From Candidatus Parcubacteria bacterium (lineage in GTDB: Bacteria > Patescibacteriota > Patescibacteriia > UBA1558 > GWA2-36-10): DNA of 46,759 nucleotides. Position numbers and translations under genes: made by a program. Below the pieces are notes generated by a model. It was not told the DNA's origin. It made no database searches and worked only from the letters and a program-made list of their open reading frames with translations. The stretch's first letter is position 1; each line of letters opens with the position of its first letter. The stretch spans positions 1 to 46,759 of the forward strand of contig JABJNO010000007.1 in NCBI GenBank assembly GCA_018664825.1. The letters are read 5' to 3'. This document shows positions 1 through 46,759 of this stretch, in pieces.

Positions 1-1
1 A

Positions 2-798
2 GATCCGATTCCAGAAAATTTACAATTTCTACCAAATAGTCATATTATGACCGATGACCATAAAATGTTTATAGAAAAATACGATTTGGTAATTACCCTT
101 GATTGTTCAAACCTAGAATACGCTGGTGTCGACGGATTGATAACTGCCCTACCTCTAGGCTACCGTTTTATCAATATAGATCACCATGTATCAAACCCAG
201 GCTACGCCGACATAAACCTAGTCATCCATGAAGCCTCTTCTACTGCCGAGGTTCTTTATAGATTGTTTATAGATTGGGATATAGAATGGGACGAAGATAT
301 AGCCAATTCTCTGAGCTGTGGCCTAGTGACTGACACCAACGGCTTCAAAAATCCAGCTACCAACTATCTAGCCCTATCAGCGGCTTCGGATCTCATAAAC
401 AAAGGAGCCAATGTCTACAAAACTATCCAAGCCACGGTAAACCAAAATAATGTCGGCGACCTCAGACTCTGGGGACGGGCTCTAGAAAGGCTACACAAAG
501 TAGACCACTATAATTTGATTTATACTTGGATGACCATACAAGATTTTGAAGAATGCCAAGTAGACGCCAGTGCCGCCGAAGGAATCGCCAACTTTTTGCA
601 TATCCTAAAAGAAGGAAAAATAATTCTAGTTCTCCGAGAAGGCCAAGATAATACAGTAAAGGGTTCATTGCGTACCACGAGCAACGTTGATCTGACAAAA
701 TTAGCTGGCTTATTGGTGGTGGTGGACACAAAAAAGCCTCTGGCTTTTCCTTGCCAGGCAAGCTTGTTTATGATAAAAATAACCTGAAAGTAATATAA
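2..798 (+). CDS. nrnA: DHH/DHHA1 phosphoesterase (NrnA-like), 5'-partial, frameshifted near 713
   Basis: The 5' end lies outside the window: the frame is open from base 2, and the ATG at 47 is internal to the DHH domain. The DHH motif (NIDHH) and the upstream DCSN metal site are present, so this should be a Mn-dependent phosphodiesterase of the NrnA/RecJ-like superfamily that degrades short oligonucleotides or pAp (family knowledge). The C-terminal DHHA1 signature [11 protein letters not shown] is encoded, but in another frame, starting at 715; the original frame reads [10 protein letters not shown] and stops at 787, while the shifted frame runs to the TAA at 796-798. One base is missing around 713-714, probably from a T run (TTAT-TGGT where TTATTTGGT is expected). 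It sits 4 nt before clpP. Either a real null mutation or an assembly indel. No slippery heptamer is visible. Confidence 0.85.
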
Positions 799-802
799 AA
801 TT

Positions 803-1375
803 ATGTTGATACCTACAGTAGTAGAAAGTACAAGTAAAGGCGAACGCGCCTATGACATTTATTCTCGTCTCTTGAAAGATAGAATTATTTTTTTGGGTGA
901 CGCTGTAGATGATCGAGTAGCCAATCTAGTGATTGCTCAATTACTTTTTTTGGATGCTCAAGAAGGTAACAAGCCAATCAAAATGTATATCAACTCCCCT
1001 GGAGGCTCTGTCACTGATGGTCTAGCTATCTACGATACTATGCAGCACATCAAAAGTCCGGTCTCTACAATTTGCGTAGGCCTAGCCGCTTCTATGGGTG
1101 CCCTACTTTTGTCTAGCGGTGCAAAAGGCAAAAGATTTGCTTTGCCAAACTCTGAAATGCTGATTCATCAAATCATGGGTGGTGCCCGCGGACAAGCATC
1201 TGACATAAAAATCAAAGCTGAGCAGATTTTGAAACTAAAAGATCGCTTGAATAAAATTTTGCAAAAACATACTGGACAAGCACTGAAGACAATCGAAAAA
1301 GATACTGACCGCGACTACTACATGACTGCCGAAGAAGCAAAAGAATACGGTTTGATTGATAAAATTATAAATTAG
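803..1375 (+). CDS. clpP: ATP-dependent Clp protease proteolytic subunit
   Basis: The 190-residue protein has the full ClpP layout. The catalytic triad is Ser97 (in GLAASMGA), His122 (in EMLIHQ) and Asp171 (in DTDRDYYM), which is exactly the spacing of the family. The oxyanion-hole NSPGG sits at 64-68. ClpP forms the tetradecameric cytosolic peptidase barrel that works with ClpX or ClpC/ClpA unfoldases; none of these is in the window. Length is normal and there is no long propeptide. The ATG at 803 follows the DHH gene by 4 nt, without an obvious Shine-Dalgarno, so the two are probably co-transcribed. Two hairpin elements follow the stop codon. Confidence 0.97.
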
Positions 1376-1385
1376 ACTTTTCCAA

Positions 1386-1414
1386 TTGCAAAAAATATGT
1401 TATATTTTTTGCAA
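1386..1414 (+). terminator. AT-rich perfect hairpin after clpP
   Basis: A 12-bp perfect inverted repeat (1386-1397 with 1403-1414, loop 1398-1402) begins 11 nt after the clpP stop. The 3' arm contains six T but the stem is not followed directly by a U tract (GGCGGGTTTGGGGTTTTTT follows). It may be a weak terminator or a 3'-end stabiliser. Confidence 0.5.
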
Positions 1415-1456
1415 GGCGGGTTTGGGGTTTTTTAACTCTGCAGGAATATCCGTCAC

Positions 1457-1532
1457 AAGATCACCAGCGTAAAGCATCTTTCATGGTTGAAAGACCTTGA
1501 GCAGTGCTTTACAAAAACTGGTGATCTTTTTT
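1457..1532 (+). ncRNA. Three-tier hairpin ending in a U tract (large terminator or small structured RNA)
   Basis: Three nested perfect helices stack in one hairpin: 11 bp (1457-1467 with 1518-1528), 8 bp (1469-1476 with 1505-1512) and 7 bp (1477-1483 with 1488-1494, loop TGGT). A 10-nt bulge (1495-1504) and a 5-nt bulge (1513-1517) lie on the 3' side. The outer helix ends in six T at 1527-1532, so transcription from the left should stop here. It is far larger than an ordinary intrinsic terminator. No clear promoter is seen directly upstream, so it may be the clpP terminator or a processed 3'-UTR RNA. The rest of the gene-free stretch 1376-1818 holds the hairpin at 1386 and the palindrome at 1749; nothing else was seen. 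Confidence 0.6.
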
Positions 1533-1748
1533 CAACCTCAAAACAGGGGTTGATTTTTTATTCCCTTTATGGTAGATTATCGATTGAGGACGATGTTCCT
1601 CTACGTAATATAAATAGTAATTTACTGTTTTTGAACCCTTTGAGAGATATTGCAATTATAAATTTTCAAGTATATTTCCCATTTTTACTGAAACAAAACC
1701 CCAAAAAATGAATTTATCTACTGAAATAAAAGCAAAAATTAAGCACCC

Positions 1749-1771
1749 AATAACCTAAAATTTAGGTTATT
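1749..1771. repeat. 11-bp perfect palindrome upstream of rny
   Basis: AATAACCTAAA and its exact reverse complement flank a single central A. It lies 48 nt before the rny start and 3 nt before a TTGACT hexamer at 1775-1780, whose matching -10 (TAACCA) is poor. It could be an operator or a terminator for transcripts entering from the left. Confidence 0.45.
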
Positions 1772-1818
1772 TCGTTGACTCTCAAAACTAAATACAGTAA
1801 CCAGAAAGTTTTATATCT

Positions 1819-3333
1819 ATGGAATTTATATGGTTAATAGCCGCCCTATTTGTTGGTGCTCTTTTTGGTTTTTTTATCAAAAAGGTACTCACTAGCAAAA
1901 CTATTAGTTCGGCCGAAAGAAAAGCGGAGTCTATCCTTTCTGAAGCAAAACAAACCTACAAAGACTCTCTTTTGGAAGCCAAGGATAAATCAATAAAGAT
2001 TATCGACGAGGCCAAAAAAGAAGAAAATGAAAGACGTAAACAATTGAGAAGTTTAGAAGAAAGATTGGGAAAACGTGAAGGTTTGTTTGACCAAAAGCTT
2101 TTGGAATTGGAAAGTAGCAAACAAAGTATTGATCAAGCTCGTGGACAACTAGACAAAAACAAGAGCGAAATCAAAAAAATAAAAGAAAACCAAATTGCTA
2201 AATTGGAAAAAATTGCTCAACTTACAAAAGATCAAGCCAAGGATGTATTGATAAAAAATACAGAACTTCAAATCAAAGAAGAATTGGATCATCGTATCCG
2301 AAAACTAGAAAATGAAGGCACAGAAAAATATGAAGCTGAAGCAAAAAAGATTTTGAGCTCAGTGATAGAAAGATGCGCTGCTCCTCATACAGTAGAAACA
2401 ACAACAACTGCTGTTTCTCTACCAAATGAAGAAATGAAAGGACGTATCATCGGACGTGAAGGTAGAAATATCAAAACTATTGAACAATTGACTGGTGTAG
2501 AAATCATCATTGATGATACTCCGGAGTCTATCCTTATTTCTGCATTCAATCCTATCCGTCGTCAATTGGCCAAACGTTCTTTGGAAAAATTGATGTCAGA
2601 TGGACGTATCCATCCAGGCAGAATCGAAGAAGTAGTACAACAATCAAAGAAAGAGCTAGCTCTTGAAATCAAAAAAGCTGGAGACGAAGCTGCTTATTCA
2701 GCTGGCATCGTAGGCTTGGATCCAAAACTTTTACAAATCTTGGGTCGTTTGAAATATCGTACTAGCTACGGACAAAATCAGCTCCAACATGCCCTGGAAG
2801 TATCTCACTTGTCAGGTTTACTAGCTGCAGAGCTGAAAGCTGATGTTGCTGTTTGTAAAAAAGGCGGTTTACTACATGATATAGGTAAAGCTTTGGACCA
2901 CGAAATCCAAGGATCTCACCCTGATATTGGATATGACCTGATGAAAAAATTTGGACTACCAGAAGAAGTAGCTTATATGTCTACCGCTCATCATGAAGAT
3001 CATCCAAAAAATCTAGAAGGTGTAATAGTAAAAATAGCCGACGCTATCTCAGGCTCACGCCCAGGTGCTAGACGAGACTCTTTTGAAGAATATGTCCAAA
3101 GATTGACTGAGTTAGAAGACACTGCCAAACAATTTGAAGGTGTAGAAAAAGTCTACGCTATCCAAGCTGGTCGTGAAATCAGAGTCTTTGTTTCATCAGA
3201 AAAAGTAGATGATTATGCAGCCAAAAAAATGGCTCGCGATATTGCCAATAAGATAGAAAGTGAGCTAAAATACCCAGGTGAGATAAGAGTCACTGTAATA
3301 AGGGAAAATAGAATCACTGAATATGCCAGGTAA
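1819..3333 (+). CDS. rny: Ribonuclease Y
   Basis: The 504-residue protein has the complete RNase Y architecture: an N-terminal membrane helix at about 3-24, a long charged coiled coil at about 30-170, a KH RNA-binding domain at about 207-270 (GRIIGREGRNIKT), and an HD phosphohydrolase domain with the GGLLHDIGKALDHE motif near 350. RNase Y is the membrane-bound endonuclease that starts mRNA decay in bacteria lacking RNase E (family knowledge). The last 11 nt overlap the next gene, ymdB, so the two are translationally coupled. This rny-ymdB order is also found in Bacillus and many Patescibacteria. No strong Shine-Dalgarno precedes the ATG. Confidence 0.97.
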   Translation: MEFIWLIAALFVGALFGFFIKKVLTSKTISSAERKAESILSEAKQTYKDSLLEAKDKSIKIIDEAKKEENERRKQLRSLEERLGKREGLFDQKLLELESSKQSIDQARGQLDKNKSEIKKIKENQIAKLEKIAQLTKDQAKDVLIKNTELQIKEELDHRIRKLENEGTEKYEAEAKKILSSVIERCAAPHTVETTTTAVSLPNEEMKGRIIGREGRNIKTIEQLTGVEIIIDDTPESILISAFNPIRRQLAKRSLEKLMSDGRIHPGRIEEVVQQSKKELALEIKKAGDEAAYSAGIVGLDPKLLQILGRLKYRTSYGQNQLQHALEVSHLSGLLAAELKADVAVCKKGGLLHDIGKALDHEIQGSHPDIGYDLMKKFGLPEEVAYMSTAHHEDHPKNLEGVIVKIADAISGSRPGARRDSFEEYVQRLTELEDTAKQFEGVEKVYAIQAGREIRVFVSSEKVDDYAAKKMARDIANKIESELKYPGEIRVTVIRENRITEYAR

Positions 3334-4132
3334 AAAAACAAAATTAATCTTTTTGGGAGATATCTCAGGTGTTTTAGGCCGAAAAGGCGTCACTGATATC
3401 ATACCTAAATGGAAAAAACAATATAAGCCCGATATCTTTATCGGTAATATTGAAAATTTGGCGCACAACAAAGGTGTTACTCTAAAAACACTCCAACAAA
3501 TATCAGACGCTGGAGTAGAGATCTTTACTGGTGGTAATCATATTTGGAAAAAATATGACATCCCTACACTCGCCAGAGAGACAGACTACAAGATTGCCTG
3601 TCCAGCCAATGATACTCGTACTCCTGACAAGTACATTTCTCAAACAATAGAAATAAATGGCACCAACCTGGTTGTCATCAACCTTGGTGGTCAAACTTTT
3701 GTAGACTATGAAGATGAACTACTTGGTAACCCTTTTACCAAGATAAATAAACTTTTGGAAAAGGTTCCAGAAGACTCAAATATTTTTATCGACCTTCACG
3801 CAGAAGCCACTAGTGACAAAAGAGCCATGGGACTTTATCTAGATGGTAGAATTTCAGCTCTAGTTGGTACTCATACTCATGTACCAACTGCGGATGCCCA
3901 GATCTTGGAGAAAGGTACTGGTTATATCACTGACGTTGGTATGATTGGCGCCTATCCTTCTGTACTAGGAATCAAAAAAGAAATCATCATAGAAAAATTC
4001 TTGACTCAAGACAAGATCGTCCATGACTTGCCTAGAACTGGTCAAATTGAGGTAAATGCAGTATTATTAGAAATAGATAACAAGACTCACAAAACGACTC
4101 ATATAGAGCATTTGCGTGAGATCATTAATTAA
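3323..4132 (+). CDS. ymdB: YmdB-family metallophosphoesterase (TIGR00282)
   Basis: A 269-residue calcineurin-like phosphoesterase. Metal-binding motifs appear in the expected order: GDISG (usually GDVVG), GNIEN, GGNHIW, DLHAEATSDK, GTHTHVPTAD and DVGM. YmdB of Bacillus is a 2',3'-cAMP phosphodiesterase that also influences RNase Y action (family knowledge). The gene starts inside the last 11 nt of rny, in another frame, which supports a shared function. The active-site histidines and Asn/Glu ligands all seem intact. An HU gene follows after 11 nt. Confidence 0.93.
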   Translation: MPGKKTKLIFLGDISGVLGRKGVTDIIPKWKKQYKPDIFIGNIENLAHNKGVTLKTLQQISDAGVEIFTGGNHIWKKYDIPTLARETDYKIACPANDTRTPDKYISQTIEINGTNLVVINLGGQTFVDYEDELLGNPFTKINKLLEKVPEDSNIFIDLHAEATSDKRAMGLYLDGRISALVGTHTHVPTADAQILEKGTGYITDVGMIGAYPSVLGIKKEIIIEKFLTQDKIVHDLPRTGQIEVNAVLLEIDNKTHKTTHIEHLREIIN

Positions 4133-4143
4133 TCAATAAAGTT

Positions 4144-4425
4144 ATGAATAAAGCACAACTCATCGAAACAGTAGCTATCAAAGCTGGTGTGAGCAAAAAA
4201 GAGGCTGAAGATGTGATGCAAGCTTTGATAAACTTGATTATAGAAAGACTAAAACAAAACAAGGAAGTGACCTTGACTGGTTTTGGTACTTTTTCTGCAA
4301 AAGAAAGACACGCTCGCATGGGTGTCAATCCTCAAAATCCAAAAGAAAAGATACAAATACCTGCAGTTGTTGTGCCAAAGTTCAAATCTGGCAAAACACT
4401 CAAAGATGCTTTAAAAAATAAATAA
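4144..4425 (+). CDS. hup: HU-family DNA-binding protein
   Basis: The 93-residue protein matches HU along its whole length: MNKAQLIETVA at the N-terminus, the dimer-forming helices, VTLTGFGTFSAKERHARMG, the NPQNPKEK arm tip and a KSGKTLKDALKN C-terminus. It bends and compacts DNA as a dimer. It is in an apparent operon with ymdB upstream (11 nt) and an HD hydrolase downstream, whose ATG shares one base with the HU stop codon. No clear Shine-Dalgarno is present. Confidence 0.96.
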   Translation: MNKAQLIETVAIKAGVSKKEAEDVMQALINLIIERLKQNKEVTLTGFGTFSAKERHARMGVNPQNPKEKIQIPAVVVPKFKSGKTLKDALKNK

Positions 4426-5093
4426 TGCAACTAACTCTCCAAGAGATAAAAAAAGATCCTCGGATTAATTCTTTTATTTCTCAAACAGACAAATACTTAC
4501 GTTCGCTAAGCTATACAGATCATGGCAAACGTCATTTGGATATAGTCAGTGATCGCTCAAAAAAAATAGCCCGCGAACTTGGACTGTCAAAGCGCGAACA
4601 AGAAATGGCAGCCATTGCTGGTTGGTGTCATGATATGGGAAATTTTTTGGGACGTACCCAACATCATTATTGGGCTGCTATGCTTTTTTCTCAGTGTTTT
4701 ATCAATGAGGCTGACAATTCAGACGAAGTATCAAAGATAATTCAAGCCATTGTTTCTCATGATAAAGATGACCTAAGTATAGTCGACAAAATAACCGCCT
4801 GTTTGATCATTGCTGACAAATCAGATGTACACCGCTCTCGAGTAATAAACAAAAGTGTAAAAAATATTCAAAATGATATTCATGATCGCGTAAACTACGC
4901 TGTCACTGATAACAACCTTACAGTCAATAAAAAAAATAAGACCATAACCTTGGCCTTGAAACTTGATACTAAATTTACTAGCATCATGGATTATTTTTCT
5001 ATATTTGTAGGACGCATGAATTATTGTCAGACAGCAGCTATTTTTCTAAAATATGAATTCCATCTCAAAATAAACAATACTAAACTAGCCTAA
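4425..5093 (+). CDS. HD-domain phosphohydrolase
   Basis: A 222-residue protein with an HD fold: H at YTDHGKRHLDIV, the HD pair in AGWCHDMGNFLG, then VSHDKDD and a downstream ADKSDVHRSR. These are the metal-binding positions of HD phosphohydrolases, which act on nucleotides or cyclic dinucleotides; the substrate cannot be read from the sequence. Its start overlaps the HU stop by one base, so it is translated with the rny-ymdB-HU group. Its stop overlaps the end of the convergent C39 protease gene (5090-5093), with no terminator between them. Confidence 0.85.
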   Translation: MQLTLQEIKKDPRINSFISQTDKYLRSLSYTDHGKRHLDIVSDRSKKIARELGLSKREQEMAAIAGWCHDMGNFLGRTQHHYWAAMLFSQCFINEADNSDEVSKIIQAIVSHDKDDLSIVDKITACLIIADKSDVHRSRVINKSVKNIQNDIHDRVNYAVTDNNLTVNKKNKTITLALKLDTKFTSIMDYFSIFVGRMNYCQTAAIFLKYEFHLKINNTKLA

Positions 5094-5764
5094 TCATCAT
5101 ATAAAACCAACCCCCTCCTGGGTCCAGTTGCACTGGACTCTTTTTTGTTCCAATCAAAAATAGCTGGAAATATATTATCCTCACTACGGATAAAACCCTC
5201 CCCCTTGATAGTGCCCGGATCATTGGTAACAAACTTGTCATCAAAATATCCTACCACGACCAACATATGATATTCTGGCCCAATGGCTTGATAATGAGGA
5301 TTTTCATATGCCTGTCCATCAATAGGTATTATTACAGGTAAACCCTTGTCCAAAAATTCTCTCAATTTTTCAGGAGTCAAATCTTCTATCACTTCCGTAC
5401 GATACCCAAAATATTCCTCAGCAAATTTTGCAGTGTCAGCTATCGGCAAATCAAAATGTCCGCCCCAATTCTCTTTTTGCCAAGCAACCATGCCCGTCAA
5501 CATTTCCTCTACCTCGAAAGTAGCGCCAAAGCTATGTTTTTGATAATAATGATCCACCATCAAAAGACTTGCTTCTTCACAAGCATTGTTAAACAACTCG
5601 TTCCAAGTATTGGTAGGTGCCTGTGACGTAAAAGGTACGTCTAAAATTACAGATGCCTTTGTCTCCTCTTCCTTGAGCTCTGTTTGCACCTCTTCTTTAT
5701 TTTTATAAAAATAAAAAATCACAGCCAATAAAACAATAGCAATGATTATAAAGATTTTCTTCAT
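5090..5764 (-). CDS. Membrane-anchored C39-like cysteine peptidase (paralogue 2)
   Basis: A 224-residue protein with an N-terminal hydrophobic anchor (about 4-20), a short charged linker and a C39-like (peptidase_C39_2) domain. The catalytic Cys lies in NNACEEASLLM, the His in EYHMLVVVGY and the Asp in VTNDPGT, so the enzyme looks active. It should act outside the membrane. It is 2 nt downstream of a close paralogue with the same active-site motifs; the two presumably share the promoter at 6616-6644. This copy lacks the acidic linker of its neighbour. The substrate is unknown; related domains cleave peptides or cell-wall proteins. Confidence 0.8.
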   Translation of the reverse strand: MKKIFIIIAIVLLAVIFYFYKNKEEVQTELKEEETKASVILDVPFTSQAPTNTWNELFNNACEEASLLMVDHYYQKHSFGATFEVEEMLTGMVAWQKENWGGHFDLPIADTAKFAEEYFGYRTEVIEDLTPEKLREFLDKGLPVIIPIDGQAYENPHYQAIGPEYHMLVVVGYFDDKFVTNDPGTIKGEGFIRSEDNIFPAIFDWNKKESSATGPRRGLVLYDD

Positions 5765-5766
5765 AT

Positions 5767-6609
5767 TTATTTTCTATAAAGTACCAACCCTAGCTTAGGG
5801 CCAGTAGCACTATGAGCATCCTTGTCCCAGTCCCCGATAGAATACATTAGATTTTCTTCTGTGTATACAAAATCAGCCCCATGACGAGTACCTGGATCAT
5901 TGGTAATAAATTTGTCATCTACATAACCCTTGATAACCAGCATATGATAATCTGGTCCATCATTTGAAAAGAAAGGGTTTTCTAATTTATGACCATCAGC
6001 CGGAATAATTACTGGAATTCCTTGATTCAGTAAACTACGAATCTTTTCAGCTGTCAGATCATTTATCACTTCTGTTTGGTAGCCAAAAGTAGCTTGAGCA
6101 TACTCAGATACTTCGGCAGTAGGCAAATCAAAATGTCCACCCAAATTTTCTTCTTGCCAACCTACCATCTCCAACAAAATACTCTCTACCTCCACCTGAC
6201 TTGGGAAATCTTTTTCTTGATAATAATAATCTACCATCAAAACACTAGCTTCTTCACAAGCATCTTGAAATGGTTGGTCCCAATTACCAGATGGTGCCTG
6301 GGATATAAATGGTACAGCCAAATTTATATTGTCTATCACCAAAAGCCCCGGTTCCTCTTCAATCTTTTCTCCCAAAACCTCAGCATCGGCCAATAAGTCT
6401 GTTGGTGGCACCCCTTCTTCATCATCTTCATTGATGGGCGCACCCTCTTCTACTGGCTCTATCTCCGGTTCAAATGACTCTTCAAAATCTTGATACTCTT
6501 GGGCGGGTGGCAATTCTACCTTGATTACTTCATACTTTTGGCTACTATAATAATACCAGGAGCCCCCTAGTAACAATAAGCCCAAAATTGTAATCAAGAT
6601 ATTTTTCAT
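5767..6609 (-). CDS. Membrane-anchored C39-like cysteine peptidase (paralogue 1)
   Basis: A 280-residue protein with an N-terminal membrane helix (about 4-20), a strongly acidic, Pro/Glu-rich linker at about 34-90, and a C39-like domain with Cys in QDACEEASVLM, His in DYHMLVIKGY and Asp in ITNDPGT. The linker probably holds the peptidase domain away from the membrane. It is the first gene of a two-gene operon with a paralogue. There is no Shine-Dalgarno: the -10 box ends exactly 7 nt before the ATG, so the mRNA is probably leaderless. The promoter is back to back with that of the divergent membrane-protein gene at 6720. Confidence 0.8.
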   Translation of the reverse strand: MKNILITILGLLLLGGSWYYYSSQKYEVIKVELPPAQEYQDFEESFEPEIEPVEEGAPINEDDEEGVPPTDLLADAEVLGEKIEEEPGLLVIDNINLAVPFISQAPSGNWDQPFQDACEEASVLMVDYYYQEKDFPSQVEVESILLEMVGWQEENLGGHFDLPTAEVSEYAQATFGYQTEVINDLTAEKIRSLLNQGIPVIIPADGHKLENPFFSNDGPDYHMLVIKGYVDDKFITNDPGTRHGADFVYTEENLMYSIGDWDKDAHSATGPKLGLVLYRK

Positions 6610-6615
6610 GTATTT

Positions 6616-6644
6616 ATATTAGCAACAAAAGCCCCCCATGGCAA
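6616..6644 (-). promoter_or_regulatory. Promoter of C39 operon, leaderless
   Basis: Minus strand: -35 TTGCCA (6639-6644), 17-nt spacer, -10 TAATAT (6616-6621), six bases, then the ATG at 6609. This spacing predicts +1 at the A of the start codon. Confidence 0.55.
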
Positions 6645-6673
6645 TTGACATTTAGATTATTTTATACTATACT
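6645..6673 (+). promoter_or_regulatory. Sigma70-type promoter for the 6720 gene
   Basis: TTGACA (6645-6650), 17-nt spacer, TATACT (6668-6673). The -35 box directly abuts the -35 box of the divergent C39 promoter, so the two promoters are likely to compete or be co-regulated. Confidence 0.7.
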
Positions 6674-6719
6674 GCTTAATTCTCAATAGATCTTTCAAAA
6701 CCAACTCGGAGGAAACATC

Positions 6720-6995
6720 ATGGTGATAAAAATAATACTCTTGGCCCTACCGGTGCTTATAGGCATTGCTGGCTTTTTTCGCTGGTGGATTCGTAAATCA
6801 GGTGAAATGTTTGGTATGGGAATAGGCCTCAATGTCGTTAGCCTGGCCTTGGGTATACTACTGTTTTTCTTTGGTTCTATCGAAAGCCCCTGGAGTCTTT
6901 TGGGTGCAACCGGTGATATTGCTTTATGCCTATCAACTCTAGTTTGCTATTTTGATGGCTCCAATACCCACGATGCTACGGATGGTCGATTTTAG
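6720..6995 (+). CDS. Small integral membrane protein, unknown family
   Basis: A 91-residue hydrophobic protein with about three membrane segments (3-20, 33-52, 58-78). No family was recognised. It is well supported as a gene: a TTGACA/TATACT promoter lies 47 nt upstream, GGAGGA precedes the ATG at the right distance, and it is followed after 23 nt by another small membrane-protein gene with its own Shine-Dalgarno and then a strong terminator. The two probably form a two-gene operon and may function together. Confidence 0.7.
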   Translation: MVIKIILLALPVLIGIAGFFRWWIRKSGEMFGMGIGLNVVSLALGILLFFFGSIESPWSLLGATGDIALCLSTLVCYFDGSNTHDATDGRF

Positions 6996-7018
6996 GACTC
7001 AAAACAAGGAAGTGAAAC

Positions 7019-7333
7019 ATGGAAATTTGGTTGGCCATAATCTGGCTAGTGCTTCTTATAAGCATTGGTATCTATGTCAAAGTAGAAAAAAAATTGACCC
7101 TGCCTATTCGCGGTATTTACCTTAATCTTTCTGTTTTATTTGTCGTGCTCAGCTTTTGGGGCACGGTCCATACCCTAGTAGTGCTGATGAGAAATTCGTT
7201 TCAAACAACAATGTATTCCTACAACTGCTCTACCCTTTCATCTATTTTAGTAGCCTGTGCTCTAGCTACACTCTGGCGAATGATTCTCAATGATATTATT
7301 GAAAAATCTATCCAAAGAAATCCTCCTCCTTAG
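7019..7333 (+). CDS. Small integral membrane protein, unknown family
   Basis: A 104-residue protein with an N-terminal membrane helix (about 2-19), a second one at about 29-50 and a third around 73-88, and a Pro-rich C-terminal end. No family was recognised. AAGGAAG stands a few bases before the ATG. It is the second gene of the operon starting at 6720 and is followed 2 nt after its stop codon by an 11-bp terminator hairpin. Confidence 0.7.
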   Translation: MEIWLAIIWLVLLISIGIYVKVEKKLTLPIRGIYLNLSVLFVVLSFWGTVHTLVVLMRNSFQTTMYSYNCSTLSSILVACALATLWRMILNDIIEKSIQRNPPP

Positions 7334-7335
7334 CC

Positions 7336-7370
7336 ACCGCTCTTCTCTCAAAGAAGAGCGGTTTTATTTT
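7336..7370 (+). terminator. Intrinsic terminator of the 6720-7333 operon
   Basis: Perfect 11-bp stem (7336-7346 with 7352-7362), 5-nt loop, followed by TTTATTTTT. Confidence 0.85.
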
Positions 7371-7373
7371 TAA

Positions 7374-7404
7374 ATAAAAAAAGACCTCACATTTGTGAGG
7401 TCTT
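7374..7404 (-). terminator. Intrinsic terminator of the small minus-strand gene
   Basis: Perfect 10-bp stem (AAGACCTCAC 7381-7390 with 7395-7404), loop ATTT; on the minus strand it is followed by a run of T (7374-7380). A second 8-bp hairpin (CTCTAGCC/GGGCTAGAG, about 7414-7433) lies just before it and overlaps the stop codon of the gene. Confidence 0.75.
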
Positions 7405-7427
7405 GTAATTTGTCTCTAGCCATTGGG

Positions 7428-7613
7428 CTAGAGTGTTAAGGAACCATTGGCCATAGAACCAGCCGCTTGATTGAGTATCACCAACAACGTAGTGACAAGA
7501 TCTACAGCTAAACTATAAATTCCTGGAGCGAACATTTTGAACAAAATCAACAAAAAGATTAGTTGAAAAAATCCATAAAGAGCTTTGAACATAACTTCGT
7601 TGATTAGCTTCAA
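7428..7613 (-). CDS. Small membrane protein (54-61 aa), unknown
   Basis: A 61-codon frame from a TTG at 7613, or 54 codons from the ATG at 7592, encoding one or two hydrophobic segments (GFFQLIFLLILFKMF and SLAVDLVTTLLVIL). No family was recognised. It is supported by context rather than by homology: a TTGACA-17-TATATA promoter on the same strand at 7758-7786, a folded leader at 7616-7689, and a strong terminator 24 nt after the stop. There is no Shine-Dalgarno at either start. The alternative is that the transcript is a non-coding RNA. Confidence 0.5.
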   Translation of the reverse strand: MKLINEVMFKALYGFFQLIFLLILFKMFAPGIYSLAVDLVTTLLVILNQAAGSMANGSLTL

Positions 7614-7615
7614 GG

Positions 7616-7689
7616 CCTGGGGAGAATAATTAGGGAACGATGACTATTCGTCCCAAGGCACATATGTTGTCCAGATTATTCTCTCCAGG
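7616..7689. promoter_or_regulatory. Folded leader upstream of the small minus-strand gene
   Basis: A 15-bp inverted repeat (7616-7630 with 7675-7689, one non-Watson-Crick position) encloses an inner hairpin at 7633-7654 (GGG-ACGA / TCGT-CCC). It occupies the space between the minus-strand promoter and the start of the 7428-7613 gene. The single imperfect pair is G-U on the plus strand and A-C on the minus strand. Confidence 0.45.
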
Positions 7690-7757
7690 GCATTATATTC
7701 AAAAAGCCCTTAAATACACTGTACTAGAGAGAATTTATGTAAAGAACTTTATACCTA

Positions 7758-7786
7758 TATATATAATAAGACGGCCAAGTTGTCAA
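7758..7786 (-). promoter_or_regulatory. Promoter for the small minus-strand gene
   Basis: Minus strand TTGACA (7781-7786), 17-nt spacer, TATATA (7758-7763). Predicted start near 7751 gives a leader of about 140 nt. Confidence 0.5.
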
Positions 7787-7827
7787 ATTGTTACACTAGA
7801 AGCCTCTTACATTGTTTATAACTACTA

Positions 7828-7856
7828 TTGACAAAAATAGCAATACGTATTAAAGT
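7828..7856 (+). promoter_or_regulatory. Promoter for the 7909 gene
   Basis: TTGACA (7828-7833), 17-nt spacer, TAAAGT (7851-7856). The same TTGACA-17-TAAAGT arrangement precedes prs at 29268. Confidence 0.65.
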
Positions 7857-7908
7857 ATGTTGTTCATTCGTAACTTCAAAATACTCAAAAGAAAGGCAAG
7901 GCAAGAAA

Positions 7909-8337
7909 ATGAAACAGACCACTATTATCTTCATGTGTTTAGTCATGTTCGTGTTGGCTGGTATTGCCACCCACCTTGAGGCAAAAAATACCAAATCACG
8001 CAGGAGAGAACTAACTTATTATAAAGAAACATACTTACACAAACAAGGTGCCACCGCCATGCTTGGTGATAAAACCATTAACTACCACCTACAAAGCTTT
8101 GATGGTGGAAAAATCTGGTATGCCACCGAACACCTTGAAGACGATGGCGTCAAGATCCTGGGTCTAGCCGAAGAAATTTTCCCTGGTCTACTGGCACATT
8201 TAGCTAGCAAAGATGCTTTAATAGTCTACACCAAAACTAATGGTCCTATTACCAGCTCACAACTGAGCTCACCTGCCGTCCAACAATTTTTGACCAATGC
8301 TGGTTTCGGAGTTGCATCTATTGATTCAACCAACTAA
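7909..8337 (+). CDS. Secreted or membrane-anchored small protein, unknown
   Basis: A 142-residue protein with an N-terminal signal or anchor segment (TTIIFMCLVMFVLAGIATH) followed by a basic stretch and a soluble domain of about 110 residues. No family was recognised. The ATG at 7909 was chosen because it opens a signal peptide and is preceded by AAAGGCAAGG; an upstream TTG in the same frame is the -35 box of the promoter. It is a single-gene unit with its own promoter and a very strong terminator. Confidence 0.7.
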   Translation: MKQTTIIFMCLVMFVLAGIATHLEAKNTKSRRRELTYYKETYLHKQGATAMLGDKTINYHLQSFDGGKIWYATEHLEDDGVKILGLAEEIFPGLLAHLASKDALIVYTKTNGPITSSQLSSPAVQQFLTNAGFGVASIDSTN

Positions 8338-8346
8338 ACCAATATG

Positions 8347-8375
8347 CCGTTCCTAGTTCTCTAGGAACGGTTTTT
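8347..8375 (+). terminator. Intrinsic terminator of the 7909 gene
   Basis: Perfect 10-bp stem CCGTTCCTAG (8347-8356) with 8361-8370, loop TTCT, then TTTTT. It ends at the stop codon of the convergent comM gene. Confidence 0.88.
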
Positions 8376-9894
8376 AATTTTCTCCAAATATCTTATCCCT
8401 ATATTGCAGGGCTTCCAAAATATGACTTTCTTCTATACTTTGGCTATTACTCAAATCTGCTATAGTTCTGGCTACTTTGAGTATTTTGAAATATGCCCGA
8501 GCTGAAAGCTGTAGCCTATCTACAGCAGTTTCCAATATTTTTTGACTGGAGTCTGATATATTGCAAAACTTTTTTACAAATTTTGGCTCAATATCTGCAT
8601 TGAGATCAAAATTGTATTCTTGAAATTTTTTAATCTGAATACCCCTGGCTACTTCCACGCGCTTTTTTATAGATATTGATTTTTCAGTTGAGTCTTCTGA
8701 TTTTGCCAAAGACTTGCTACCGACTCTTTTGACAGAAACATGCAAGTCTATCCTATCAAGCAATGGACCTGACAATCTTTTTTGATATCTCCGAACATCC
8801 ATCGCCGAACATTTACATTCTTTGCTAGAATCTGACAAATACCCACATGGACAAGGATTGGCCGTAGCTAGCATGATAAAATTTGCTGGAAAATCCAAAC
8901 TTCCTTTGACTCGAGAGACAGTAATCTTTTTATCTTCTAATGGCTGACGTAAGGATTCCAAAACTGCCCGCGGAAACTCTAATATTTCATCCAAAAAAAG
9001 TATATTACGATGAGCCAAACTGATTTCACCAGGTCGAGGCCATGACCCTCCACCCACTATCGCTGATACCGAAGCCGAATGATGAGGACTACGCATAATC
9101 CTCTGGTCTACCAGGCAGTTTTCTTCTGACAAATACCCTGCCAAGCTGTGAATCTTGCTTACTTCTAGTGATTCAGTCAGTGATAAATCTGGCAAAATAG
9201 ATAAAAAGCTTTTAGCCAACAAAGTCTTGCCTGCCCCCGGTGGTCCGACCAACAGTATGTTGTGTCCTCCTGCTGCCGATATCTCCAAAACTCTCTTTAC
9301 TTGCTCTTGACCTTTGACGTCTTGGAAATCAACGGCACTTTTTGAAACTCGAGGTACAAACTTGGTACTTTCAATCGCCTTTATATCAGCTCGATTACAA
9401 AAATAATCAATCAATTGTTTCAAATTATCTATTGAATAAATTTCTATACCCTCTACCACGCCCGCCTCTTTGGAATTGGCACTTGGTACAAATACCTTTG
9501 TAAAACCCTGCTCCTTTAGAGCTGCTACTATCACCAAAATACCAGGAACTGCTTTGAGCTCGCCAAGTAAAGATAATTCACCTACAAATGCGACCTTGTC
9601 CTTGGGAAGTTTTATAGCTCCTATCCTCTGCAATACACTGACAGCCATCGGCAAATCATAACCACCACCTTCTTTACGCACTTGAGCAGGTGCTAGGTTG
9701 ATTACTACTTTTTGCCGAGGAAACTGAACACCACTATTTTCAATAGCTGCCCAAACTCTTTCCTTGGCTTCTTGGACCGAAGCATCGGGCAAGCCTACTA
9801 CTATGATTTTGGGCAAATGTCTAGACAAATTTGTCTCTACCTCTACCAAAACCCCATTTAACCCCAATGTTGCAATTGTAAATACTTTTTCCAT
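8374..9894 (-). CDS. comM: ComM/YifB-family Mg-chelatase-like AAA+ ATPase
   Basis: A 506-residue protein with the ComM layout: an N-terminal ChlI-like domain (ATLGLNGVLVEVET, VGLPDASVQEAKERV, INLAPAQVRKEGGGYDLP), a central AAA+ ATPase with Walker A GPPGAGKT and Walker B ILFLDEI, the cysteines CPCGY...CKC typical of the family, and a C-terminal helical domain. ComM is a hexameric helicase that helps branch migration during natural transformation (family knowledge), which fits with the pilus genes further right. The start was set at the ATG at 9894 because the family begins MEKVFT/MLAKVYS; the open frame runs 36 codons further upstream into a GC-rich folded element that is not protein-like. Confidence 0.95.
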   Translation of the reverse strand: MEKVFTIATLGLNGVLVEVETNLSRHLPKIIVVGLPDASVQEAKERVWAAIENSGVQFPRQKVVINLAPAQVRKEGGGYDLPMAVSVLQRIGAIKLPKDKVAFVGELSLLGELKAVPGILVIVAALKEQGFTKVFVPSANSKEAGVVEGIEIYSIDNLKQLIDYFCNRADIKAIESTKFVPRVSKSAVDFQDVKGQEQVKRVLEISAAGGHNILLVGPPGAGKTLLAKSFLSILPDLSLTESLEVSKIHSLAGYLSEENCLVDQRIMRSPHHSASVSAIVGGGSWPRPGEISLAHRNILFLDEILEFPRAVLESLRQPLEDKKITVSRVKGSLDFPANFIMLATANPCPCGYLSDSSKECKCSAMDVRRYQKRLSGPLLDRIDLHVSVKRVGSKSLAKSEDSTEKSISIKKRVEVARGIQIKKFQEYNFDLNADIEPKFVKKFCNISDSSQKILETAVDRLQLSARAYFKILKVARTIADLSNSQSIEESHILEALQYRDKIFGEN

Positions 9895-9916
9895 ATATAA
9901 AAAATCACTTTTCTGT

Positions 9917-10039
9917 ACAAGAAAAGCGGTCTTTTGCCTGTCTTTGGCCAACCCCGCAGTAAGTCTCAAACAAACAAAAAACCAACCCATGCCTCGCGTC
10001 AAAAGACGCCCCGCTCTCGCGGAAAATCGCTTTTCTTGT
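9917..10039 (-). ncRNA. GC-rich folded element with 12-bp terminal inverted repeats, upstream of comM
   Basis: ACAAGAAAAGCG (9917-9928) is repeated inverted at 10028-10039. Inside, GTCTTTTG (9929-9936) matches CAAAAGAC (10000-10007), with local hairpins GCGTC/GACGC (9996-10009) and CCGC/GCGG (10011-10022). On the minus strand the last has a GAGA (GNRA) tetraloop. It is GC-richer than its surroundings. It may be a leader RNA of comM, an independent small RNA, or a miniature inverted-repeat element; no target-site duplication is evident. Confidence 0.45.
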
Positions 10040-10076
10040 TAACAACATCTTATGCCAAGACAAAATATCTGTCAAG

Positions 10077-10105
10077 TTGACGTAATTTTAATATTTAAGT
10101 AAGAT
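10077..10105 (+). promoter_or_regulatory. Promoter for the 10244 gene, with folded leader
   Basis: TTGACG (10077-10082), 17-nt spacer, TAAGAT (10100-10105). The approximately 135-nt leader contains two hairpins: TATGCCG/CGGCATA (10109-10130) and GATTGGA/TCCAATC (10195-10213). The gap between comM and the 10244 gene is filled by the element at 9917-10039, this promoter and the leader. Confidence 0.5.
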
Positions 10106-10243
10106 ATTTATGCCGTAATTCTTCGGCATATTGTCCTTTCACAAATGATAGTCAGTCTAGCTGATTGTCAAAACCTATTTTTGCAGAAAAGGCTGATTGG
10201 ATCTAGTCCAATCTACCATAAGTCTGCAGACAAGGAGTCTATC

Positions 10244-11164
10244 ATGAGTGCCCTAAAAAACTACGCTGGCTGTAAATACTGTATTGAGGAGGAAGTCCTC
10301 AGAAAAAAAGACAAGATCGGGGAAAGCAGAAGGCTTTATCTTTGCATATTCACCGCTATGTACCTCTGTGTATTTGCTCTCTTTTCTTCTATTGGTAAGC
10401 CTAATGCTAATATTTACCTTACTCACAATATACCCCTAACCATTGCCTTTGGATTAGTCGGTATGATTGCGGTCTGGATTTATAAACTAAGATCAGACAA
10501 GCACTCTCTGTATCTGTATTATGATCAAGATGGCAAAATGCATGCTCACCAATCGAATCCTATCAGTGCGCGCACTACTCGCTCTGCCTGGATCAACCAC
10601 GGACAAAAGTGGGCACCTAATCCCCAAATGTCTTCTGATGTAGAACATATTAGTGGAGTGGTGATTCGCTTGCGTTGGAGAGGTTGGTTGTTCCGCACTA
10701 GTGGTTACAACAAGATTTTTGAAAACCGTACTGGTGGTAGCATCAACTGGAGAATAGACAATCATGAAATGACTTATGGTGGTCCTGCCTATACTATCGG
10801 CAACCATATCGCCGATCAACAAAAGATCATCATCACTCTCAGTCAGCTTCTAGAAATTGCCAATGGCTTTGGTAGTCTCGATCAGTGGAAAGACTTCCAC
10901 CAAAGAGCAGCCCAAGATAGACACCTACTTGGCGAAACCGTACTGACTGTCATCAACTATATCCAGGGTACCAAGCGTCAAGGCACTTCCAAAGTCGGCA
11001 CCAAGGCTCGACAGCTCCTCTCGACTGGTCTAAGTAGACTTGCCATAGGCACTGATCTTGCTATCAATGACTGGAATGCCCAGTCTGATGAAACCCTGCT
11101 CCAATTGGAGCAAATCATTACCGAACAAGACCAGAAAGAACAACCTGAAGTTGTTTCTGCCTAA
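10244..11164 (+). CDS. Membrane protein with N-terminal CxxC, unknown family (paralogue of 11366 gene)
   Basis: A 306-residue protein. The ATG at 10244 was chosen because AAGGAG lies 8 nt upstream. It has CKYC near the N-terminus (a possible half zinc ribbon), two hydrophobic segments between about residues 30 and 90, a DQDGKMHAH stretch just after the membrane, a soluble region of about 150 residues, and a C-terminal helical segment. The gene at 11366 has the same plan (CSKC, two membrane segments, DQDMRLHVH, GKTPSKMAAKGREML), so the two are diverged paralogues. No known family was recognised. It is a single-gene unit with its own promoter and terminator. Confidence 0.7.
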   Translation: MSALKNYAGCKYCIEEEVLRKKDKIGESRRLYLCIFTAMYLCVFALFSSIGKPNANIYLTHNIPLTIAFGLVGMIAVWIYKLRSDKHSLYLYYDQDGKMHAHQSNPISARTTRSAWINHGQKWAPNPQMSSDVEHISGVVIRLRWRGWLFRTSGYNKIFENRTGGSINWRIDNHEMTYGGPAYTIGNHIADQQKIIITLSQLLEIANGFGSLDQWKDFHQRAAQDRHLLGETVLTVINYIQGTKRQGTSKVGTKARQLLSTGLSRLAIGTDLAINDWNAQSDETLLQLEQIITEQDQKEQPEVVSA

Positions 11165-11169
11165 AACAT

Positions 11170-11198
11170 GGGCCTCGTAGAAATACGAGGCCCTTTTT
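11170..11198 (+). terminator. Intrinsic terminator of the 10244 gene
   Basis: GC-rich perfect 10-bp stem (11170-11179 with 11184-11193), GAAA tetraloop, then TTTTT. Confidence 0.92.
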
Positions 11199-11227
11199 AT
11201 ATACTTTATTCCCCCAAACTACAGGGA

Positions 11228-11256
11228 TTGACAAAATGAGCTTTTTAGGCTATATT
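11228..11256 (+). promoter_or_regulatory. Promoter for the 11366 gene
   Basis: TTGACA (11228-11233), 17-nt spacer, TATATT (11251-11256). About 100 nt of leader follow, with small hairpins (ACCG/CGGT at about 11262; ACTCT/AGAGT at about 11291-11308). Confidence 0.65.
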
Positions 11257-11365
11257 AATAAACCGTATAAAACGGTGGTGTCCTTTACAAACTCTCGATC
11301 TACAGAGTATTGACTGCTAGGGAAGTCTTAGGAGGAAAAAGTCTGTAGTAGAGAAAGGGGAAAAA

Positions 11366-12316
11366 ATGAAGTTTTACAACAACGACCACTCTTGTTCCAA
11401 ATGTTCCAATCTCAGAGATCTAGGTTCCAAACTCAAGTACATGCGAACAGTTCGCAGGGTTGTGATTTATCTTTTGATAGTCATGGTACTTGGCTACCTC
11501 GCTGGAGCTAGCTCATGGATGTGGCTCTCTGGTGAAAGAGACCTCTTTCACCATGTTAGCGTCTTTGGGATTTTAGGGACCCTCCTTTCTATCGGTTGCC
11601 TAGCAGCTTACCTCAAACATGAGCTGATTGGCATCCGTATCTTTGCTTTTTTTGACCAGGATATGCGACTCCATGTCCATACAACTCGTCCTACTGGAAG
11701 CATTGTACAATGGAAAGGCATGCGAATCACCAATAGGTGGCACAGACCCAGCAACAGGCACGATCTCATGATTGGTTCTTATGATTTTATCAATGGAAGC
11801 TTTCTTGAGCTTACTCTAGGTGGTCCTTTGCGATTTCTTCGCAAACACAACATCCACGGAGAGACTTATTCTCCTTGGACTGTGTTCAGAGCCAACAACC
11901 TCAACGACATTATCGTCAGAGATCGCTCTGGTGGTTTGATTGGTGGCCTGTCAATTGGCGACCTCCTAGTGGTCATCAATGAAAACGAAGAAGTTGTCCG
12001 TTATGTTGAGGGCATCACCATGCTCCAAACACAATTGGAAAAACTTGGCCATGCTACAACAGCTACTATCCATTATCTGATGGGTGGAAAAGGCAAAACA
12101 CCTTCCAAGATGGCTGCCAAAGGTAGGGAAATGCTTTCTGCTGCTATGGATTCGTTGACTCTTGGAGATATTGATGAAATCAACCGTTGGACCAGGCATG
12201 CTCCTGATGTATCCGAAAGATTCATCACTGAATTGGAAAAAAATCCTCCCTCAAAGGAAGATCCAAATCACCGCAGGCCAAAACTACAATTCCCCAATGT
12301 CTTCAAAAGACTCTAA
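11366..12316 (+). CDS. Membrane protein with N-terminal CxxC, unknown family (paralogue of 10244 gene)
   Basis: A 316-residue protein. Two Cys (CSKC) stand near residue 10, followed by two hydrophobic segments (about 30-50 and 66-85), a conserved DQDMRLHVH block, a basic soluble region and a C-terminal helical domain. The order of features and several short blocks match the 10244 protein. The ATG follows AAAGGGG at a normal distance. It is a single-gene unit. Function is unknown; two neighbouring copies with separate promoters suggest differential expression rather than a simple redundant duplication. Confidence 0.7.
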   Translation: MKFYNNDHSCSKCSNLRDLGSKLKYMRTVRRVVIYLLIVMVLGYLAGASSWMWLSGERDLFHHVSVFGILGTLLSIGCLAAYLKHELIGIRIFAFFDQDMRLHVHTTRPTGSIVQWKGMRITNRWHRPSNRHDLMIGSYDFINGSFLELTLGGPLRFLRKHNIHGETYSPWTVFRANNLNDIIVRDRSGGLIGGLSIGDLLVVINENEEVVRYVEGITMLQTQLEKLGHATTATIHYLMGGKGKTPSKMAAKGREMLSAAMDSLTLGDIDEINRWTRHAPDVSERFITELEKNPPSKEDPNHRRPKLQFPNVFKRL

Positions 12317-12321
12317 ACCAA

Positions 12322-12352
12322 AAAACCCCGTTGATTTATTCAACGGGGTTTT
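12322..12352. terminator. Bidirectional terminator between the 11366 gene and lspA
   Basis: 13-bp stem (12322-12334 with 12340-12352) with T-rich flanks on both strands. The last codons of lspA are encoded inside the 3' arm, so one hairpin ends both convergent transcripts. Confidence 0.88.
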
Positions 12353-12761
12353 CTTTTTTTCTAAATTGTAAGAGTAAAAGCCAAACTACGGCTATTGATA
12401 TATAAATATCACTCAGATTAAATACCGAAAAAAATCGAACATTGATAAAATCTATAACTCCTCCATAATATATTCTATCAAGCACATTACTGACAGCTCC
12501 TATTATCAAAAGTCCTAGTGGCCAAACAAAAAAATCTTTTTTTCTCAACGATTGTAACCACAAGTATATCAAAACTATAAAAATAATCACAAGTAAGGGG
12601 TACAAAACCATCCCACTCATCGGAATAGAAAAGGCTATGTCCCTATTTATATGCAAATCAATAAAACCATCCCAATAGGATGGTTTATATTTTATTATAA
12701 AAAATTTAGATAGCCTATCTACAATAAATAATATTATAAGATTGGCAAAATATTTTGTCAT
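12336..12761 (-). CDS. lspA: Lipoprotein signal peptidase (signal peptidase II)
   Basis: A 141-residue protein with four membrane segments and both catalytic aspartates of the family: one in NVLDRIYYGGVIDFI, the second in FNLSDIYI. The upstream NRDIAFSIP replaces the usual NxGAAF block. LspA cuts the signal peptide of lipidated prolipoproteins in the membrane; the window encodes at least three lipobox proteins (27074, 30472, 45590). The start overlaps the end of the traR-like gene by one base, so the two form an operon. It is slightly shorter than the usual 150-170 residues. Confidence 0.93.
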   Translation of the reverse strand: MTKYFANLIILFIVDRLSKFFIIKYKPSYWDGFIDLHINRDIAFSIPMSGMVLYPLLVIIFIVLIYLWLQSLRKKDFFVWPLGLLIIGAVSNVLDRIYYGGVIDFINVRFFSVFNLSDIYISIAVVWLLLLQFRKKENPVE

Positions 12762-13126
12762 TATAAAGATTTTTCTTTACAGGCCATACAGGCTGTAGCA
12801 GAAGGAAAGGCTTCTAGCCTCTCTGGTTTGATGGGACCATCACACTTTTCACAAAGCCCGTAAGTTCCTTCATCAATTTTCTTCAAGCCTTTGTTGACGT
12901 TATACATAGATAACTCCAAGGTTTTCTCCAAAGATAAATTTTTCTCAAACATCGCTACCTCAGCTGCATTTTCGTCTTCTTTATCACCCAAATCTATAAA
13001 TTTGGCATCATAATCATTGTCAGCTACTTGATCGGTAGAAATTGCAAGTTCTTTTTCTAATTCAACTTTTCTTTCTAACAAGTCTTTTTTTCTTTCTTCT
13101 ATAAATTTTTTGTCCAGTTTCTTCAT
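12761..13126 (-). CDS. TraR/DksA-type zinc-finger protein
   Basis: A 121-residue protein: an N-terminal coiled coil of about 80 residues and a C-terminal C4 zinc finger with the pairs CEKC and CMAC, as in DksA/TraR proteins that enter the RNA polymerase secondary channel. The finger is followed only by KEKSL. The ATG at 13126 was chosen as the start because the coiled coil begins there (MKKLDKKFIEERK). A TTG-initiated extension of 12 codons is possible but has no supporting Shine-Dalgarno. It precedes lspA with a one-base overlap, an arrangement common in this kind of genome. Confidence 0.85.
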   Translation of the reverse strand: MKKLDKKFIEERKKDLLERKVELEKELAISTDQVADNDYDAKFIDLGDKEDENAAEVAMFEKNLSLEKTLELSMYNVNKGLKKIDEGTYGLCEKCDGPIKPERLEAFPSATACMACKEKSL

Positions 13127-13196
13127 ATGTTTTAGCTTAATAATACCCCTATATAGTAGCAAATAAGTTTATTAAAATCAAGAATCTAAGCAAATT

Positions 13197-13252
13197 AAAA
13201 AGGCGCATGGTCTATCCCCCTAATTTAATATTATGTGAGTGACGTATGCGCC
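13197..13252 (-). terminator. Terminator-like long-loop hairpin in the traR upstream region
   Basis: GGCGCAT (13202-13208) pairs with ATGCGCC (13246-13252); on the minus strand the stem is followed by TTTTT (13201-13197). The loop is long (37 nt), so its strength is uncertain. It could end a minus-strand transcript starting at 13583-13611. Confidence 0.4.
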
Positions 13253-13311
13253 CTTAGTGTCGATAAAAATACTTTTATTCAATTTGTTTTGTACTTTTTG
13301 TAAGCTAAAAT

Positions 13312-13320
13312 TGATATAAT
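13312..13320 (+). promoter_or_regulatory. Perfect extended -10 promoter (TGATATAAT)
   Basis: TGn immediately before the consensus TATAAT. No good -35 was found at the right distance, which is normal for extended -10 promoters. The same 9-mer stands at 28024-28032 before the micropeptide gene. It points into the folded RNA region. Confidence 0.65.
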
Positions 13321-13326
13321 AAGATA

Positions 13327-13551
13327 TTATTCGTACCGACATCGGTGCTCGCCCTGACTCAGAGCAATTTAATCTATCTTACCAATCTATGGAATTGGTC
13401 TCCATGAAGCTTTTTGTTTCGTGAGGACAATCCTTTTTGTGTTTTTTGTTTTTGTTTTTGAGGGGAACTGTCAGGTAGTTCCTTAAAGATTTTTGTAGTC
13501 CAGTAAGATAGAGGGAGTTGGGCACTAAATATTCTAATGCGCAATTCCCTA
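13327..13551 (+). ncRNA. Candidate structured non-coding RNA, about 225 nt
   Basis: Several mutually compatible helices lie in 225 nt with no coding frame: ACCG/CGGT (13334-13345), TGCTC/GAGCA (about 13346-13366), a 10-bp perfect closing helix (13373-13382 with 13503-13512), inside it a long imperfect hairpin (13391-13433) and GGAACT/AGTTCC (about 13464-13482), then an 8-bp hairpin with extension (13513-13550). A T-rich linker (about 13434-13460) joins the inner stems. At most imperfect positions the pair is G-U on the plus strand but A-C on the minus strand, which favours the plus strand, as does the extended -10 promoter. I could not match it to tmRNA, RNase P, 6S or SRP RNA: their signature sequences are absent. 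Confidence 0.5.
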
Positions 13552-13582
13552 TGTATTTAAAAGATCCTTTATCAACATACTA

Positions 13583-13611
13583 AGTATATCATATAATAGG
13601 CCTAAAGTCAA
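13583..13611 (-). promoter_or_regulatory. Minus-strand sigma70-type promoter
   Basis: TTGACT (13606-13611), 17-nt spacer, TATACT (13583-13588). It could drive an antisense transcript through the structured region and on to the terminator-like hairpin at 13197-13252, or to traR-lspA. Confidence 0.55.
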
Positions 13612-13702
13612 TCATGATTATTGGCTAACATTAGGTTAATAAACAATATATTAAAAAATAATTTGACAAAATTAGCAAAAATGATTGAAAACAATCAACA
13701 AG

Positions 13703-13774
13703 TTATCCACAGATTCAATAAATTTTTATAGTTTATCCACAAGCCTACTCGCAAATTAAGATACCTGTGGATAC
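13703..13774. promoter_or_regulatory. Cluster of DnaA-box-like 9-mers beside an AT-rich tract
   Basis: Two exact TTATCCACA boxes stand at 13703-13711 and 13733-13741, in the same orientation and 30 bp apart, that is about three helical turns. A third, with one mismatch and inverted (TGTGGATAC), is at 13766-13774, inside the end of the next gene. The tract to the left (about 13613-13700) is strongly AT-rich with A-tracts. Exact matches to the DnaA box and the phasing suggest a DnaA-binding region; whether it is an origin cannot be told from here. Confidence 0.5.
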
Positions 13775-15079
13775 ATGATTAAAGTAACCAAACATATTCA
13801 ATTGTTTGATGTTTTTAGAGTTTAAATAAGCCCTGAGGTCCCCCTCTGGAAGCTCATTGGGGTCTAGAATCATAAAATCATTTATATAGTACTCCTTGCC
13901 CTGACTACAGTCAGCTAAAGAATCACCCAGCAACGTACCTTGATCAATGATTTCTTTTATCATATCCTCATCATTGGACAAATAGTAGACAAGATCAACC
14001 TGCCAACCATGCAATCCATCGATCTGCCAGTAGCTTTGTGCATGATATTGGTGTTGTGTTACTGCTGGAGTACCACTTTCTACATACTCTATGTACAAAG
14101 TACCATCGGGTAGTAGCTTTTTATGTTCACTCACCTCAAATGTCTTGGCAAATTGATTAGCAATGGGTTGCCAATCTTCTTTTTTGGCTATCAACCAAGC
14201 ATCTTCCCTCTGCCAGACAATACTCTCCTCCAAAAAATAGGTCTCTAGGTCATCTAGGCTTAAGTTGTGGTAAGGTAGGCTATCAAAAATTGCTAAAAGT
14301 ATGTTTTGACTAATAAATTTTCTAAAATTTAATGTTGAATCTTGGCTAGTACCAATTGCGAAGTCAAAATCCTTGGGTTGCCGAGCATATGTATACAAAT
14401 CTGACTGTTCGACAAACTTATTTGTATCATCAAAGTATTGAGTTTGATAAATATTTATGTTGTTATCAGATAAATTTATAAAAACCCTCGGATCTGATAC
14501 TGTGGTGGATAAAGAGTCTGTTAATTTTTGCAAAAACTCTGGCGTATGACGTAAATCAACATAAATGTTTATACCCTTAGCAATATAATTGACGTTGAAA
14601 CGCCCCACAACCACCTTGGTTGGATTGTTGGCTATACTTTCTAACTCAGATATCAATAAAATGTCTTTGCTTAGACGATTATAATACAAATCAGGATGAT
14701 TAGCTCGTAGGCTTTCCAATAGTCCATCTGTATAGTCAGATAATTTTATCAAATAACTACTCTCCTCAACATTTTCTACCTTAAACCAGATAAGACCCTC
14801 CAATTCAACTATCTGTTCTGCCAAAATTTCATTTATTCTTTCTGCATGAGACATCGGAACACTATAATCAAACAATCCGTACTTGTCTTGACTAAGATTG
14901 TCTATATCATTGAACTCATAATAAAAAACGGTGTTTTCTGGAAGAAAATCTCGAGCATAAACCTCTGGCTTGACTGACCAGAGTAAACTTATTGCAAAAA
15001 CAATACCAACTACTGCTAGGATTAGCAGTAGTTCAATGGTATTTTTTCTATTTTTTGAAGTAAAATCAATAAACTTCAC
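13745..15079 (-). CDS. Membrane-anchored extracytoplasmic protein, unknown
   Basis: A 444-residue protein with one N-terminal membrane helix (about 16-35) and a large soluble domain facing outside. It starts at a GTG, 10 nt after the pnp stop codon, so it is probably the last gene of the rpsO-pnp transcript. The beginning of the domain (YARDFLPENTVFYYEF) is reminiscent of DUF3352-type proteins, which also start with a membrane helix and a short 'lP.dt..y' strand, but the match is weak and I do not assign it. A C-terminal Cys is not near a partner. The 3' end overlaps the last DnaA-box-like 9-mer. Confidence 0.75.
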   Translation of the reverse strand: MKFIDFTSKNRKNTIELLLILAVVGIVFAISLLWSVKPEVYARDFLPENTVFYYEFNDIDNLSQDKYGLFDYSVPMSHAERINEILAEQIVELEGLIWFKVENVEESSYLIKLSDYTDGLLESLRANHPDLYYNRLSKDILLISELESIANNPTKVVVGRFNVNYIAKGINIYVDLRHTPEFLQKLTDSLSTTVSDPRVFINLSDNNINIYQTQYFDDTNKFVEQSDLYTYARQPKDFDFAIGTSQDSTLNFRKFISQNILLAIFDSLPYHNLSLDDLETYFLEESIVWQREDAWLIAKKEDWQPIANQFAKTFEVSEHKKLLPDGTLYIEYVESGTPAVTQHQYHAQSYWQIDGLHGWQVDLVYYLSNDEDMIKEIIDQGTLLGDSLADCSQGKEYYINDFMILDPNELPEGDLRAYLNSKNIKQLNMFGYFNHVSTGILICE

Positions 15080-15089
15080 GATAGTTTAT

Positions 15090-17300
15090 TTATTTTTTAA
15101 AAAAGCGTGGTCCTCTTTTTGGTTTACCGTCTTCTTGAGGGCCTGTGGTATTTACAACGTTTGGTCTTGGTAAAAGCTCTTTCATAGAAAGGCTAACTCT
15201 ACCTTTTTCTTTATCTACTTCCATTACTTTTACTTTTACCTTGTCTCCTACCTTGATAACACTAGATACTTTTTCAGTTCTTTCATGGGAAATCTGTGAA
15301 ATGTGTACCATACCATCTTTACCAGGTAGTACTTGGACAATTGCCCCAATCTCAGTTCCTTTATTTCTATCAGTAACAATCTTTACTACTTCGCCTTCAT
15401 AAATTTCACCAACTTCCAAATCTTTTACAATGTTTTCAATCCATTCTTTGGCACGAGCTGCACCTTCGCCTTCGGTAGAAGTAATCATTACTACACCATC
15501 TTGCTCAATGTCTATATTTACATTACAAGTATCAATGATCTCGTTGATTATCTTACCACCAGCACCAATAACATCTCTAATTTTTTCTGGATCAATCTGC
15601 ATAGCAGTAATACGTGGAGCATATTGAGACAGGTCAGGCCTGACTTCAGCAATAGCACTCTTCATAACTTCCAAAATCTTTAACCTAGCCTCTTTGGCTT
15701 TGTTTAAAGTTTCAGAAACTACTTTGTAGCTAATACCGCCCAATTTTATATCAAGTTGAATAGCGGTGATACCTTCTTTTGTACCAGCTATCTTGAAATC
15801 CATATGACCAGCGTGATCTTCCATACCTTGAATGTCAGTCAAAATCTGATAATTGTCTTTATTGTCGTCATCAACTACCAACCCCATAGCTATACCAGCC
15901 ACAGGAGCCTTGATAGGTACACCAGCATCCATCAAAGACAAAGTAGATCCACATATAGAAGCTTGAGATGATGAACCATTTGAGCCCATCACTTCTGATA
16001 CTACGCGAATAGTATAAGGAAAGTCTGCATTTAGTGGTAAAACAGGTATAAGAGCTTTTTCAGCCAAGGCACCATGTCCAATGTCACGACGACTTGGACC
16101 TCTCAAAGGCTTTACTTCACCAACACTATATCCCGGAAAGTTATAATGGTGCATGTATTTTTTGGTACCATTTTCTTCCATGGTATCCAAAGTCTGTTCG
16201 TCTCCTGGAGAGCCCAGTGTGACAACTGATAATACTTGGGTTTCACCTCTAGAAAACAATCCACTACCATGTGTACGTGGCAATAAAGAAACCTCAGCGG
16301 TTAAATCTCTGATTTCATCAAATTTTCTATTGTCAGGACGTCCTCCTTTTTCCAAAACAAGTACCTTGAAAGCTTTGACAAGAGCATCATCAATCATGCT
16401 CATTCCCATTGATCTCATATCTTTGGAAACTTCACTGTCTTCTTTTAGAGTTTCATTTATTTTGTCGGTTATCTCATCCATAGAAGCTTTCATTTTTGAT
16501 TTATCAGGATTGAAACATCCAGCTAGATCACTAGCAGCCAAAACTTGATCAACTTTTTCCTTGACCTTGGCACGCATAGCTTCTTTTTCTTCGTCTACCG
16601 TTGCTGTTGCTTTTGGTAAACCTACTTTTTTTATAATATCCTCAATAAAAGGAAATAGTTTTTTGATATGTTTGGCAGAAAACTCAATTGCCTCGTACAT
16701 ATCACTCTCTGAGACCTCTTTGGCGCCAGCTTCTATCATTATGGCTTCGTCTGCTGAGCCAGATAAAAATAATTCCAAATCACTTTTGGCCTTGGCCTCT
16801 ATAGTTGGGTTCAAAACCCACTCTCCTTCAACACGACCTACCTGCATACCAGCCAAAGGCCCCATCCAAGGTATTGGAGAGATGCCCAAAGCTATTGAAG
16901 TAGCTAACATAGCAGGAAAAACAGGATCATTTATAGCATCATAAGATAAAACGGTCACTACTACCTGGACGTCGTTTCTTTGTGTTTCTGAAAATAAAGG
17001 CCTGATAGAACGATCAATCAAACGAGCAGTCAAAACTGCTTCATCAGTAGCGCGTCCTTCTCTCTTTATAAAACGAGAGCCCTTAATCTTTCCAGCTGCA
17101 TACAACTTTTCTTCATAATCAACCATCAATGGGAAATAATCTATTCCCTCTCTTGGTTGTCTTGAGGCTACGGCTGTAGCTAAAACTACAGTATCACCAT
17201 ACCTAACAGTACAAGCTCCTTGAGCCTGCCAAGCTAGTTTACCGACTTCAACGCTTAGTTTTCGTCCGGCAACTTCTGTGTCAAATGTTTTGACATTCAT
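15090..17300 (-). CDS. pnp: Polyribonucleotide nucleotidyltransferase (PNPase)
   Basis: A 736-residue protein with the full PNPase layout: two RNase PH-like domains (about 1-215 and 310-540), the linking helical domain, then KH (IRDVIGAGGKIINEI at about 555-615) and S1 (EIYEGEVVKI, GAIVQVLPGKDGMVHISQIS) RNA-binding domains. The FSRGETQV and GPSRRDIGHG blocks of the active site are intact. It phosphorolyses RNA 3' to 5' and, with RNase Y (1819), forms the core of RNA decay here. The ATG at 17300 was chosen because AAAGGAA stands about 8 nt upstream and the family starts there; the frame is open 15 codons further. Downstream of rpsO, as in many bacteria. The tail is basic. Confidence 0.97.
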   Translation of the reverse strand: MNVKTFDTEVAGRKLSVEVGKLAWQAQGACTVRYGDTVVLATAVASRQPREGIDYFPLMVDYEEKLYAAGKIKGSRFIKREGRATDEAVLTARLIDRSIRPLFSETQRNDVQVVVTVLSYDAINDPVFPAMLATSIALGISPIPWMGPLAGMQVGRVEGEWVLNPTIEAKAKSDLELFLSGSADEAIMIEAGAKEVSESDMYEAIEFSAKHIKKLFPFIEDIIKKVGLPKATATVDEEKEAMRAKVKEKVDQVLAASDLAGCFNPDKSKMKASMDEITDKINETLKEDSEVSKDMRSMGMSMIDDALVKAFKVLVLEKGGRPDNRKFDEIRDLTAEVSLLPRTHGSGLFSRGETQVLSVVTLGSPGDEQTLDTMEENGTKKYMHHYNFPGYSVGEVKPLRGPSRRDIGHGALAEKALIPVLPLNADFPYTIRVVSEVMGSNGSSSQASICGSTLSLMDAGVPIKAPVAGIAMGLVVDDDNKDNYQILTDIQGMEDHAGHMDFKIAGTKEGITAIQLDIKLGGISYKVVSETLNKAKEARLKILEVMKSAIAEVRPDLSQYAPRITAMQIDPEKIRDVIGAGGKIINEIIDTCNVNIDIEQDGVVMITSTEGEGAARAKEWIENIVKDLEVGEIYEGEVVKIVTDRNKGTEIGAIVQVLPGKDGMVHISQISHERTEKVSSVIKVGDKVKVKVMEVDKEKGRVSLSMKELLPRPNVVNTTGPQEDGKPKRGPRFFKK

Positions 17301-17304
17301 ATTT

Positions 17305-17404
17305 GTGTTCCTTTCTTGAACACTGATGTTGAGCTGATAAGGCAAACATTGGAATACCTAGGAGATATTCTAATGCCTACACACCAACTTATTTAGCATC
17401 AGTG
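17305..17404 (-). promoter_or_regulatory. Folded leader of pnp with overlapping alternative helices
   Basis: CACTGATG (17321-17328) pairs with CATCAGTG (17397-17404), enclosing an imperfect stem (17347-17356 with 17366-17375). A second hairpin, GTGTTC/GAACAC (17305-17310 with 17318-17323), puts the Shine-Dalgarno in its loop. The two helices share 17321-17323, so they may exclude each other in part. In E. coli the pnp leader is also a folded autoregulatory site (known); the sequences are unrelated. Confidence 0.5.
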
Positions 17405-17429
17405 ATAACTTATTTAATTTTTTACTAAA

Positions 17430-17457
17430 CCCCTAACCGAGCAAGCCCGGTTAGGGG
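17430..17457 (-). terminator. Hairpin between rpsO and pnp
   Basis: Perfect 10-bp GC-rich stem (17430-17439 with 17448-17457), 8-nt loop, 7 nt after the rpsO stop. On the minus strand it is followed by TTTAG, a weak U tract, so it probably attenuates or marks a processing site instead of stopping all transcription into pnp. Confidence 0.65.
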
Positions 17458-17464
17458 CAAAATA

Positions 17465-17830
17465 TTATTTTTCTTTTTTGTCTTCTTCTTTTTTGTCTTC
17501 TTCTTTCTTATCTTCCGCTTTTATCATTGGCGGCTCTGGTCCAAAATCAATCCTTTCTCTTTTGGCAATTTTAATTTTCAAAGCTTTTACCAATTTATTA
17601 AACCTCTTATCATCTTCTCTCTCTAAATAACGCAATAATTTGTGTCTTAGAGATACCTTTGATAAAAGTCCTTTTCTAGAAGAAAAATCCTTTTTGTGTT
17701 CACGCAAATGTTTTGTCAATTCTTTTACTTCTTCAGTAAGAATAGCAATCTGAATCTCCGGTGAACCAGTATCGCTTTTGTGAGTCTTATACTTGTCTAT
17801 AAGCTTCTGCTTCTTTTTTTTGTCTAACAT
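17465..17830 (-). CDS. rpsO: Ribosomal protein uS15 with charged C-terminal tail
   Basis: The first 90 residues are a normal S15: KYKTHKSDTGSPEIQIA, LTKHLREHKKDFSSRKGLL and LLRYLEREDDKRF are the conserved 16S rRNA-binding blocks. After these the protein runs on about 30 residues, ending in a repetitive tail (EDKKEEDKKEEDKKEK). S15 is a primary 16S binder in the small subunit. AAAGGAA precedes the ATG. A weak promoter (TTGACT 17953-17958, TAGTGT 17930-17935) gives a leader of about 95 nt, in which AGTCCG and CGGACT form a 6-bp closing helix, possibly an autoregulatory site. The tail is made of a short repeated DNA unit, so its length may vary between strains. Confidence 0.95.
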   Translation of the reverse strand: MLDKKKKQKLIDKYKTHKSDTGSPEIQIAILTEEVKELTKHLREHKKDFSSRKGLLSKVSLRHKLLRYLEREDDKRFNKLVKALKIKIAKRERIDFGPEPPMIKAEDKKEEDKKEEDKKEK

Positions 17831-17987
17831 ACTTTTTCCTTTATGCCATATATCCTAGTCCGAACTCCAGTTAGACACTGTCAGTAAAAACCAAGATTTA
17901 GGCTTATTTATTTGATTAGATACGGACTTACACTAACATTTTGGACCATAAAAGTCAAGACCCAAAGTATCTACTTGTGTCGTTTTA

Positions 17988-17996
17988 TGTTAAAAT
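17988..17996 (+). promoter_or_regulatory. Extended -10 promoter of the recombinase gene, leaderless
   Basis: TGTTAAAAT: an extended -10 with 5/6 match. The hexamer (17991-17996) ends 7 nt before the ATG at 18003, predicting +1 at the start codon. No good -35 was seen. Confidence 0.45.
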
Positions 17997-18002
17997 GTAT
18001 TT

Positions 18003-18788
18003 ATGAAAGAAAAAAGGCTTGAATACAAAAAATTTCTCAAATCTATCAATCTTCGTGAATCAACTATAAAAAACTATATTTGGCATATAGACAAATTTTT
18101 TGACTGGCTAAAAGAAGAGCCTTTTACTGAACCAAGTTTTAATAAATACAAAGATTACTTAATAAAAAATTATCAAAAAGTAGCCACCATCAATCTGCGC
18201 CTAGTTATACTAAATAATTTTTTCAGGTTTCTGGGCAAAGGCTTTAAATTTGATCTGTTAAGTGATGAAACGTCTGTAGCCAAGGTTCTCGCACCCGAAG
18301 AGCTTAATAAATTTTTGGAAATGCCCTCCTTGAGCAAAAGGGCTGTCGCTTTACGGGATAGAGCGCTACTTGAAGTCCTCTATTCTACCGGACTCAAGGC
18401 TGGTCAAATCATAAAATTAAAATTGGAACATATTGATGATATAAAAAAAGAATTTATTTTTGATAAAGCGCATATAAAAATAAAAGCCACGGCTTGGTAC
18501 CATTTACAAAAATATCTCACTGACAGACAAGATAATGACCCTTGGTTGTTTATCAATATGGATAGAGCAAACAAAAAGGAAGAGAAAAATCTCACTGTCC
18601 GCTCAGTAGAAAGGATAGTTGCCAAATATGGCCACAAGATGCGTCCTGTGCTGACCATCAATCCTCAAATTTTACGAAATACCCTGGCCTACAACCTCAA
18701 ACAACAAGGAGCAGGTTATGATAATATCAAAAAAGCCCTTCATTTCAAAACGAAAATCGGGGCAGAAAATTATTTTAAGAGAATTTAG
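18003..18788 (+). CDS. Tyrosine-recombinase-like protein with degenerate active site
   Basis: A 261-residue protein with an N-terminal SAM-like (core-binding) domain (about 1-85) and a catalytic-like domain. The fold blocks are recognisable (LRDRALLEVLYSTGLKAGQI), but key residues differ: the first catalytic Arg of the usual GLR is Lys; the HxLRH box reads PQILRN, keeping only the Arg; LGH has become LHF. The final Tyr (ENYFKRI) is present. It is close to XerC/XerD in size, but with three active-site changes it is unlikely to recombine DNA as a normal Xer; a binding-only role or decay are both possible. It is convergent with the permease gene (2 nt apart). Confidence 0.75.
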   Translation: MKEKRLEYKKFLKSINLRESTIKNYIWHIDKFFDWLKEEPFTEPSFNKYKDYLIKNYQKVATINLRLVILNNFFRFLGKGFKFDLLSDETSVAKVLAPEELNKFLEMPSLSKRAVALRDRALLEVLYSTGLKAGQIIKLKLEHIDDIKKEFIFDKAHIKIKATAWYHLQKYLTDRQDNDPWLFINMDRANKKEEKNLTVRSVERIVAKYGHKMRPVLTINPQILRNTLAYNLKQQGAGYDNIKKALHFKTKIGAENYFKRI

Positions 18789-18789
18789 A

Positions 18790-19972
18790 TTATTTGTACC
18801 GCAAGGCCTCTAAAGGATTGAGAGAAGCTGCTTGCTTTGATGGATAAATACCAGTGACTAGTCCTATCAAGGTAGAAAAAACCATAATAAATATTATAAA
18901 CCAGCTAGGACTGACAAACAAGTCAAATGTCTGACCGCCAAAGTTTTTGGCCAACAAGTTGAAAAACAGATTTACTAGCTCACCACCCAAAAAGCCTATA
19001 ATCACACCAGATAACCCACCTAGGAAACCAATCACCATAGACTCAAATAAAAATAAATAACGAATATCCCGCTTGGTAACACCTATTGACCTCATGATAC
19101 CAATTTCATTTATCCTTTCTAGCAATGTGATGGTCATGGTGTTAAACATTCCAATGGCAGATACAATTAAGGCTATCAAACCAAATAAACCGAGAACCAA
19201 TTGGACTATTCCAAAAATCTTATTGGCCTGCTCTATAGTATCTGATAAAGATGAGACCAAAAATCCTTGGTCTATTATTTTATTACGTACTTCCTACTTT
19301 TACTTTTAAACTATCAAAATTTGATAATTCTAAGTCAACTAATGAGTCTAAGGGCAAATAAACATAATTTGCATTTTCATCATTGATAACTCCTACTATT
19401 TTATAAGGCTCCTCCCTATAAACAAGCTCCACTTCTTCCAAGTCCTCTTCCAATACCTTGGTCACAAATAAACTAAGATAAATCTCTTGGCCAACTATAT
19501 CTTTTACATCTTCAAAATTAAAAAGTTTTGCTCCAATAGAAGAAATAACAATTTCTTTTTTATTTTCCTCTGAAAAAACATCTCCATAACTTGCCCTGAC
19601 GCCACTCAAACGGAAAAAAGATTCATCAATTGCATAAATAGCAGCGTCCCCTGTAATTTCCCCTACCGTAAGCTGACCTGGTTGGCTAATCACGGGGCTC
19701 ACCTCGGTCACCTCTGGTATTTCTGAGATCTTTTCTAGGGACCACTTGTCCAACTGTATAAGGCCAGAAGTACCAGGACTAACATCCAGGCTCAACAAAG
19801 AATCGGCCGTAGTAATCTGCCCCAAAATACCTTGTTGCAAACCATAACCAAAGGAAACTAAAAATAGAATTGCCCCAATACCAACACCCATGCCCAAAAC
19901 AGTCAGGGCTGTCCTCATTGGACGCGTCTTGAAACTACGCATTGATAAATTAAACAAATCTTTTATCTTCAT
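18790..19972 (-). CDS. MacB/FtsX-family ABC transporter permease, frameshifted near 19288
   Basis: Two consecutive frames together make one MacB-like permease of about 393 residues. The first (from 19972) has the N-terminal membrane helix and the periplasmic MacB_PCD domain and ends with DSLKVKVGST. The second, in another frame, continues from about 19291 (VRNKIIDQGFLVSS) into the FtsX domain with three membrane helices (GLIALIVSAIGMFNTMTI...LEALRYK). Neither piece alone has the family length. The change of frame corresponds to one extra base (or two missing) at about 19286-19292. The start codon overlaps the ATPase stop by 4 nt, so the two form an ABC pair. Confidence 0.85.
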
Positions 19973-21315
19973 TTTCTATCTATTAGCTTTAATTTTTTTG
20001 TTTCTTTTCTAAACATCAATTGATATTTACCAAGCATCAAAAGCTCCATCCTCCTGGTGATCTTTTGGGCAATACGTGAATCTAGCCCCGCCCCTCCTTT
20101 TTTGGTAGGCAAATCTAAACCTTTTCTAAATTTTACTTTATCTATATCGTTTTCTATACGTTGTTTTAATAATTTATCAATAACAATCTTCATCTTAAAA
20201 TTTTTGATCTTCACATCGTACTCACTCACCAAATACTCTCTTATTTCATCTATTTGATTTTGCATATCAATCTTTTCTTCATGAAATACATGAATCCTCT
20301 TGGATAAATCACTAAGCTCCTTGGTAATCTTTCTAGCAGTACGTATATCCATGTCCAAACCACCCTCTTCGCTTTTTTTATCCAAATATCTAAAAATTGC
20401 ATTATAGTTTCCACTGCCCGATGTCAATAATTGGTCTACTCTAGACTCTATACCCGCCAACTCGTCTACCGAATATCCAGTCAAAATCTCCATCACTATA
20501 TGTCTAGCCTTGTATTGCTCCAAAGAAACAGTGTCCTCTATATCCCCCAACTTACCATAAGTCTTTTCCAGCAAATCAACCTCTTTTGTTCTCTTAGTGA
20601 CAGCTGGGACTCTTTCAAATTTTGTTTTATTGACCTTGATGTCCTGATGCTCACCATCTTTCATATAAAAAACTCTATCCGCCATATCCAAATGAGTAGC
20701 ATCATGAGTTACCAAAATTACTGTCTTTTTTTGTTTTTCATTTAGCTCCTTAAAAAGATTCATTACATCTAGAGCTGATTTTGAATCAAGATTTCCTACT
20801 GGTTCATCAGCCAAAATAATATCTGGATCATTTACCAAGGATCTAGAAATTGCCACCCTCTGCTGCTGACCACCAGATAGCTCAGTTGGTAATTTATCCT
20901 TTTGTTCGTGTACTCCAAAATGTTTCAAAAGTTTTTCGGCTTTTTCTTTTCTTTCTTTTGCTCCTTTTCCTATGGCCATCTGTGGCAAAACTACATTTTT
21001 GAGCACAGAAATTGATGGAATTAGATAATAGGCTTGAAATACCATACCTATTTTGGTTTGATGATATTTTTCAAACTCCCTGTCCTTCATCTCGCTTATA
21101 TTTTTTTCATCAATATATATATCTCCATCTATGCCACTCTCAAGTCCAGCAATAGAATACAACAAGGTTGATTTACCACAACCAGAAGGACCAAAGAAAA
21201 TAATAAATTCTCCTGGAAAAATTTCTAGGCTTATATTTTTCAACGCCTTCACTTCGTTGTTCTTGCCTTTGAAATAAGTAACATCTAAATTTTTTACTCT
21301 AACTTGAGCCTTCAT
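19969..21315 (-). CDS. MacB-type ABC transporter ATP-binding protein with long helical C-terminal extension
   Basis: The first 230 residues are a standard LolD/MacB-type ATPase: Walker A GPSGCGKST, Q-loop MVFQAYYLIPS, signature LSGGQQQR, Walker B IILADEPVGNLD, H-loop LVTHD. About 220 more residues follow, mainly charged helices without a recognised domain (LEQYKARHIVMEILTGYSVDEL; repeated TARKITKEL / AQKITRRMELL). Such ATPases usually end at 225-250 residues, so this extension doubles the protein. It overlaps the permease gene by 4 nt and follows the giant surface protein by 16 nt. Confidence 0.9.
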   Translation of the reverse strand: MKAQVRVKNLDVTYFKGKNNEVKALKNISLEIFPGEFIIFFGPSGCGKSTLLYSIAGLESGIDGDIYIDEKNISEMKDREFEKYHQTKIGMVFQAYYLIPSISVLKNVVLPQMAIGKGAKERKEKAEKLLKHFGVHEQKDKLPTELSGGQQQRVAISRSLVNDPDIILADEPVGNLDSKSALDVMNLFKELNEKQKKTVILVTHDATHLDMADRVFYMKDGEHQDIKVNKTKFERVPAVTKRTKEVDLLEKTYGKLGDIEDTVSLEQYKARHIVMEILTGYSVDELAGIESRVDQLLTSGSGNYNAIFRYLDKKSEEGGLDMDIRTARKITKELSDLSKRIHVFHEEKIDMQNQIDEIREYLVSEYDVKIKNFKMKIVIDKLLKQRIENDIDKVKFRKGLDLPTKKGGAGLDSRIAQKITRRMELLMLGKYQLMFRKETKKLKLIDRK

Positions 21316-21331
21316 ATATCAACTTGTATTT

Positions 21332-24300
21332 TTAAAATTTTAACCAACCAAATGTATCTTCTACATTCCCCATAATCACTTGGAATACTGACTCTGTTTG
21401 TTTTGGTGTCAGAATTGTGTATGTCCTAGACCTAGAAGAATTACCTTCGGTGTCTGTATTTTCTACCTGGAAGCTATAGATAGCCCCTGGATTGAACTCT
21501 GTGATTACTGCCACATGATGTTTGGCATATATATCATTGTTTGGAGTTGATTGAGCCAGGTCTTCACCAGTCACACCCACTCCTTGTTGGTAATATACTT
21601 TGGCAGTAGCCAGCTCATTGCTTTGCCAAGAAATAATAGTCTGTACTTTTGTTTGTTTGCCAATTGATAAAGCTGATTCTGTTCTGACTTGACTGATACT
21701 TGGAGCGAGGTTATCATCTGCCGTTGCAAATGATGAAATAGTTTGAGAAACCACTCTACCTCCTTGAGTTTCACCCAAAAGATCAATCTGATAAATCACG
21801 CCCACCTCAAACTCTTCTACTAATATATTATGTATAGTGGTATAAGAATCATTTTTTTCTGTCCTGGCTTCTTCGACTGATAAAATTCCCTCTCTATATG
21901 GAGTATATCTAACTTGAGAATCTGTAGGAACTGTAGTCACCCATTTGAAACTAGCTTCTTCGGTAGATACTATGTCCGCCGTGTAGCTTTCTATCTCGGC
22001 TGATTCTGGAATAGTGGTAAAAGTAAAATCTTTTGATTCAGCCCTTGAGCCAACTTTTTTTTCACTGATTATTTTGTAGTGATAGTTTGTCTCTGGTGTT
22101 AAGCCACTTATACTCACTCTATGTATGCCTGCTAGATAGAGATCCGGGTCCCCAATTGTCTGTGCATATTCATTTTCACTATCTATATAATATGCTTCTG
22201 TAGCATAGGCCACTGAGGCATTAGCCTCTTGTTCTGTTACCCATTCTATGGCTACTGAATTTGAGCCAACTGTCACCACTGGCTCTCCTGCTATGATTGG
22301 TGGTGGCACAATAGCACTTAAATCATCTATGTGTGTGGCGATGCCCCCTTCTAGGGTAGACAATGACACTTGTGTGGACATTCTTTCAAAAAATATAGTA
22401 GCCTGCTCTACGCTCTTCAAGAAAGATTCTTGGCTAGCATCTCCAATTCCTTCACTATCATCAATTCCAGATAAAAACGAACCACTAGAGAATGTAGCTT
22501 CTTCTGATTCTCCTACGTTGGCAAAACTATCAATGGAAACTACTTTGTATTTATACTCTGTTTCTGACAAAAGACCATCAAGGGTTATGCCGTGTGTCTT
22601 TGTAAGCCCAGATATACTATTTGGATCAGCTATTACATTTTCTTCGATACTATCTGCACCATAATATACCAAGGACATAGCAAATTCGTTTGTTTCCCAA
22701 GTAAGACCCACTTCGCCTGAATCTGCAGTATCAATATTTACATTACTAATCACCGGCGCTGTGCTGTCAGATGTAGATCCTCCACCTCCACTACAAATTA
22801 CACTGGCCGCACCAGATTCACGAGCCTCACTTTCTCTTTCTGTCACTTCTGTTTCTTCTGTTAGGGCTTCTAGGGTAGTCAATGTACCCTCTGTTGAAGT
22901 AGACCTATTGCCAGCAGAATCTGCTGAAGTCACTGCATAATAATATATCGTATTATTGGCCAGCGGAGTCATGGTCACACTATGAGATGTATTGTAAACA
23001 CTGGTTTCTGTAGTAGAGCTAGCATAAGTACCAGTTGATAGCCCATAATATACCTGTGAGGTAGCTCCTTCGTCAGTGGTCCAAGTAACAACTGCATCAT
23101 CATCTGTGATGATAGCATTGGCAACGCTCGTAATCACAGGAGCCGTGCCATCTGAGGTTGTATTGAGAGAATAATAATCCCCTGCATTGTTATCTATAGC
23201 CACACCTGATACTACATAAAAATAATACCTAGTGCCCGCTGTAAGATCAGAGATAGTGACTGAGTGTTCGGTCACCTCGGTTGCATCTCCTGTATTCATT
23301 GGACTAGACAAATCTGAGCTTGTTGAATAATATACAGTACTACCTGCTGCAATGTCAGTATTCCAAGTAACGGTAGCTGTTGTATTTTGAACAGTGGAAG
23401 CCGAAACATTGGAAACAGCTGGACCTGATAGGGTAGTGAAATAATATCCATCTCCACCATTGTTGTCTGTACCTGTATTGGAATCTGGATCTAGGGATTT
23501 GGCTTGGAGATAATATTTTGTACCTGGGGTCAAGCCTGTCATAGTCACGGTATGTGCGGTAAGCATGGTAGCCACACCAACTTCAGTATCAAAATCAGCG
23601 GCCACAGTAGAATATCCTACGGTAGAATCAGAAAGCTCGTCCGTCGTCCAAGTGACTACAGCTGATTGAGTATTGATTGAGTCAATTGAAACTGATGATA
23701 TGGTTGGTGGCGAGGCGTCTGTACCACCCTGTCCGTTGGCAAGATCAGACACTATGTTTGAAAAATACGAAACATTACCATCACTATCTTCGGTGGCTAT
23801 TTTATAGTAGTGCGTATTACCGTCATTAGTTAGACCATCGTGCAGTATATAATTTATTGTCCTGTCTGAAATACTAGAAAGCAATGTATATGTTGTGCCA
23901 TCTGTAGAATGCCAAACCCTATAATTACCAAAACCAGGAGTAGGGTCTGTGACGGCTGCCCAAGACACAAATAATCTATATATCGGATCTGCTGATACAT
24001 TTGAAAGATCCCGAATAATCATATTGTATGGTGTCTCTGGAGTGACGGCCGAAGCTGAGGTGATGTTGCCATAGGCATCTCTAAATTTTACATATGCTGT
24101 ATCTGGATCTGTAGCCAATGCCAATGTAGAATCAACTGCGTATGATGAACAATTTGATTCTGCGTTATCTAGGGTAATACACATATCCAAAGCTGTATCA
24201 TCAGTAGCACTAAAATGTAAAGTAGCAGGAGAGGTCGTAGCTATCACAAATATAGAAGGACTCCCCGCTACTGGCGCCTTGGCATCCATAGTAAAAGCTG

Positions 24301-26962
24301 AAGTAGTACTAGAAGCTGTATTATTTGCTCCCTCACTATCATCCGCTATTACTTTTATTTTTGCTGTGGTTGTATATGAATTTATCTGCTCGTTTGGAGT
24401 CCAGGCTACTGTATATGAATTGTAAGTTGATTCGTCTACTGCCTTAGTTGTAGTTGCGTTGGCCGAAGTAGACGTAGCATTGGTAGATAGACCAGTTGTA
24501 ATATTATTCCAGTTGTCTCCATTGTCTAGTGAGTACTGAAATGATGGGGTGACATATCCTGGAGTAGCTGAGCCTGAAGTACTATCAGTGTCTCTAACTG
24601 AGTAGTTGATATATACGATGCCCGCGGTATCTTGAGATGAAGTCACGGAGCCCGTGAAATCTGGTGGAGCATTTACTACATATACTACTGTAGCGTCGGA
24701 CACTGTTGGGGTAGTAGCTCCATCAGCTGAGGTCAACCATAGTTTGTATTGAAACCATTGGTCATTTTCTCCTGCTGCTTGTGAACTGTATACATCACTA
24801 CCTGCTCCGGTAGTATGATAGCTGGCTGCATAATCCGTATCTCCTGTGGTAGCTGCGCAATTTGATGGCCCACACCATCCAGAACCATTTGCCCAATCTG
24901 GAGCACTCCCGCTGTCTGGTGCAGTTCTAATTTGGAACTGTACATCTCCGGTACCTGACTCTGTCCATTGCATAGAGCCCATGACATTACCAGCAGACTC
25001 TGAATCAAACGGAGTGCCCAAAAGAGAACCATTTGTATATGAATTGTATTGTATAGAGACATCTTCAAGTTGTGGTGTGTTACTAGATTCTGTAGTGGTC
25101 AATGTAGCCTGATATTGGACATACCTATGTCCATCGGTCACACACCCGTTACTAGTTATGTCTGCACCACTAGTAACCGTAGTACAACTAGCCCAGGCTG
25201 TCGCTCCAGACATGTCACTACTAGAATCTGTACGCACTTTCATAGTAATGCCAGTGCCACTTGGCTCTGTAGAACTCCAAGACAAATTACCAAAACTACT
25301 ATTGGCCGTAGTATCCAATGTTTGAGAAGTAAAAGTGCCAGGAGATAAATAAGATGGAATAGCCACTGTCCTAAGTCCAGATGAATAATCAGCTATATAA
25401 AGATAAGGACTACTAAAAGTAACTCCCTGCGCGTCTGTGGCAGTATAAGTAGTATTTTGACTGATGGACGAAGGATCAGAAATATCAAGGTCTAATACTG
25501 AAGTATTATTATCTGCTACATAAAGAGTAGTTCCATTGAGGGCTAGACCTGTAGCATTGCCAGCGGTGTTGTATGTATAAGGTCTTGAGTCGGTAGTCGT
25601 AGCAAATACATGCACACCATCAACGTCATTGGCCATATATACATACTCACCATAAACAGCCACATCTTTTACAACATAATTAGTAGCCGTTGTATTGTTT
25701 ACACTTGTGATACTACCCGGAGTGGATATATCGTACCATTCCAGGGTATATGGTCCTTCCCAAAATTCCTGTGAAGCATAAAGATAATCACCTGACAAAA
25801 CCATACCCTCTATCCATTGACCTTGATTGGATGTTATTGCTGTCTGCGACGGTATAGCGGGATCTGACAAACTATAAGCACGTATCCAACCATCAGCAGA
25901 ATATCCATCACCAGTAGACCAAGACACATACAAGGTAGAGCCATCAATAATAATATCTCGAGGACCCCCCGTTACGTTGATAGCTGTACCCAGAGAAGGT
26001 GACAATTTGGTCGAAACATCAACAATATCTAAATGAGCTGTATCAGCCAAATATACATAATCTCCATAAACAACCACCTTTGATGCACTTCCATTGTCTA
26101 TATCACTGACATAGCTAGGACTGGATGGATCAGTAATATCATAGATAAACAAACCACCCGTACCATTGGCTACATAAGCATAATTTCCTGATACAGCAAC
26201 ATCATAAGCATATTCGCTAGCTCCTGCATTATTTATCAAGCCATTGCTACCAGAAGAAACATCTAGGACTACATAAGCGCTATCTCCAGATCCCGTAACT
26301 GCGGCCGTACTAGTTGCCCCAGCATCAAAATCAGTATCTGAGGTTTCCGTCAATGTAGTAACCGCCTCTGCGATTGTGACTTCTGTACCGGCGGTAATAT
26401 TTGAATCTTTAGAAATATATTCGGTCCAACCTGTTCTGTTGCTACTATGCGCAGCGTTGTTTGCTGTGACTCCACCTGACCAATCAGTTTGTACAAAATT
26501 GTAGGTGGCAGCTTCTGAAAATCCATATTGGTTTATAAAAATAGTGGTAGATACAAAAATAATCAAAACCACCACTGTTGTGACATATTGCCAATAGGTC
26601 CTAAAGGGCCTGATAACACGCTTAGACCAGTCAGGTCTATGCCTAATTACTATTTCCCAACCAAAATATATAGGTAATACTAATTGTTTAAAACCATCTA
26701 TTTCAGACTTCGTGGTTCTTGGTTTTCTGTTTTCAACAATAGGCACCTTAAAAACACGGATATGCTCTATTGGTTCAGTACTTTTTCTAATAGCAAAATA
26801 ATGTCTAATAGCTTTTATTTTTCTAAAAATATATGTACTTGTATGTCTAATACAGTCCATTGGTTTATAACAACGTTTACCAAAAAACCATAGTCCTCTC
26901 CTATGATTCTTGTTTATAGCCTTATTATTTACTGATTTTGTTTGTATTTTTTTGATTGACAT
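21332..26962 (-). CDS. Giant surface protein: basic N-terminal tail, one membrane helix, LVIVD repeats, FN3-like domains
   Basis: About 1876 residues. The first 125 are basic and cytoplasmic by charge; a single membrane helix follows (VTTVVVLIIFVSTTIFI), then a TDWSGG module, about seven LVIVD-type propeller repeats (for example VYLADTAHLDIVDVS), Ser/Thr-rich segments, and in the second half at least six FN3-like domains (for example VVTWTTDELSDSTVGYS, VGLTWETNEFAMSLVYYG). It ends without a sorting signal. Most likely an adhesin or stalk protein with the N-terminus in the cell. ATG at 26962 (MSIKKIQ) was chosen; ATG 26971 and TTG 26983 are alternatives and none has a Shine-Dalgarno. A perfect extended -10 lies at 27007-27015. 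Confidence 0.85.
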   Translation of the reverse strand: MSIKKIQTKSVNNKAINKNHRRGLWFFGKRCYKPMDCIRHTSTYIFRKIKAIRHYFAIRKSTEPIEHIRVFKVPIVENRKPRTTKSEIDGFKQLVLPIYFGWEIVIRHRPDWSKRVIRPFRTYWQYVTTVVVLIIFVSTTIFINQYGFSEAATYNFVQTDWSGGVTANNAAHSSNRTGWTEYISKDSNITAGTEVTIAEAVTTLTETSDTDFDAGATSTAAVTGSGDSAYVVLDVSSGSNGLINNAGASEYAYDVAVSGNYAYVANGTGGLFIYDITDPSSPSYVSDIDNGSASKVVVYGDYVYLADTAHLDIVDVSTKLSPSLGTAINVTGGPRDIIIDGSTLYVSWSTGDGYSADGWIRAYSLSDPAIPSQTAITSNQGQWIEGMVLSGDYLYASQEFWEGPYTLEWYDISTPGSITSVNNTTATNYVVKDVAVYGEYVYMANDVDGVHVFATTTDSRPYTYNTAGNATGLALNGTTLYVADNNTSVLDLDISDPSSISQNTTYTATDAQGVTFSSPYLYIADYSSGLRTVAIPSYLSPGTFTSQTLDTTANSSFGNLSWSSTEPSGTGITMKVRTDSSSDMSGATAWASCTTVTSGADITSNGCVTDGHRYVQYQATLTTTESSNTPQLEDVSIQYNSYTNGSLLGTPFDSESAGNVMGSMQWTESGTGDVQFQIRTAPDSGSAPDWANGSGWCGPSNCAATTGDTDYAASYHTTGAGSDVYSSQAAGENDQWFQYKLWLTSADGATTPTVSDATVVYVVNAPPDFTGSVTSSQDTAGIVYINYSVRDTDSTSGSATPGYVTPSFQYSLDNGDNWNNITTGLSTNATSTSANATTTKAVDESTYNSYTVAWTPNEQINSYTTTAKIKVIADDSEGANNTASSTTSAFTMDAKAPVAGSPSIFVIATTSPATLHFSATDDTALDMCITLDNAESNCSSYAVDSTLALATDPDTAYVKFRDAYGNITSASAVTPETPYNMIIRDLSNVSADPIYRLFVSWAAVTDPTPGFGNYRVWHSTDGTTYTLLSSISDRTINYILHDGLTNDGNTHYYKIATEDSDGNVSYFSNIVSDLANGQGGTDASPPTISSVSIDSINTQSAVVTWTTDELSDSTVGYSTVAADFDTEVGVATMLTAHTVTMTGLTPGTKYYLQAKSLDPDSNTGTDNNGGDGYYFTTLSGPAVSNVSASTVQNTTATVTWNTDIAAGSTVYYSTSSDLSSPMNTGDATEVTEHSVTISDLTAGTRYYFYVVSGVAIDNNAGDYYSLNTTSDGTAPVITSVANAIITDDDAVVTWTTDEGATSQVYYGLSTGTYASSTTETSVYNTSHSVTMTPLANNTIYYYAVTSADSAGNRSTSTEGTLTTLEALTEETEVTERESEARESGAASVICSGGGGSTSDSTAPVISNVNIDTADSGEVGLTWETNEFAMSLVYYGADSIEENVIADPNSISGLTKTHGITLDGLLSETEYKYKVVSIDSFANVGESEEATFSSGSFLSGIDDSEGIGDASQESFLKSVEQATIFFERMSTQVSLSTLEGGIATHIDDLSAIVPPPIIAGEPVVTVGSNSVAIEWVTEQEANASVAYATEAYYIDSENEYAQTIGDPDLYLAGIHRVSISGLTPETNYHYKIISEKKVGSRAESKDFTFTTIPESAEIESYTADIVSTEEASFKWVTTVPTDSQVRYTPYREGILSVEEARTEKNDSYTTIHNILVEEFEVGVIYQIDLLGETQGGRVVSQTISSFATADDNLAPSISQVRTESALSIGKQTKVQTIISWQSNELATAKVYYQQGVGVTGEDLAQSTPNNDIYAKHHVAVITEFNPGAIYSFQVENTDTEGNSSRSRTYTILTPKQTESVFQVIMGNVEDTFGWLKF

Positions 26963-27006
26963 AATAACCATAAAGATTATCAAAAATCTCTAGCATATTT
27001 ATACAT

Positions 27007-27015
27007 ATTATAACA
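27007..27015 (-). promoter_or_regulatory. Extended -10 promoter of the giant surface protein operon
   Basis: Minus strand TGTTATAAT: consensus -10 with TGn extension, about 45 nt before the chosen start codon. Confidence 0.6.
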
Positions 27016-27039
27016 TATTTTTCTATTTTTTTGAAACAA

Positions 27040-27064
27040 AAAACACCGCCTAAAGCGGTGTTTT
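27040..27064 (-). terminator. Intrinsic terminator of the PEBP-cytochrome b5 operon
   Basis: Perfect 10-bp stem (27040-27049 with 27055-27064), loop of 5, T run on the minus strand. Confidence 0.88.
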
Positions 27065-27073
27065 AAAATCAAA

Positions 27074-27511
27074 TTATTCCTGGAAATCTCCTATATAAAA
27101 ATTTGGTAAAAAGCTACGTGCTTTATCAGAATGTGGTGTACCAGATCCCATCGGCCTAGTATCAAAGAGCTCTGTACCGTTTGCTTTGCCACAACCCTCC
27201 AAAATAGCCGCTCCTCCTGGATGTTTGGCTCCAGCTATATAAGTCGTTACGTCATATACCTTGCTATCAATCAAAAGCCAACAATCTTTAGCTGAATTAT
27301 GTTTGGCAATTTCGATCATACTAAACTTTGTCTGCTCTACTGCGCCTGGCTTACTGGTATCAAACTCTGGAACATCACCATTGTCCGGTGGTTGATAGCC
27401 CTGTGGCCTGACATCAACCGCGTTGTTTTCAGGAGCTGGCTGAGTACCTCCAAAAAGACCACAACCACTAAATAAAAATATTCCTAAAACACTCAAAATA
27501 ATATATCTCAT
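27074..27511 (-). CDS. Lipoprotein with cytochrome-b5-like heme-binding domain
   Basis: A 145-residue protein with a lipoprotein signal peptide (lipobox LFSGC, Cys17), a Pro/Asn-rich linker, and a C-terminal cytochrome b5 fold: CWLLIDSKVYDVTTYI, then HPGG with the first heme-ligand His. The second ligand is likely His in GTPHSDKARSFL; the spacing is a little longer than in classic b5 and two Cys (CWLL, EGCGK) are extra. It should carry an electron-transfer heme on the outer face of the membrane. It follows the PEBP gene by 18 nt and ends at a strong terminator. Free-living cytochrome b5 domains are uncommon in Patescibacteria. Confidence 0.85.
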   Translation of the reverse strand: MRYIILSVLGIFLFSGCGLFGGTQPAPENNAVDVRPQGYQPPDNGDVPEFDTSKPGAVEQTKFSMIEIAKHNSAKDCWLLIDSKVYDVTTYIAGAKHPGGAAILEGCGKANGTELFDTRPMGSGTPHSDKARSFLPNFYIGDFQE

Positions 27512-27529
27512 ATTTTTTATAATTACTTA

Positions 27530-27976
27530 TTAATTTCTGTTATAAAGTCCGACTAATTCGGCCTGATCTATTATATGTCCCTGCATAGCCTCTATCACCT
27601 CTGCTTTGGTGACTCCTTCTATCAAATCAAGCATAGCATCAAGTGCATAAACTTTGAAAAAATATCTATGTTCAGTATCTGGCGGACAAGGCCCATGATA
27701 ATCAAAATTTTCACTAGTGCCAATCCCATGAATACCCCTTGGTTCTTTGCCTTCTGGGATTTCTATAGTGTCAGGCGGAATATTAAAAACAATCCAATGA
27801 TCCCACACCTTACCAGCTGGCTTGATTGCATCTGGATCATCCATAATAATCACCAATGACTTTGTATCAATAGGTACGTCACCGATAGACAACTGAGGAC
27901 TAGTATCTTCTCCATCACAAGTATATTGTTTTGGTATTGATTGATTATGCTCAAATGATTTGCTTATTATTTTCAT
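27530..27976 (-). CDS. YbhB/YbcL (PEBP) family protein
   Basis: A 148-residue phosphatidylethanolamine-binding-protein homologue of the bacterial YbhB/YbcL type: YTCDGEDTSP near the start, DDPDA, DHWIVFNIP and YHGPCPPDTEHRYFFKVYALD are the conserved anion-pocket blocks. It has no signal peptide. The biochemical role of these proteins in bacteria is unsettled. First gene of an operon with the b5 lipoprotein. An extended -10 (TGCTATAAT, hexamer 27983-27988) ends 7 nt before the ATG, so the mRNA is probably leaderless; the promoter overlaps that of the divergent micropeptide gene. Confidence 0.9.
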   Translation of the reverse strand: MKIISKSFEHNQSIPKQYTCDGEDTSPQLSIGDVPIDTKSLVIIMDDPDAIKPAGKVWDHWIVFNIPPDTIEIPEGKEPRGIHGIGTSENFDYHGPCPPDTEHRYFFKVYALDAMLDLIEGVTKAEVIEAMQGHIIDQAELVGLYNRN

Positions 27977-28003
27977 GCTTATATTATAGCATATTTGATT
28001 AAA

Positions 28004-28032
28004 TTGTTGGCAAATCTGAAATATGATATAAT
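28004..28032 (+). promoter_or_regulatory. Promoter of the micropeptide gene
   Basis: TTGTTG (28004-28009), 17-nt spacer, TGA-TATAAT extended -10 (28024-28032). Divergent from, and overlapping the -35 region of, the PEBP promoter. Confidence 0.65.
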
Positions 28033-28061
28033 AAAAGAACTAAATCATTAACAACTACTAT

Positions 28062-28115
28062 ATGACAGATGCATGCCCATCATGCGGAAGCGAACCCTGC
28101 TCTTGTGGAGCATAG
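28062..28115 (+). CDS. 17-residue Cys-rich micropeptide MTDACPSCGSEPCSCGA
   Basis: An ATG-to-TAG frame of 17 codons encodes four Cys as CPSC and CSC, an arrangement able to bind a metal ion. The frame lies alone between a very good promoter (28004-28032) and a strong terminator (28123-28149), so the whole transcript is only about 110 nt and the frame fills its centre. There is no Shine-Dalgarno. The alternative is a small non-coding RNA in which the frame is accidental, but the Cys spacing and tight fit speak for translation. No family was recognised. Confidence 0.5.
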   Translation: MTDACPSCGSEPCSCGA

Positions 28116-28122
28116 TTCCGCA

Positions 28123-28149
28123 AAAACTCCCCTTTAATGGGGAGTTTTT
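28123..28149 (+). terminator. Intrinsic terminator of the micropeptide transcript
   Basis: Perfect 10-bp stem (28123-28132 with 28139-28148), 6-nt loop; the 3' arm ends in TTTT and runs on as TTATTATTTG. Confidence 0.85.
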
Positions 28150-28154
28150 ATTAT

Positions 28155-28183
28155 TTGACTAAAAGTATTGGCTTGTGTTAAAT
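28155..28183 (+). promoter_or_regulatory. Promoter of the 28230 gene
   Basis: TTGACT (28155-28160), 17-nt spacer, TTAAAT (28178-28183). Confidence 0.55.
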
Positions 28184-28229
28184 TATATTGTCCGCAAGAT
28201 AGTTCATTCAACATAGAAAGAGGTGAAAA

Positions 28230-28559
28230 ATGTCTGGTCAACAAGCTCGCAAGCCAAAGAAAAGGTTTGTCATCGTCTTTTATGGTGATGAGGGCCCGCA
28301 AAAGGTTTCTATAGTCGAGGCCACTACTTCCAACAAGGCATTAGCAGAATATTTTTTCAAATCAGGCGCAGGTCAACTCGATACTATTCGTAATCGTACT
28401 CGCGCTAAAGAGGAAAAAACTTTCAACGTTCTGCAAGATGGCGATGTTATTCGTCAAATCAATGCCATCGATGCTAAAACTGCCCTAGCGTGGTTTGCCA
28501 AAGAGCTAAATCTAAAAAGATTTTTTGTTGAAGAACACTTCACCTTCGAAGAAGTATAA
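28230..28559 (+). CDS. 109-residue basic protein, unknown
   Basis: A soluble protein with a basic N-terminus (QQARKPKKRF) followed by what looks like two related alpha/beta units: VEATTSNKALAEYFF and INAIDAKTALAWFAKEL both read as a strand followed by 'AxxxKxALxxF' helix, suggesting an internal repeat. No family was recognised. It has an ideal AGAGGTG Shine-Dalgarno, its own promoter and a shared bidirectional terminator, so it is a real, separately expressed gene. Confidence 0.75.
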   Translation: MSGQQARKPKKRFVIVFYGDEGPQKVSIVEATTSNKALAEYFFKSGAGQLDTIRNRTRAKEEKTFNVLQDGDVIRQINAIDAKTALAWFAKELNLKRFFVEEHFTFEEV

Positions 28560-28563
28560 AAAC

Positions 28564-28588
28564 AAGAGCTACTCATTGAGTAGCTCTT
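28564..28588. terminator. Bidirectional terminator
   Basis: Perfect 11-bp stem (28564-28574 with 28578-28588), loop ATT, T-rich on both strands. It overlaps the stop codon of the convergent 28573-29196 gene. Confidence 0.85.
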
Positions 28589-29196
28589 TTATTGATTCCT
28601 ATTTTATTTGTTAGCCAGTGATATTTTATCCTACCAGCTGGTACTTTTATTATTTTGCATTTGGATAGCTCCTTTTTGGCCCCGCCTTTTTCAAAAAAAT
28701 CTGCGTGCGCCTTGTTTACCTTGTAAAAATTTTCAAAAATATTTGCCTCGAAGTCTCTTCCTCTATCAAGTGATCTTTTCTTTATCAATTCATCAGTAGC
28801 TGATAGATACAAAATATAATCTGGTAGTTCCATTGATTTGTTGGTGACCTCTATGAGGTCTCTGACCAATTCCTGCTCTTCTTTGTTTTTATATATTTGA
28901 TCATGAAGAAAAAATAAATTGGTCAACCAAAAAGTATCCAAAACTACATTATGATTTTTTTCTCTCAATTTCAAAGCTTCTACATATTGCCTGATATTTT
29001 GATTATGAAAATATAAGGTAGTTTGTAATCTATTTTCATTGTTAGCAATATTATTTTTGATATACCCCGGCCAATAGCTTTGCTCGCCCTCAAAAAAAGC
29101 CTTTACTTCATAATGCTCATCTAAATTACGTACCAAAGTGCTTTTACCAATAGACGGAGCACCTACTACTGCTATTATCTTTCCTTGTTGCTTCAT
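28573..29196 (-). CDS. Deoxynucleoside-kinase-like P-loop protein
   Basis: A 207-residue P-loop kinase: Walker A GAPSIGKST, a central NHNVVLDTFWLTNLFF where family members have the substrate-contacting D/E-R pair, then LPDYILYLSATDELIKKRSLDRGRDFE, matching the LID Arg cluster of deoxynucleoside kinases (IxxRGRxxE). It probably phosphorylates a deoxynucleoside for salvage, as expected in an organism lacking de novo nucleotide synthesis; the alternative is an NadR/AAA_28-like kinase. It ends in a UGA inside a shared terminator. Confidence 0.65.
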   Translation of the reverse strand: MKQQGKIIAVVGAPSIGKSTLVRNLDEHYEVKAFFEGEQSYWPGYIKNNIANNENRLQTTLYFHNQNIRQYVEALKLREKNHNVVLDTFWLTNLFFLHDQIYKNKEEQELVRDLIEVTNKSMELPDYILYLSATDELIKKRSLDRGRDFEANIFENFYKVNKAHADFFEKGGAKKELSKCKIIKVPAGRIKYHWLTNKIGINKRATQ

Positions 29197-29267
29197 TACT
29201 TTATTTGGGACTATTTATTAACGCTTATTTGCCCCCATTATACCACCTTTAAGACAAAATAAAAATA

Positions 29268-29296
29268 TTGACAAAAAGCCTTATTTCTCATAAAGT
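29268..29296 (+). promoter_or_regulatory. Promoter of the PRPP synthetase gene
   Basis: TTGACA (29268-29273), 17-nt spacer, TAAAGT (29291-29296); identical hexamers and spacing to 7828-7856. Confidence 0.7.
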
Positions 29297-29344
29297 ATTA
29301 GCGTCCCTAGACGGTTCTTTAACTTTCCAAAAAGGAGAAATACA

Positions 29345-30391
29345 ATGTTGGACACTAGTCAATTTGTACTGATCAGTGGTACGGGCAATTTTGCTCTAGC
29401 CAGAGGAATCATCGACATCGTCAATGAGCTCACTCCGGTTGGACAAAAAGATCTAGTCTTTAATCACCTCGACTATGACGAGTTTCCAGACGAGCCCGAC
29501 CTGCGCATCCAAAGGCCTGAAAATATTAAAGGCAAGCATGCTCTTATCTTTAATAGTTGTCACAATCGGGAAATGCTAGAAGAATTCCATACCCTTGTTT
29601 GGGCAGCCAAACATCAATATGGAGCAGCTTCAGTCACGGGCATCATGCCCTTTATGCGTTATAGGCGACAAGACCATGCCGAAAAAATACATGAAATCAA
29701 CCGCAATCGTATGTTGATCCATGGTTTAGCTTCTGCTGGTACTGACCGCTTTATTGTTTGTGATATTCATTCTAAGGTCACTTTGCAAAATTGCAAAGAG
29801 TTTGGCATCAAGGCTTGGAACGTAGACCCTTCCTCTGTGTTTGCTGCCGAACTTATGCCCTTGGTTGAAAAAGCTCGTGAAGAAGGCCGTGAATTTTATA
29901 TTCACGCTCCCGACATCGGCTCTATCCCCAGGGCTGTTACTATGGCCAAAATTATCAGTGCCAAAGTATCGGCCAACCCCAAAGAAAGGCTACCCAACGG
30001 CGAGACTCGAATCATCGAGGATCCTGCTGAGCTAGAGGCAATCCAGAAACAATATGATATTGAAATTATCTTTGCCGATGAAAAACTGGCTGGCGCCGAA
30101 ATTTGCATCCGTGAGGATGAGGTTGCTACTGCTGGCACAGGAAACAAAGCCGCGCACAAATTGATAAGGTTAGGTGCTTACAAAGTACACTTTAGTGGTA
30201 CACATCCGGTTTGTGCTCCTGGTTGGAAACGCAAAATGTTTGACGGAGACCCCTTTGGCCTAGTTATGTTCGGTAATACAATCGAACACCACAACAGCTA
30301 TAAATATTCTACCGGTGGTAGAGTCAAACGAATGGATATGTCCAAGGTTATTGCTCATCAACTTTTCGAAGTGATGAAGAAAATCAAATAA
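29345..30391 (+). CDS. prs: Ribose-phosphate pyrophosphokinase, divergent
   Basis: A 348-residue PRPP synthetase homologue. Recognisable blocks: PFMRYRRQD (ATP-binding RQD), CDIHSKV (catalytic-loop His), and REDEVATAGTGNKAA in place of the canonical VDDxxDTGGT ribose-phosphate loop. It is about 30 residues longer than usual and the flexible KRR loop is not clear (KVSANPKERLPNG stands in this place). It makes PRPP from ribose-5-phosphate and ATP for nucleotide salvage. AAAGGAG stands before the ATG. The divergence suggests a lineage-specific form, or a paralogue with altered activity. Single-gene unit with promoter and terminator. Confidence 0.8.
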   Translation: MLDTSQFVLISGTGNFALARGIIDIVNELTPVGQKDLVFNHLDYDEFPDEPDLRIQRPENIKGKHALIFNSCHNREMLEEFHTLVWAAKHQYGAASVTGIMPFMRYRRQDHAEKIHEINRNRMLIHGLASAGTDRFIVCDIHSKVTLQNCKEFGIKAWNVDPSSVFAAELMPLVEKAREEGREFYIHAPDIGSIPRAVTMAKIISAKVSANPKERLPNGETRIIEDPAELEAIQKQYDIEIIFADEKLAGAEICIREDEVATAGTGNKAAHKLIRLGAYKVHFSGTHPVCAPGWKRKMFDGDPFGLVMFGNTIEHHNSYKYSTGGRVKRMDMSKVIAHQLFEVMKKIK

Positions 30392-30394
30392 CCA

Positions 30395-30424
30395 AAAACC
30401 CCCTAAATTTATTTAGGGGGTTTT
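30395..30424 (+). terminator. Intrinsic terminator of prs
   Basis: Perfect 13-bp stem (30395-30407 with 30412-30424), 4-nt loop, ending in TTTT. Confidence 0.9.
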
Positions 30425-30471
30425 CTATTTTAAGCTCTTAGAAATTCATTTCCAACTCTTTATATAAAATA

Positions 30472-31353
30472 TTATTCCAAACAAAGACTGTCTTTGTTTT
30501 TATTTATACAAACATTTTGCTGACATAAACAGTCCTCAGCTGTATAGGCTGCCTGACACTCAAATTGCAAAGTGCATATTTCTGGTTGCTCATATTGATC
30601 TACAAAATCATTGTTGATACAACTAGTTGGATGACAACTTGGTGTTGGTACACAATCAGCATCGGTCTGACAACTTACTTCGCTAGCTTCTTTTTTTGTG
30701 AAAACAAAACTAGCTAAAAATTTATTATAGAGCGGCCAATCTTCTTTGCCCCCTGTATGCAAAATAGTAATTTGATAGAGTTGGGTATCTTTTATAAAAT
30801 AATAATAATCACCAGCAAAGGCTTGAGGGCTTTTTTCTTGAACAAAATGCACGGTTGGTAATCCAGCTATTGTAATCCCTGTACCATCCTTGAATCCTGG
30901 AAATTTATTTACCCATTCTTCTACGTCGCTACCCAATGGTGGATTATAAAATTCGGAGTCATTGTGGTTTATGGTAATCTTTGGCCACAGCTCTTTGCTT
31001 TTGAGTGGGCCTGTAAAGTCTACAGCATTATCCAGGTCTCCTGATACATTACAAATACCAGGATAAGTCAAAGTGTAACCAAGGGCCTCATTTGTATAAA
31101 TGCGCCAATTTACACTATCTACAATTGTTGTTTTCTCTTGTACTACATTATTGTCGTCTGCTATCTCTATAACTTCCTGATTGTCCTCTATGTCTTGATT
31201 ATTATCAACTTCTTGATCAAAATTCAAATTTTGAGATTGCTTAGGACTTGTATTTTTATTTTCATCGTCTTTATCTTTACCACAACCTGACAAGGTAAGT
31301 GCAAACATCAGTATAAACACTGACAATAATAGAGCCTTTTTACTTAAAAACAT
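30472..31353 (-). CDS. Cys-rich lipoprotein, unknown
   Basis: A 293-residue protein with a lipoprotein signal (lipobox TLSGC, Cys24), an acidic Asn/Asp-rich linker (about 26-75), a middle domain (WRIYTNEALGYTLTYPG...), which resembles the PsbP-like/DUF1795-like 'YTLxYP' domains found in many CPR lipoproteins, and a C-terminal Cys-rich segment with about ten Cys (CQTDADCVPTPSC, CLCQQNVC). The Cys-rich part should form disulfides outside the cell, in keeping with the thiol-redox genes to the right. Function unknown. Confidence 0.75.
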   Translation of the reverse strand: MFLSKKALLLSVFILMFALTLSGCGKDKDDENKNTSPKQSQNLNFDQEVDNNQDIEDNQEVIEIADDNNVVQEKTTIVDSVNWRIYTNEALGYTLTYPGICNVSGDLDNAVDFTGPLKSKELWPKITINHNDSEFYNPPLGSDVEEWVNKFPGFKDGTGITIAGLPTVHFVQEKSPQAFAGDYYYFIKDTQLYQITILHTGGKEDWPLYNKFLASFVFTKKEASEVSCQTDADCVPTPSCHPTSCINNDFVDQYEQPEICTLQFECQAAYTAEDCLCQQNVCINKNKDSLCLE

Positions 31354-31437
31354 ATGTTTTTGATTATTTATTAATAAAATTTATATACTATAATTATTTA
31401 GCTTTTCGAGTTATTTGTCAATCTTGACAAATATCAT

Positions 31438-31464
31438 AAAACCTAGGCTTATGACCTAGGTTTT
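31438..31464. terminator. Terminator hairpin at the end of the pilus operon
   Basis: Perfect 10-bp stem (31438-31447 with 31455-31464), T-rich to the right on the plus strand (TTTTTTATTTTTATTTTTTG) and TTTTATGA on the minus strand. It follows the last pilus-operon gene. Confidence 0.7.
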
Positions 31465-31470
31465 TTATTT

Positions 31471-31805
31471 TTATTTTTTGATTTTCCTCTTTATTTCTTT
31501 TATTTCTTTGAGTATCTCTTCTGCCAACTCCGCTGATTTCAAATCGGCTTGCAAATCTGCTTCATCTCGAACATTATCTTTATAAGATTGTTTATTTTGA
31601 GACATCAATAATAATATCATCAAAATAATAGCCTCCAGGATACTATCAAGGTCAACAAGTTTATATCTAGTTGTAAGGCTAGCCATATCATAAACCAAAG
31701 TATATGAAGAACCAAAAACAACCAAGATCCAACCCAACTATTCATCGAATCAGCCAGGACTACTCTTCTAAATTTTTTCATTTTAAAAGTCTTTTTTCTG
31801 GGCAT
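31471..31805 (-). CDS. DUF1003-like membrane protein, frameshifted near 31638
   Basis: Two overlapping frames join into one DUF1003-type protein of about 111 residues. The first (from ATG 31805) gives the WVGSWLFLVLHILWFMIWLA helix and LLTLIVS; the second continues with LEAIILMILLLMSQNKQ, DNVRDEADLQADLKSAELAEEIL. This order (membrane helix, 'LNLxLS', 'xLMSQNR', 'ADxxADLxxxxEI') is the DUF1003 pattern. A single base is missing where the minus strand reads TATCCTGG (31635-31642), probably one C of a CCC run. It is the last gene of the pilus operon, 9 nt after the previous one. Confidence 0.8.
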
Positions 31806-31814
31806 ATTTTAAAT

Positions 31815-32765
31815 TTAAGGTATTAATTCACTCCAAGTACAATTGGAAATATCCTGATTACAAGTGTAGTTTGCTTTGCGGGTAGCCTTGGTAGTACTGG
31901 CCGTAGACTGAATGTTTGAGTTGCATTCCGAATCATCATCACAACCCTCTGGCCACGGAGTAATAATCAAATTTGTATCATCAAATTTGAAACTAAAACC
32001 AGACTCGACATCATGCCTCTCAGCAAAATACATATCTATTATATTATCACCTGCTGATAAATATATATCACCTATTTTTGTGACAGCCGCATGAGTACCT
32101 CCATTGTTTACTACCACTACTCCTTCTTTGAGTACCCAGCTATCGTCATCACTAGCTAGTTCATAACTATAATCTCCATCTGCAGGAGCCGTCACCTTGG
32201 CTCGCCAGTGCATAGCAAAATGATAGTCATGAGCCTGTCCTTCTTTGTCTTCATAGATAGTACCATCATAAGGAAACCACATGCTAGTAGGAAATTCTAG
32301 GTTAGCATCAATTTGCTCATAAATTTTATAAGTATCATCAAACCAATCATGTTCTGTTGGAGTGGGTGTTGGTCCCGGATAAGGATTTACATCCATATCT
32401 GGATGATTTATAGAATGTTGAAAATATTCTCCCCACCAACCAGTTCCAGATCCAAACTGACATTCCGGAGGCGTCGCACAAGCCCCTGCAATTTCTACAA
32501 AAGCACTACTAACAGTGATGTCTCCTACTAAAAAATCATCAAAAATAAAATTTGACGGTTCATTTCTGAGTTGCATCAAAGATTCTCCTACCCCTGCTTC
32601 GGCTGCATAAAAACTTTTTATAGAATCTGAAAAGGAAGCCAAGCTTGCCCGTACGCTAATTGATAAAAACATCACAGACAAAACAATAGAAAACATCACA
32701 GCCGAAACTATAATTGATGCAATCAATGCAGCGGCGCCTTGTTGTGATTTTATTATATCTCTCAT
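31815..32765 (-). CDS. PilX-like minor pilin with fibro-slime/PA14-like domain
   Basis: A 316-residue protein. The N-terminus has the shape of a pseudopilin of the PilX type (SQQGAAALIASIIVSAVMF, then FYAAEAGVGE), followed by a domain reading AMHWRAKVTAPADGDYSYELASDDDSWV and FAERHDVESGFSFKF. The latter is the signature of fibro-slime/PA14-like carbohydrate-binding beta sandwiches. Several Cys are near the C-terminus. It would be a pilus-tip or priming subunit that binds a surface. It is 2 nt from the preceding pseudopilin gene. Confidence 0.8.
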   Translation of the reverse strand: MRDIIKSQQGAAALIASIIVSAVMFSIVLSVMFLSISVRASLASFSDSIKSFYAAEAGVGESLMQLRNEPSNFIFDDFLVGDITVSSAFVEIAGACATPPECQFGSGTGWWGEYFQHSINHPDMDVNPYPGPTPTPTEHDWFDDTYKIYEQIDANLEFPTSMWFPYDGTIYEDKEGQAHDYHFAMHWRAKVTAPADGDYSYELASDDDSWVLKEGVVVVNNGGTHAAVTKIGDIYLSAGDNIIDMYFAERHDVESGFSFKFDDTNLIITPWPEGCDDDSECNSNIQSTASTTKATRKANYTCNQDISNCTWSELIP

Positions 32766-32767
32766 AA

Positions 32768-33304
32768 CTAACGAATACTAATAAAGGTATTAAAATCTTT
32801 TTGCAAATAACCATAGGGATCTGTGAGCGCACCAATGGTAATTGTAAATTCTATTTTCACTCCTTGCAACGGCGTGGCCTGAGCATCTGATATAGGAGTT
32901 AGTACAAATCCTGATATGATGACGTCACTTGTGTTTATGACCACAGGATCAGCAGTTGATTGACTAGGAAAACCACTGCCCTCATCCTCGGTTTCTCTAT
33001 ATACCAAATCATCTCCCTCGACAGCCAAGCTAAATCTAGCGTCGGGCATCTGATAAAAATGTAATACTTCGGGAGCAGGAGAAACATCATCCATGCTATC
33101 TACGTTATGAATTTTTTGAGTCAAAAAGTTTACTACAAAACGAGCATTATTATGTACTGTATGGGAAGCTCTTAGCTGCTTACGCGCATTAAAGATTGTC
33201 ATTACCATACTAGTAATAATAACGAACATGATCGTCATGATAAATATGTACATCAATGTTTCAACGAGAGTAAATCCCTTTTGATTTTTCTTTAAGTTTA
33301 TCAT
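32768..33304 (-). CDS. Type IV pseudopilin (PulJ/PilW-like)
   Basis: A 178-residue protein starting MINLKKNQKGFTLVETLMYIF: a class III leader cut before Phe, with the Glu5 of pilins, then the 20-residue hydrophobic helix. The remainder (HNNARFVVNFLTQKIHNV...) fits the PulJ/PilW type. ATG 33304 was chosen as it opens the prepilin leader; it overlaps the previous gene's stop by 4 nt. Confidence 0.85.
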   Translation of the reverse strand: MINLKKNQKGFTLVETLMYIFIMTIMFVIITSMVMTIFNARKQLRASHTVHNNARFVVNFLTQKIHNVDSMDDVSPAPEVLHFYQMPDARFSLAVEGDDLVYRETEDEGSGFPSQSTADPVVINTSDVIISGFVLTPISDAQATPLQGVKIEFTITIGALTDPYGYLQKDFNTFISIR

Positions 33305-35226
33305 TGTGGATAGGTTGAATAGCTTATTATCGCCTCTTCCAAAATAGGTACCTGCCAAGCAGCTTCACTTTCTAAAAATAATTTATACCTCAAATATCTT
33401 TCATCCTGATGATTGGTATAATTTATATACTCTTCACTGGTTGTATAATACGTACCGCTAGTAGCGTCTGGACCTACATAATTCCATGGTCCACCAGAAT
33501 TGACAGAGGTGGCTATTTGAAATCGAACCTCAGTATCAGTGGGCTGTATACCGCTCCAAGAAATCCAATTATAAACTACTTGATCACTCCCCGTATCATA
33601 AGTGGAAGACTCTAGAGTACCAAAATCTGCATAATCACAATCTACCACTTCTGTAGAGATAATAAAAAATTCTCCCTGATCATTAGAAGTAGCTGCATAT
33701 ATAATAGAGCAGTTTGCAGACATGCCCAACACATAACCGTCCAGATCAAAGCTTGATACTTCTGTAATAGTCACCGGGAAACTAATGTCAATAACTTTTA
33801 ACTCTTGGTTTGATAAATTTGTACCCAAGAGAGCATAAGGACCAACTATAGAAAAAGAATGTACCGTCTCTCCTACTTCATATTCACCAAGATAACTCGG
33901 ATTTTCTGGGTCACTTATATCAAGGACAAAAAACTCTGATCCACTAGAATTTTCTTTGGTAGAAACATAAGCCCTGTTCCCTCTTACAAATACATCCGTA
34001 GCATCTAGTGAGTCAGGTAAATCGTACTGACCTACTATGGTTAGGCTGGTTGGGTTGGTAATCTCTACAATTTGTAATTCTTTATCTGAATCTTCAGTCG
34101 CAATATAAGCATATTGACCAGAAATAAATAATTCTTCTGCATCATCATCAACACCTATACTACCAAGCGGGAGTGGATCTCCTGGATTATTTATACTAAA
34201 AGAATATAAATCATCATCTTGAACAATATATATTTCATTGTTATAAACCTGCAAATCTTTGGCATTGGAAGAATCAGGTAAATTATATTCACCCGAACGA
34301 AAAACATCACTAGGGTCTGACACATCTATCACTTGTAGCTCTCTGGTATTTCTAGAAGTTGATATATATGCATAATCACCCTGAACAACTACTGATGAAA
34401 CGGTTGATCCGATATTGAGAGAATCCAACAAAAAAGGATTATAAATATCTGAAACATCTATAACATAAAATTCATGCCCTGATGAATTATTTTGAGTAAC
34501 TAGATAAGCTATATCATCTAATTCATAAACATCGTTATCATCTTTATCTCCCGTAGTATTAAAAGTTGCGGTGGTGGTTGCTTCGTTCCAGTCCAAAAAT
34601 CCAGATTGAAGAGTGACGATTCCATCGATAGATATATCTATACCCGAGTCTTTTGTATAAAACATGGTCTCATCAGACCAGCTGGCCTGCCCAGATCCCC
34701 CGCCCCAGTCTGTATGTACCCAACGATCACTAGCCCAACGATGAATATAGGTTTCTAACACTTCTTGTTTGGCGGATCCTGTCCGGCTTTGCCAATCTAT
34801 GGTTACACTTATCTTTTTTGTATCTGGGTCTGCATTACCGCTCGGCACTATATCACCATAAGCATGCCCATTGCCAATATTTTCTCTCTCAACATTACTA
34901 ATATTTATATTTCTAGTATATTTTCCATCTATCAACTGACTACCAGCACTTATTGTCCAGGTTTCACCGACCAAATCTACGCTATAATCTCCAGCAACCA
35001 AAACACTCCGGCCCATCATCTTGACTGCCTCGATAGCCTCAATAGAATACAATGTAACTTGAGTATTCTCTTCATTGAGCTTTCTGGTTTTACTATTAAA
35101 ATTGCTAACACCCATGATCAAGCTAAGCATTGCTGCCACAAAGGAAATTACAAGCAATATTTCCATGATAGAAAAACCTTTTTGCCCCGAGCAAAGTCGA
35201 GGGATTTGTCCTCCTCTTTTTATCAT
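33301..35226 (-). CDS. Giant pilin-like protein with TDWGGG module and LVIVD propeller
   Basis: A 641-residue protein with a pilin N-terminus (QKGFSIMEILLVISFVAAML), a short pilin stem, then HTDWGGGSGQASW and at least six LVIVD propeller repeats (for example AYISTSRNTRELQVIDVSDP). The same TDWxGG-plus-propeller arrangement occurs in the 1876-residue surface protein at 21332. Before the prepilin cleavage site there is an unusual insert, IPRLCSGQ, made by a palindromic DNA repeat (35185-35203). A pilin with such a large head would sit at the tip. Neighbouring genes overlap or are within 3 nt. Confidence 0.8.
   Translation of the reverse strand: MIKRGGQIPRLCSGQKGFSIMEILLVISFVAAMLSLIMGVSNFNSKTRKLNEENTQVTLYSIEAIEAVKMMGRSVLVAGDYSVDLVGETWTISAGSQLIDGKYTRNINISNVERENIGNGHAYGDIVPSGNADPDTKKISVTIDWQSRTGSAKQEVLETYIHRWASDRWVHTDWGGGSGQASWSDETMFYTKDSGIDISIDGIVTLQSGFLDWNEATTTATFNTTGDKDDNDVYELDDIAYLVTQNNSSGHEFYVIDVSDIYNPFLLDSLNIGSTVSSVVVQGDYAYISTSRNTRELQVIDVSDPSDVFRSGEYNLPDSSNAKDLQVYNNEIYIVQDDDLYSFSINNPGDPLPLGSIGVDDDAEELFISGQYAYIATEDSDKELQIVEITNPTSLTIVGQYDLPDSLDATDVFVRGNRAYVSTKENSSGSEFFVLDISDPENPSYLGEYEVGETVHSFSIVGPYALLGTNLSNQELKVIDISFPVTITEVSSFDLDGYVLGMSANCSIIYAATSNDQGEFFIISTEVVDCDYADFGTLESSTYDTGSDQVVYNWISWSGIQPTDTEVRFQIATSVNSGGPWNYVGPDATSGTYYTTSEEYINYTNHQDERYLRYKLFLESEAAWQVPILEEAIISYSTYPQ
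35185..35203. repeat. Palindromic repeat unit inside the prepilin leader coding sequence
   Basis: CCCCGAGCAAAGTCGAGGG: the arms form a 6-bp stem (CCTCGA/TCGGGG on the minus strand, one G-U). It encodes IPRLCSGQ in the leader. The look is that of a small dispersed palindromic element inserted in frame. Confidence 0.45.
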
Positions 35227-35228
35227 AA

Positions 35229-35705
35229 TTATTCTACATGACCTGTTGCCAAAACATCTAGAGTTTTGACAGCAGCTGGCTCTGAAATTGGATAAATAGA
35301 TACGGTGCCAGTGTTGGCAGTCATACCTGTAAATTTATAAAAAAGCACGTCTTCTTGGCGACCACCTGCTCCATCGGTAAAAGAGTTTGTAGGGTCAAGT
35401 ATATTTACACCTTGTAATTCGTGCTCTATATTTTCAGGCTCAGATTGATTATAAAAACTACCTTTAAACAAAACTATCCTGTCCTCCTCTAGATGGACCC
35501 CCCATTGATCATCCATCGCTACTGCCGTAGAGAGCTGTTGAGCTCTGACTAAAGTAGCTCGCAATTCATCACGAGCATTTATAGCTTGGACATCTTTTTG
35601 CCAGTTACCGTATGAAACTGCACTGAGACTAGCAATGATTGACATTACTACCAAGACTATCAAAATTTCGATACTCGAAACACCACTTTTATCTTTCCAA
35701 AACAT
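35229..35705 (-). CDS. Type IV pseudopilin (GspH-like)
   Basis: A 158-residue protein with the prepilin segment KSGVSSIEILIVLVVMSIIASLSAVSYGNW: a non-canonical cleavage region (Gly-Val in place of Gly-Phe) but with Glu at the right distance. The rest (ARDELRATLVRAQQLSTAVAM...WGVHLEEDRIVLFKG) matches GspH/FimT-type pseudopilins. It follows pilC by 6 nt. Confidence 0.8.
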   Translation of the reverse strand: MFWKDKSGVSSIEILIVLVVMSIIASLSAVSYGNWQKDVQAINARDELRATLVRAQQLSTAVAMDDQWGVHLEEDRIVLFKGSFYNQSEPENIEHELQGVNILDPTNSFTDGAGGRQEDVLFYKFTGMTANTGTVSIYPISEPAAVKTLDVLATGHVE

Positions 35706-35711
35706 ATTTTA

Positions 35712-36971
35712 TTAATCAGCAAAACTATTTGTAAGCTCATACATAGGCCCAATCACAGATACAGCAATAAAACCAACAGCTATACCAACAAGTACCAGTA
35801 ATATAGGCTCTATTATTGTTGATAAATTTGATAAAACATTATTTACTCTATCTTCATAAAATCTGGCAATTTTTTTCAAAATATTTTCAAGCTCACCGGT
35901 AGTTTCTCCTACTTTGCACAATTGAACAGCCAAAGAAGGAAATAGGTCTGGTCTTTGTTTCATAGACTTTTCCAAAGACACGCCTTTTTCTAACTCCCCG
36001 GCCATTTTTATTATTTCATTTCTATATTTTAGATTACTTACTGTCTGGGAAACAATCTCTAGGGATTTTACAATAGAAAGTCCCGCCGCTAGCAAAGCTG
36101 TCAGGTTGCCAGCAAACCTAGTTAGTGATAATTCCTTTATTATTTTCCCTACAAAAGGAAGCTTCAACATGAGGACATGTAAAGCAAACCTAGGCTTTGG
36201 TAATCTAAAGAGATATTTCAAACCAATGCCCAATCCTATTAGGCCAGCTATCACATAATAACCATTGGCTCGTAAAAAATGATTTATAAAATTTACTGCT
36301 ACCAAAACAAAAGGAAGTTCTACATCGGCCTGCCTAAACATACCAATCAATTGAGGAAATATAGTAAGAGCCAAAAATAAACTCACTCCTATCAAAGCCA
36401 ATAATACAATACTAGGATACATCAAAGCACCAATAACCTTGCCGCGCAATCTTTTTTGAGCACGCAAGATATCCGCCAAGTGCCCAGCCGAATCAGCCAA
36501 CATCCCAGTGTTTTCCCCTACTTCCATAGTAGCAATTATCATCTCTGAAAAAACTTTTGGATAATGCTTCATACCTTTGGAGAGTAACTGCCCATTTTCA
36601 ACGTGCTGTTGTAGATACTCAATTATTTTCTGGAAATATTTATTTTTTATTTCATTTTTCAAGGTTTTCAAAGTCGGAGCCAAGGCTAATCCCGCTTTAA
36701 GCATAGTAGCCAAATTGTCCAAAAAAACCATTTTGTCTGTCAGGCTGACACCTGTCAGTTGCATGCCTTTTTTGACTGGCTTAATATATTTTTGAGTTGG
36801 CTCAAACTGTTTTTTCTTCTTTTTTGCTTTTGATGATTTACCAGTATAAAGCTTAAAAGAAGTCATTTTTTCTTTTTTTACCTTGGTCAATTCACCATCA
36901 GCACTCAATTTTTCAACTTGAAATTCAGTACCTTCGCCTATCTTTTGATGTTTGTTGTCTAAATATTGCAT
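35712..36971 (-). CDS. pilC: Type IV pilus inner-membrane platform protein PilC
   Basis: A 419-residue GspF/PilC protein with two repeated T2SSF cytoplasmic domains (about 75-195 and 290-405) and three membrane helices (VLLALIGVSLFLALTIFP, VIAGLIGLGIGLKYLF, IIEPILLVLVGIAVGFIAV). The motif GENTGML/GETTGEL marks each half. The N-terminal 70 residues are basic and Lys-rich. It organises pilus assembly around the PilB ATPase. It starts 1 nt after the pilB stop. Confidence 0.95.
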   Translation of the reverse strand: MQYLDNKHQKIGEGTEFQVEKLSADGELTKVKKEKMTSFKLYTGKSSKAKKKKKQFEPTQKYIKPVKKGMQLTGVSLTDKMVFLDNLATMLKAGLALAPTLKTLKNEIKNKYFQKIIEYLQQHVENGQLLSKGMKHYPKVFSEMIIATMEVGENTGMLADSAGHLADILRAQKRLRGKVIGALMYPSIVLLALIGVSLFLALTIFPQLIGMFRQADVELPFVLVAVNFINHFLRANGYYVIAGLIGLGIGLKYLFRLPKPRFALHVLMLKLPFVGKIIKELSLTRFAGNLTALLAAGLSIVKSLEIVSQTVSNLKYRNEIIKMAGELEKGVSLEKSMKQRPDLFPSLAVQLCKVGETTGELENILKKIARFYEDRVNNVLSNLSTIIEPILLVLVGIAVGFIAVSVIGPMYELTNSFAD

Positions 36972-36972
36972 A

Positions 36973-38703
36973 TTATTCTCGTTTTATACTTAAGACCTCT
37001 TCTATGGTAGTTACACCTAAAAGTGCTTTTTGTATACCGTCTTCAAAAATACTTACCATACCCTTGCCCATGGCCGCTTTGCTAATTTCACTAGATGAAG
37101 CATTGCGAACTATGCACTCTTGGACTTCAGGAATATTATCAAGCACTTCCATTACCGCTACTCTTTTGTCATAGCCAGAATTATTACAACGAGTACAGCC
37201 CTTTCCTTTATAAAAAGTAAGCTCTCCAAAAGATTTTATATCATCCTCAATAACCTTAAGATCTTTAAACCTTTGCAGCATAATCTCTAAATCAAATTCT
37301 TTGCTCAGACTTTTTAATTGATCTTTAGAAAGATGGAAGCTTTCAATACAATTCAAACAAATTTTCCTTACCAACCTTTGAGCTACAACTGCATTGAGAG
37401 TAGAAGCAACCAAAAACGGCTCTACATCCATATCAAGTAGCCTAGGCGGTGCTCCTGATGCGTTGTTGGTATGCAAAGTAGACAAAACCAAATGACCAGT
37501 CAAGCCAGCTCGGACAGAAATCTGAGCAGTTTCATTGTCTCGAATCTCACCAATCATAATGATGTCCGGATCTTGTCTAAGGAGAGCTCTCAGGCCAGCT
37601 GCAAAAGTATAACCTGCTTTTTGATTTGTTTGAGTTTGATTTACTCTATGCACACCATACTCAATCGGATCTTCAATAGTGCAGATATTTACTTCTTCGG
37701 TGTTCAAAATATTTAAAATTGAGTACAAAGTAGTAGTTTTACCACTACCCGTAGGTCCAACCACCAGGATCATACCAAAGGGCTTTTTGAGTTGCCTGGT
37801 CATAATTTCTGCATTTTTTTCAGTAAACCCAAGCTCCTCTAGGGTTAGATTTTGAGCATCATCTGTCATCAAACGCATTACTACTTTTTCTCCATAAAAA
37901 GCCGGAATAACAGAGACCCTAACTGACTCTTCTTCGTCTTCTACCTTAAAAGAAAAACGTCCATCCTGAGGAACCCGATGCTCATCTATACGCAAATTGG
38001 ATAAAATCTTTATACGAGCAACCAAGGCATCGTGTATTGAAGCTGGTAGCTCTACCCTGTCATGCAGATCACCATCTACTCTAAATCTGACAACCACCGC
38101 ATCCGGCAAAGCCTCTATATGTATATCTGAAGTCTGCTCAAACATAGCTGACTCCAAAATAGCATCTATTATTTTTATAACTGGAACCTCTACTTCAGTT
38201 GGCTTACCGTCTACTTTTAGTATTTTGTTGTTCAATATTTTGTTGAGTTCTTCTTGAATATCTTTTTGATAAAGCCTGGAAGCATACAAATAATTTTTGT
38301 AGCTAGTCATAAAAACCTCAACTTTATTTTTAGTAGCTTTTTTTACCAAACTAATATTGGCCTTATCCTTTGGATTGACAAAGGCTACCTTCATATTTTT
38401 ACCTTCAACATCAAAAGGAATGGCTTTGGCCAAACGAACTGTTTTTTCATCAAGTTCTGCCAAAATTTCTGGTTCAAGTTTACGTTTTCTCAAATTCACA
38501 AAAGGAATTTTTATACTATCCCCTATCAACTCAAACAAATATCTAATATTAAAAAATCCTCGCTCAATCAAAACCTCCTCAACACCTCTACGGCGGCGAT
38601 GAGCGTTGCTTTCAGCGTCTTTCCAGCCACTAGCTTTAATGACTTTTGCTTTGATGAGAATATCTTTCAATTCTTTTTGAGAAATCGGTAAATGGGAGGC
38701 CAT
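36973..38703 (-). CDS. pilB: Type IV pilus assembly ATPase PilB
   Basis: A 576-residue GspE/PilB ATPase: an N-terminal MshEN/T2SSE_N domain (about 1-140), then the ATPase core with Walker A GPTGSGKTTT at about 315, the Asp box, Walker B IIMIGEIRD, and the His box LSTLHTN. The tetracysteine zinc site CLNC...CTRC (about 451-505) is intact. It powers pilus extension. No PilT, PilM-Q or PilD gene is in this window. First gene of a seven-gene operon reaching 31471. Confidence 0.96.
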   Translation of the reverse strand: MASHLPISQKELKDILIKAKVIKASGWKDAESNAHRRRRGVEEVLIERGFFNIRYLFELIGDSIKIPFVNLRKRKLEPEILAELDEKTVRLAKAIPFDVEGKNMKVAFVNPKDKANISLVKKATKNKVEVFMTSYKNYLYASRLYQKDIQEELNKILNNKILKVDGKPTEVEVPVIKIIDAILESAMFEQTSDIHIEALPDAVVVRFRVDGDLHDRVELPASIHDALVARIKILSNLRIDEHRVPQDGRFSFKVEDEEESVRVSVIPAFYGEKVVMRLMTDDAQNLTLEELGFTEKNAEIMTRQLKKPFGMILVVGPTGSGKTTTLYSILNILNTEEVNICTIEDPIEYGVHRVNQTQTNQKAGYTFAAGLRALLRQDPDIIMIGEIRDNETAQISVRAGLTGHLVLSTLHTNNASGAPPRLLDMDVEPFLVASTLNAVVAQRLVRKICLNCIESFHLSKDQLKSLSKEFDLEIMLQRFKDLKVIEDDIKSFGELTFYKGKGCTRCNNSGYDKRVAVMEVLDNIPEVQECIVRNASSSEISKAAMGKGMVSIFEDGIQKALLGVTTIEEVLSIKRE

Positions 38704-38733
38704 ATTTAAAATTTTTATGATAATTGTTTATTT

Positions 38734-38762
38734 ATTATACCAGAAAAAGACCTCTAACACAA
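38734..38762 (-). promoter_or_regulatory. Promoter of the pilus operon
   Basis: Minus strand TTGTGT (38757-38762), 17-nt spacer, TATAAT (38734-38739); a leader of about 25 nt precedes the pilB ATG. Confidence 0.6.
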
Positions 38763-38765
38763 AAT

Positions 38766-38793
38766 AAAAAATCCCCACTTAGGAGGATTTTTT
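38766..38793 (-). terminator. Intrinsic terminator of the CcdA operon
   Basis: 9-bp outer stem (38766-38774 with 38785-38793) plus two further pairs, T run on the minus strand, just before the pilus promoter. Confidence 0.75.
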
Positions 38794-38798
38794 ATTTT

Positions 38799-40490
38799 TT
38801 ATTCTAAGTTCCAAACTACTCCATCTTCTTGATGTTGTGTTGCCCACGAAAACCACATCTCATAATATCCAGGAAGTGGTTGCTTGTCCAATAACACCGT
38901 CACACTACCATTGTCTCTCCTGGCTTCCAGTGCATCTCCAGCTACTTCCAAAATTTTACTATCTCCTTTTTTTAATTGTAGATGTGGCAAAGCAACTGAC
39001 TTACCTTTATAGGGAACAACATACATTACTTCTTTGGGTGGAAATCTTTTGTCTGATATAGAAACTGGAAAATAAACATCCTCAGTATCTTCGTAGCCAC
39101 TATATGGGTAAAAATCATAATCTCTATCATAGCCTGTGTCTATACTCAAAATATCGGCTTGCGGATATTTTTCTCTTACTTCGGACATAGGAATCAATTT
39201 CATATCCAAAACTTTTAGCTCCGTACCCAGATAATCTCCCACCAAAGACTCTAGGCCAGCCTGAGACCACAGTGATTCCGTTTGTTTATCATACATTACT
39301 AAATTTGATTCATACAAAAAACCTGACACGCCAAATTCTAATAACTCACCATCTACGTTTCTATCAAAAACAATAGCTGAGCCACAAAGTGGGCAAAAAG
39401 TAACTGCAAAGTTATAATCCCCTATTGAATCATTTACAATCTCGTGCCAAACCAAAATATTGTAAGGATAAAATCTGGTCTGATTTTCAGAACTCACCAA
39501 AACCCCAAGTACCTCATCATCAATATCTGATTTATCGACATCAACAAATTTTGGATTAGCCAAGGCTGGTATACCATCTTTACTTGGTCCACCACTAAGC
39601 AAATCATTCAAATCAATACTGGTTTTATCTGTATTGGTTTTAAAATTTGAAAATTTTGACATATCTACAGCCTTATTTATTAATTCCCCTGTAGTTTTTC
39701 TACCTTCTTCGTCTCCTATAAAATCTTCCATTTCTTCTTGCAGGCTTTTTCCATCATTATCATCATCCAAATCTTCCAAGGCATCCATCACTGCATTGTT
39801 TTCTTCTATGCTTTGTAAAAAGTTTGTCCAACTCTCAGGAGTTTTGTCTACAATATATCCCTGAAGCTTTCTATCATAACCCGTAGCAATACCTAGGGCT
39901 GCTATGATGATAAGTATACCAAAAATTTTATGTATTTTTTCTAAATGATTATAAAGACCTTTGATTTTTTCCAAAAGTGTTCGGCTAGCAAGGATAATAA
40001 TCAACATGATAATACCCGTACCCAAGGCATATGACAGAACTATAAGGAAAGAAGCCAGTCCTGCCTGGGTAGTCACAGCCAAAGTAATCACTGCTCCCAA
40101 TATCGGTCCCGCACACGGAGCCCAAACAAGTCCTAGGGTAGCTCCAGTAGCAAAGCCTCCCCAAAAGCCTCCCTTTTCACCGGCACTTATGTTGGGTGTT
40201 TTAAAAAATTTGTATTGAATCTTTGGAAAAAGCATCACAATTCCCAAAAACACCAAAATAACAGCTGCTACATATCTAAGAATATCTATACTAATGCCTA
40301 GTGACTGAACAATAGCTGTGGCAAATACTGTAAATAAGGCAAAACTCAACACAAATCCTGCCAAAATACCATATGGCCTAGTTTTTCCACCAACTGCTCC
40401 GGAAAGCATGATTGGTAAAATGGGCAAAATACACGGAGAAAGAACCGTGGCTACACCCGCCAAAAATCCTATTATAATCAATAAAAACAT
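38799..40490 (-). CDS. CcdA/DsbD-type membrane thiol transporter fused to DUF3179
   Basis: A 563-residue two-part protein. The first 210 residues are a CcdA-like six-helix domain with both redox Cys motifs, LSPCILPILP and WAPCAGPILG. After an acidic segment with an EF-hand-like DDDNDGKSLQEE, residues about 300-560 are a DUF3179 domain (FCPLCGSAIVFDR, GVSGFLYESNLVMYDKQTESLWSQ). CcdA brings electrons across the membrane from thioredoxin; DUF3179 is an extracytoplasmic domain of unknown role, whose CPLC could be the acceptor. The fusion argues that DUF3179 works with thiol electrons. The thioredoxin gene lies immediately upstream (3 nt). Confidence 0.85.
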   Translation of the reverse strand: MFLLIIIGFLAGVATVLSPCILPILPIMLSGAVGGKTRPYGILAGFVLSFALFTVFATAIVQSLGISIDILRYVAAVILVFLGIVMLFPKIQYKFFKTPNISAGEKGGFWGGFATGATLGLVWAPCAGPILGAVITLAVTTQAGLASFLIVLSYALGTGIIMLIIILASRTLLEKIKGLYNHLEKIHKIFGILIIIAALGIATGYDRKLQGYIVDKTPESWTNFLQSIEENNAVMDALEDLDDDNDGKSLQEEMEDFIGDEEGRKTTGELINKAVDMSKFSNFKTNTDKTSIDLNDLLSGGPSKDGIPALANPKFVDVDKSDIDDEVLGVLVSSENQTRFYPYNILVWHEIVNDSIGDYNFAVTFCPLCGSAIVFDRNVDGELLEFGVSGFLYESNLVMYDKQTESLWSQAGLESLVGDYLGTELKVLDMKLIPMSEVREKYPQADILSIDTGYDRDYDFYPYSGYEDTEDVYFPVSISDKRFPPKEVMYVVPYKGKSVALPHLQLKKGDSKILEVAGDALEARRDNGSVTVLLDKQPLPGYYEMWFSWATQHQEDGVVWNLE

Positions 40491-40493
40491 ATT

Positions 40494-40970
40494 TTATTTT
40501 ATTCTTTTTTTAATAGAGTCCAAGTCATTACCACCTGTCCATTTGGTAATTTCATTTCCCTTTGAATCTACTTGCACCAAAGTATGCTGGATGACAACAC
40601 TGTATTTATCTCTTAGATCCTTAGCAGAATCATAGTCCAGTTTCAAGATAGTTAAATCTTCTGGTATATCATCACCCTCTTTTATTATATTTCTCTCCAA
40701 AGCTTTGCATGTTGGACACCAGCCAGCATGAAAAAATAATACTACATCTCCACTATCTGCTCGAGTCAATAATGATTCATCATAATCACGATACTCACCA
40801 CTTGGTGTATTTTGAGCTGTCTCTGAGCCATTATCCCCTGGCAATTTATCTTCTACTGCAGAGTTATGATTTGTCTGAGAATCATTTGCTTCATCTCCAC
40901 CCGAAATTAGAATTGAGCCAAGTAAAGCAATCGCTACTATGACTACAATCAGAATCCATATATATTTCAT
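40494..40970 (-). CDS. Membrane-anchored thioredoxin-like protein
   Basis: A 158-residue protein: N-terminal membrane helix (IWILIVVIVAIALLGSILI), an Asn/Glu-rich linker, then a thioredoxin fold with the active site HAGWCPTCKAL and IQHTLVQVD containing a Thr where thioredoxins have the cis-Pro. It lies outside the membrane and is the likely partner of the CcdA domain of the following gene. Confidence 0.85.
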   Translation of the reverse strand: MKYIWILIVVIVAIALLGSILISGGDEANDSQTNHNSAVEDKLPGDNGSETAQNTPSGEYRDYDESLLTRADSGDVVLFFHAGWCPTCKALERNIIKEGDDIPEDLTILKLDYDSAKDLRDKYSVVIQHTLVQVDSKGNEITKWTGGNDLDSIKKRIK

Positions 40971-40992
40971 ATATTTTCTTATTACTTATTAA

Positions 40993-41208
40993 CTATTTTT
41001 CATCACAAGGAAGAAAAAATATTTTTTCTACTTTTACATTAAAATAACTAGCGAGCTTGAGGGCCAAACAAACAGATGGATCATAACTCCCCTTTTCAAT
41101 AGCTATAATAGTTTGCCTAGAAACTCCTACTACCTTACCCAACTCTTCTTGGGTAATTTTTTTCTTTGTACGTATTTCACAAAGAATATTATTTGGTTTA
41201 TCATACAT
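40993..41208 (-). CDS. XRE-family (Cro/CI-type) small regulator
   Basis: A 71-residue protein that is essentially one helix-turn-helix domain: IRTKKKITQEELGKVVGVSRQTIIAIEKG, YDPSVCLALKLASYFNVKVEKIF. It is of the minimal YgzD/Cro type. The ATG at 41208 was chosen because the perfect promoter upstream (-10 at 41215-41220) puts +1 exactly at its A; the message would be leaderless. Two tandem 16-bp palindromes overlap and flank the -35, which suggests autoregulation. Two Cys (ILCEI and PSVC, plus LPCDE) could sense redox or metal, as an inference. The thioredoxin gene starts 22 nt downstream. Confidence 0.85.
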   Translation of the reverse strand: MYDKPNNILCEIRTKKKITQEELGKVVGVSRQTIIAIEKGSYDPSVCLALKLASYFNVKVEKIFFLPCDEK

Positions 41209-41214
41209 AAGTAC

Positions 41215-41243
41215 ATTATAAAGCAACAAAAAACCTATGTCAA
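41215..41243 (-). promoter_or_regulatory. Full-consensus promoter of the XRE gene
   Basis: Minus strand TTGACA (41238-41243), 17-nt spacer, TATAAT (41215-41220), with six bases before the ATG. Confidence 0.85.
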
Positions 41244-41270
41244 GTTAACTTTACGTAAAATAAACTTTAC
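41239..41270. promoter_or_regulatory. Tandem 16-bp palindromic operators
   Basis: Two adjacent 16-mers on the minus strand, GTAAAGTTTATTTTAC (41270-41255) and GTAAAGTTAACTTGAC (41254-41239), each palindromic at its ends and sharing GTAAAGTT. The second overlaps the -35 box. A 7-bp inverted repeat (CCTATGT 41234-41240, ACATAGG 41269-41275) encloses both. Confidence 0.65.
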
Positions 41271-41296
41271 ATAGGCTTCAAAATCCAAATCAAATT

Positions 41297-41875
41297 CTAT
41301 TTTTTCTTAGTAGTTTTTTTCTTTTTTGTGATCTTTTTTTTGGCTGGCTTCTTTTTTGGCTTTGGCAGATTTTTTATTTTTTTCTTTATGCCAAATGTTC
41401 CCAAAACAGCATTTTCAAGTTTTACAAAATCCTTGGCTGCCATCTCGACTGAGTGATTAAAACTACTAGAAGCAAAAACTGCTTTTTTAGTTTTTTCCAA
41501 TTTCTTTTCCATGATGACTGGTAGCTTGTACAAACTACCAAAAGCAGTCATAGCATCTTTCTTGATTTTCAAAACTTCTCTGGCCAATTTTTCTCCAGGA
41601 ATTTTTACAACTTTTATATCTTTACCCTGATCTTTGGCCACTACTTTTTTGAGCTTGTCCATGTCTAGGTTGTTGTCAGCTGGCAAAAGTACAACATAGT
41701 AGTCTTTGTCTGCTTTGACGAGTAATGACTTGGCTACTTCATCAAATTTTTTTTTCATAGTATTGGCAGCATCTATCGCTGTGTAGACTGTCCTATGTTC
41801 TAGTAAATCATGTTTTACGCCCGAACTTTCCAAATATTTTAAAACCTTGGTAGGTTCTTTTTTCTTTTTAGGCAT
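41297..41875 (-). CDS. YbaK/EbsC-family (aminoacyl-tRNA deacylase-like) protein with Lys-rich tail
   Basis: A 192-residue protein. Residues about 8-155 form a YbaK fold: HRTVYTAIDAANTM, EVAKSLLVKADKDYYVVLLPADNNLD, GSLYKLPVIMEK. Members edit mischarged tRNA (Cys-tRNAPro, Ala-tRNAPro) or have lost this activity; the type cannot be told here. The last 35 residues are almost all Lys, Pro and Thr, a nucleic-acid-binding tail seen in other Patescibacteria proteins, but also low-complexity. A TATAAT box at about 41896-41901 (minus strand) is the likely promoter. Confidence 0.8.
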   Translation of the reverse strand: MPKKKKEPTKVLKYLESSGVKHDLLEHRTVYTAIDAANTMKKKFDEVAKSLLVKADKDYYVVLLPADNNLDMDKLKKVVAKDQGKDIKVVKIPGEKLAREVLKIKKDAMTAFGSLYKLPVIMEKKLEKTKKAVFASSSFNHSVEMAAKDFVKLENAVLGTFGIKKKIKNLPKPKKKPAKKKITKKKKTTKKK

Positions 41876-41925
41876 AATTTTATTTTTACTTAATTATACA
41901 AAAAGTATAGCATTTTTAGTATAAA

Positions 41926-41963
41926 AATAAAAACACTCCAAAATTACTCAGAGTGTTTTTATT
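41926..41963 (-). terminator. Intrinsic terminator of the copper operon
   Basis: Perfect 13-bp stem (41926-41938 with 41951-41963), 12-nt loop, followed on the minus strand by TTTTTATAC. Confidence 0.85.
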
Positions 41964-41969
41964 GTTTAT

Positions 41970-44147
41970 TTATATCTTAGCTTTCTTGAGTCTCAAAGCA
42001 TTCAAGACTACGGAAACACTACTAAATGACATAGCCATAGCTGAAATGGCTGGATTCAAAAATCCCAAAACAGCAAATGGAATACCTATACTATTATAGA
42101 TAAATGCCCAAAACAAATTTTGCTTTATTGTCCGCAAGGTTGCTTTTGACAAATTTATAGCCTCCACTGCTTTTTCTAGATCTCCCTTGACCAGCACTAT
42201 GTCACCAGTCTCTACCGCTACGTCTGTTCCAGTGCCCATGGCAATACCTACGTCAGCAACAGCTAGAGCTGGAGCATCGTTGATACCATCTCCCACCATA
42301 GCCACAAACTCTCCCTTGGCTTGTAGCTCTTTTATCTTGGCTACTTTTTCTTCTGGCAAAACTTGAGCTATCACATTTTCGATACCCAGCTGTTTGGCTA
42401 TTGCCTCAGCGGTATCTTTGTGGTCTCCAGTAAGCATAAAAGTATGTATCTTTTGTTTCTGTAATTTACTTATTGCTTGTTTACTGTTTTCTTTGATTAC
42501 ATCAGCCACTGCAATTACTGCCACTACATTTTTATCTTTTATAAAATAAATTGGGGTCTTACCTTGTTTGGCATAATCCTCAAAAGCTACTTTATAAACT
42601 GGATTCAATTCTGCCTTTAGGTCTTTTACCAAAGTCTCGTTTCCTAGATAAATTTTATTGTTGTTTACAGTGCCTTCCAGTCCCTTGCCTTTTATAGCTT
42701 GGACATTTTGAGCATCTGATAAACTGACATTGTTATCTTTGGCATATTTGGCAAAAGCTGTAGCCAAGGCATGTTCACTATTTGTTTCTAGAGAACAGGC
42801 CAATTCCATCACTTCTGTAGTTTTCAAAGTATGACTAATAGTATTGATATCCGTCACAACTGGCTTACCCTTGGTCAGGGTGCCTGTTTTATCAAAAACA
42901 ACAGCTGTGACTTTATGCATTTTTTCCAAAGCTTCAGAATTTTTTATCAAAATACCAAGCTTGGCTCCTCGCCCAGTACCGACCACTATAGATATCGGCG
43001 TAGCTAGTCCCAAAGCACAAGGACAGGCGATGACCAAAACTGTCACGGTATAAAACAAAGCTTCACCAGGTGCAACACCTGCTCCCAGCCAACCAAAAAA
43101 TGTACCCAAAGCTATAATCAAAACTCCCCAGACAAAATATTTTGATATTGTATCAACCAATTTTTGAATAGGCGCCTTTGACATTTGAGCATCCTGCACC
43201 ATTTTGATAATCTGAGCCAAAACAGTATCAGCTCCTATCTTCTCCGCTTGCATGATAAAAACCTGACTACCATTTAAGGTTGCGCCGATGACTTTGTCGC
43301 CAACTGTTTTTTCTACAGGCAAACTCTCTCCTGTCACCATAGACTCATCTATGCTGACGCCACCATCCACCATCACACCATCTACTGGTATTTTTTCTCC
43401 TGGTTTTACCAAAAGCTTATCTCCAATCTGCACCTTATCCAAATCTATATCTTCTGTTTGCTTACCATCAATCACCTTGTGGGCAATCTTTGGTGCAAGT
43501 TGCAACAATTTTTTGATAGCCTCAGATGCCTTACCCTTTGCTCTAGCCTCAAGATATCTTCCCAAAAGTATAAATGTAGTTATAAATCCTACATCCATAA
43601 AATAAGTCTCTCCCTGAGACGTAAACAAAACTATATAAGCCGAGTACAAAAAGGCTGTTCCTGCTCCCAGAGCTACTAGCGTATCCATGTTTGGTTGTCC
43701 ACGAAAAAGTGAAGGGATGCCTACTTTATAAAATTCTCTACCAGCATACAAAAGACCAATAGACAAAACCAACATGATTGTTTTTTCTTTGGCAAAATCT
43801 ATCGCAAAAGCCAGCAATAGAATCAAAGCTGTCAAAACAAAAGCCAAAACAAGTTTTATAATTCTATCTTTGGATTCTTTATTATTGTCAGTAGAAGTAT
43901 GATCATGTTTTTTGGAATCTTTATGTTTTTCTCCCGAGATGACTTCTGCTGTATAACCAGCCTTGGTGATTACCTTTATCACATCCGTTTCGGACAATAC
44001 ATTTTCATCATATTCTACATTGGCTTGCTCCAAGGCAAAATTGACTACACCTTTGGCGATGCCATCTTTTTTGCCCAAGCTTTTTTCAATGTTATTTACA
44101 CATGATGCACAATGTATGCCCTTTATTTGTAATTGTATATTCTTCAT
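41970..44147 (-). CDS. copA: Copper-translocating P1B-type ATPase
   Basis: A 725-residue P-type ATPase with one N-terminal HMA domain (IHCASC, Cys13/Cys16), eight membrane helices, the CPC metal site ([11 protein letters not shown] at about 374), phosphorylation motif DKTGTLTKG at about 418, SEHALATAF, and [11 protein letters not shown] at about 617. The CPC, with YNSIGIPFA and [15 protein letters not shown] in the last two helices, is the Cu+ pattern (P1B-1). It pumps Cu+ out of the cytosol. It lies 9 nt downstream of the HMA-SafE-cupredoxin gene. A His-rich stretch ([14 protein letters not shown]) follows the HMA domain. Confidence 0.95.
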
Positions 44148-44156
44148 ATGTTTTTA

Positions 44157-45485
44157 TTATTCTATAATAAATTTACCACGTACCATACCCATCCAGCAAC
44201 TGAAGCTCGCGGTACCCTCTTTTTGTGGAGTAAACTCAATAATGTTATCTCCTGGTACAAGCTTTTTTCTGATACCTAAATCTCGCGAGATTATCTCATT
44301 GGTACAACCCGAAGCTTTATCACCATTTATAATCCATTTGACTGGTACTCCTTTTTTTAATCTAAAAACACCAGGGGTATAACCGCGATAATCTACTGTC
44401 ATATTTATAATCTGCAGATTATCCTGACTGATTGCAACTCCCTCTGTTTTGCTTGACCAAAAATTGATATCCACTCCTTGGATAGCCAATCCTGATGACA
44501 TTGTATAAAAAGCAAATACCAACACTATAATACCTATGGCCTTTTGCAAGACTACTGCTTTCATATTTTTGAATCGAGTTGTAGCTATCCCTAGTCCAAA
44601 CAGTACTGGCATTGTACCAAGAGCAAACAAAAATAATGTCAGTCCTCCCATCAAGAAACTACCGGATGACATAGCAAAAAGTTGCATGCTTTGAGTAAAG
44701 CCGCATGGTAAGAAGAAGGTAAATCCTCCCAAAATGACTGGTGCCATAGCATGCTCTGATTCTTGTAATCTTTTCCAAGTTCCCATGCTTTTTTTTGGCA
44801 TCCTTATTCCTAGTGTACTGAGAGATGGTACAATCCCCAAAATATTTAAAGCCATCCACAACAACACAAGGGCTATAAATACTGTAAACCAACTCATAAA
44901 CATTTCTGAGATACTAAACCATGAACCAATTGCTCCCAAGAGTCCTCCCAAAAGAAAAAATGTTGCCAACCTACCAAAATGAAATAATAAATGTGGCTTT
45001 AAGTTTCTTTGATAAAAAGTACCCCTTGCCTGATATTTGGCGGCAAAAGACATCACTACCGCTCCCACCACCACCAAACAACTAGACAATGAAGCTACTA
45101 TCCCTATCACAAAAGATGCGCCATAGTTTATGTCTGCCGTATCTGTTTCTAGCCACCCTAAAAGTCCAATCCATTGCAAATATTTGTACACCAAATATAT
45201 ACCAACAACTATCAATATCGCATATACCCACTGCTCAATACTTACCTTCTGTTTCTTTTTGGCTATAGGCTGAGTTGATGCCTCATAACCCAATTCTTTT
45301 ATTTTTTCAAAAATCTCTTCCAAGGGAAGCTGTTCTCCTCCGTGTCCCAATTCTACCGTACCTTTTCTGTGACTTACTTTTGCAAATTTTACTTTTTCTA
45401 CTTCTTCCAAAGAATCTTTGATCAAAACCTCGCAAGAGGTACAAGTCATTCCAGCTACGTAAATCGATTTAGTTTGTTTTCCCAT
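44157..45485 (-). CDS. HMA - SafE/DsbD-like membrane domain - cupredoxin-like fusion
   Basis: A 442-residue three-part protein. An HMA domain (AGMTCTSCE) at the N-terminus is followed by a six-helix urease-accessory/DsbD_2 (SafE-like) membrane domain at about 115-330 with a conserved Cys (SLSSCLVVVG and FFLPCGFTQ), and a C-terminal cupredoxin-like domain (INMTVDYRGYTPGVFRLKKGVPVKW, GCTNEIISR, FSCWMGMVRG) with the Cys and Met typical of copper ligands. Together they suggest uptake or delivery of copper through the membrane. The ATG at 45485 was chosen; a TTG three codons upstream is possible. It forms an operon with copA and is led by a promoter with a palindrome. Confidence 0.9.
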   Translation of the reverse strand: MGKQTKSIYVAGMTCTSCEVLIKDSLEEVEKVKFAKVSHRKGTVELGHGGEQLPLEEIFEKIKELGYEASTQPIAKKKQKVSIEQWVYAILIVVGIYLVYKYLQWIGLLGWLETDTADINYGASFVIGIVASLSSCLVVVGAVVMSFAAKYQARGTFYQRNLKPHLLFHFGRLATFFLLGGLLGAIGSWFSISEMFMSWFTVFIALVLLWMALNILGIVPSLSTLGIRMPKKSMGTWKRLQESEHAMAPVILGGFTFFLPCGFTQSMQLFAMSSGSFLMGGLTLFLFALGTMPVLFGLGIATTRFKNMKAVVLQKAIGIIVLVFAFYTMSSGLAIQGVDINFWSSKTEGVAISQDNLQIINMTVDYRGYTPGVFRLKKGVPVKWIINGDKASGCTNEIISRDLGIRKKLVPGDNIIEFTPQKEGTASFSCWMGMVRGKFIIE

Positions 45486-45527
45486 ATTTATCAAATAATT
45501 ACATATTAAATTAACTCTATATATTTT

Positions 45528-45557
45528 AGTATATTGTTATTCTATAATAATAACAAT
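45528..45557 (-). promoter_or_regulatory. Promoter and palindromic operator of the copper operon
   Basis: Minus strand TTGTTA (45551-45556), 17-nt spacer, TATACT (45528-45533). A 9-bp inverted repeat, ATTGTTATT/AATAACAAT (45533-45541 with 45549-45557), fills the spacer and touches both hexamers, so a repressor bound there would block polymerase. Confidence 0.6.
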
Positions 45558-45589
45558 GAATAATTAAATAAAAAAGCTTTTTATTTATC

Positions 45590-46759
45590 CTAATCAACTA
45601 TAAAATCATCATAAGCCTGCTTGCCTCCAGATAAATCATAGATGTTGCTATAGCCCATTTCTATCAACGAATAAGCCGCTGCTCTACTCATACTACCACT
45701 ACGACAATAAACAACTATTTTAGCATCTTTGTCTGCTGGCAATTTTGAAGTATTTTCTTCCAACTCATTAAACGGGATAAATAAATCAGTACCTTTTATA
45801 TGTTCTTGTTCTGGTATATGTACATCTACAAGTAGAAAATCTTTATCATCGAGCATCTTATCAAATTTTAGTGGAGTAATAGAGCTATAGGTCCCCTCTT
45901 CATGCTCTTCCTCTTCTTCGTCATGATCACTTTTTAGTTTATAAGCACTCGGACCCAAATCCAAATCAATTTCTGCCCAAATTTTCAATTCTGGCTCTTT
46001 GCCAATTTTGGGCTCTGTAAGTAAATTTATAGTTTTAAAAAACTTTCCCTCTGGCTCAGCGTGCAAGTTGGGATCAAAAGAAACTCTAATTGTAGCCTTG
46101 TCTCCTTTGGATAAACTCATTTTGTCTATCTCCGCACTAGTGCATCCACAGCTAGTAGGAACTCCTACTATTTCTATGTCTTGTTCACCGTTGTAGGTGA
46201 GGGCAAAATCATAACTGACTTTGCCCCCACTTTGTTTTATTGTTCCAAAATCAAATTCTGTCTTATCAAAATTAAATAATGACAACTCTCGGCTACTTTT
46301 TACTACATTGGCTTGGAATTCTAGTTTTATACTAGGCATATTTTTGGAATCTGTTTCCAAAAAGACACTACGTCTATTTATACCCGTACCCGATGGTCCA
46401 TGCGCATTTGGATCAAAGACCACCTTTACTTCTACTTCTTCGCCAGGTTTAATTTCTTCAAACATTTTAGAACTAACCCCCTTGGTTTTCATTCCTACCT
46501 CTTTACTCTCTTTGCCAGAAACAATAAGACTCACCTTTGTACACATACAAGAAGTATACATCTCTTTGATGGTCACAGGTTTAGCGCCTTTATTGGTAAC
46601 TTTAAAATTTGTAGCTACCTTACCTTGATCCATAGAAATTGTGCCAAAATCATGAAAAATTTTTTCTATAACCAAGTCCCCATCTACACCTTGTCCTGTT
46701 TTATCTTCTGTATTAGACGATCCTTTTGTACATCCTGCGAACAATAAAAATAATGGCAA
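45590..46759 (-). CDS. DUF1573-DUF1573-rhodanese lipoprotein, 5'-partial
   Basis: The 5' end is beyond the window. The visible 389 codons begin inside a lipoprotein signal (LFLLFAGC lipobox). Two DUF1573 (Ig-like) domains follow: FHDFGTISMDQGKVATNFKV and FDFGTIKQSGGKVSYDFAL, each with a Cys pair (TSCMCT and TSCGCT). A C-terminal rhodanese domain (about 295-389) has the active-site loop VVYCRSGSMSRAA with a catalytic Cys. It is an extracytoplasmic sulfur-carrier or thiol protein next to the copper and thioredoxin genes. No promoter for it is visible. An acidic, His/Glu-rich spacer (HDEEEEEHEEG) separates the domains and may bind metal. Confidence 0.88.
   Translation of the reverse strand: MPLFLLFAGCTKGSSNTEDKTGQGVDGDLVIEKIFHDFGTISMDQGKVATNFKVTNKGAKPVTIKEMYTSCMCTKVSLIVSGKESKEVGMKTKGVSSKMFEEIKPGEEVEVKVVFDPNAHGPSGTGINRRSVFLETDSKNMPSIKLEFQANVVKSSRELSLFNFDKTEFDFGTIKQSGGKVSYDFALTYNGEQDIEIVGVPTSCGCTSAEIDKMSLSKGDKATIRVSFDPNLHAEPEGKFFKTINLLTEPKIGKEPELKIWAEIDLDLGPSAYKLKSDHDEEEEEHEEGTYSSITPLKFDKMLDDKDFLLVDVHIPEQEHIKGTDLFIPFNELEENTSKLPADKDAKIVVYCRSGSMSRAAAYSLIEMGYSNIYDLSGGKQAYDDFIVD

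Follow-up and report, generated by a model that had tools for sequence, protein, structure and literature searches.

The 46,759-nucleotide stretch of Candidatus Parcubacteria DNA analysed here (the window; contig JABJNO010000007.1, positions 1 to 46,759) carries on its minus strand a gene of ~380 nt whose product is very probably a stand-alone, structured, single-copy non-coding RNA (ncRNA) and the founding example of an undescribed family of Patescibacteria. The features by which such an RNA is recognised from comparative sequence data, namely a promoter and terminator of its own, a covarying structure and no conserved open reading frame (ORF), were all found.

Extent of the gene and its elements

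An initial sequence-only reading of this DNA had placed an RNA of ~225 nt on the plus strand, at 13327-13551. The conserved unit instead runs on the minus strand from ~13576 to ~13197, and measures 350-448 nt from promoter to terminator among homologs. Its elements in the window are as follows.

13583..13611, minus strand: sigma-70 promoter of the RNA (−35 TTGACT at 13611-13606, 17-nt spacer, extended −10 TGATATACT with its hexamer at 13588-13583)
13197..13576, minus strand: whole putative ncRNA gene, ~380 nt; the start at ~13576 and the 3′ end in a U run at ~13197 are both predicted
13513..13549, minus strand: 5′ hairpin H1, GGGAAUUG.GCAUUA/UAGUGC.CAACUCCC, with double changes in 12/14 pairs
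13503..13512, minus strand: 5′ strand of the long-range helix P1, UCUAUCUUAC, with compensatory changes in 8/10 pairs and 92% of cells paired
13464..13482, minus strand: hairpin HP2, in which all stem pairs covary; its loop CCUGAC (13475-13470) takes part in a kissing pair with the loop of HP5
13434..13459, minus strand: A-rich linker AAAAACAAAAACAAAAAACACAAAAA; no other nearly invariant stretch is as long as its core, AAAACAAAAAYAAAA, which is also present in other classes
13398..13428, minus strand: hairpin P3, GUCCUC...GGAGAC; a long insert in several homologs repeats an H1-like hairpin
13373..13382, minus strand: 3′ strand of P1, GUAAGAUAGA, the partner of 13503..13512, with the same covariation as its basis
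13347..13365, minus strand: hairpin HP5, GCUC...GAGC; its loop GUCAGG (13358-13353) is the kissing partner of the HP2 loop
13258..13341, minus strand: 3′ domain, closed by UGUCGGUA (13341-13334) and UAUCGACA (13265-13258)
13197..13253, minus strand: terminator-like hairpin, GGGCGCAUAC...AUGCGCC followed by UUUUU; a GC hairpin with a U run occurs in nearly all homologs

A published description of this RNA was not found, an earlier account outside Rfam being possible, chiefly in subscription papers. Searches of the literature likewise found no lineage-specific ncRNAs for Patescibacteria, few of which seem to have been described.

Promoter and probable transcribed strand

A near-consensus sigma-70 promoter (TTGAC/T-17-TGNTATA[C/A]T) is located on the minus strand directly upstream of the conserved region in 26/26 aligned order-level homologs. 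It scores 11-13 of a possible 13, compared with a mean of ~8-9 for shuffled sequences and 6.5-9.5 for the opposite strand, and the gene is probably transcribed constitutively. A CTAATATTAGC-like motif (~13630-13650 in the window, minus side) was also observed ~20-30 bases 5′ of the −35 element in most homologs, and is possibly an UP element or an operator.

The helices themselves point to the same strand. Among the 26 homologs they contain 115-120 G-U pairs when read from the minus strand versus 59-60 for a would-be plus-strand RNA, with the same outcome for an alignment on either strand, and the long-range 10-bp helix alone gives 16-20 versus 2-3. Most of the opposing, plus-type wobble cells come from two columns, a conserved A-C mismatch in H1 and another in P3. 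Folding energy cannot decide the strand, since both strands fold beyond 200 dinucleotide shuffles (z −4.8 for plus and −4.0 for minus; 0/200 shuffles as stable on either strand). It is the conserved minus-strand promoter together with the wobble bias that indicates an RNA read from the minus strand, from ~13576 to 13197.

The plus-strand alternative, a 225-nt RNA starting from TGATATAAT at 13312, draws on an extended −10 element that does exist in the window (13312-13320) and on the plus-strand fold being slightly the more extreme relative to shuffles. This element is particular to the window, however, occurring in 0/25 homologs; no T-run terminator was found near 13551; the wobble bias points to the minus strand, and the conserved minus-strand promoter fires straight through the region, all of which leaves a plus-strand transcript scarcely credible. 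The RNA has an extended −10 promoter of its own, as had been proposed, although on the other strand. Some plus-strand G-U pairs, as pointed out in the initial reading, do occur in the window but are not general among homologs. It is also highly improbable that the locus is a short protein-coding gene or that the RNA has a dual function, with the A-rich linker read as Lys/Thr/Asn codons. The window does contain an open frame of 56 codons, but the longest sense ORFs of the homologs range from 8 to 66 codons, are scattered over differing positions and share no common peptide, and the sequence variation reflects compensatory base pairing and is not codon-like.

Covarying core and kissing loops

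The predicted core comprises the 5′ hairpin H1 and P1, which encloses HP2, the A-rich linker and P3, with HP5 lying outside. P1 is the 10-bp closing helix that had been noticed from the window's letters (13373-13382/13503-13512), and it is conserved; several further hairpins are likewise present in the window. Across 26 homologs, 89.6% of cells in the core structure are paired and double changes occur in 30/38 pairs; the covariation score of 0.598 compares with 0.210 for shuffled alignments (0/500 shuffles reach the observed value), and sliding the partners reduces pairing to 38-50%. The comparison of homologs from beside traR-lspA that had been suggested for this locus therefore bears out a structured RNA. 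The model for this core alignment was fitted to the structure, and MAFFT-only alignments give the same picture: in one unfitted to the structure, with the kissing pair and HP5 included, 90.4% of cells are paired and 32/40 pairs show double changes, again with 0/500 shuffles reaching the observed score. In a consensus fold built from 20 homologs, the 3′ domain is closed by a helix of 9 bp that shows double changes, and its last element is the terminator hairpin.

The loop of HP2, inside P1, is complementary to that of HP5, outside it, in more than ten compensatory versions across lineages. These include CCUGAC/GUCAGG, CUUGAC/GUCAAG, UCUGAC/GUCAGA, CCUAAC/GUUAGG and CCGAC/GUCGG as well as ACUGAC/GUCAGU, UUCGAC/GUCGAA, GCUAAC/GUUAGC, GCUCAC/GUGAGC and others. 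Copies from other classes, whose loops were delimited by hand, have UCUAACC/GGUUAGA, UCCAACC/GGUUGGA, UCUAAUC/GAUUAGA and CGAUUAAGUCG/CGACUUAAUUG. The test was confined to the loops, complementarity of the broad left and right regions being confounded by the P1 helix. It is descriptive, as cross-pairings between relatives are also often complementary because many relatives share one loop version, and it covers members other than L072, L073, L075 and L078-L081, whose divergence makes them align too poorly for the kissing loops to be judged.

Eight homologs (L030, L031, L033, L034, L036 and L038-L040) possess a second H1-like hairpin (GAAUUGnG...UAGU..CAnCUC) within the long P3 insert, as if the H1 element had been duplicated.

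Distribution among Patescibacteria

A DNA search matched five genomes of the same family, four of them with copies at 70-72% identity and one through a split match. A covariance model (R1) based on the window plus five relatives identified exactly one strong copy in each of 21/21 genomes of this family, Candidatus Komeilibacteria (E 1e-10 to 1e-41), and further copies in three other families of the order. With a model made from 26 homologs (R2), copies were found in 78/240 genomes of the class (about a third, under strict filters), nearly always one per genome. A third model (R3) was searched in other classes of the phylum and returned weak but plausible copies in a few of them; these copies share the A-rich motif and come with a sigma-70 promoter of their own. 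A motif pattern derived from these other-class copies occurred in 14/380 genomes, compared with 0 for the reversed control.

By the named records that contain the neighbouring TraR gene, the window falls within Komeilibacteria, and the other hits are from Magasanikbacteria, Uhrbacteria, Falkowbacteria, Buchananbacteria, Kerfeldbacteria and Veblenbacteria. Together these groups form the class called ABY1. R3 matched in 60/80 of these loci and the match lies upstream of traR in 59, the exception (L123) being weak and on the opposite strand. Two other matches, L056 and L059, were judged false, as they are without the promoter and without traR context.

At ~13 mostly Magasanikbacteria loci to which the model is blind (L123, L139, L140, L145, L147, L149, L158, L159, L169, L171, L174, L178 and L179), a promoter, 350-450 nt of non-coding sequence and a terminator-like end still precede traR. 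The motifs ACTTCTT and GCGGTTG are common to these stretches. They may represent the same RNA in diverged form, and finding a similar unit at the same place gives the impression, in Magasanikbacteria, of fast divergence rather than loss.

Gene neighbourhood

Most members of the family precede dksA/traR-lspA (Pfam PF01258 and PF01252). In the window, two features downstream of the RNA belong to this neighbourhood.

13153..13181, minus strand: separate traR promoter, TTGATT-17-TACTAT, with extended TG
12761..13126, minus strand: DksA/TraR-type zinc-finger gene, outside the RNA (Pfam PF01258, 4.4e-09)

A traR promoter of this kind (mostly TTGATT-17, extended TG) follows the terminator in most homologs. 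Other contexts, with promoter and terminator kept, were seen for L061, L063, L076, L078 and L081. Neighbours in the deviating lineages are PNPase/rnhB, a cca/pcnB-like gene and a nearby tRNA, the rnhB- and cca-like labels having been read from the sequence and not from a domain search. Upstream in the window (13745-15079, minus strand), a protein of 444 aa with no Pfam match is encoded; it keeps its place beside the RNA throughout the family, though not beyond it.

Searches for known RNA families

No Rfam 15 family matched the window at its gathering score, in agreement with the initial impression that the RNA fits no recognisable class. With relaxed thresholds the best sub-threshold match reached 20.8 bits versus the 70 needed; tracrRNA, sau-5971 and CrcZ appeared among such matches at chance level, far under their gathering scores, and were rejected. 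The same search on 40 homolog loci (20 class-level and 20 class/phylum-level) gave only tRNAs elsewhere in the loci, and raiA/ModT (RF03072) had no gathering-level match in the window or in the 40 homolog loci. A diverged tmRNA or RNase P RNA at this locus was discarded, as the genome's tmRNA (RF00023, G000:C10:5872-6256) and RNase P RNA (RF00010, C3:96572-96917) are both on other contigs; ARAGORN also found no tmRNA in the window.

6S RNA (RF00013) was detected in 0/28 genomes (that of the window and 27 relatives). Among Komeilibacteria-lineage genomes, SRP RNA was detected in 0/19 with RF00169 and 0/19 with RF01854, and the Ffh M domain (PF02978) in 0/13 versus 14/14 controls; on these searches the lineage appears to be without a signal recognition particle. 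The GUCAGG loop of HP5 had prompted SRP RNA as a candidate, which was set aside as the loop covaries (GUCAAG, GUUAGG, GUCGG and others) and the lineage is without Ffh.

Improbable alternatives: cis leader or diverged housekeeping RNA

Adjacency to traR-lspA in most lineages leaves room for a role in cis. The RNA would then be an attenuator- or riboswitch-like leader of dksA/traR-lspA that senses a signal and controls read-through of the terminator before traR. All 26 order-level homologs and the 59 named TraR loci have the RNA 5′ of traR and in the same orientation, which would suit such a leader, as would the terminator placed between the RNA and traR. In most homologs, however, traR has the separate promoter after that terminator, the five members in other contexts are not upstream of traR and yet keep promoter and terminator, and an RNA of 350-450 nt that combines a kissing core with a distinct 3′ domain would make a large leader. 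A context that is conserved but not fixed, with promoter and terminator kept, favours a stand-alone trans-acting RNA, and the leader is judged improbable.

Similarly doubtful, and given little credence, is a strongly diverged housekeeping RNA, above all 6S RNA, or SRP RNA. Neither was found by its model in any of the genomes searched (28/28 and 19/19 negative), and a 6S-like job would suit a stable, promoter-driven, single-copy RNA beside the gene of an RNA-polymerase-binding protein. Against this, none of the 40 homolog loci gave a gathering-level Rfam match to such an RNA and the window has matches at chance level only; kissing hairpins on either side of a long-range helix are a topology unlike the 6S rod with its central bubble; and SRP RNA is disfavoured by the missing helix-8 motif and by a lineage that lacks the Ffh M domain. 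The comparative evidence taken together indicates that the minus-strand RNA is most likely a trans-acting ncRNA of a new family.

Proposed function and significance

The kissing contact between HP2 and HP5 would lock the core of the RNA in a compact form, in which the A-rich strand may be either docked or left open as a surface for protein binding. The RNA would act in trans as a ribonucleoprotein scaffold with a general, growth-related role. In style this resembles raiA/ModT, which is structured, widely conserved and has a role tied to growth phase (PMC11706538). Such a scaffold role is put forward tentatively, as one possibility that falls short of even chances. The covarying loops of ROOL and GOLLD turned out to be intermolecular (PMC12286853), and by analogy the HP2-HP5 contact could be so too. 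Linkage to traR, together with the lack of a detectable 6S RNA, makes a role in transcription control thinkable. More speculative, and on balance unlikely, is a wider proposal in which the RNA dates from the root of Patescibacteria, or close to it, and is a core, abundant ribonucleoprotein component of the cell. Through its kissing pair it may form a dimer or higher RNA assembly, and in a lineage with neither 6S RNA nor any of the SRP detectable it may have assumed global control of transcription or translation.

Most Patescibacteria are uncultured, and their genomes are small and reduced. A heavily constrained, single-copy RNA of 350-450 nt that is kept in reduced genomes likely matters to the cell. 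It would represent a new family of RNAs, one whose loop-loop contact has covariation behind it, and is a definite object for metatranscriptomic and structural study and for the question of what replaces 6S RNA and SRP.

Comparison with known RNAs

The newness claimed is at the level of the family; the general type, a large structured bacterial ncRNA with no assigned function, is already known from OLE, ROOL and raiA/ModT. Like the present RNA, raiA/ModT is a structured bacterial ncRNA that stands alone, has tertiary pairing of the pseudoknot type and is without a settled mechanism (PMC11706538). It is known from Bacillota and Actinomycetota, however, where it lies beside other genes, and an A-rich linker such as that found here is not among the features described in the accessible part of that source (PMC11706538). 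ROOL, GOLLD and OLE are comparable in being ornate RNAs whose structure relies on kissing loops and A-minor contacts (PMC12286853), but they are much larger (ROOL env-120 is 659 nt) and show no sequence or model match to the present RNA; ROOL, moreover, occurs in prophages and phages (PMC12286853). 6S RNA (RF00013) is a comparable promoter-driven regulatory class whose architecture differs and whose model does not match, although the present RNA could fill the vacancy left where 6S is undetected. The tmRNA (RF00023) and RNase P RNA (RF00010), essential, single-copy RNAs with pseudoknots, are similar to it in size, but each has a gene of its own elsewhere in the window's genome.
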